A model generated the notes under the pieces. The model was given only the letters and a program-made list of their open reading frames with translations. It made no database searches and was not told the origin of the DNA. A DNA stretch of 64,000 nucleotides from assembly GCF_021917145.1 (NCBI RefSeq), contig NC_061078.1, forward strand, positions 10,708,604 to 10,772,603, given 5' to 3'. This DNA is from Hypomesus transpacificus (Eukaryota > Chordata > Actinopteri > Osmeriformes > Osmeridae). Shown piece by piece: positions 1-64,000 of the stretch (position 1 is its first letter; each line of letters begins with the position of its first letter). Both the position numbers and the translations under genes were made by a program.

Positions 1-467
1 AAAGTGACTGGACAATCTGAAAGGTCGAAAGGTCCAGAGATAGTCCTGAGTCAGAGCACTGGGTCGGTGGAGCCGACCAGGCATGTATGCACAGTCTGTG
101 CATAGAAGTGTGTGAATGTATTTTTCAAATCCTGTGAAAATGTTCACTGGGTGTAGTATTGAGAAGACATGTTTGTCATGTTTGGTCCCAGCTGCTGGTA
201 ATTCTGGTGCAGCGCTGCAGTGATGGAGTGAGGAGTGAATCATATCACGACAACTGCTTAATGTATGAGTGGGTCTACCATCCTGAGGATGTCTGAGTGG
301 CTGAGGATTCCAGCAGGGCATTCCTGATTTGAGTGGAGGCCAATGGTCATGTTTATACTGTAAACTAATATATATGAGTAAAGCTTCAGAGTTTCTTTTG
401 AAGTACTCCTATGGTTGCACGGTTCAAAGAAAATTAACAGGTGGGTAAAATGAAACAAAATGAAACT

Positions 468-555
468 GTGTGTGCATGTGTGTGCATGTGTGTATGTAGG
501 TGTGTCTCTGAGTGTGTGGATGTGCGTGTGTGTGCATGCGTCTGTGTGTGTGTAA
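468..555. repeat. TG-rich microsatellite
   Basis: An impure (TG)n tract with interspersed GCA and CT units. The open frames on both strands across it are products of the repeat (Cys/Val and Thr/His runs) and are not genes. Confidence 0.85.
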
Positions 556-1584
556 AGGGTGGTTCGGGGTTGGTTCAAGCATGCATAGTTTACGGGATTG
601 GTTTTGTCACAAGCCTCTGTAAAAAAAAGAGAACAGGATGCTGATGTGGGGAACTGGTCTTCTGTTCTCTGCCCACTCCCCGTATCGAAACTGGCGGTTT
701 CCATGGCTATTACCCTGTCAACTGTATGAAACACAATGCATGATGAGGGATTGTTCTTAGGGATGATTAATTAGTGGTTGATTACAGTAATGTAAAAAGG
801 GGTCTTGTTGTTATGTAAAATCACACACAAACTGTTCTGTTTGATGATTTTCCATGTATACAGTATGTAAGTGAAATGCTATCAGAATATAACATGTAAA
901 TAATATAACGTAAATAAATACAATGAATTAATATTTGTAATTGACAAGCTATCAGATGAACAAATAACTTATTACACACAGATTTATTTTGCTCAATCAA
1001 ATGAGTTGAGCGATGGTGAGGAGGGTATGGGACTTAGGTACAAAGAAAAAATTATTATGTGAGCAGTTGATATGTTAACAAAACTACTGTTTATGATGAT
1101 TCCCCAATACAAAACAGTCTGGGGGCTGTAAAATTTCAGTTAGGTCCCTATTGCAACATGTTGGCCAACACCAGTACCAGGTCTACAATACGACAGTATC
1201 TGCCTGAGCACGGCTCATCTAAGAGAAGACTGAGAGAAAATAAATATCTTGATGTTATCTTTATCAAGGCGAGTTTCAGAATAGATCATATCATTATTTC
1301 TGTTCCCTCTTATGCTCATGGTATTTTTTTTTACCTATTTCAATCAAATTAGCATGACTAGAATTTGAATGATGAGGAACACAATAATCCCAGAATAATT
1401 CTGTCAATCAGGATATTCTCTACTCTCTTAATCTTTATAATTCTCTTAATTCTGTTGCAGGCGATGTAAATTTGTCAGCTATCACAAACTCGGGTCTGAT
1501 AAAAAAAAACTTTCGGAATCAGCGATTTGCCAGTCTGCAAGGACATGTCGCACCCTAGTGGAAGACATATTATTTATACGGGAG

Positions 1585-1640
1585 GATTTGGGGGGGTCTG
1601 ACCCCCCTAATTAAGACTTGGACCCCCCCCCCCCCCCTCA
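1585..1640. repeat. G/C homopolymer patch
   Basis: A run of G, a short spacer, a run of C, then a longer run of about 17 C. The G run and the C runs can pair as a hairpin. It is low-complexity sequence prone to polymerase slippage, so the exact run length in the assembly may be unreliable. Confidence 0.7.
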
Positions 1641-2133
1641 AAGAGATAAAAACAACAGGTCGGGGGTTCGATACACAGCCTGGAGAAGAAGTTGACCCCC
1701 CGATTGTAATTGTATAATTCGCACTCTGCAGGCTATAATAAACAAATCTGATAGAGACCGTGAATCTAGACGACTATAATTACGTACTAGGCTACAGACT
1801 ATATTGTAGGCTATTGTTAACTTTTCTTTTATCAAAATGTTATTGTTATTCTACCTAGGCTCAGATGGACAGCAATGACATTAACAATACTTGAAAAAAT
1901 TACCATTGACTTGGGATTTGATTATGATATTGTCCCAGATTTTCTCTGATCCATTTTTGTTACGAATATGGGCTAGGTCCATCCCCGATTTGTACCCGGA
2001 TGTGTGTGGCACACTGTACAGTGGAAGTCTTCCAGTGCGTAGAAATAGCAGGAATGGCATGATCAGTAAAATTCTATCGATATTAGATTAACTTAACTAA
2101 TAATTTTTAATGAGTCGCTGAACCACAAATAAA

Positions 2134-8984
<6,851 letters not shown>

Positions 8985-10432
8985 CTCCAGTGGTGTGTTG
9001 CTGACTGCAGAAATAGGTGGACTCTAATAGAGGATCATTTGTGGTGGGTCCAGTAAAGAGAAGTGGGTATATTCCACATACCTCGGTACACCCTTGACTA
9101 TATTAGTGTATGAAGCCCTGCACATATGATTTGAGGAAGTAAACACGACGGGGATCCCAACTACACTTTCGAAAATATGCTCATAAATTATGTCATGTCC
9201 AATGTTTACTAAAATACAAACGTAAAATGCATGCAATAACTTTGTAAATGAAAAGAGTGGCTATATGAGGTCTGGATGAACACTTGATTTTGTATATTCA
9301 TATTTCCATACACAAGGGCTACTTCCTCGTACACCACGTAAAACACTGTTTGATTTGATTTTACCTGTGAGGCATATGGATGTTTTTATTTCGCAAAAAT
9401 GTATCTTCCAATATGAAGAACATCGGACCTCATTTAGAATGAAATAGTTCTATTTCATAGTTAGCGTCACACTCACACAAGTAGTGTGTGTGTATAGTAT
9501 ACCATACAGTGGCCATCTGCTCTATAGGACTTACTAATGTGAACTGAATGTGATATATGCCAACTGATCTTCTATGCAGCACAATAGCTTATCGTGAAAA
9601 CATATGCTGACTTACTATAAAATGCAATATCTTGTGAAAAGTCAGTTTTGAACCATTTATATAATGTTTTCCACCTCGTTGATGCTCAACTGAAATGCAC
9701 TGGTATAATGGCATTTGATAGCTCTATTTTGTATGTCGATTTCCTTTAGAAATCGACAATTACAAATGTAAAGAATTTAGAAGAATGTGAACATCTTATT
9801 TGTCAATTTGTAAAAATAAAATAAAAAACACATGGATTTCTCCCTTTACAACATTGATTTATGTGCATGACACACAGCATATCTGTTCAAGACTTTAATT
9901 GAACCGCAAATTAAATGTTAACTTGTCACATTATACGTAGTACTGTTTTTAATTCCATTTCTTAGAACATCTTATGATTGATGTTACTCAGTAATCAGTG
10001 CTTCAGTTCTTACCAACAGTTGGCATGGTTAACCATAAACAAACAAGGAAAACAAAGCATTCAGACATTTCAAAAGTGCAACATCTAGTAACAGCAATAA
10101 AATAAACTGTATATCACATAAGGCAAGGGGTTCATAATATGGCATCATATGAAGTTTCTTTCCAACTAAAGCACAACTATTTGTATTTACAGTAACAGTG
10201 ATTATTAAAATATTGTTTTTATTTTCTGGAAAGTAAAAATATCCTCAATTCAACCTGTTGATTGATTGTATGCAACATTGTAGAAAAAAATACAAGAGAT
10301 CAGCATATCACTGACCAATAGTGGTGTCTGATGAGCAGTAAAACATCTGCCAATTTGCTGGTTGAGGAAAAGTGCCCATAGTTCTGTTTGTCCACCCAAT
10401 CAAGAACCAAGACACTGCTAGGTACCACAGTC
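8985..10432. other. Convergent 3' ends of ankdd1a and spg21
   Basis: AT-rich sequence without coding exons. It should hold the 3' UTRs of both genes, which meet tail to tail. AATAAA-type signals for ankdd1a occur around 9815-9825 (overlapping AATAAAATAAAA). No transposon was recognised. Confidence 0.55.
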
Positions 10433-13387
10433 TCATTGGTCATCGTCACTGTCCTTGCTACTGGTTAGGTGACTCTTTTGTACCTCCAGCTCCTCAGCGC
10501 TAATCATGGCAGGATTGATGGCCGCATACCTGGTCCCATGGAACTGACGCAAGTGTATCTTCAGAGCAGGATAAAGACGATTTGGAGTGAAAAAGAAAAA
10601 AAACAATGACTCAGAATACAGTAACATTTCCATTGTGATCAATCTGTCTATTGAAAAATAGAAAGCCTAAACATCTTTCTTCACCTGTATGTAAAGGTTG
10701 ACTTCTGCACTCCTGCACAGGTACGGGAAATTTCCACCCGTTTTGAGGTGAGCTCTTCTAGCATTTGGATACAACTTGTACATCTCTTCCTTGGCCTCAA
10801 GTGAGAGGGCGCTCTGGTCAAACACCTTAAAAACCAATAGAAATGTAAATGTACATAACTGGCTAGCATTTGCATGAATGAAAACAATATTCAAAGTACT
10901 GCCTCTTACATCCATAATGGTCACAGCGATGTCCTTAATCTTGTGCGGCTCTACGTAGGAGTTCTGACAGTTGAGTGTGAGCCTAGAGGCTAGGTCGCTC
11001 TGGTTCAGGCTCTCCAGCTACAGTCCACCCATAGGAAGCACGGCAGGGAAAGGATAAACAGCAGAACAGAGACAGCTTTGTCATTCAATTTAGAAGCAAA
11101 TTAATGTAACGTTCGCCTGGCATGTGAACACACATTCACAACACAGTTCTGGGAACTAAATAAGATATCACATTCACGTGAAACCTTAAAAAGCCCAGAC
11201 TATTTGCCTGGTTATATACTGTAGTTACATGTCAGAGACAGCAGCTGTTTTCTTCAAAGACTGCTTGAATCCTTAAAGATCCTGTGAAGCAAATGTCATG
11301 ATTTGCTCCTCAGGACATTATATACAAGCAAAATAAGTTCCTGAAGGCATGTGCAAAGCGCGAAAACGTTGTCACACTGAAATGTGGAGTTAGACTATTG
11401 AATAATTCTCTTCCGTTTTCAGCTCAGATTTTGTAAAGGCGGGACAAAACCCGACCGATTCTACGTCACAGCGACCTATCTACGTCACATCACAGACGGT
11501 TGCATTCTGTTACTCAGCTGGTACGAAGCAAAGACAAAGTAATTAATACATTAAACACTCAGAGACTGCAGGTAGGTCTGTTCTGATATCTGCAATTGAT
11601 TTAGGTAGTGTTGCTGTTGTTGCTAAATTCAATACATTTGAGGGGGCGGAGATTCAGCTGATTTTCTCACGATTTCAGAGCCTAATTTAACATACTTGTC
11701 TGTGTTTTTTTTATTTGGATGGGTAGTTAATGACACATTCTTCTGTGGTGTGATGACTTTAAAACTAATTTTCAATTCCACTTTACAGGATCTTTAAACG
11801 AGATATGACTATTCCGGTTTAGGGAAAAAAGGAAGTAGAGAGAGAGGGGGGGAGTATGGGATGACATGGAGTGGAAAGCTTACTCTGTCCACCATGAAGT
11901 CAATAGCATCCGCCATTTTGGGGTCAACAGGTCCTTTTGAGAAGTTCCCAAGAACAATCTTTTTCAACATGAAGGCAGGCATCAACCAAAAGCTGAATAA
12001 CAGGGACGAAAAAACATGGTGGTTGTAGCAGTTCCTCACAAACTCTCCAGTGAAGGATGGTGGATAAATGGAGAATACAAAGACATGCGATGGCCACTCC
12101 CAGATGCCAGAGACTCTTACCTGTTAGCTGTCCATGTCTGATTAAAGATGGATGTGTCACTGAAGGAATTACACAGGACCAGGGAATGCACTCTGGGGGA
12201 CTTGTGCGTGCACTCAGCAAACTTCTGAGCCAGGAATCCACCCAATGAGGCACCAAACAGATGGACCTGAAACAGAAGTGAGACCATGGTAGATCACGTC
12301 ACTTTCTAACCACACACAGCAGCATAGGGTTAGCGTTAGGGTTATTGGGAAGGCTTGAGTGAAAGCATTTATGAGAAGTTATAAACCTTATCCAACTGCA
12401 AATGGTCCAGCAACTTCCGAAAACCATCACAGAATTCCAAAAGATCCCAGTACACAGGATACTGCAGCTAATATGTAAAAAGAGAGCAAAGGACAGAATC
12501 ACTGCCATGAACTTCCTAAACATTCAATTCAAAAACCAAGGAGCAAATCATTGTAAAAACAGTCTCATTATTAGTTTTCTAAATGGGAATACAGACACAT
12601 GAGCACACAAGATTAAATCAACTCCAAACATCAGAACCACATACAAGCATGGTTGTGCATATACAAATACATTTATTTTGACCGACTGCTAAATGATACA
12701 TAGGAGTTTGATACCTTAACTAGTCTATGGGCGGTTACTCAACAGTATAGTCTAAATTTCACGCACATCTTTTGCATCTACAATGTAAAATGAGGAGGGA
12801 TACATCGGTGGGGGACTGCAGAGACCATTTGTAAATTTACAGCATGTCTACTACTTCATACAAGACTACACCACTGCTGATAGTCTACGGCTAATTTTTC
12901 TCATCTTACCGAGATCACTCTGTAGCCCCAGCCTGTGAGAGCTAGGAGCTGCTGGAAGAACACCTCTGCTGTCCCACTGACAGGGGGAAGGAATATTATG
13001 GGACACCGAATGCTCTTTGGTCCTGCATCGTACAAGGACCAGACCTTGCTGTCGTCATCATCCACAATTATCTGTAGTGAAACAGGGGACTGATTTAGAC
13101 TGTTTCTTTGACTGTGGCTTATTGATTCAAATTCAATAAGCAGTGGAGACACAATGACCATGGCAAGGGACGGTATGTGGCAACATCACTGCAAACATTT
13201 TGAAAAGAGAACCCAGCTGGTTGAATCATGTCAGATAACATGCCATCATTGCAGTTATACCATGTTATATCCTTTTATACAGATGTCATAATAAGAGCCT
13301 GAAATAATACTTTTAAAAACTCACTCTTTTCAGAGGCACTGTGCTTCGGAACCAGTTGTAGTCCGGGGATACTCGTATCTCCTCCAT
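10433..13387 (-). CDS. spg21: Maspardin (SPG21)
   Basis: Eight coding exons on the minus strand: 13325-13387, 12910-13071, 12387-12467, 12121-12266, 11884-11992, 10910-11017, 10685-10825, 10433-10558. They encode 311 residues (human 308). The protein starts [20 protein letters not shown] and is nearly collinear with human maspardin. It has an alpha/beta-hydrolase fold, with the nucleophile-elbow-like GASLGG in exon 4. The C-terminus ends in an acidic DSDDDQ tail. Human maspardin binds CD4, sits on endosomal and trans-Golgi membranes and is lost in Mast syndrome (SPG21). Exon 1 is preceded by a divergent arrangement with clpx. The intron between exons 5 and 6 carries a TTAA-bounded transposon copy. 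Confidence 0.95.
11273..11797. mobile_element. Non-autonomous TTAA-bounded DNA transposon, copy 2
   Basis: A 525-base relative of the element at 7931-8501, in an intron of spg21. The ends are clean: TTAAAGATCCTGTGAAG on the left and CTTTACAGGATCTTTAA on the right form a good inverted repeat. The body contains short motifs such as CTACGTCACATCACAGAC and GGGGGCGGAG. The two copies differ by substitutions and small indels, so they look like independent old insertions rather than one recent duplication. Confidence 0.7.
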
Positions 13388-14782
13388 TTCTGAGAAGACA
13401 AGTCGATGCTGTACTCGCTATAAAGTAAAGCATGATGATATCGATAAACTTGTACAACAAATAGCTTAACTACAGCTAGCTAACTTTCCTATTTAAGCAA
13501 ACCAGTATTAACTTTACTACTTCCTTTGTGGTTAAGCTTTTAAAAGTACACCAAATTGAAATCAACGACGATTGTCAAGAAAACTGCCTGACAGACCATA
13601 GATCTCTCAGTGACAGAGAGCACGGCGCAGCACAAGCAACACTCGTGACGACGTAGCGGTAATAAGCTAGCTCGCACTCTCCAGCTCGTAACAAGAATGT
13701 CATGAAGTCAAAAATAATGTTTAAGCACATTTGGTCCAATCCCTCAAGGAAGAGGATTTTAAATGGAAAAGAAATGTTACCGATTTCTCTTTGGATAGCA
13801 TTCAATGTATCCGTTGACTGTTATCCATGGATTAGAGGCATTTTACATCGCTTCTATACCTAGCCATTTGGTCATATGACATTATTTGCATGTACTTCCG
13901 TGTTTCTTTACGCCTTGGTGCGTTTCAATAGTATAGCATGCTTTCCTTTTCTATGCTTCCACTGAATTAATAACTTGCCTACAGCATCAGTTGCACACTT
14001 AAAAAGGGAATAAACCTTACGAATAAATAATGAATGGTAATCTCGCTGTATTGGTCAACTGGTTAATTTAATTTAGATGATTTGTTCATAAAATCGTGTC
14101 CAAATTTAGATCTCTGTTAGTTTTATCATCTAGTCATATGGTTTACATCATACGAAAGCACATGTTTTGTGCATGTATGTGTAAACTGTAAAAGCATTGA
14201 AGATACCAGTTCATAAACACATTTATGTGGTTTAAAGTGGCAACATGCGCAAACCTGTGCAGCAATAGTGCATCTTGAAACACAGCACAGTATCTGTCAT
14301 AACACCAGGGTTTTGTCGATGCATGACGTGAGACTTTTAACATTGAAGCAAAGTGTGCTCCTGCTGCTCTAATTTCACGAATACTGCTTGCTTTTTTCTA
14401 TGATTCTTGCAGTCAAGCTTTTTTGTGATAACCTGAGTAAGTTCAACAGTAATATTGGAAGATTTCCCCAATTAAGTTGAAATTGTTCTTCTCTTACTGT
14501 AGCCTAATAGCATGTAATTCACATTAGCTTGTTAGCTAACTGGCTGTTTACGAGCTACTTGTTTCACAACAGTGAAACAACAAGTGTTATTAAGTAAAAG
14601 TAGTTAGCTAATTAGTGATTCTAATTCCACTCTTACAGATTTGGACCGGCAGCGGTGACATTGAGCTCGAGAGCAGCACTGAATGCTGTCTGAACATTGT
14701 GTTCTATTTACCAGCTACAGCTAGTCTAACGCATATTCTGAAAATAGAACATTTCTACCATTGCTAAAATAAAAAGAAGATC
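13388..14782. other. Divergent promoter region of spg21 and clpx
   Basis: About 1.4 kb between the two start codons. It must contain the 5' UTRs and promoters of both genes. It is not noticeably GC-rich and I saw no TATA box. Non-coding first exons may lie here for either gene. Confidence 0.5.
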
Positions 14783-21246
<6,464 letters not shown>

Positions 21247-23357
21247 TGCTGGGATCTCAACTTCTAGTTTGATAAGAAACAGAGCAAATGAATGTGCGTG
21301 GAACCAACTATGGATTATAGATATAGTTAATTCTCAAACATAATAATTGAAATGTAACAGTGATGTTGATAATGGCATGTACGATTGGATCAATGAGAAG
21401 AGATTCCTTAAATACATTACATTTAAGGACCGAAATAACCAAATACTTTCCGAAGAAACTTTTAGTAAAAGTAAGAGCTAAAGAGATCTTTAGCAGGTAG
21501 GTGTTAACCTGCCTGGTTTTAATACCTAGTGCCACATATTCTGAGTAGCAACATGGTCTGAATGTGCTTGGAGAACAATACAATATGGCAATATATTTAT
21601 ATCAATTACAAAATATGCATTTTTACAACATTTTAGTACAGTGGACAACTGGATACACGTTTTGGAAAGTTAAACTAGTCAATAAGTTTAATGTTACATG
21701 TATTATGGTCTCATTGACATAATTTAACCATTTTAACTCTTCGGATAAACACCAGCATTCTTTACACAATAAGATCTTAAACAAATAAAAAAGGTCAGTT
21801 TTGCTGCTTAGTGAAGGAATTTAAAAATCCACACTGGAATTTGTGATTAACATTTATGAACTGTATGTTCTGTTGGCATCCTTACAGGACTATTTGTATC
21901 TGGCCTGGAAAGACCCAAACCAGCTTTTGTAACACTGACATTGTAAGAACTGTGGCTCTGATTCAGCGTTTCTTTATGAAACATTTTGAACTACCTACAA
22001 CTGTATTAGCCATTATATTTCAATATTAATGGAAGAACATGATATGTATTCGAAATTATTTGCGAAAATATGTTATCGTTTCTCAACACAGAAAGCCTAC
22101 CTTTGGTGTTAGTTTCTTCTAATAAAGCTGGATCTTTCATACACGTTATAAAGAAAAGAGTTGACAGTAAGGTCTTGATTGTGATGTGTTGGTTAAAACA
22201 ACTTGGATTCCCCTGAGGGTTAGGTTAACAGTCAGTGACGGACAGCAGGCTTGAAAAGCCTACACGTCTTCCTGGCATTATTTTTAACTTCAAAAGGAGG
22301 TTCATGTAAGGCTTTAATAAATATATTATCATTGTGTAAAATAGTTGTAGTCGTCATTTCAGTGTTCCGTAAAATGTCCTCAATGGCAGCAATTAATTGT
22401 GAAGAGAACTGAGCCAGACTGACCAAGGCATATGGGAATACACAGTATTCCCACAGCTAGGAATTGCGAAACTGAAAGAAACAAGGATATTTGTCACCGC
22501 TCTTGGGTGTCAAGAGAGGACGCCAGTAGAGGAAACGGTTTGTGACTATCGGAACGCACCCCATTCTGACGGATATACAAACAACTGCATCCGGTGTTAC
22601 TGGCCTCGATAACGTTTCTGCTTTTGCTGATTCACTTTCAGAATAAGAGCATGGCATGGGAAGTGCCAGACAACTTTGGTGGTGCATTGCAAGTGACAGC
22701 ATTAATATGCTATTCTGGTTAATATTATATGTAGTACTAAGCATTCTTGTTGGTTGAAATAATTGATCAACTGGATTAATTTTGACCAATGATAAGACTA
22801 GATCTAAGCACATTTTATTACAAATTCTCATAGCTAGTAATATACTCACCTTCCTGAATCCATTACACCACCATGTTGCGGTGACACGAGAGCTTTGTTA
22901 AATGAAGGACCCCTCCTCGACCACAATCAGTATCAGTGAAGGCTAAAACAACTCTTATCTTATGCCATGTGATGATATAAGTAGTACTGATAGCTCTTAC
23001 TGTATCTTTTGTATTTCACGAATCTTTTGGGGACAGACATGGTTGATATTCAAATAAGAAAAGGTACCGTTTATTTCTGTACCTTTATTTTGGAATTTGA
23101 TTTTAAATCAACCGGAAATGTGATTTCTTGTTAAGATTGCTTCCCCATGCTCTACGAAAGTTCATGTAAACATGGCTTCCATTAGGAACAACAGTGCAGT
23201 TGCTTCGATGCCAGCTAGCTAAATACAACGTGTTGCAAGACCTGTAACCAGTATCAAGATACTTCGCCGTATTTCTGAGTAGTACGTTAGAAACCTTAAG
23301 AGAGCATATTACAGATAAGGACTGGATAAAACAATATTTCAGTTATCGTCAGGCGAA
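21247..23357. other. clpx 3' UTR and pdcd7 5' flank
   Basis: The first part is AT-rich clpx 3' UTR, up to a likely AATAAA signal at 22121-22126. From there to 23357 lies the pdcd7 upstream region. A minus-strand frame of 130 codons at 22457-22849 is open but shows no recognisable domain. I treat it as chance or unidentified repeat sequence. Confidence 0.5.
22121..22126 (+). promoter_or_regulatory. Likely clpx polyadenylation signal
   Basis: AATAAA about 0.88 kb after the clpx stop, preceded by AT-rich 3' UTR-like sequence. Shorter 3' ends cannot be excluded. Confidence 0.5.
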
Positions 23358-25589
23358 ATGCACCAGCCATCGTCCAATAATGCCGGTGACACATTCGGAC
23401 CGGGACCTTACATACCACCGCTGCCAATACAGCCAGGTGGTGAGAGCACGTGGGATCCGTTGCAAAGGAACATGCCAATTGCACAGTCTGGGACGTTCTG
23501 GCCACCTCCATATATGCCTCCACCACAACAAACTCCTCGTAAAGAATGGACACCCGTCGCTCCAGGATATGGTGGTCAACCATACGGATATAGGCCCCCC
23601 ATGCCAATGCCACAGCCCAGATTTGACGGTTACGGACCTCCAAGTGTATCCCATGGCTTTGGCTTTGATCACACTTTACCACCACCGGCCCTCCCCAGTC
23701 ATTCGGGACCGTGCCACTTCTCCCCGATGATGAGCGACCTTCAAAGACCTCCACACATTGGAACCTCACAGTCCGACCCTACCCCTCTGGGTGGACCTGG
23801 GAGAGCGTGGGCAGGTGATGCACAACCTGGCCTGGCAGGTACCAATATTCGAATGACGTTTGATCAACAGTCCAACTACCCCAGGACAGGCTTACTAGAC
23901 AGCCAATATGGCTTTCACTCAAACAGTAGAGTAGACCAACCAGACCACTGTTTTTCTAAAGATCGTACACCCCTCCTTAGATCTCCCTTTGGGGCTCCCC
24001 GGGGTAAAGAGCTCCAATTCCCAGGCAAGGCCATGACTGCACAGCCTCTGGATGAAGAAGCCCAGCACAGGATGCAGGATGAACAATGGCTCCAACGTTT
24101 TTTGAGGAACAGAGTAAAGCAAACTATCCAAACTCCAGAACAAAAGAAATCAAATTTAAAAGTATCTGTCCCTCACGTAAGAGATGCTATCTACGGGGCA
24201 GTTGAGCTTGTCGCAAAGCTGTCCATTGCATGTGAAACATTGAAAGGTAATTTGGAGAATGATAGTGCTTGGGCAGACTCCTACACAGAAGCGTTGAATG
24301 TGAAAAAAGACCTGCAAGAGAGACTGAAGATGCTAAGTGATCCTGAGTTTGTGGCAGGTTTAAAAAAGAAGCTGTCCTCCATCAGCAAGAGGAGAACCAG
24401 ACGCCATCGAGGGAAACTGGTCAGCCTGGAAGAGAAACAGATGAGAGAAGAACAGATGGCTGAGAAAGAGGCAGCAATAGACAAATGGAGGATGAAACGC
24501 ATACAGGAAGTGGAGGAGAAAAAGAGGGTGGGTTGACTCGGCAATGAAGGGGTTTGTTTTTAGGGGATAGTGCTTTTTGGAGCTTCGTGTTCTAACCAGC
24601 AGGTGGTGACAAAAGCTAACGCCAATGGATGCTGGTAAGTGTTAATCAAAGCAGTGTCTAACTGCTGCTTTTCTGTGCTCTTTTAATGCAACAGGAGCAG
24701 GAGCTGAAGTTGGCAGCAGACGCAGTTCTCTCTGAAGTGAGGAAGAAGCAGGCAGATGTAAAGAGAATGCTGGACATCCTCCGTTCTTTGGAGAAACTGC
24801 GCAAACTCAGGAAAGAGGCAGCGTCTCGGAAGGGTGAGAAGAGAAGAAACATTTTGATTATTGACCATGTGTTGTAAATGTAAATAGTCGCCGCTGTGTT
24901 TCTGTGAGTAACCTGTCTGTGTTTGTGTGTCAGGGATCTTCCCAGAGCAGGAGGCAGATGAGGTGTTTGACGGACAGGTGGAGCGACTCAGAGGGCTGAT
25001 AAAGAAGAGGACGGCCGTGTATGCTGCGGAGGAGAACGCTCTGAGAGTCATGCTGGAGGGAGAGCAGGAGGAGGAGCGCAAAAGAGACCTGGAGAAACGA
25101 CAGAAGAAGGAGCAGGAGAAACTTGTGAAGAAGAAGCGGGAGATGGAGGTCATGCTCTTCGGAGGTGGTGATCCCATACTACGGCTATTGTTGTTTCTTT
25201 TCCTGACGTGGATTGGGACTTAATGGAGTTAAACAGGACTTATGACTCATGAACTATTTTCTGTCCCCAGATGAGATGCCTGCTGAGCACCCCCTACAGC
25301 CCTTCAGGGAGTACTACACCCAGGCTGAGCGTTCAGTACCAGCTTTGATCCAGATACGGTCTGTTTTCTCCATGCTATCTACATACTTGGATTTGACATG
25401 ATCACAAAATAAATCCCATCTATAACTGGTCCTTTTGATGTTGGTTTCTCCAGGAGAGAGTGGGATATGTGCCTTGTTCCTGTGGACTATCCTGATGGTA
25501 CTGCAGTGCCCCAGACATGGGTCCTCCCAGAGCCCCCATCAGACGAGGTGTGGGCCACAGCCCTGGACAGAAACAGCCTCCCTGACTGA
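23358..25589 (+). CDS. pdcd7: PDCD7, U11/U12 snRNP 59-kDa protein
   Basis: Five exons: 23358-24527, 24695-24833, 24934-25164, 25271-25358, 25454-25589. They encode 587 residues, longer than human (485). The long first exon codes a Pro/Gly/Met/Gln-rich, low-complexity N-terminus. A long charged coiled coil follows (EEKQMREEQMAEKEAAIDKW, then ADAVLSEVRKKQADVKRM). The conserved C-terminal part includes LEGEQEEERKRDLEKRQKKE and the end WDMCLVPVDYPDGTAVPQTW. PDCD7 is part of the U11/U12 di-snRNP that recognises minor (U12-type) introns; it was first described from lymphocyte apoptosis work. It starts at the first ATG of the long frame. Confidence 0.93.
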
Positions 25590-27887
25590 TGCTATACAGC
25601 CACTGGGAGAGCTGACAAAGGGACTGGTCATTACCCAGCCAGGTGCTTGTCATTAACACAAAAGGCAGAATGCAGTTTTTTTTATTATCTACCCCTTATT
25701 TCTAGTGTTGTTATGATGCCAAAACAGGTGCAGTAAGGTATTTATTTTCACAGTTTTGTGTGAGTTGACATGACGGCTATTATTTCTTATAATTGTTAAT
25801 CCCTTTTGTATTGTTCACTTTTTTTATATAGGTATAGGGTATTTGTATATGTGTATATAGTGTTTCTGTATATGTGTAATGCCACAATGCAAATGTGTAT
25901 CAAGTACAAATAATAAAGTACTTCAATGACTGATTCCGCTTTTACCATACATGGGAGTCTTATCGAAGGAGGATACTTAATGACATCAGAGTCTGGCTGC
26001 ATGTCACATCACCTCTCAGTTTACCTGCTCAGACAGAATACTGGGAAACACTAAACCTGCTACTCTGGAGAAGTTCGTATCTTCTTCTTTTTTACTGTGA
26101 TCAAGCTGAGGGTTTAGGAAAGCCAGCTGTCTTAGATTTTGCCATTGTCAGACAAGCTTGTGGAAAACAAATGAATAGTGTACTGGTTGGCACACAACCG
26201 TCTTCATACATAATATTGTTCAGACAAAGGTCACATTACAAGTGCAAAGGTTAGACCAAGGGGGAGGCTGTAAGCAATGAGCCTAGTGTAGTGGACATTT
26301 GCTGTGGCAGCAGGTAACCTGGTCAGAAGGCATGTCAGTGTGTTATGTCAGGAGATTAGTGGTTCAGCAAGACCAGCCCCGCCTCATTAGCCACATGCAC
26401 TGATCTGAACAACAAGTGTAGAGGTATCAACAAGCCTTTCACCCATACAACAGCCCTCACCTGAAGAGAGAAGAAGGAGTTGTTCTGAAGAAAAAGACAT
26501 GTATGTACACATGTTTGTTGAGATTGTATCATTTGAGAGACTTGTGTGCTCTGTTTTGAATTGGTGCTGTCAGTTGGAGAGTTTGCTAATATTGTTTTCT
26601 ACCTTTTGATTAGGACATTCAAACTGTTACTAATTACTGTGGATATTTAATTGTGTGCTCTGATTTACTTTTAAGTATACTTGAAAGTGTTATACAATTG
26701 CAACATGATTCTTTTATTATCAAGCCAATTCAAAAATTCCCCCAAAAAGACATGGGGACTTTAAAATGGGGATGATGACATCAGGTGTGTTTTGAGCAAT
26801 GCAGAGGCAGTGGGTAATGTAGACTTTAGGGTGTGTTATGAATCTTTGTTGGTCAGATTACAACCATACAGCAATCCTTTGTTTTGGATATGGGAGTTAT
26901 GTTTTCATTGGTCTGACAACTTGTCAATATTGGGATAGTTTTTAAACTCGCTCTTTGTAAGCCTACCTTATTTTCATGTGTATGGTTTTAATATGGGTAT
27001 TTTTTCTTAAATACCACAGTTTGCCATGCATATGCCACAGTATGTAACTTGTAGAACTTTCCTTTGTTCTTCTTTGTAAAGGTAATGAGCTTACTTAGCA
27101 TCTGCCCTGTATGCTTCGTCAAAGTAATTAATCTGTAACCATCTGTCTAGTCAGCTGTGTTACTCTGCCAGCCAGGTGGGACTGGGGACCAATGACTTTC
27201 CTACTGTTGTGTATTTACCAGTTGTCCTTCACCTTGTGTCTACCTCATGACTTACAGGGCTGACATTTGGGCACTCATACTGAGCTCAGAAGTGTGTATT
27301 TGTCTGCTGTTTCTTACGTAAAGGACTAAAACAACTTAAAGTGACAAATCTTGTCTTTTAGCTATTTTGATTTGAAGGGATCTAAGATCTCTGTGGATTG
27401 CTGTTTCGTAGATCCAGCCCTGAAGTGTGTGCTTGTGTTTTCATGTGTCTGACATGTGTATGTGCATGTTTCACTTCCCTTCAACCAATAGAAGAGGAGC
27501 ATGAGGTGTTTGTGAGCTCGCCATGTGCTGTCATAATACCTTCCTAATCTTCCACTAGTAGACAGCTCCTACCAACATTGTGTAACGGAATCAACAAAAA
27601 TAGAGAGGAGAAAGAGTGACACCACAGTGTTTCTGGGAAGCAAGCAGAGATTTGGATTGATCTGATTGCTTTACCTTTACATCCAGCCAGCCAAATCTCA
27701 AACTTAACAAGAGTAATGTAATGTACTAGCCACACTCGGTCGGCAGAAAATATCCCAAATAGTCATATATGACCATGCATTGCTGTCATAATATAAGTAT
27801 TTATAATATTTATACCCTTATTTAACCTTATCACCCCCCCTCTCTCTTTCTCTTTCTGCTGTCCCATCTTCTTCAGTGACCAAAAGA
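25590..27887. other. pdcd7 3' UTR and ubap1l upstream region
   Basis: A pdcd7 AATAAA lies at 25912-25917. The rest is AT-rich and non-coding as far as I can see. A possible non-coding first exon of ubap1l ends at 26500 with the donor GTATGT. It would join to the acceptor at 27876, eleven bases before the ATG. This is a guess from splice-site fit only. Confidence 0.45.
25912..25917 (+). promoter_or_regulatory. Likely pdcd7 polyadenylation signal
   Basis: AATAAA about 320 bases after the pdcd7 stop codon, with T/G-rich sequence downstream. Confidence 0.6.
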
Positions 27888-32569
<4,682 letters not shown>

Positions 32570-34085
32570 TAAAGGCTAAACTAACACACCGATTAACACA
32601 CTGAACATTGAGCTGTTGTTCAATTGCAAAGTGAATATTCCCAATAGTACACAAGAGTATACAGCAGAGAACGACCAGTGGCCTTTAACAAGGAAAAGCA
32701 CATCTTCGGTACTGTTTCATTTTAAGATGTTTGGTTGTGATGTTTCCCATACAATAATCCAACATTTTCTTTGTAAAATATAGACGTATTCAGTTACTTT
32801 TGTTAGTATATTTTTCTCCTTTGGTAAACTGAAGGTTATTGCACTTACACATAAGGTATAGTCTAAACTAATCCTGAATCCCTAAAGGACTGGTGTTGGA
32901 AGCATGTGTATGGAAACATATGACATCCAACAGTTTCTCATCCATTCAGCAGGTGTCCTGCAGCGATCTGAAGTACATTAGAATTTTAAACATGATTGCC
33001 CTTCATGTATTCTTTTTTTATTTGACTGATTCCATGTTAAATGGTGTAAAGAATGTACTAAATATTAAGAATGCTGGTAGTTTATAATGTTGGACAAAAC
33101 AACAATTAAAGAAACTTGATAATAAAAGGATTACCAAGCCATGTGCTCATTTGTCTTGTTGTGGCCTTATGAAACTGTACATCTTTGATTAATTTCAAGA
33201 AGGAACATCCACATTTTTGCCATGCCTTCTCTGGTGATGTGTGCCCACTTTTACAGGCTGTGACAATCCAGTTTTGTTATGTTCTTATCAAAGCCCCAGC
33301 GGGTCTTAGATGTGAGCAGAGCAAAGGGAAGCGCTGGCATCTATTAAAGATGTGTATCTTCTGATGATGGACTGGGCTTGTGTTTGACAATGTGCTTGGC
33401 CAGGACAGCATTTCTTTTATCACTTTCCAATTAATAAACTTCACTCACAGAATGCATGGAAGGTTCTGAGATATGTTTCTTTTTGCTTGTTAGGAATTAA
33501 TGATAATATAATATGTTAGTGAAGGAATGAACAAAACATCATTAATTACATTCTTCACCTTTAAGACAATGTGATTTTAATGATATTTTATTGCTTCATA
33601 ACATACCAGTCTTCCACTTACTTGCAATCTTTTTTGCCAGGGGCCAAGTATTTGCGTTATCTATCGAATGAATGATGTCTTACTTACACAGGTTATCCCA
33701 TTAGATTTCAAAACGTGTCCATCTAGGGAGATCTTTCTAAACACAGCTGCAAACATACCCTAATTACAGCAGTGTTGGCTTGCTGTGAAAAAAATTCTGG
33801 CCCTATGTAACCTTGAGTCCTAGCAGTGATACCACTGGGACCTTAGGGCCATAGAGAGCCTGTTTGTTGTGAAAACAGGAAAAATATTTAAGAACATTAC
33901 AAACCATTGCTTACTTTCCATGGAAAGATTAATTTGAAATACAGTATGCATGATCAAACTCGACACAGCTTCACTGGTTGTACTGCACTTTCCAATGCAA
34001 ATGAAGGGGACAACATTAACTTTAAACAAGTCTCTCCGCCTACTAGGTGTAGAGACATCATATGAAGAAATCTATTGATAAGGAA
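32570..34085. other. Convergent 3' ends of ubap1l and kbtbd13
   Basis: AT-rich, non-coding. It holds the ubap1l 3' UTR, with AATAAA at 33121-33126, and the kbtbd13 3' UTR on the other strand. No repeat element was recognised. Confidence 0.5.
33121..33126 (+). promoter_or_regulatory. Likely ubap1l polyadenylation signal
   Basis: AATAAA about 550 bases after the stop, followed by a T/G-rich downstream stretch (TTTGTCTTGTTGTGG). Confidence 0.6.
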
Positions 34086-35615
34086 TTAGTCCAAACATTG
34101 TAAAGAGGACCTGGGTCTGTGGTTAATACGGGTCCCATAACTTAGACCATCAATCAAAGCGTGAGAGTTTCCTAAAATGCGGTGCTGGGCATTTGGCATC
34201 CTCAAGAGGAATGTGTACATGGATCCAATCCTCCCAAAGCCAGTCATCTCCCTCTTCATTCTCCACCTGTGTTCCTCTATGGAGTACTCTGTGGTCACCT
34301 TGCGGTTGAGGGTGAAAACAGAATCTCCTATGACCACGGCTGTGAATAGGGCCCCTTTACTATTCCCATACTGGCCTGGCATGGCCGTCCACTGGCCAGA
34401 AGTGAGATTATAACAGTCCATCACACACAGCAGGAAGTCTTCGCCTGGACCATTACTTATCACATACAGATTGTCCCTGTGGGCTACCATACAGTGACCG
34501 TAGCTCTGGTGGCGGACCAATGTGGTTTCCACCACCCACCGGTCCTTTTCAGGCAGATACTCCTGGATCTCTGTGGCACCTTTAGACTTCCAAAGGCTGA
34601 TGAAGATCCTGCTCATGGCCTTGGTTGAGACCACAGAGGCCACAGGGCAGGGAAGGTCGGAGGCAAAACTCCAGGTTCCTGTAGAGACCATGTACCGCTC
34701 CACAGATGCCATGGCTTTCCTTTCAAACTCCCCCCCCAAGGCATAGAGGTAGCCTTCATGTCCAATCAGAGTGAAGTTGTAGCGGGGCTGCTGGGGGCTT
34801 GGGATCAGAGACCAGGAGTCACTTTCCGGGCTGTAGCAGTAGCCAGTGTCTACTACTTTCTTGCTGACGTCATGCACCCCTCCGACGATGTACAGTTTGT
34901 TGTCTAAGACAGTCACCCCTGCCATGGTTGTGCTGGCATTCACGGGTAACTGAGTCAAGACTTTCCAGTCTCTCTCCTCTTCGTCCAGGAAGCAGACCGT
35001 CCTCTGGGAGTTCTGCAGCAGCTCGATGGTAGGGGAATGGGTGCAGACCACCATGTATCTGCCGGGACTGAGGGACTCAATGTATTCCACCAGCTCTCTT
35101 GGCAAGGCGCCCAGTTCTTCTCTCAGTTCAGAGTCCATGTCTCTGATAAACAGAGCGGCGCTGTGGGAGAGCTGCCGCTGCCCGTAGGTAGCCGCCGTGT
35201 GGTACATGAGCACACAGTTGTCAGAGTTAAGGATATTTATGAGGTGTTTCGTGAGGGAGTCCACCTGGAGGAAAGAGGCACACTCGATGGCCTCGACAAT
35301 CTCGTCTCCGCTGAGCATGGGCCTCTCCCCGCTCAGGACACGCAGGGCCATCAGAAACCCCCCCGCCCCCAGCTCCCTCAGGTGGATCTCCTCCTGCTGG
35401 CATTCACGCATTCCAGACTGGAAAAGGGCTCGGAAGTACTCACAGTGTTGAGTGACGAGGGCTTTGTCCACCACAAAAACCGTCTCATCTACTCTCACTT
35501 TGAGGACGTCCATCCCGACAGGCTGTGGAGGCTGGACCGGGGCTGGCTCCTCACCATCAGCCCCTGAGCCCAGACAGCTGCTAGGCTCCATCATCACGCC
35601 GCCATCGATTTTCAT
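34086..35615 (-). CDS. kbtbd13: Kelch repeat and BTB domain protein 13
   Basis: A single uninterrupted exon of 509 codons from the ATG at 35613-35615. The frame stays open upstream to 35753, so an earlier ATG is possible; human KBTBD13 has 458 residues. The BTB domain (VDETVFVVDKALVTQHCEYF, then FRALFQSGMREC) is followed by a short BACK-like part with TSDNCALL-like SDNCVLMYHTAATYG. Five or so kelch repeats come next (LDNKLYIVGGVHDVSKKVVD; YGHCMVAHRDNLYVISNGPG; GNSKGALFTAVV). Human KBTBD13 is a CUL3 adaptor in muscle that binds actin, and mutations cause nemaline myopathy type 6. The intronless form is as in human. It is divergent from rasl12. Confidence 0.95.
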   Translation of the reverse strand: MKIDGGVMMEPSSCLGSGADGEEPAPVQPPQPVGMDVLKVRVDETVFVVDKALVTQHCEYFRALFQSGMRECQQEEIHLRELGAGGFLMALRVLSGERPMLSGDEIVEAIECASFLQVDSLTKHLINILNSDNCVLMYHTAATYGQRQLSHSAALFIRDMDSELREELGALPRELVEYIESLSPGRYMVVCTHSPTIELLQNSQRTVCFLDEEERDWKVLTQLPVNASTTMAGVTVLDNKLYIVGGVHDVSKKVVDTGYCYSPESDSWSLIPSPQQPRYNFTLIGHEGYLYALGGEFERKAMASVERYMVSTGTWSFASDLPCPVASVVSTKAMSRIFISLWKSKGATEIQEYLPEKDRWVVETTLVRHQSYGHCMVAHRDNLYVISNGPGEDFLLCVMDCYNLTSGQWTAMPGQYGNSKGALFTAVVIGDSVFTLNRKVTTEYSIEEHRWRMKREMTGFGRIGSMYTFLLRMPNAQHRILGNSHALIDGLSYGTRINHRPRSSLQCLD

Positions 35616-37088
35616 CCCCGCCAGAAGCCAAATGGAAAAATGACACAGAGGAAATAAGGACAACAACCGGAGTACCTCATGTCCATACGAGAAGCATTTA
35701 GTCAAGGCATTCCTTCCAGTCAGGGCGGAGAAGCAGCTCAACTGAACCGTCACTGTCCGGAACAGATGTACTTGACTGGCTACCCACTGTATTTGTATTT
35801 CTCTTCACGGCTACAAGAATAGCCGTGTCTATACATAGCCAGGGGACGTGTGGCAGTTCTAATACATTATGATCATGACACTCAGCCAGCAGAGGGAGAA
35901 CAGTGTTGAGCTGATGAAAGGGGACACGGCTGTGGTTGTGTGAATGGGGTACATCTCAGTTATGCTGCTGATTTATGGCTCTTTGTCTATGGCTGACAGT
36001 TTTGTGCCAGTGGAAAATGCCAGGGCTTGTCCTTGAGAGCAGTTGTAAAAGTTCAACTACAACAATAGATTGTTCCCTGAGGTTGTTATAGAGACAATGC
36101 CATTTTGGTGTCCTTGTCTACTGCGCGGTATTGTGTGACAGTGCTCTGCAATTCTTAGGCCCAGTGTACTTGCAGGGTTTTTGCATGCAAATGTAAGTAA
36201 GCTTACTTAAACAAAGTGCAGTGAAACTGAGTTATTCAATTATTTGTGTTATGACGTCTTTGGACATGCCAGTATCAGACAGCTACTGTAATCAACCAGC
36301 TTCACGTATCGAATATGTGAACCTCACTGAAGATTGACCAGTTATGAGTTGAGTATGGCCACCAGGTAAACTGTGGGCTTATGGCAATGCAGTAAACAAC
36401 TTGTGGTCCGGGGGTAACATCTGGTCACAATCAGGACCAGCTCATCTCCAGTGTTTAAAATCACAGCAGTTTTTTTTTCATAATATTGGGAGTTTCATTA
36501 AGTTAAAACTTTTAGTTATTTACATAACTGCACAGGTATTGTATGTGTATAGAACTGCTCTCGTCTTGCAAAGGGCAAAAACATTAAATAGCTTTGATCC
36601 AATTATTAACCCACACAGAAAAATCCGGCTATTGTGTGTTGACCTTAAGCCAGTCTCCATAAAAGGAGATGCCCAGTCAATCATGTACGTAAGCAGAAAC
36701 ATTCTTCTTCTAATTTTCCTCGATTTCTCAAGTCCACGCCTGGTCCTTCCTTCGGTTGTGCATATCACTTCTCGCACGAACAGGCAGCACGGGACATTTA
36801 CGAGTCTTCCAGAAAGTATTTGGGATATTTTCTTCATTATGGACTTTGATCAGTTGAAATGAATTTGACACGCAATTACGACTTCGTTGTTTCACGACTC
36901 CAGCAATTTAGAAAAATCTAGATACCATAGAAATGCATTGATAAACTGAACACATTTCCTCGATACATTTGCAATCGAGGTCGTAACTATTTGTATTATT
37001 ATTATGAACGATAGATTACTACAAGTGTTACACTTTTTAGTACTTTCTTGACCAAATTGAGGAGGTTATTGTAATTCCGTCAACAAGG
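35616..37088. other. Divergent promoter region of kbtbd13 and rasl12
   Basis: About 1.47 kb. A frame of 153 codons at 36401-36862 (+) and one of 105 codons opposite it are open. Neither contains a domain I recognise, and the base composition is like the flanks. I do not call a gene here. Confidence 0.5.
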
Positions 37089-39137
37089 ATGATGTTTGGG
37101 AAGTCAAGGACTTGCAATTTTGCCGCTGTTCCTGAGCGGGGTCAACCTGAGTGTAACGTGGTGGTTCTCGGAGTGATGGGTTCTGGAAAATCAGGTTTGT
37201 TCAGGTTCCTTTCTGCCAAGTTAATATTGAAAAAATATTTTGAAAAAAAATTGTAATATCCTCCCAACACATAATAACATAATTGATAAATAAATGTTTG
37301 GCTGAGTCCTATTTGGCAAAGCTGGACAATAATTGTGTTTGTATTCTACAGTTTTGAGTGGTTTGTTATTACAGAAATCTGATACCAAATATCATGGGAG
37401 TGTTTATGTCGGGTGGTTTCTCATGCTCCAAGTGTAGACCCCAGATTTAAAGACAGTTTGACAGACATGTAATGTAAGCCTGAATCTAAACAGGATGTGT
37501 TTTTCTGCTTTGCAGCGTTGACTGTGAAGTTTCTCACAAAGCGCTTCATCAGTGAATACGACCCCAATCTCGGTAAAAATGTTCAGTCTTCATAATGAAA
37601 ACAACAACGATGACATATCCTCTTGGTTTCAGTTCCTGACTGGACATTTCCTGAAGAACTTGTTTTCTTTTGTCCAACTTCCTAGAGGATACCTATTCCA
37701 CTGAGGAGATTGTAGACCAACAGCCAGTGGTGGTGAAAGTGATGGATACCGCTGACCAGGTATGAACAAACACGTTTTACAAACAGCCTCACTCATGATC
37801 TCCCAGCTGCAGACCAGGCTGAGTGATCCGCCATGCTGTCTACCTCTCTATAGGATGGTCCTGTGAACTGTGAGCGCTACCTCACCTGGGCCAATGCCTT
37901 CCTGGTGGTCTACAGCATAGACAACAGACTGAGCTTCGAGGGATGCCAGCAGTACCTGCAGACCATCACCCTGCACACTAAAGCCCTCCAGCCTTACACC
38001 CCCATCATCCTGCTGGGAAACAAGCTAGATATGGAGAGATACAGGTGGGTGGGGCCTCCTGGAGCTCTCAGTACTGTTTGAAGGGACAACCACACAGGGG
38101 ATGTGAGGAGGTCTGGAGTGCAGAGTCTCATCAACATCACAACCAGAACATGGGAGGTTAGTGGAGGGAATGCGTCAGGGTGTGACGGTATGCAACGGAC
38201 GTGGCCACGCTCCGTCACTACAAGGCGTCGTTCGCCACTCGCTGGGCTCGAACGCACGACCTCTGACTTGCCAAGCGCGACCACTACCAGCTACGCCAAA
38301 GAAAAGCTAGCTAATCGTTGATGCGGGTAGCCCATTACATACCTGAGGAGTAAGTTTCACAGGTTCACACCCGTTACAAGGGCACGTTGCATGCTTTATT
38401 TCTGCAGATCGTGAAGCAGGCTGGGACTGCTGTGTCTTTGCTGCTGTTTATTCAGAAGACTAATGTTTAGTAGAGGATGTCAAGCAGAGGGGATGAATAG
38501 CAGGATTTGAGGTTGATTATTTCTCTTGATAGTGTATGATATTGTTTAAACTTGGCTTTGTTTAAAATTGGCATCTTATCCTTTAACTTCTTACATTTAG
38601 CAGATGCTCTTATCCAGAGTGACTTACAGTGAGTACAGGGACATTCCCCCGAGGCAAGTAGGGTGAAGTGCCTTGCCCAAGGACACAACGTCATTTCGCA
38701 CGGCCGCTAATCGAACCGGCAACCTTCTGATTACTAGCCCGATTCCCTAACCGCTCAGCCACCTGACTCCCTCACTTTTCCCTTCCTCAACCAGGCAGGT
38801 GAGTCAGTCCGATGGCTCGGCCCTGGCGTCTCGTTTCGGCTGCTTGTTCTTCGAGGTTTCTGCATGTCTGGACTTCCTCTCGGTGCAGAGGGTCTTCCAC
38901 GAGGCAGTGAAGGAAGCCAGGCGGGAGGGCGAGCGAAGCTCCCCGTTACGACCTCTGTACATCAGCGAGGACAAGCCCCTGGTGAGCCTTTCCTCGGCTG
39001 CCTCTTTCGCCAGCCCCCGCTACACGGAGCTACCAGCCCCCACCACCGCCAAGCTGGTCACAGTGAAGTCCTCCAGAGCCCAGAGCAAACGCAGGGCTCC
39101 CACACTCACCCTGCTCAAAGGGTTCAAGATATTCTAA
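37089..39137 (+). CDS. rasl12: Ras-like GTPase RASL12 (Ris)
   Basis: Five exons: 37089-37194, 37516-37572, 37686-37759, 37854-38044, 38795-39137. They encode 256 residues (human 266). G-domain motifs are visible: P-loop GVMGSGKS, the switch-I region SEYDPNLEDTYS, DTADQ at G3, NKLD at G4 and VSAC at G5. The C-terminus KLVTVKSSRAQSKR...LLKGFKIF is shared with human and lacks a CaaX box, so the protein is not expected to be prenylated. G3 has a Gln after DTAD, where human RASL12 has Leu. The large intron 4 holds two tRNA-headed SINEs. The gene lies head to head with kbtbd13 and tail to tail with the slc51b-like gene. Confidence 0.95.
38190..38322 (-). mobile_element. tRNA-headed SINE fragment (A)
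   Basis: Read on the minus strand, an A-box-like TAGCTGGTAGTGG is followed by a B-box-like GTTCGAGCCC, at the spacing of a tRNA-derived pol III promoter. The sequence then runs into a non-tRNA body with ACGGAGCGTGGCCACGTCCG. It lies in rasl12 intron 4. It is not a functional tRNA: no closed acceptor stem is seen. Confidence 0.65.
38586..38772 (-). mobile_element. tRNA-headed SINE (B) with fish-type tail
   Basis: On the minus strand it starts GGGAGTCAGGTGGCTGAGCG, with A box TGGCTGAGCGG and B box GGTTCGATTAG. A body with CCTTGGGCAAGGCACTTCAC follows, then the tail GGATAAGAGCATCTGC. This head-body-tail order is that of a common teleost SINE family. It belongs to a different family from the copy 270 bases upstream. 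Its right end lies only about 20 bases from the rasl12 exon 5 acceptor. Confidence 0.75.
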
Positions 39138-40052
39138 TGGATGGAGCAGGATGACCATTTTCCTTCAGGGAGAGGAGAATGATGTAAGGTGTTGATGGAT
39201 TGGCATGAATTGGGATGCGAAACAAGCAACAAGTGCATGAACATACAGAGCAGACTGCAGGACACATAGGATTTATACAGTATACAACCTTGATCAGTGA
39301 TGTCATTGCCAGGGTCACTGGATGTGGACCAAAGCTACAGTGACCTTTCAGTGAACAGAACTAGCAACAATGCTACATACTTCTCAGAGAGAATTCTTTA
39401 TACTGGACTTACACTGATTGTGTCCTAATGAATGCTGATATGTTCCCATGTGCCTTACTGGCACACTAACTATGAATTTTAAAATGCCATGTTGTAGTTT
39501 CACTTTGAATTTTTGACATGATGGTGCCCTCTGATGGTGTATTAGGGTAACTACATGCAAAACTGAACTTTCACAAAACCTTTTTAGATCTTTGTGAAAA
39601 TGCTTGTGCACTTTTTTTGTGTGTCCATGTACTGCATGTTACTGAAGTACTAAAAGGAAAGGGACAGACATGATCACTTTATATTTTATTACTGTTTTGT
39701 AAAAACAGATATGAGGGGATGCTATCAAGCAGTGATAAATACACACACCATATATATAAAATGTTTAACATACTCAAACAAACCAAATTAAAACGTATTC
39801 TTCAGAAGCACTTATTTGAGTGCTTATTATACATCACTACATTTTTAATACAACTCGCATACAATTTTACAATTCAAGGATTTTCAAGCAAGTAAACTGT
39901 CCTAGCCTTTATCATGTTGTTATTAGAGTATGTTTTAAACATTTTAAATATCACCGTCCCTCTTTCCAGAATTTCATCATCTACTCTGGAGTTACCCAAT
40001 GGGTTTCAGTACAGTTTTGCTTTTCTTTTTCTTCCTCTCGTCCATAATTCCA
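39138..40052. other. Convergent 3' ends of rasl12 and the slc51b-like gene
   Basis: Non-coding, AT-rich. On the minus strand an AATAAA signal (TTTATT on plus, 39685-39690) could end the slc51b-like transcript. No other structure was recognised. Confidence 0.5.
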
Positions 40053-42020
40053 TCACTGGCCCTCTTTCTCCCCCATCAACACTGCTGCCTCTGCCTCTGC
40101 CTCATCCACCTCAATCTCTACCTCCTCCTCCTTCTTCTCCACCTCCTCAGTTTCCACCACGTCTGTCTCCACCACTTCTGTCTCCACCTCTTGTCTTTCC
40201 TCCTCCTCCTCCAGCTCTGCTGCAGGTTCAGGGTACAGATTGGAGACGTCTCCGTTCTTCCAGGTCACCATGATTTCTCCAGGTTTAAGCCTGTCTGTTT
40301 CCCCGCAGTCTTGTTGAGGTTGGATTTGCTGCACCACACTCTCTGACAGTGTCCTGACCTGAGTGGGGGTGCTATGGGTGGCATTGACCTCTGTGGTTGT
40401 AGTGAAGACCTGGAGTTCTTCACCCTCTGACCTCTGAGCCAGAGCAGCTGCAGCCTTATACTTGGCTATCTTCTTCCTGTTTCTGTGTGAGAGAGAGAGA
40501 GAGAGAGAGCCGTCATGGAGCCGTCACCCAAACTTGGGTAATTGGATGTGTGTCAATGAGTTCCATGTGGGCATATGTAGTCCACCAAGGATTCTAAGAT
40601 GTCTTACTTGTTAGCCATGGAGCCCATGCCTAGGAGCAGGCAACCAAGGAGGAGAGCCCCAAAGGACAGAGCCAGCATCGCCAACTTCCATCGCGTTGCT
40701 ATGAAAATGAGAGACACACACTACTGAACAAAGACATCTTATCACCCATCCGTAGAATAAATATTAAAAGACAGACTGTACACCCAGGACCTTTCAGAGA
40801 CGTCAAAGACTGCTTTTGAACTTGCTCCAAGTGTGCACTTAACAACTTCTTTAAAGACTTAGGGAATAAAACTTTATGGCCATGTAAATTTGAGCAAAAC
40901 CTTCTTTTATTACCACAACCTTTTATGGTGGAAGGCATGAGGATGCATCGTTAGTAGTATGTCAAGTAGGGTAGTGACCTTGTTAAGCTGTTCCTCCTAT
41001 CTCAAACTAGTTAACCAAGTACAAGGGAACAACTATATCCAAAGTCCTGATAAATGTGTTTCCAAATACTGAAGGGAACCAATAAATGAAAAAAGGTTCT
41101 GTTTTTCTGTGTTAAAACATTTAGCACCACTGTCACAGAACACATCAGCAGTATCACTTACGGTCTTCCGTGCGATAAAACCATTTTAAAAACTCTCTCT
41201 GTTCCTCAGTCATGGCGGCTGCGCTCATCTCCGCTCCCCCCTCCCTCACTTCAAACTCGTCTTGCTCATCGGAGGATGCCCTTTTGGATCCTGTGGGGAG
41301 CCAATACAAACACATGCACATGTTGTAGCTCTGCTGTAACAAGATGGAGGACACAAATGGTGGACAACCTTCCACATAAATTTTTATGCTTCGTCATAGT
41401 TTAAACAAGGTTTTCTGTTCACACAGTAATTGAGTGTCACTGATTGTGTGCTGGACTCACTAAGCCTCTCCTGGCAGATGTCCCCTTCATCCAGAGACCT
41501 CCACTTGGACTGTTTACTCCGGGGTGACAGAGTCAGGCGTTTCCCATCTGTGGACAGCTCTAGAGACAAGTGCCGGCTCATCAGTCTGTTACCCTCACAA
41601 TCCCACTTGAGTCCATTGCCCTCCCTCTCTCCTCCCTCCTCCCCCCCTTCACAGGGCACCGTCTGGACAGGATCGGTGTGGTAGCCCGACAGGCACCTGG
41701 ATGTGACCACACTCTCCAGGATATTGGGGTCCCTCCACACCCACTGCTGAAGGTCTGAGTCAAGGCTGCACTTCTTCAGCTGAACCCAGCCAGTTTTGGA
41801 GTCTTCAAGGCACAAGCTGTGAACTGTGTTGTGGATCATGAAGCTGCTTGTCCCTGAAAATGTATTTGGACATGTTTGATATTGCACAAACCCAACAGGC
41901 TTTTACTAGTTTCTATGGTCTTATGACCATATGACTCAAGATTAGGTGGAGATTACCTATTATTAGGATTGTAACATTACCTGGAAGGACAAGACAGAGT
42001 GCCATCCAACCATACATCAT
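40053..42020 (-). CDS. slc51b: Ost-beta (SLC51B) with N-terminal CysR/ricin-type lectin domain
   Basis: Five exons on the minus strand: 41981-42020, 41461-41853, 41162-41290, 40608-40698, 40053-40482. They join in frame to 360 residues. Residues 1-18 look like a signal peptide (MMYGWMALCLVLPGTSS). Residues 19-143 are a CysR/ricin B-like beta-trefoil: FMIHNTVHSLCLED, then three W motifs (LQQWVW, LKWDC, QSKWRS), as in the N-terminal domain of mannose receptors. After an RSKR site and an acidic linker comes the Ost-beta core WFYRTEDPTRWKLAML, with one membrane helix (about 192-213) and a basic stop (NRKKIAKYK). The cytosolic tail has a conserved KPGEIMVTWKNGDVSNLYPE and a long Glu/Val repeat. 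Ost-beta partners SLC51A in basolateral bile-acid export. Human SLC51B (128 residues) has no lectin part. A shorter form could start at the Met within exon 3. Confidence 0.8.
40487..40510. repeat. GA microsatellite beside slc51b last exon
   Basis: A (GA)n run, (CT)n on the coding strand. It lies just upstream of the last-exon acceptor of the minus-strand slc51b-like gene and may serve as its polypyrimidine tract. Confidence 0.8.
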
Positions 42021-43960
42021 GTCTGGTTGGCTAAATCTGCATTAAGGAATAACATAAATATACATTACATGGATTCATTTGTGTAACATGTTATATTACT
42101 TAATCCAAAAGAAATACAGAATCCCATTCCAAATTCATAATCAGCTGTTTTCCAATAGATTCACATTAGAGCTTATTTGCTTAAGCTTGAGCAGGACATT
42201 CAACTCAAGTTATTTTAGACCATTCCCTTCCCTGTTTACTTTCCCTGTTTCCTTAAAACCAGAGGGTGGTCGGTAACAAATTAGTTACACCAGAAAAATG
42301 TACACCAGTCCTGCTGGTGGAACGTTTATCCAAAGCACTGCCTTATTTGTGCACCAGTTGAAATTGTACTTAACATTGCTTTGAAAGTAGAGATATTTTC
42401 TTAAATTTTTAAATTTTTTACTGTGTTACAAACACTGCCAACCAGCATCATCCTTATAAGGTCTTGTGAAGTGGCGTGGAACCATTGGCAATAAATAAAT
42501 AATAAACAGAAACATTTACATTTGAAGAATAGACAATAAATGTATTTTGATGACTAACTGTGGTTGTCCTATTATGTTCTTGACCCAAAGCTTCAAAAAC
42601 CATGTACTAATATATATGCAGACTTTTCTTCTTTTATATAACAGTTATGACTCCACAGTATTTTGCGTCCCGGGTGACTTCACTTACCTCTGTAGAATTC
42701 CTTCTCTGACTGCCTGGCATGGGAGCAAAGCTGCACAGAGCATGATTCTACCTGTCAACATATACCACAGGGAAGGAAAGCTTTCCAAAGTTCAAGTGGG
42801 AGGGGATTCGTTTTCATTGCCTCTTGATTCAGAAATCTGTAAGACTTAATGGAATAAGATAGCAATGAGTTTTAACTCAAGTTTAAGTGTGTCTGTAAAC
42901 TAGGGTATTATCTGAAAATAATTGAGGGGTCACAAAGTTTGAAGCAATTGTGAGATACATAAAACATGAAATCTCTCAAATTGAATGTTGAATAGATGGT
43001 TCACATTAAATGCCCCTTTCTATTATCTGCACAGTGGAAGGCCAGAAAAGTCTATTGCATAGTATTTTCTATCTATTTTCTTCAACTCAACATATGAACT
43101 AAAGATCAAGCTTTGACTGTGTGATTTGGGAGAGTATGGAGAGCTGGCCCTGTATTTAACAAGGTCTTTGACCAGTTTCTGTTTAGTCAGCCTAGCTATA
43201 ACCTTGTAACTGCCATTTAAGGGGATGACAGAAAAACAGTCAGTGACTCATCGGTCAAACACCTGGCACATAAGCAAATGTCGTAATATTTGGTTGTTAA
43301 ACAAGAAAAAAATAAAGGTGTTTATTTCTTTACGACAAGTGTGGCTTACAGTGTGAGGTGAACGACCTTTGTGTCATTTAAGATATACACAGAGATCACA
43401 GGATTTGAAAATGGCATGATATTGATGCCACTATAAAATGCCCTTTGATAAATGATTATGTTGTAGGCTATGCTTGATGATAGCTTTCCATGACAAACTG
43501 AAGTTTTCATTGTTGTGATACCCCTCCAGGATAAATAATGATGTCACCAATTTAATCAACTTTAAAGAAGATCCATGTATGAATGGTTAGAGACCTACCC
43601 AACTTGTTGAAGACTATGTGGATAAGCACACACGGCTGTCAAACCTGCGTTTCATGGAGGTTTAATGACCCTGACAGCCTGACAGGTATGACAAAGTACT
43701 ACTTAAGGTTCAACGGACCATGCGTTAAAATACTTGCTTCCATTCGGAATCTATTTCGAGGGGACCGGAAACGCAATTCACGATAGGAAAAACATGGCGG
43801 CGCCCGTAGAAGGAGTGTCAGATGAAGCAGTAGCCTGACTTTCCAAATACAGCTAAGCGATTCATTATTTGTATTAATCCTGTAGTCGAATCAAATATAT
43901 TGGGCGATTGATATTCCCGCTCATGCAATTATCAAGTTTATTGCATTTAGGTCGGTGAAG
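42021..43960. other. Divergent region between slc51b-like gene and mtfmt
   Basis: About 1.9 kb. A frame of 100 codons at 42547-42849 (+) shows nothing recognisable. The right end (43790-43960) is the mtfmt 5' UTR with a small upstream ORF. Otherwise no feature was seen. Confidence 0.5.
43794..43838 (+). promoter_or_regulatory. Upstream ORF in mtfmt 5' leader
   Basis: An ATGG start in good context (AAAACATGG) opens 14 codons (MAAPVEGVSDEAVA) and then TGA. It lies about 120 bases before the mtfmt ATG. If the transcript starts upstream of 43794 and is not spliced here, this uORF could lower mtfmt translation. Alternatively the MAAP start belongs to a different first exon. Confidence 0.45.
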
Positions 43961-46042
43961 ATGTGGAATACTGTCAGTCCAAAACAAATGGGTTGGAAGA
44001 TACTCCATAACATGTGCAGTTATTGCATACAGAGACATGTTTCTGTCCGACTGTGTAATCGAAGAATCCATATCAAACATAGATGTGGTGGACCTATCCC
44101 TGACCAGACACTGACAGCTGGCACCCTTAAGGATTCGACACCAGGACCACCTTGGAGAATATTGTTCTTAGGCACTGATGATTTTGCAGTAGAATCCCTA
44201 AAACTGCTCTCCACGTTCAGGTAACACTAACACAGACTTCTTGAATGAGCAGAAACTTAATGCAGAAATCCATCCCGGCCCCTTTCTAATATGGTGCTAT
44301 ATAATATGGGATTTGTTTATTTTACAGAAAGTCCAGTGATGGAGTTGTGGAGTCACTTGAGGTTGTCACACTAGATAATGATGTCCCAGTAAAGAGGTTT
44401 GCTAAGGAGAACAGTCTCCCGGTTCACACATGGCCTCTTGGAGATCTCCAGGGGCGGTTTGATGTTGGAGTGGTGGTGTCCTTTGGCTGCCTACTCCGGG
44501 AGACACTAATCAAACAGTTTCCATAGTGAGTTACACTGATGTGTGCAGTGCACTCAGTGACACACCAGAAATGCTGTAGGTCACTGAGTGCCTGCCCTGA
44601 AAAAAATCTTCCCATTGAGCCAGACTTCAATCCTAGATGTGTGCATGTGTGTTCTCCAGTGGGATCCTGAATGTCCACCCCAGCCTGCTCCCCAGGTGGC
44701 GAGGCCCAGCTCCGGTGTTCCACACTATCCTGCATGGGGACACCTTCACGGGGGTCACTGTCATGCAAATACGAGCCAAAAGGTAAAAGGAACCTGTCCT
44801 TTACAGGGGATTAGTTGTCTGCCAGGTCTATGGACATCATATAAGGAGGAAGGGCAGTTGAGGTGATGCATGATTACATTAGCTGATCACTAATTCATTC
44901 ATGACATGTTTGCTGCAGGTTTGATGTGGGTCCCATTCTTCACCAGGGATTCCACCAGATCCCTGAGAACTGCACTGCTGACCAGCTAGGAGCAGCCCTG
45001 GCTGCCCAGGGAGCTGGCCTGGTGAGAGAGATCACACTACTGTCACTGGAGCACATGCAAGACCTGGTATCAGCCTGTCATGCAAACCCTTAAATGACTT
45101 ATATATATAAAGCAAGGTCTTTTTGTTGTTGTTGTAAGAGCAGTTGATGGAGACTTTGAAGAACCTTCCCGAGAGAATATTACACCAAAGGGAGCAAGAC
45201 AAAGAGGGTGCAACATTAGGTAAGCATGTTGATGTCTCCCAGCATGTATAAGCATACCGACACAAAACACATGTCTCAGAGCTTTTGTGTCATGCTTCCC
45301 ACAGCACCTAAAATCAACTCGTCTATGAGCTGGATGGTGTGGGAGGAGCAGACCTGTGCCCAAATTGACCGTCTGTATCGTGCTATTGGATCTCGAGTAA
45401 GAACAGACTCATCTGATGTGTAATACCGGGGAGGATAACATCCATTTTGCTGCTGTTGTAACACATTTCCATCAATTCTCCTATCAGATCCCGTTGAGGA
45501 CCATTTGGATGGGGAAAACAGTCAAGTTGTTGGACTTTGTCGGCACATGCAATATATCTCTTTCAGGTACCAGTTTGTTTTATGATCAGACCATTTTTGG
45601 GTTGTAAGATTGAAAACCAACACTGACTGGATTCATTTTGACCGCAGGGAGAGGAAGGAAGCCAGTTCCAGGATGCATCAGCTACCAGAAAGAATTAGAC
45701 ACACTGGCTGTCTGTTGTAAGGTATGTAGTACAGTAGCTTGCTTGTTAGACCTGACTTGTCATTCTACAACAATTCAGCTACACGGCAAGGCTCTTTCAA
45801 CATGATACCAAGAGAATGACATTGTTCATCTGGCTCTGGTGTAGGATGGCTGGGTGGGATTCAAGGCAGTGATACTAAAGAAGAGACTGTCTGCAACAGA
45901 CTTCTACAATGGCTACCTCCACCAGAGCTTTCAGAAGAGATCCTCTCACCAGACAGAGGAGTGCCTGTTTCTCAGCAACAAGAACAGAACTGAGCTCCAG
46001 CCAATAAGAGAGAACACATCGACACAACATACTGTCCATTAA
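43961..46042 (+). CDS. mtfmt: Mitochondrial methionyl-tRNA formyltransferase
   Basis: Nine exons: 43961-44220, 44328-44525, 44660-44782, 44919-45021, 45144-45219, 45305-45396, 45488-45566, 45648-45721, 45845-46042. They encode 400 residues. The start is Arg/Lys/His-rich, as in a mitochondrial presequence. [16 protein letters not shown] opens the formyltransferase fold. [16 protein letters not shown] carries the catalytic Asn-x-His and the SLLP motif. FDVGPIL holds the likely catalytic Asp. The C-terminal tRNA-binding domain ends with [20 protein letters not shown]. The enzyme formylates Met-tRNA in mitochondria to make the initiator; human defects cause Leigh syndrome. A GTG six bases upstream is in frame, but ATG at 43961 is the natural start. 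An AATAAA follows at 46159-46164. Confidence 0.94.
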
Positions 46043-46158
46043 GGCTCATGATGTAGTAACCATTGTACAATGGCATCTCATTTCATGTAGTTAATATTAT
46101 TCTTTGCAAATAATTTCTCTTTGTCTGTTTTAAGACAACTGAATATCAACATGAATGT

Positions 46159-46164
46159 AATAAA
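46159..46164 (+). promoter_or_regulatory. Likely mtfmt polyadenylation signal
   Basis: AATAAA about 120 bases after the mtfmt stop. The opposite-strand signal for the neighbouring gene (TTTATT at 46351-46356) leaves roughly 190 bases between the two, so the convergent transcripts barely clear each other. Confidence 0.6.
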
Positions 46165-46409
46165 GTGGCATTCTTCACAAATTACAGGAGTGCGACTCAA
46201 AAGCATTGGAACATTCACTTAAATATATAAATAATTGTATTTGCATAAACACATTTTTACAGTACTTCTTACATCCTTTTGCTTCATTACAATATCTTAC
46301 AGATGATTTAGCATTTCTTGGTAACATTGTACCTATACTGTAGATGCAACTTTATTTTGGAGATGTCTTGCATTTTCCCAGGAAAGTTGGTGTCTCGCAG
46401 CGAGGTCTG

Positions 46410-48966
46410 TCAAACTGGTGGCTTGACAAGTGGCACATACCACTGAAGAAGAAAGATTTGATTTAACATGCTCAAGAACTTAAATAAAGCAGACAAATGT
46501 AGGATACGTGTTTAGCTGTACCTCCTCAGTCATCCCTGCTGTCGTCCTGCCCTCTGTGTTAAAAGGAGGTTTCAGGTATCCTTTGAAGTGCTGCTTTACC
46601 AGGTCATGGAACATCGACAAGCAATCCTATACAGGACAGAAGGCCAGAGTAGGCTTAGCCACTAATATGTACCGTATTCGGCAGAATATAAACCTTTATT
46701 TTCTGCTAGAAATAAGTATTGTGTCTATGGGATCGTACCCGGCCTTCCTCTGAACAGATGTAAGTGAACCACCGCAATCCTGCTGCCACATGAGTGATCT
46801 CATCTTTGTATATCACCTCCAGCACATCCACAGAGCCTGTGTCACCCTGGCTAGCAAAGCGGGACAGAGTCTGGGGGTGGACATCTAACCCTCTGAAGAG
46901 GACAGAGGGAGCGAGAGACTGAGACATGATTCTGATTATCACTGCAGGCTTCTATCTTCCTTTCACAGATTTTAAGACGCGTGTGAGAAAAAAAAATCCT
47001 CTAAGCCAGTCTGCTTGTTTACCTGGCCTCATGCACCATGTGCACGATAGCAAGCCTCGCTAGAAGGTCATGTGACGTATCTGTCGCTGACTGCCACAGT
47101 CCTGTAGAGACAAGTGAAGGTTAAAACAACTCCCTGTTCTTCAGTTGAATGTTACATTCATGAAGTGAAATGCTCACTGTACCTACCGTTGTGTACAGGC
47201 AAAGCTCCAAAGAAACTCCCAAGTTCTGTGATCCTCGTCTCCAACAGGTGATAATGCTGTTGAATATATCACATACTGATTGTATGACCAGTAAGTAGCA
47301 ATCTTTCTATTATCGACTGTGCCTGTCTGTGATCTGACCAATCATTGTGTCACACTGACCTTGGCCTCGTCCCCAGCCACTTTGACAAAATCGCTGAAGA
47401 ACTGTCGAGGCAGAGGCTCTCCAGTGTCCAGTCGAACTGTGGAGAATCTGGCGATGACATCCCAGGACAGGTCGATGGCCCACTGCTCTATGTTAGCCAG
47501 GGAATGGAGCAGAGCTATCCTGCTGGCCTGGCCACACAGAAGTTGGAAGCATTCAGCACAATGTCACGTTGTGCTTTGACATATCTGTCTGGTTAGCCAA
47601 AGAGGTTTGTGTCGCACACACGGACCTGTGTGCCTCCTTTGCCACGTTTGATTTTCCCTGGCTGCAACACAGTCAGGGTGTCCTTCCTGCTGGGCTGGGC
47701 TGGGGGTGTGGCCTGGCCCACCTCCGTTATCCCTCCTGAGCACCACCGCTCCTGCACCTCCAGTGTCAGGCTAACCTGGAGAAGAAGCACAGGGCTCATT
47801 TATACATCAACTGTCTGAGAAACATGTCTGCATCCCAGACAATGTGTCTTTCATTCTGAGATGGAAATGGTGTGGTACTAATCTGCTTGCTTTCTCTTTG
47901 GGATCAGGAGTACACAGAATCTTGGTTGCCCAGAAACACAGCGTGTCCTTAGAGGGAGATAACTTGTTGTTCTCTGGTGACACTTGGCCTGAAGCAACAA
48001 CAAACAAAAGATTAGTCATATTGTATTGGCAAATTGTTTTGTTTTATTTTTTAGATGGCTCAGTGCCATACTGCACCTATAGAGGCTGTTTTTGCCACTG
48101 GAATGGGGGTCAGGGACAGGGAATTCTGTGTGTTCACATACACCTTGTCTTCCACCACTCTGACATCATACACCTGGTTCTATAAAAAACAGATGTCATA
48201 CTAAGTTACATAAAATATGTTCAAATATCCAAATCACGCTGTTGCTTGAGATCACTTTTCCTACCTGCAGCCCAGTAGTGGAGACCCCAGTCTCCAGACA
48301 GAAGTCAAAGTGGTGCCAGGGGCAGACCAGAGCTAGCTTTCCATCCCCAAGGTCCTCTATATCACCCAGGTCCAGGGGGCCACCTAATCAAAGCACCAGA
48401 GTTAGACGTCTCATGAGTACGTTTATTGTCTGGGGGGGAAATTATACAACATTTATATATATACACACATTTTTTACTAAATATATCAAACCTAAAACAA
48501 ACTTATGAATGATTGTAAGCCTGTTACCTTCATGAGGGCAGGAGGAATCCATCGCCCAGAAAGTATCATTTTCGGTATGGACAAGTACTATGTGTTCACC
48601 ATCTTCAGAATACAGCCTGAAGTAAGGTCGACATGTATATTGACCAGTTTACATTAACAAAGAGGTCAGAGGTTTTCTTAAAGCAACAAAGAATTCACAC
48701 AGTAGTCACAAAGACATCTAACAGGGTTTCCAGTAGAAAGCATGTTAGCAAATGACTTACTTTGTACATGTTTGCTCAAAATTCAATGTATCCCCTACAC
48801 ATTGCCAATTTCCATCCTTGACTATTGCTCGTAATGCTGCAACTAAATCCTCTTCAAAGTGATCCATTAAAACCATGTGTTTATAAAAATCTATATTGCA
48901 ATGTTGCAACCTGGGGACTACAAAACGTACTTCCTGATAACCGTCCGCCCTCAAATTGCTTCCCAT
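46410..48966 (-). CDS. Rieske [2Fe-2S] and DUF455 ferritin-like two-domain protein
   Basis: Twelve exons on the minus strand: 48761-48966, 48528-48616, 48265-48383, 48077-48179, 47879-47988, 47626-47775, 47360-47527, 47187-47256, 47023-47101, 46739-46892, 46522-46626, 46410-46442. They sum to 461 residues. Residues 70-155 form a Rieske domain with cluster ligands C95-P-H97 and C119-PW-H122 (SSCPHEGGPLDLGDIEDLGD, then CPWHHFDF), close to vertebrate RFESD. From about residue 175 the protein resembles DUF455 (COG2833). This includes LCFWATKILCTPDPKEKA, IEQWAIDLSWDV, DEAKHYHLLETRI, LGSFFGALPVHNG, VHMVHEARGLDV, YKDEITHVAAGLRWF and the terminal WYVPLVKPPV. The repeated (D/E)E-x-x-H motifs suggest a diiron site. 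No function is established. I infer electron transfer from the Rieske cluster to a diiron centre. The exon 5 donor (GTACCA) is the weakest junction. Confidence 0.8.
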
Positions 48967-49775
48967 CTGAACATATCCGGGGTGGAAAAAGACGACGCAC
49001 AACTGATTTTTTTTCAAGATTATATTTGAATACCGGTAACAAGCTTTGGTATGCCAAATCAAACCAAAATGTTTATTTGAATACCATCGGGTCTGCAAAA
49101 CGAACATCATTTGATTAATTTAACCCATTACATAACAATATAATAAAAATGTATTTCCCCCCAATTTCCCAGAGCATACTGTAACAGTAGGTATGAACCT
49201 ATGTCAGCATTTAAACGAATCATACTGTAACAGCATTTACTCAAAAATGAATATAGCCTAGATACCGGTTAAACGTATGCCACTTAATGAAAGGGTGATG
49301 GAATATAGCATGAGTGAAAAACTAAAATATACAACAGTAAATAGATAGTGTGCAAAGTATTCATGATCAGTGTTTCACGTTTTAGTATACCCACATGGAA
49401 AGCCCATTTTGCATGAAGGAAAGAACTCTGTCTCCCCCTAAATCTTCTTCTTTTACTACTAAGTGCAGGACCAGATATAGGATGAAACGTTTTATACTAC
49501 ATCTTACCTGAATACAATACACATGCTTTTCAGTACATTCTTGAAAAGCTAAAAAAGTGTTAGTTGCAATATGATACAATTCATAACACATAGACCTACT
49601 TACAATATTTGTCCAAAACACTTACTACATATATTATACGTATATTACTACTATCATTTACAAATCGGAACAGACAAACGCCAACAAAAAGGTAGTGATT
49701 CCCATCAGAAACAGTTGTTCATGACTAGAATGGAGTGTGATGTCATTCTAGTTATTCTGTCATTGTCCAAGTAGA
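48967..49775. other. Upstream of the Rieske/DUF455 gene and prc1 3' end
   Basis: AT-rich and non-coding. It must hold the promoter of the minus-strand Rieske/DUF455 gene and the prc1 3' UTR, both transcribed leftward. Confidence 0.5.
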
Positions 49776-52700
49776 TCAAAGGTGAGTAATGGTGGAGTTC
49801 AGGATAACTGGCTTGCATTTGGTGTTGGAGGCCTTGGAGAGATCTCTCTGTGGTAGGAGGAAGACTGACATTAGCAATGGCAGATCACAAACGGTCCAAA
49901 ACAACAACAAAAATACTTCCATGTCAATAAAGAGTGACAATGTGACATCAATGAAAATAAAAATGGATCAGGGAAAAACGGGAAAGTTGTTAGATAGGGA
50001 AGAGTTATTGATGGTTGAAGGTGGGGAAAACAATACCACAGCATCACACAGCCTTGCCTAATGGCATGCATTTTGGCTAACAAGAATGCACTTACAGACT
50101 ATGAATGCAGGTGGTTAATCATAACAGTTAGTTTAGTTTAAGACACTGCTGATGAGAACAACTTCTTGAGAAATGTATGTTCAGACAAACCTTGACTGAA
50201 TAGATTCAGGATTGCTTAAGTCTTTCTAAAACAAAACCAAAATTACTGTTATTTTCAAACTACCCACACCCATTCTGACTAGACTGTGTGTTGCTGCTGA
50301 GAATTCAAAGGAGAACGTGAAGGATTAGGGTGGAAAAATTAAACATCCAAATTACCGCAAACTCTGAGTAGGTGCTGGCAACAGAGTGAATACTGATGGT
50401 GCGCTGTGGACTAGCAGTGGTCCGCAGCCCTCCACACAAAGGAGACACATTCACCTGGGCTATGTTCTCCTTCTGACGCTCCTGCAGACCTCCGTGAGGG
50501 GCTCTGCTACGTCCTGGGGTCCGTGCTCCAGGGCCCTGGGGAAAACACACAGAAGGATGAGCCACAACAATCACTCACAACCAAGACCAACTAAGGACAT
50601 TTCATTGCATTCATGTGGATGGTGAGGTTAGTACAAATCTTTTCAAAATATTTCCATCATAAGTCACTATTCTGCACAATTTATACACACTGCACAGACC
50701 TTGTTTGCTGACAGTGGGGGGCGGGACATAGGTGAGTGGCAGACAGTCCCACCATAGACTGAGCGCATAGTGCTGTTAGAGTTGGCACTAGAGGTGCTGG
50801 AGGTAGCGTTAAGCTGAGAAAGAAACAGCAGTTAGTGAGGCCATCGCCAAGCCAACATATTAGAATAGTGAAACTAAAGTAACTTGATCTGATTTGTTGG
50901 AACTGTTAGTTATGGTTTAAGGAGACAAACAAGCATTCAGGCTAACTATTTGTCCACTTGTTATATTCACATAATATGAAATAGGGCCATGCAATTGATA
51001 CAAAGGCTTGAAGTACACATTAGTGGTTATGATACCTTTCGTGTTTTACCGGGGGTAGCAGTGCCAAGGAATCTTCGTTTGGTTGGAGTTCGGACAGATG
51101 TCCCATAGAGCATATCCTCTTCGGTCTGTTTGTTCTTCTTCAGATGCTGTAGAAAATGTGGGTACAGTGATGGATCATATCTTAGGTGTAATCCAGAGAG
51201 CTTGTGATTACAAACAGAGCTACTTCCTCACCCTCTCCAGTTTCTCTCTTTCCTTCTCAATGCGGTGCAGCTCCCACTGCTCCTCCACAAACGGCAGGAA
51301 CTTCTGTTCATGGACCAGGAACTCCCTGCCCTGCTCCAACTCCCAAACATCAATCTGGGCCTTCAGCTTTTTCTCAAGCTGAAAAACCAAAACATAGACA
51401 GACGACACCCTTTAACATTGAACAAGGACGCCTTTCGCTCCTTACAGAAACGCACTTGGTTGTTGCAGAGGGTATAAATATTTGTTTGTATCCTCTTACC
51501 TTCGGAAGGCTTTTGTGCAACTCTGACCTCTGCTTCTCTTCCTTGAGGAGGTTTCCTCCTCGGTTGGTGAATCTGCTGGGATCTGTGGCTTTTTTCTTTC
51601 AGGATTGAAAGAGCAAGGGACTTGACGTTAACTTAAACAGGTCTGACACGGCCTGCTCTGTGCCGTTGTAAAGCAAGCCCCAGTGGGGTCATGGTGCTGC
51701 TCACCTCCAGCTCCAGGAAGAGTCTCCAGCTGTTCTCCCAGCGGTGGACTCCTTCAAACAACTCCTGGTGCTCCTCATAGTGCCGTTTCAAATGCAGGAT
51801 TTCAGCCTCATGCAGGCTCAGCAGCTCCTCAGTGAACTCCTCTAGGGGGATGAAAAGAGAGCTCATTTGTAACACTGCAAACCATTGAAAATGAACCCCT
51901 TAAAAATACAGTTCTTAGGTACCACTCACCACTGAAGTATGCCAGAAAGGCCTGCCGCTGGTCGGTGCTGAAGAAGCACTTCTCCCAGAGCACGGCTATC
52001 TCCGAGCGAATGGCCTCAATGACATTAACAATGTTTCGTAGCTTTATCTCCTCCAGACGCTGGACCTCCGCTTGCAACTGACAAGAGAAGAAAACATCTC
52101 CTGGTTATAGAATACACTTTTGGGTGCCCGTGCTCCAAACACATCACGTGTGGGGTTTGGAATGCCTGACGCAGACCTCGGAAAAACCATCTGTCAGTAA
52201 TATGAACTACACCACAAGGTCGAGTTTTTACTGACTGCTTCCAGATTCCTCTTCTTGGAGGTAACCATGTGTTCAGAGAAGGCCTCTCTTTCCTCCTGGG
52301 GGACCTGCAGCCTGGACCAAAGCTCCTGGATCTTCTCTCTATGACTCTCGCACACAGCCTCGTTCTCAGCCTTCCTCGCCTCCAGCTAAACACACAACAC
52401 AGCACAAATTACAGTTAGCTCAATGGCAGAGCAGTCATCTCAACAGCATAAAATGAGTGATAAGCAAATATTATAAGTCCATGACTTTACTAACTGACTG
52501 ACCTGGCAGAGGAGGAGTTTGAGTGAGGTAATGTTTTCTCTGGACAGGCAGAACGCGTCCTCATCTTCACAAACAATGTCCTTCTCGAAGCTCGTCTCAG
52601 GAAGCTGATCCAGGTCCTCCATACACAGGATGATCTGCCTCTTGACGTCCACAAACTCTGCCCGCCTCCTCCCCTGAACACAGACACAATCATGATCTTC

Positions 52701-54017
52701 CCTTCCAGATGAATAGACGTCAGCCAGCATAAACAATATCAATACAAAAAGGACAACAGACACATTAAACATGTCCTCTCAAGTCGGAACTCGGAAACAG
52801 AGTATTCATACCGTCTGTGTTGATCTTAAGAATTGACAGTCACCTTCTCTGCCATCTGGTTAGAGATGTGCCGGCGGAAGCTGTCCAGCTGCTCCATAGA
52901 GGGGACGCAGTTGGGGGTGATGGCGTAGGCCTGGGAGCACAGGATATCAGACAGGTCCTGGTCTTGCTCAACCAGGGCTTTCAGCTGCTGCATCCTCTGG
53001 CTCCTCTCCTTCACCAGGATCTCCACTCGCGTGCGGATGTCTTTCTCCTGCTGGAGCATGCTATTACCCTTCTCCTCCTGGGCAGGTGTGCAACACAGGG
53101 GAGTAGGGGTCAAATAAATATGCATCACATTTCAAACGGGTTGGATGGTATCCCGCAAGACAGTTGTCACAATATGTCTCACTGACTAAAAACCCTACCT
53201 CAAATGGAGGAAACTGCAGTTCCAGGGTGAGTGTTTCCAGCTCTTTCCGGCATGTTTCAAGGCTGCTGATCAGTCTTTTTTTTAGAGATTCCTCCTCAGC
53301 AATCATCATGTCCAACATCCCCTATGACATTAGTATATTGAATCAGCATCTGAACAATTTGATAGATAATATAATGCCAGATACTCTGATAATCTCAGCA
53401 TATGCATGCAGATTAGTATTATCGCCATGGGGTGAACAGGTGCACCACTTGCAGCATGAAGGTACAGTCTGGGTCAGTTCAGAAGGACATTTTCAATTCC
53501 TAACTAGATAGAATCTTTATGACTCACTTGAATGTGGTTTTTGACAACATTAGTTCTCTGCAGTCTCTGGTCCTCCGGAATACCAATCTCCTCCCAGATG
53601 TCCTTCAGGTGGCACAGAGCTTTATTCAGGCATGCCACAGACTCAGCTGCGAGCACCTCACTGGGACAAGAGAGAGAAAAGGGGGTTGGTCTCATCACCC
53701 TGCTACTGGATGACTGTTTGGGTGTTAAACTACTGTAACCATCCTAGCTCTGTCAAACAATGTGTCTAACAAACTACTGTACTACTAGTTGTAGGAGCTA
53801 ACAAATACCACAAAAGATCTTGTTGTGATAGATTTCCGCTACACGTAAATAAGACATTTGTTTGAACCAACTAACTAACATTTAGATAGCAAGACATGCA
53901 ACAAGTGGTAGGCAACCATGCATGCTAGCTATTGCTGCTAAAATGTGATGTGTTGCTTAGCATTTGACATTCCATGGATTGCATCAAGTCAGATATTTCA
54001 AAATACCTCTTTCTCAT
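49776..54017 (-). CDS. prc1: Protein regulator of cytokinesis 1
   Basis: Fourteen exons on the minus strand: 54007-54017, 53528-53660, 53199-53321, 52844-53077, 52503-52673, 52236-52385, 51930-52077, 51705-51841, 51500-51595, 51232-51378, 51036-51146, 50700-50813, 50356-50535, 49776-49847. They encode 608 residues (human 620). The start MRKSEVLAAESVACLNKALC and IPEDQRLQRT match human PRC1. Long helical dimerisation and rod segments follow, then the spectrin-like microtubule-binding domain (ELFEGVHRWENSWRLFLELE; DPSRFTNRGGNLLKEEKQ). The basic, Ser/Thr-rich tail has TP sites (VRTPTKRR, ATPGKTRK), a KEN box (QKENIAQ) and HSVASTYSEFA. PRC1 bundles antiparallel microtubules at the central spindle, recruits KIF4A and PLK1, and is held back by CDK1 until anaphase. 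Whether this is the prc1a or prc1b copy of fish cannot be told here. Confidence 0.94.
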
Positions 54018-54765
54018 CGTGAAGTTCCAGTATTATTAGATTTGTTCTTGTGAAGAGCTGTAACACTTATACATCCAAAATGTGATATTTTTCTATCTAG
54101 TTTAACAACTTTCAAAGCCCTTGTTGTACAGTAACTTCAGTGCACTACTAATTCTCGAAGCCGTTTCTGTCTCATTCAAAATACGCATCAAAATGCAGTC
54201 TTGACTCTCATTGGCTATGGGCAGCGACTGTGTCATTGGGTGTGCCTGTTTTGGTTTAGACCGAATAATTGGTCAGACCGTTGTGCGGGGTGGGAAGTGG
54301 GTACAGCTATGTTTGAATTTGTTTTAAATGTAATAGTTGTGTTAATCTGTCATGATCAAGATATTTTGTATAATTTCAACCGCAAATGTTTCATTCGATT
54401 TTGAATGTATAGAAACTAATTATATCGTTCCAACAAGGTGCATCGTGGGGTGGACCGGTGCGGATGAGCAACAAACGTATCGAAACGGGCGTGAAATAAA
54501 CAGCGTTTTCAAAACCCTCCTTTATTCATTCAAACGATCAAACAAGCACAATGCACCAAACACATTTTAAAATTACAGTATATGTTTATTTTACATTTAT
54601 CCAGAATATCGTTCAGCATTGCAGTATTTACAATCTCTAACGGGAATGCACTGGAATGTCAGCATTTGATAACAAAAAGTGTCGACTCCTTGTCGTTATC
54701 TGGGTGGTGTCCTTCTCAGCTGCCTGCCAGGGCAAACTGCAGCCTGTTCACTTTGGAATGACAAC
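54018..54765. other. prc1 promoter and vps33b 3' UTR
   Basis: The left part is the prc1 upstream region with CCAAT and CHR motifs. The right part is the vps33b 3' UTR; a minus-strand AATAAA (TTTATT at 54585-54590) lies about 180 bases beyond the vps33b stop. A frame on plus at 54201-54404 is not a gene. Confidence 0.5.
54175..54272 (-). promoter_or_regulatory. CCAAT-box cluster plus CHR in the prc1 promoter
   Basis: On the minus strand, upstream of the prc1 start, three CCAAT boxes lie at about 54268-54272, 54235-54239 and 54210-54214 (spacings 33 and 25). A TTTGAA element follows at 54175-54180. NF-Y boxes at turn-of-helix spacing plus a CHR near the start site mark G2/M genes regulated by DREAM and B-MYB-MuvB. 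PRC1 is a known member in mammals. Confidence 0.65.
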
Positions 54766-57700
54766 TCATACATGGTTGTCCAACAAAGCCTCCAGCAGTC
54801 TGGCACTATTTGTTATGGCGGTTGTAACTACAATAAATTTTAAACCTAAAAAGTAATAGAAGGTTTATTAGTATGTACATATATTAAATAGATAGTGTAG
54901 AACATCAGAATTTGTGTTTGTTATTATTCAGGTTATTATTTACCTTTCTCTTTGCCTAAGAAGCGCAGAGCTGAGATCTCAGAGAATGTGCAGCCTCCCA
55001 GGAACATGACCAGGATGATACGCTGGGCATCTGTCTTTGCTCCATTGCTGCCAGCTTGGAAAGAAAGAAGTTAAAGTACCTGAATACTCAATACAGTTTA
55101 CTAACTGTAGATCCCCACTGCTATGATGTGAACTTAATGCATAATATATCTATATTTCAAACCCAAATGTCTCACCTGTGACAGCAAACTCCTGGCTATT
55201 CAGCATCCTGGTGACTTCTTCTAGCCCTGTCCAGCAATCACGCTCTAATACCTGTTCATGAGACACAGCATGAGGAAGATGTGCTCCTGGGTCTGATCAT
55301 CACATTAGGCAGACACAGGTGGATAACAGGCTATGTATGATACTGGAATAACCTACCTGTTCAATGAGTTTGCAGCTCAGCGGGACATAAGCCCCACTGA
55401 AGGTGTAGGCCATGTCACGAGGAACGCTCAGATTATACTCCTCATCTGATTTAGGGACCTTAGATGCAATGGGAGAGTAGACATAATTAATATGACTACC
55501 TACTTTTGGGCCATTCATGTTTTGAAAGTTGAAGAAATAAAAATAAAATTGGGCAACTAACCAGGTTAAGCCTCCGGCTCAAGGCTCGGAAATGACTCTT
55601 TCTTGCCAAGGATGAAAAGGCATCGGTAAGTTTTCCTGGAAAACAGTCAGTCAGTAAGGTAACTATGCTGGAGATGACTGTACTGCACTGTAGGTAACAA
55701 TACTGTGCTGTTGGTGTCCCAATGTAAGTGGGAAACACAAAAGATCCTAAATCTGCTAGTGACCATTAAAGAATCTGAGTGACTGTTTCCAGGCCAACGG
55801 ACACTTCCTGTCTCACCGGCCGCTCTGTCGTTGACCAGTTTTCCTACTCGGCTCTCCATGACGGTGAGGGTCTCTCCTGGCTGCTGTTCCACCAGTAATC
55901 CTATCTGTCTCAGGTTGGAAAACGTGAGAAGGTGGTCCACACCATAACTCTGAAACGGATAGATGGAGATAAAACATGAGATGTGACAGCAGCAAAATGT
56001 GAAGAAAATAAACATTCGGTCAAACCCTCAGACTATAGCTACCTACTAGGAGCTACCTACCCACTACCTACCCACCTGTAAATACTGTGCCTTTAATGAT
56101 CTGTAATCTTTGGGAAGGAGACCTGTAGGATCACACAAGCAGTTGGTTTAGAACAATGTATTTTCCAAAGACCAGTTTTATTCTTAATTAGTTTGTATAG
56201 TATAGTACAGTATACATGGATTTACCATTTTCTGTGAGAGACAGCAAGCAGAGCAACCTCAGACTTTCCAACATGGAGACCTCCAAGAATAGACAACAAA
56301 ACACAGTGATTGAGAAAATAGCTCAGAAAAATCCATACTTGACTAATCAAAATATATCTGTTTAGACATTGTCAAATGGTTGAATCTTATTACTGACATA
56401 CTCACTTGTCTATTGATGTGCTCCTCTATGAAGGATATACATTCACGGATTTCAAAGCCTTCAAGTAAGGCTGCAATGGACAAACAGCCATGTTATGTAA
56501 TTATTGTATTTTTTATTTTTTATTATGTTTATTTCAGGCGCAATGGCCCATACACGAATACATTACATACAAGAGACATGAATCTCAAAAATGCTTAATT
56601 AAAAACAACACATGACCTATGTAGAGTGTAGCAGTAGTTAATCTTAATTAATTCATCTGAAACCGCGTACCTAATGCAATTGTATGGCCTGTCTATATGT
56701 GACATGTCAGACATGTTATGTATTTTCTTGCAATCTTACAGTGCTCTGTCTTTAGCAGCTCCTGAAAGTCCTGCTTGGTTTTCCTCTTCATCATTGATTC
56801 ACTGGCACCAATATCTGAAGGAGACATCACATAATTCTCTGATATATTCTTATATTCTTATGATATCCATCACCTTCCAGTGACCCTTAAAACCCTTGAC
56901 CTACATAAGTCACATCTTAGGTGACACAAAAAGGTCATATAGGTCATCTCAGGTAAAGCTATCAGGTAATACAGGTTATATTGATCAAAACTGTGAAGGT
57001 CTAATGCTCAAACTCACGCATGCTGAGGAGTCGATGTTCCTGTTTTAAACCTTTTAACTCCTCCGACACAAACGTCTTCATCTGCTTTATGTCCATCCCT
57101 TGGCGCTTCTGTTAGACAGAACAGAAGAGGCACGGCATCTAAAGGATGTATCAGTCTACAGAAAGATACCATTTGGATGTACATTACACTTAAAAACATT
57201 TCAAACACACTTACATCGTAGGCCGTCTGGAGGTTTCTGGCCTTCTGACTCAGAAAGCTGAACACGTTGGAGAAATGCTCATTTCTGATTTCACTGAACA
57301 CCTGAGACACACAAGACAGTGTTGAGTTAGATGGTGACTTAAAAAAATACAAAAATAATAGTATTTTCTAAAAAGCAAACCTTGTCTTGAGAGTTCAGCA
57401 TCACTTTTATACTCTTGTCAGATGACATAACCTCAGGACCAAATTCAACACATCCTACAAAACAAAGAGAATATGCTAACATACCAAACTACACAATAGA
57501 AAAAGCTTAGTGATTAAATAATATTCATACAGCCTACCACATTTTATCCTGAATGTGTCATCCACCAGTCCTTCATACACAACTTGGGAGCACAGAGGAG
57601 TGACAAAGTCCACATCTGCAAAGAGAATGACAGAAATCATGAGGGGAAATTAGTAGAACAGGAGCTGCTACTGCTAAGCAGCTACTACTGCTAAGCAGCT

Positions 57701-59277
57701 ACTACATCTACCTCTGTCAATGAGAAAAACATTTCCGATTTCTGCTTGGTGGGTTTTCTGTTCGCCTTCTTTCACCTGCTCCCTCCATGATTCATAGGTC
57801 ATCTGAATCAGGAGAAAGACAGAAGAATACAGGGATGTTCCGTTCATAAACAAGTTGGTTGAACTAAAGACTGGCACCTAAAACCGTGAGCTACATTTTA
57901 CCTTGGAGCATCGCCCAATTCCATAGACTTTGGAGAAGGGGCCATAGAGAGAGTGGAGAAGGTTCAGAGCACTGCCTGCTGTCCTCACCCAGCGCTGGTC
58001 TCCATCCTATGAGTGAACAGGTTGGGTGTGTTTATATCGTAAGTCAAATATATTGTATTTAAAAAATTATATTTGTGGTCAACAAAACCTATAACTTTTA
58101 AAATTCAATTACAACAGCCATCTACACAGCCCTTACTAGGAAGTTGTCTCTGAAGAATTCTGGAAGCTCCAGACTGATGATGTCATCGTCTAGTGGTAAG
58201 AGGTAGAAAGCCCATTCATCTATGGTCACATCTGAAAAGGTAGGGATTAAAAAATATATATTACTGTCAGAATATGCACACTTTGGATAAATAAACAGAA
58301 TTCACTAAATACTCACCACCATAGATTCCCTGCTCCTCCAACAGTGCCTCACATGAGTAGAACTAAACACAGAGACTTGGGTCAAAAATATTTTTTACAA
58401 ATTACATATTACTGACTCACATTAAGGTATAAGCATTACCTTCTGTGGGCAAAATATAATCTTGTATCTTCTGAATTTTCCAACTGCCTTGTCTGCATTG
58501 ACCACGTCTGAGAAAATGTGTACATTCATTAAATAATATGAATGAATCCACTACTTTATGACAAGGAGCTGACAGTGAAAGTGTTTAGTTTGTGTTACAG
58601 GTTTCCTTACCACATATCCATTTCACAGTTTGTATCCTTGGACGTATGAGGAAGCATATCCTGCGAAGATCAGACCATTGTGTTACAATAACATTAGGGA
58701 GCAGACCATTGTGTTTCAATAACATAGGGAGCAGACCATTGCTTGACATTACAATGTGATACATACTGATCTGAGGTGCTGACAATCTGTTTGTATTCCA
58801 CTTTGTAAAGCTTGTCTACTTCATGTTGCTATGAGCAGAAAGATGACACCAATATGACTTCATTACATAACTGTGTAATAAACATATTTGGAATTTCAAT
58901 TCATAGGCCCATGGTCACAGTAAACAGGTTTACCTTTAGTGTTGTTACATTAGCAATGCGATCAAGGGGACTCATAAGATCTGCCTCAATAAACAAGTCC
59001 TTCTTCCCTGGAAGCTGTGAGAAAACCCAAATTGCAAACTATGACAGTAGTGCTGATAATGATATTATCATGGTGAAGAAAATGGTAACCAGCTTGAGAC
59101 ATCCTTAACCGTGAGTGCATGACTGGCGTGTGGAGACTAAGCTTAGATGTGGTCAACAGGATGAAATGTGACAGGGCCAACCTGTTCTAGTAGGTAGATC
59201 AGTTGGTCCCTAGCCAGTATCTTGAGCATCGAAAAGTCTGGGAGTTCAGGGGCATCTCTTCTGGCGCTGTGAGCCAT
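54766..59277 (-). CDS. vps33b: Vacuolar sorting protein VPS33B
   Basis: Twenty-three exons on the minus strand, from 59182-59277 (start) to 54766-54845 (stop). The others are 58934-59015, 58767-58828, 58611-58660, 58440-58507, 58317-58362, 58137-58231, 57902-58015, 57712-57802, 57538-57615, 57381-57454, 57215-57301, 57018-57117, 56740-56814, 56406-56470, 56226-56280, 56076-56122, 55817-55949, 55562-55635, 55357-55458, 55176-55251, 54944-55056. They encode 620 residues (human 617). It is a Sec1/Munc18 protein: [18 protein letters not shown] at the start; [20 protein letters not shown] and [20 protein letters not shown] in the SM core; and [20 protein letters not shown] near the end. VPS33B pairs with VIPAS39 in the CHEVI complex for apical sorting, collagen processing and platelet alpha-granules; loss causes ARC syndrome. 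It lies head to head with hddc3. Confidence 0.95.
57663..57705. repeat. 17-bp tandem repeat next to a vps33b donor
   Basis: Two units of 17 bases (57663-57679 and 57680-57696; AGCTACTACTGCTAAGC type) plus part of a third, ending at the exon 9 donor. On the coding strand it follows GTAGATGTAG, so the repeat sits directly inside the intron. Confidence 0.75.
58671..58745. repeat. 30/31-bp minisatellite in vps33b intron 3
   Basis: Unit 1 at 58671-58701 and unit 2 at 58702-58731 (CAGACCATTGTGTTWCAATA type), with the start of a third from 58732. The array lies between exons 4 and 3 and is entirely intronic. Confidence 0.8.
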
Positions 59278-59863
59278 GGCATAGATGGAGGACGGAGTGG
59301 GGCACCTTATCAAAAAGCCAACACCCTCCCTGGAATTAAAAGGTACTACACGTTAGAAAACGTTGGCTCTGCGAGCTGCAAATATTATTGGGACAGTAAA
59401 TTGCTGAAACGAAGCCTTGATTACACAAGACAAATGAACAAAATATATTTGAATGAAGAGCCTGACTAGGATTAAAGACTTGCTAACATGATCAAACAAG
59501 ACACCCGTGTTAGCCAGTTAGCTACAGTACAGTAGAGATAACAACACTGACAGCTCAGCTGATCACCATATTGAAACTGTTGCGACACACCTTGACACTA
59601 ATATGAAAACAACCCTAACTCAAAACAATAATAATTAACATTATAAAGCAACCTGTATTGGAGATTTTTTTGTTGTTGAAAATTACAGTACTATGACCAA
59701 TGCTCCTAAGGTTTTCTATCTTGCTTCCGTATGGAATGTTTCAAAGATGTTTGTTTCACTTCGGACAACATTAAAGGTGCACAGTTGAGGATTCAGAGTT
59801 ATATCAAATATTGGTTATATCCACATACAAGTTTACCTCTTCATTTGTTCCAATCAGGTGAAA
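59278..59863. other. Head-to-head promoter of vps33b and hddc3
   Basis: 586 bases between the two start codons. They must serve both genes, so a shared bidirectional promoter is likely. There is no CpG-island character and no TATA box in an obvious place. Confidence 0.5.
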
Positions 59864-60528
59864 ATGAGTTCAGATTCGATAATTTTGTTGGAGACTGTTA
59901 ACTTTGCAGCAGATAAACATCGTAATCAACGACGAAAAGATCCAGAGGCAACACCTTATATAAATCACCCAATAGGTGCGTATGAGTGGGTTTGAGATTT
60001 ATCATAATGCCTGCCTCCACATGAATCTGGCAAGATCGTGATAGCATTTTTATCTTTACAGGAGTGGCAAGAATTCTAAGTCATGAAGGTGGAATCACAG
60101 ATATTGAAGTTCTCCAAGTGAGTTTTTTACTAAAGCAAACCTATTTGACATATCAAATGGCTTAAGTCAATTTGTAAAGACAGACTACAATAATTACATT
60201 ACATTACATTTATGCATTACAAGGTCAGGAGGTAGTATTTCATTTATAATTTATCATCCGTTAATTATCTTTTCAGGCAGCGTTGCTACATGACACTGTA
60301 GAGGACACAGAGACCAGCATAGCAGAGCTTGAGGCAGCGTTTGGGCAGACTGTGGCAAGGATTGTCCAGGAAGTTACCGATAACAAGACCTTGTCGAGAC
60401 AGGAGAGAAAGCGTCAGCAGGTGGAGCATGCGCCCCACTCTAGTCAACAGGCCAAACTGGTCAAACTGGCTGACAAACTATACAACCTGAGAGACCTAAA
60501 CCGCTCTACACCCATAGGTAGTGTGTGT

Positions 60529-60576
<48 letters not shown>

Positions 60577-60788
60577 TTATGTTTTTTGTTCCATCTGTAT
60601 AACTCACTCTCTCCAGTCATACTGTATTGAGCATTCTGTCTCCTTTGTTATTGATAGGCTGGACAGCAGAACGGATTCAGGACTACTTTGTGTGGGCAGC
60701 TGAGGTGGTGAGAGGACTGAAGGGCACCAACCCAACTCTGGAAGGGAAACTGGAAGAGCTGTTCAAGAAGAGGGGTGTTGGGCTCTGA
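59864..60788 (+). CDS. hddc3: MESH1, metazoan SpoT-like HD hydrolase
   Basis: Four exons: 59864-59975, 60062-60117, 60277-60517, 60658-60788. They encode 179 residues, the same as human HDDC3. The HD-domain metal ligands are at the human positions: His35 (INHPIGVARIL), His61-Asp62 (LLHDTVEDT) and Asp122 (KLADKLYNLRDL). Other conserved parts are YFVWAAEVVRGLKGTN and LFKKRGVGL. The enzyme hydrolyses ppGpp in vitro and is reported to act as an NADPH phosphatase affecting ferroptosis. A GT/CT microsatellite begins within ten bases of the exon 3 donor. AATAAA at 61080-61085 may end the transcript. Confidence 0.96.
60521..60582. repeat. (GT)n(CT)n microsatellite in hddc3 intron 3
   Basis: GTGTGTGTGTG and then a long TCTC run, starting four bases after the exon 3 splice point. 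It fills the first 60 bases of a 140-base intron. Confidence 0.9.
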
Positions 60789-61336
60789 AATGCTCTTAGG
60801 AAAGGGGGGTTGTGGAGAAACACAAATGCAATCAGTTTTGTGGTATAGCTGATTTTTTTGTGTTCTTTTCAATCTAAAGGATTAACTCTCCACAGGACAA
60901 ACATTTCTATCTTGCGCATGTTTTAGGTTGTTTTATTACAATACTTACTATTATAACAATACATGTATCTGAAAAGAAAGGGTTTGTGATGCACTATTAG
61001 CTCAATGATGCAATGTTTAAAAGAAATAAAGAAAATAATGGAATGATGTTCACAGCGCTGATATTTACACACAATAACAAATAAAGGTTCATTGTTATTT
61101 TCTACATGTAGTGTGTGCATTTATTTGTGTTCAGCCATAATCGGGTTAGGTTGCAGTTTAGAAGGAACCAATAAAACAGAACCACTTTTCTGGTGGGAAT
61201 AAACCTACATCCTGTTTCCTCCAAAACCTAGTGTGTATTTCCTGTATTGCTGTGGGACGGATTTATTTTGTTATCAATCTAGCAAGTAGTAATAAAGTTG
61301 ATTTGCGTCTTTGGCTGATTTTGTAAACGGGCAATC
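60789..61336. other. hddc3 3' UTR and mfap1 promoter
   Basis: AATAAA motifs at about 61024 and 61080-61085 mark possible hddc3 ends. A CCAAT (61169-61173) lies about 165 bases before the mfap1 ATG. No other structure was seen. Confidence 0.5.
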
Positions 61337-63623
61337 ATGGCTGGACGGGACGCTCTCAACATGAAGCTACCGCCAATCCAGTCCACCGCTGGAGCCGTGC
61401 CGATTCGAAATGAGAAAGGTACGATTATGTGCTTATTACATTAGCTAGCTTGCTAGCCAAGTTGTTAGCTCAATGCCTGTGACAACGTTAGCGCCAACAC
61501 ATAGCTAGAAATGTTACCGTGTAAACAGCTAGCTGGGCAGCTAAATTACTCTGCAAGCATACTGTCGATTACTTACGACCATGTCAGTTTTAGGACCATT
61601 TATTTCGTGGTGCTGGGACCATCTATTTCATGTGGCAGTCTCTTGGCAAAGGTAGTTATGTGTAGCAACTAACCATGTGTCAATTTTTATATCTGGCATA
61701 GGTGAAATTTCTATGGAAAAGGTTAAGGTGAAGAGATATGTGTCCGGTAAGCGTCCAGATTATGCTCCAATGGAGTCATCTGATGAGGAAGAAGAAGATT
61801 TCCAGTTTGTTAAGAAGGGTAAAGATGCTGAGCCAGAGATGGAGATGGAGGAAGAGGAAGTCTCTGACCCTCGTCTCAAACGTCTGCTCAATCGCGTCTC
61901 TGAAGATGTGGAGGAGAGGTATTATACAAATCTATCCTGCTTCTAGATCTATGATTTCCTATGTTGGTTTTGTCAAAGCATCTCAGCTAGGTTGCCGACT
62001 ACAGGTCTAGCCCTCAAAAATAATACCATTATTCTCATCTCTCTCTCAGGCTGGCCAGACACAGACAGATTGCTGAGCCTGAGCTGATAGCAGAAAGCAG
62101 TGAGGACTCAGATGAAGGAACCTGGCACCCAGAGCGTGAGGAGAGCAGTGAGGAAGAAGAGGAGGAAGAGGAAGAAGTGGATGATGAGGTTAGTAATAAA
62201 TAAGGGTTACATTTGATAACTTTTACTAATCCTGTTTCTAATACTTACCCATTAGTCATCGTGGATGAAAGTATATTCTTCGTAGTTAATGGACTTGTTT
62301 CTTCTGCGTAGGAAATAGAGAGACGGCGAGCGATGATGCGCCAGAGAGCTCAGGAACGAAAGATAGAAGATATGGAGATAATGGAGGTGGAGGAGGAAGG
62401 AAAGTCAGGGGATGAACCCGAGTCTGAGTCCGAGTATGAAGAGTACACGGACAGCGAGGATGAGGCAGAGCCACGGCTAAAACCTGTCTTCATTCGCAAG
62501 TAAGGAACTTGGGTTCACACCCACACAAGTGTTCGTTATGCTGCACTATTGGACTAGGTTCACATCAACCTGTGTGTGTGTGTGATGCAGGAAGGACAGA
62601 GTGACTGTGGCCGAGCGCGAGGCGGAGGAACTGAAACAGAAGGAGCTGGAGGCGGAGGCCAAGAAGCAGGTGGAGGAGCGGCGTCGCTACACCCTGAAGA
62701 TTGTGGAGGAGGAGGCCAAGAAGGAGTTTGAGGAGAACCGGCGAACTCTGGCTGCCCTTGATGCGCTGGACACGGACGGAGAGAACGAGGAGGAGGAGTA
62801 TGAGGCGTGGAAGGTCAGAGAGCTGAAACGCATAAAGAGAGACAGAGAAGCCCGCGAAGCGTAAGTAGTGGCATGTTTGCGTCCTGTGTCGCATTTGAAT
62901 AACTGTAGCTCCAGAGGCTTGAGTTTGCCGAATGCAGTGCTCGGCTGTTCAAATCAACAACTGTGTTGCCGTGCTTCTACCAGGATGGAGAAAGAGAAGT
63001 CAGAGATTGAGCGATTCCACAGCCTCACAGAGGAAGAGCGCAGGGCTGAGCTTCGCAACAACGGTAAAGTCATCACCAACAAAGCCTCTAAAGGCAAATA
63101 CAAGTTCCTGCAGAAGTACTACCACAGAGGAGCCTTCTTTATGGTGAGCACTAACTACACTCACTGTAGTAGATGGTTGGATAGCAAACATGGACACTCA
63201 TGTACTATAAGCTTGTTGTGCGTGAAATTGGTTTCTTTTTTCACAGGATGGCGAGCAAGAGGTGTTTAAGAGAGACTTCAGTGCTCCTACTTTGGAGGAC
63301 CATTTCAACAAAACAATTTTGCCAAAAGTCATGCAGGTTAGTTCAACTTATTCAAATTATATTGTTCTTTCAACACTGATGGTAGCATTTGGATCTATTC
63401 CTCAGCAATGAATTTGGGCTAATGTGCGTTTTTCATGTCTAAGGTCAAGAACTTTGGTCGCTCTGGTCGCACTAAGTACACTCATCTGGTGGACCAAGAC
63501 ACCACGTCGTTTGACTCAGCCTGGGCTCAGGAGAGTGCCCAGAACAGCAAGTTCTTCAAGCAGAAGGCAGCTGGAGTCAGAGATGTGTTTGACCGGCCCA
63601 CAGTTAACAAGAGGAAGACCTAA
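61337..63623 (+). CDS. mfap1: MFAP1, spliceosomal B-complex protein
   Basis: Eight exons: 61337-61418, 61702-61918, 62050-62188, 62312-62499, 62591-62860, 62984-63143, 63247-63336, 63444-63623. They encode 441 residues (human 439). The protein begins [20 protein letters not shown]. It is strongly acidic in the first half ([38 protein letters not shown]) and highly charged and helical in the second. The C-terminus ([34 protein letters not shown]) is conserved. Despite its name it is a nuclear pre-mRNA splicing factor. It joins the pre-catalytic B complex with PRP38 and other B-specific proteins. An AATAAA lies at 63950-63955. Confidence 0.96.
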
Positions 63624-63949
63624 GCCTTGGGATGATAACAAGCACATCCTGCAGATTCAATTATGGACTGAAATCAGGGCTTTGGCCTACACTCATTTGA
63701 TGCTTAATCCAGTGAAGCTCATTCACCATTTTCCCCCCTGATGTTCTCTTACACTGGTATTAAGGGATCCCACACACCCATAGTTGGCTGTTTAAAAGCG
63801 GTGGGTTGATTTTTGTATGTAACTTTGTACATTTCAGTTGTGGCAAGCATCTTTCCAATTTATAGCTAGTTTGTTTTTATTTCTGCACTAACTGGTCTTC
63901 TTTGCCTCTTGGTACAGTATGTGATTCAGTGTCTTGGTTATTCTTTGTG

Positions 63950-63955
63950 AATAAA
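63950..63955 (+). promoter_or_regulatory. Likely mfap1 polyadenylation signal
   Basis: AATAAA about 330 bases after the mfap1 stop; TTTATT-rich sequence follows. Confidence 0.6.
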
Positions 63956-64000
63956 AGACTAACTTCTATCTGCTATTTTATTTATCAATGAGGAAGAACT

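Follow-up and report, generated by a model that had tools for sequence, protein, structure and literature searches.

A fish slc51b gene that very probably joins Ost-beta to an ectodomain related to the mannose-receptor cysteine-rich domain

The window analysed here, a stretch of 64,000 nucleotides, contains a five-exon gene on the minus strand that we identify as fish slc51b from its syntenic position and its OSTbeta match. In this gene, Ost-beta is very probably fused to a lectin-like ectodomain, because a second gene of the genome has the same build. We think it likely that the product is a type I membrane protein composed of a signal, a six-cysteine trefoil outside the cell and the Ost-beta core, and the trefoil may serve in contacts with proteins. 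Both the topology of this protein and the role of its trefoil are predicted from sequence.

When joined, the five exons form one uninterrupted frame of 1083 bp (360 residues), all borders are GT-AG, and the intron phases are 1, 1, 1 and 2. The five-exon join of the preliminary description was thus recovered with the same coordinates and length. Exon 1 (41981..42020, minus strand, as are all features of the gene) provides the start codon and a signal-peptide-like segment (MMYGWMALCLVLPG), whose hydropathy peaks at 2.6 in an 8-residue window at residues 5-12, and ends in phase 1 at the donor CAG/GTAATG. Exon 2 (41461..41853; 393 bp, phase 1-1) is open over 130 codons and encodes an entire six-cysteine trefoil-like domain of the mannose-receptor type (CysR-like). 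Intron 2 (41291..41460; 170 bp) separates this lectin exon from the Ost-beta exons, i.e., exon 3 (41162..41290), with a linker and the juxtamembrane start of Ost-beta (EEQREFLKWFYRTED), exon 4 (40608..40698; 91 bp, phase 1-2), with the transmembrane helix, and exon 5 (40053..40482), with the cytosolic tail and the stop codon. The tail includes the box PGEIMVTWKNGDVSNLYPEP (40224..40283), which is also found in a paralogue on contig C349, as GEILIEWKDGTVTPLF. The end of the tail (40053-40220) is a long Glu/Val-rich low-complexity stretch that is absent, in the alignment, from the 128-residue human Ost-beta chain and from the paralogue.

Splicing of slc51b in vivo, including the junction between exons 2 and 3, is predicted from these borders. 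When splice sites were scored with consensus frequencies, the exon 2 donor TTA/GTGAGT obtained 1.4 bits (top 5.3% of the 3989 minus-strand GTs). All borders outside exon 2 scored higher, and the acceptor of this exon was the weakest of all, with 0.4 bits (top 10.9% of 4289 AGs). The donor had been called strong and frame-keeping: the frame is indeed kept, but a site of 1.4 bits is ordinary. Codon usage does not set the frame of the lectin exon apart: it scores 0.30 bits per codon, against 0.33 in the best other frame, where there are 7 stops.

In Pfam, the joined 360 residues match OSTbeta (PF15048) at residues 168-247 with an E-value of 1.3e-14 and 54.7 bits, above the curated cut-off of 27, which bears out the core claimed previously. 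The core also matches human Ost-beta in the PDB (9ljg_B, E 6.8e-5), and in the alignment with this chain the window of highest hydropathy (193-211) corresponds to one membrane helix following the WFxRxED segment. The human chains in the PDB have 128 or 141 residues and the match is confined to the core, in agreement with the view that mammalian SLC51B lacks the added domain. The neighbourhood gives the same identity. Upstream and head to head lies mtfmt (Formyl_trans_N, 1.1e-23 for the joined pieces), and downstream lies rasl12 (a Ras C-terminal match of 3.6e-4, just below its cut-off), followed by kbtbd13 (BTB/Kelch; the name is based on its position) and pdcd7. Two further neighbours, clpx and ubap1l, were identified by eye, from short pieces without a Pfam match. 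This is the order MTFMT-SLC51B-RASL12-KBTBD13 that we take to be that of the human genes. The gene thus shares with SLC51B the juxtamembrane WFxRxED, the single helix, the cytosolic tail and the place beside mtfmt and rasl12, but is extended by a signal peptide, a trefoil-like domain with six cysteines and a linker, and lacks the reported ELLEE dileucine.

Genome searches for other copies of the core were of low sensitivity. With the core of slc51b as query, the listed matches were confined to the slc51b locus and the C349 paralogue was missed as well, so other diverged copies of Ost-beta may exist. No match was obtained in the own-genome search with PF15048, nor in any of its 14 controls, and the search with the human Ost-beta tail had no match either, missing the slc51b locus itself.

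What kind of domain precedes the core? On its own, the lectin exon falls just short of two Pfam families: Ricin_B_lectin (PF00652; 8.4e-6, 26.4 bits for a cut-off of 29) and CysR_MRC2_N (PF24562; 1.3e-5, 25.4 bits for a cut-off of 27), which is covered from position 4 to 133 of its 133 positions. Both families also match below their cut-offs in the search with the joined protein. Since the score for PF24562 is under the cut-off, we call the domain a relative and not a formal member of the family. Exon 2 was matched with a probability of 95% and an E-value of 3.8e-8 over 116 columns by a profile built from five domains of the family, four of them human (MRC1, MRC2, PLA2R1, LY75) and one from the yolk-sac IgY receptor. 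The cysteines are in register at six of six positions in a 12-row alignment (five of six in the first alignment), and none of 1000 shuffles reached the alignment score with MRC1, nor did any of 1000 with MRC2. In a PDB search with the lectin part, the mannose-receptor cysteine-rich domain was a weak match (0.026) and actinohivin scored 3.6e-5.

The gene structure points to the same family. All seven exons of this kind whose borders were read in this genome are single phase 1-1 exons: those of slc51b, of the C349 paralogue and of contig C62, and the best four of the six matches of a genome search with the human MRC2 domain (on C17, C12, twice, and C8; the two left out had E-values of 0.03 and 0.94). 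Five of these seven were judged by eye. In trees, the two Ost-beta-linked lectins pair with moderate support and on long branches (87/88, and 88/87 in a second tree). AlphaFold gave no usable model, either when run on the isolated lectin exon (mean pLDDT 36) or with two relatives from the same genome added (mean pLDDT 32). Of 33 pattern matches in viral contigs and 21 in the genomes of bacteria and archaea, none was confirmed as a homologue.

Judged by sequence, the domain of exon 2 is thus best called a probable relative of the mannose-receptor cysteine-rich domain, nearer to it than to a generic secreted lectin. Of the secreted-type beta-trefoil lectin that had been proposed, a trefoil-like domain is retained and the generic secreted kind is not. 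The resemblance with the mannose-receptor type (PF24562) extends to the register of the six cysteines, the single phase 1-1 exon and the placement directly after a signal peptide. The differences are a Gln in the slot of Trp117, the Pfam score just below cut-off, and the exons that follow, which encode Ost-beta and not FN2 and C-type lectin domains.

The strongest argument for a single fused gene is the paralogue (C349:25806-29261), an open five-exon frame with exons at 869-926, 1505-2059, 2233-2340, 2594-2684 and 2824-3031. Its intron phases (1, 1, 1, 2) and its 91-bp transmembrane exon are as in slc51b, and it encodes a signal, a ricin-type trefoil, an Ost-beta-like helix and a tail with GEIxxxWKxGxV (GEILIEWKDGTVTPLF, for GEIMVTWKNGDVSNLY in slc51b). 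BLASTP joins the two proteins in one collinear alignment (residues 6-301 with 12-333, 23.8% identity, E 3e-12), and the lectin, the transmembrane exon and the tail each score above all of 2000 shuffles (z of 18.1, 7.1 and 7.0). The two lectins have 29-35% identity. In Pfam, the paralogue is above the cut-off for Ricin_B (2.1e-10, 41.3 bits) and below the curated cut-off for OSTbeta (1.8e-4). It differs from slc51b by a longer, His/Ser-rich linker and by the lack of WFYRTED. Three N-glycosylation sequons in its outside part are consistent with a secreted ectodomain.

The lectins find each other in genome searches. Five matches with E≤1 were listed for the slc51b lectin. Two of them overlap at slc51b, one being its own exon, and the others are on C349 (1.0e-5, 35% identity over nearly the full length), on C62 (1.6e-4) and, at chance level, on C9. 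The reverse search with the paralogue lectin listed its own gene and the slc51b exon, and nothing else. When the query was the C-terminal part of slc51b or of the paralogue, the genome search missed the other gene, and the kinship of these parts therefore relies on their direct comparison, where BLASTP of the C-terminal parts alone aligns a 16-residue box and nothing more (E 3.1e-4). The paralogue lies among other genes than slc51b does, its neighbours being of the CH-domain, arrestin-like and aquaporin-like kinds, so that synteny gives no age for it. A SINE-like sequence, recognised by eye, is present in the flank of slc51b (window ~38594-38721) and in intron 1 of the paralogue (~1350-1478 in C349:25806-29261), the two copies being 91% identical over 129 bp.

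The same locus could be read as a pair of adjacent genes, one for a small secreted lectin, made of exons 1 and 2 and ending in intron 2, and one for a short Ost-beta starting at one of the two internal in-frame ATGs of exon 3 (41228 and 41213), with the C349 pair as a joint copy of both. Several features fit such a reading: the ATG at 41213 is in a strong, near-ideal context (GCCGCCATGA), the core that starts there still matches OSTbeta (3.2e-14), human Ost-beta (the 128-residue PDB chain) starts close to the same point, a frame continued past the end of exon 2 is stopped 25 residues on, and the joint duplication of two neighbours would likewise produce a pair like that of C349. However, frame and phase are preserved across the junction in slc51b and in the paralogue, and neither of the short gaps between lectin and core contains AATAAA or ATTAAA: the 170 bp of slc51b have one weak variant (CATAAA at 41388), and the 173 bp of the paralogue have weaker variants alone. 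Moreover, the paralogue has no in-frame Met between its lectin and residue 234, itself a Met that lies 8 residues ahead of the helix exon's first Met (242), and a separate short product would therefore have almost no outside part. We thus regard two genes as highly improbable and retain the single fused gene of the preliminary description, in line with the shared five-exon build and with the paralogue linker, where no in-frame start for a separate short Ost-beta occurs up to 8 residues before the helix exon. Given the near-ideal context of the ATG at 41213, a short isoform of Ost-beta beside the long form is possible.

A fused product could still be separated after translation. At the boundary between trefoil and core, residues 145-148 form a furin-like RSKR, preceded by RL (41280..41290, minus strand). 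R145 is split by the junction of exons 2 and 3 (its first base is 41461), which means that the motif is created across the junction. It is the sole RX[KR]R of the protein, where composition predicts 0.12, and it is located exactly between the two parts. A precursor cut after RSKR would free a soluble trefoil and leave a short Ost-beta in the membrane. Yet no RX[KR]R occurs in the paralogue, the motif is known from one species, and its presence does not amount to cleavage. We hold such processing to be an alternative to be taken seriously, though unlikely. Less probable again is that the trefoil is a functionless remnant, kept since its exon is in frame: the divergence of the two lectins would suit this idea, whereas the open frame of 130 codons and the retention of the six cysteines in both copies speak against it.

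Sugar binding was another role proposed for the domain. According to PMC4635314, the mannose receptor stacks its Trp117 on the sulphated sugar; Endo180, which has Ser in this slot, does not bind. The 12-row alignment has Gln in the slot in this Ost-beta and Val in the paralogue; Trp is found in 2 of the 12 rows (human MRC1 and an MRC1-like fish exon on C8), as a feature of MRC1 that is not shared by the whole cysteine-rich family. Binding of sulphated sugars in the manner of MRC1 is therefore unlikely, and the glycan- or sulphate-binding ectodomain suggested earlier is not supported. More broadly, the trefoil might be a working receptor for sulphated or other sugars and in this way guide the transporter or capture sulphated steroids or bile salts. 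The replacement of Trp in both Ost-beta-linked genes, when the MRC1-like exon of the same genome retains it, and the precedent of the non-binding Endo180 (PMC4635314) make this distinctly improbable.

We tentatively favour a role of the trefoil in contacts with proteins. The signal peptide would direct the six-cysteine domain, a trefoil of the mannose-receptor kind, to the outer side of the cell, and it would be followed by the short linker, the juxtamembrane segment and helix of Ost-beta, and the cytosolic tail. According to PMC4924846, the N-terminal tail of human Ost-beta is extracellular and is required for association with Ost-alpha, and this agrees with the earlier topological argument that the added domain lies outside. 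The same paper reports a dileucine of this tail as needed for binding Ost-alpha and as conserved in 8 species. This acidic dileucine, which is a functional motif and not part of the family definition of Ost-beta, was not found here: its slot reads QR in the alignment with the paralogue, and the contact with Ost-alpha may thus be made another way. The helix and the juxtamembrane segment would assemble with Ost-alpha as in other vertebrates, and the trefoil on the outer face would contact a protein, Ost-alpha or another partner, in ways that aid assembly, stability or placement. The replacement for the missing dileucine contact could lie in this extra domain. Taken alone, a role of the trefoil in assembly seems to us a little less than an even bet.

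A candidate gene for the Ost-alpha partner is present on C18, where a gene matches Solute_trans_a and two joined exons match Ost-alpha of the PDB (5.5e-9). A cluster on C17 (14.53-14.76 Mb) has six matches to one Solute_trans_a exon, all on one strand, of which five were inspected by their letters. This suggests that a relative of Ost-alpha is tandemly arrayed there. We considered it as an expanded family of partners and dropped it, as the letters look like TMEM184 and less like Ost-alpha.

The origin of the fusion has two remaining explanations: either fishes gained the domain through exon shuffling before the gene duplication, or an ancestor had the domain and it was lost in mammals and skate. 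A more speculative version, which we find doubtful, is that Ost-beta derives from a lectin-bearing type I receptor, was trimmed in mammals and skate, and was kept by fishes in both genes, with C349 as a second beta-like subunit. If this were true, the ancestral vertebrate gene would have consisted of signal, trefoil, helix and tail before it duplicated, mammals and skate would retain the helix and tail, and the C349 gene would be an unrecognised beta-like subunit, perhaps with an orphan relative of Ost-alpha, such as a TMEM184 protein, as its partner. Should the paralogue serve as beta subunit for further relatives of Ost-alpha, one would have to ask which partners this orphan family has.

Among the matches listed in a search of the open literature (titles and abstract starts), no report of a lectin-bearing Ost-beta was found; the architecture may already be present in automatic database annotations. 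Ost-beta has so far been treated as a minimal helper with one helix. A version with an ectodomain, in two genes, would be a natural experiment on the extracellular part of the subunit and a lead to its origin.

The cysteine-rich domain has a further unusual setting in this genome, on contig C62 (~41500-52874). There, a signal-like stretch and an exon for the domain (PF24562, 5.4e-9, above cut-off) are followed, on the same strand, by a long open frame that is rich in Thr and Ser and mucin-like, and by a possible fibronectin-III-like exon that Pfam does not recognise.
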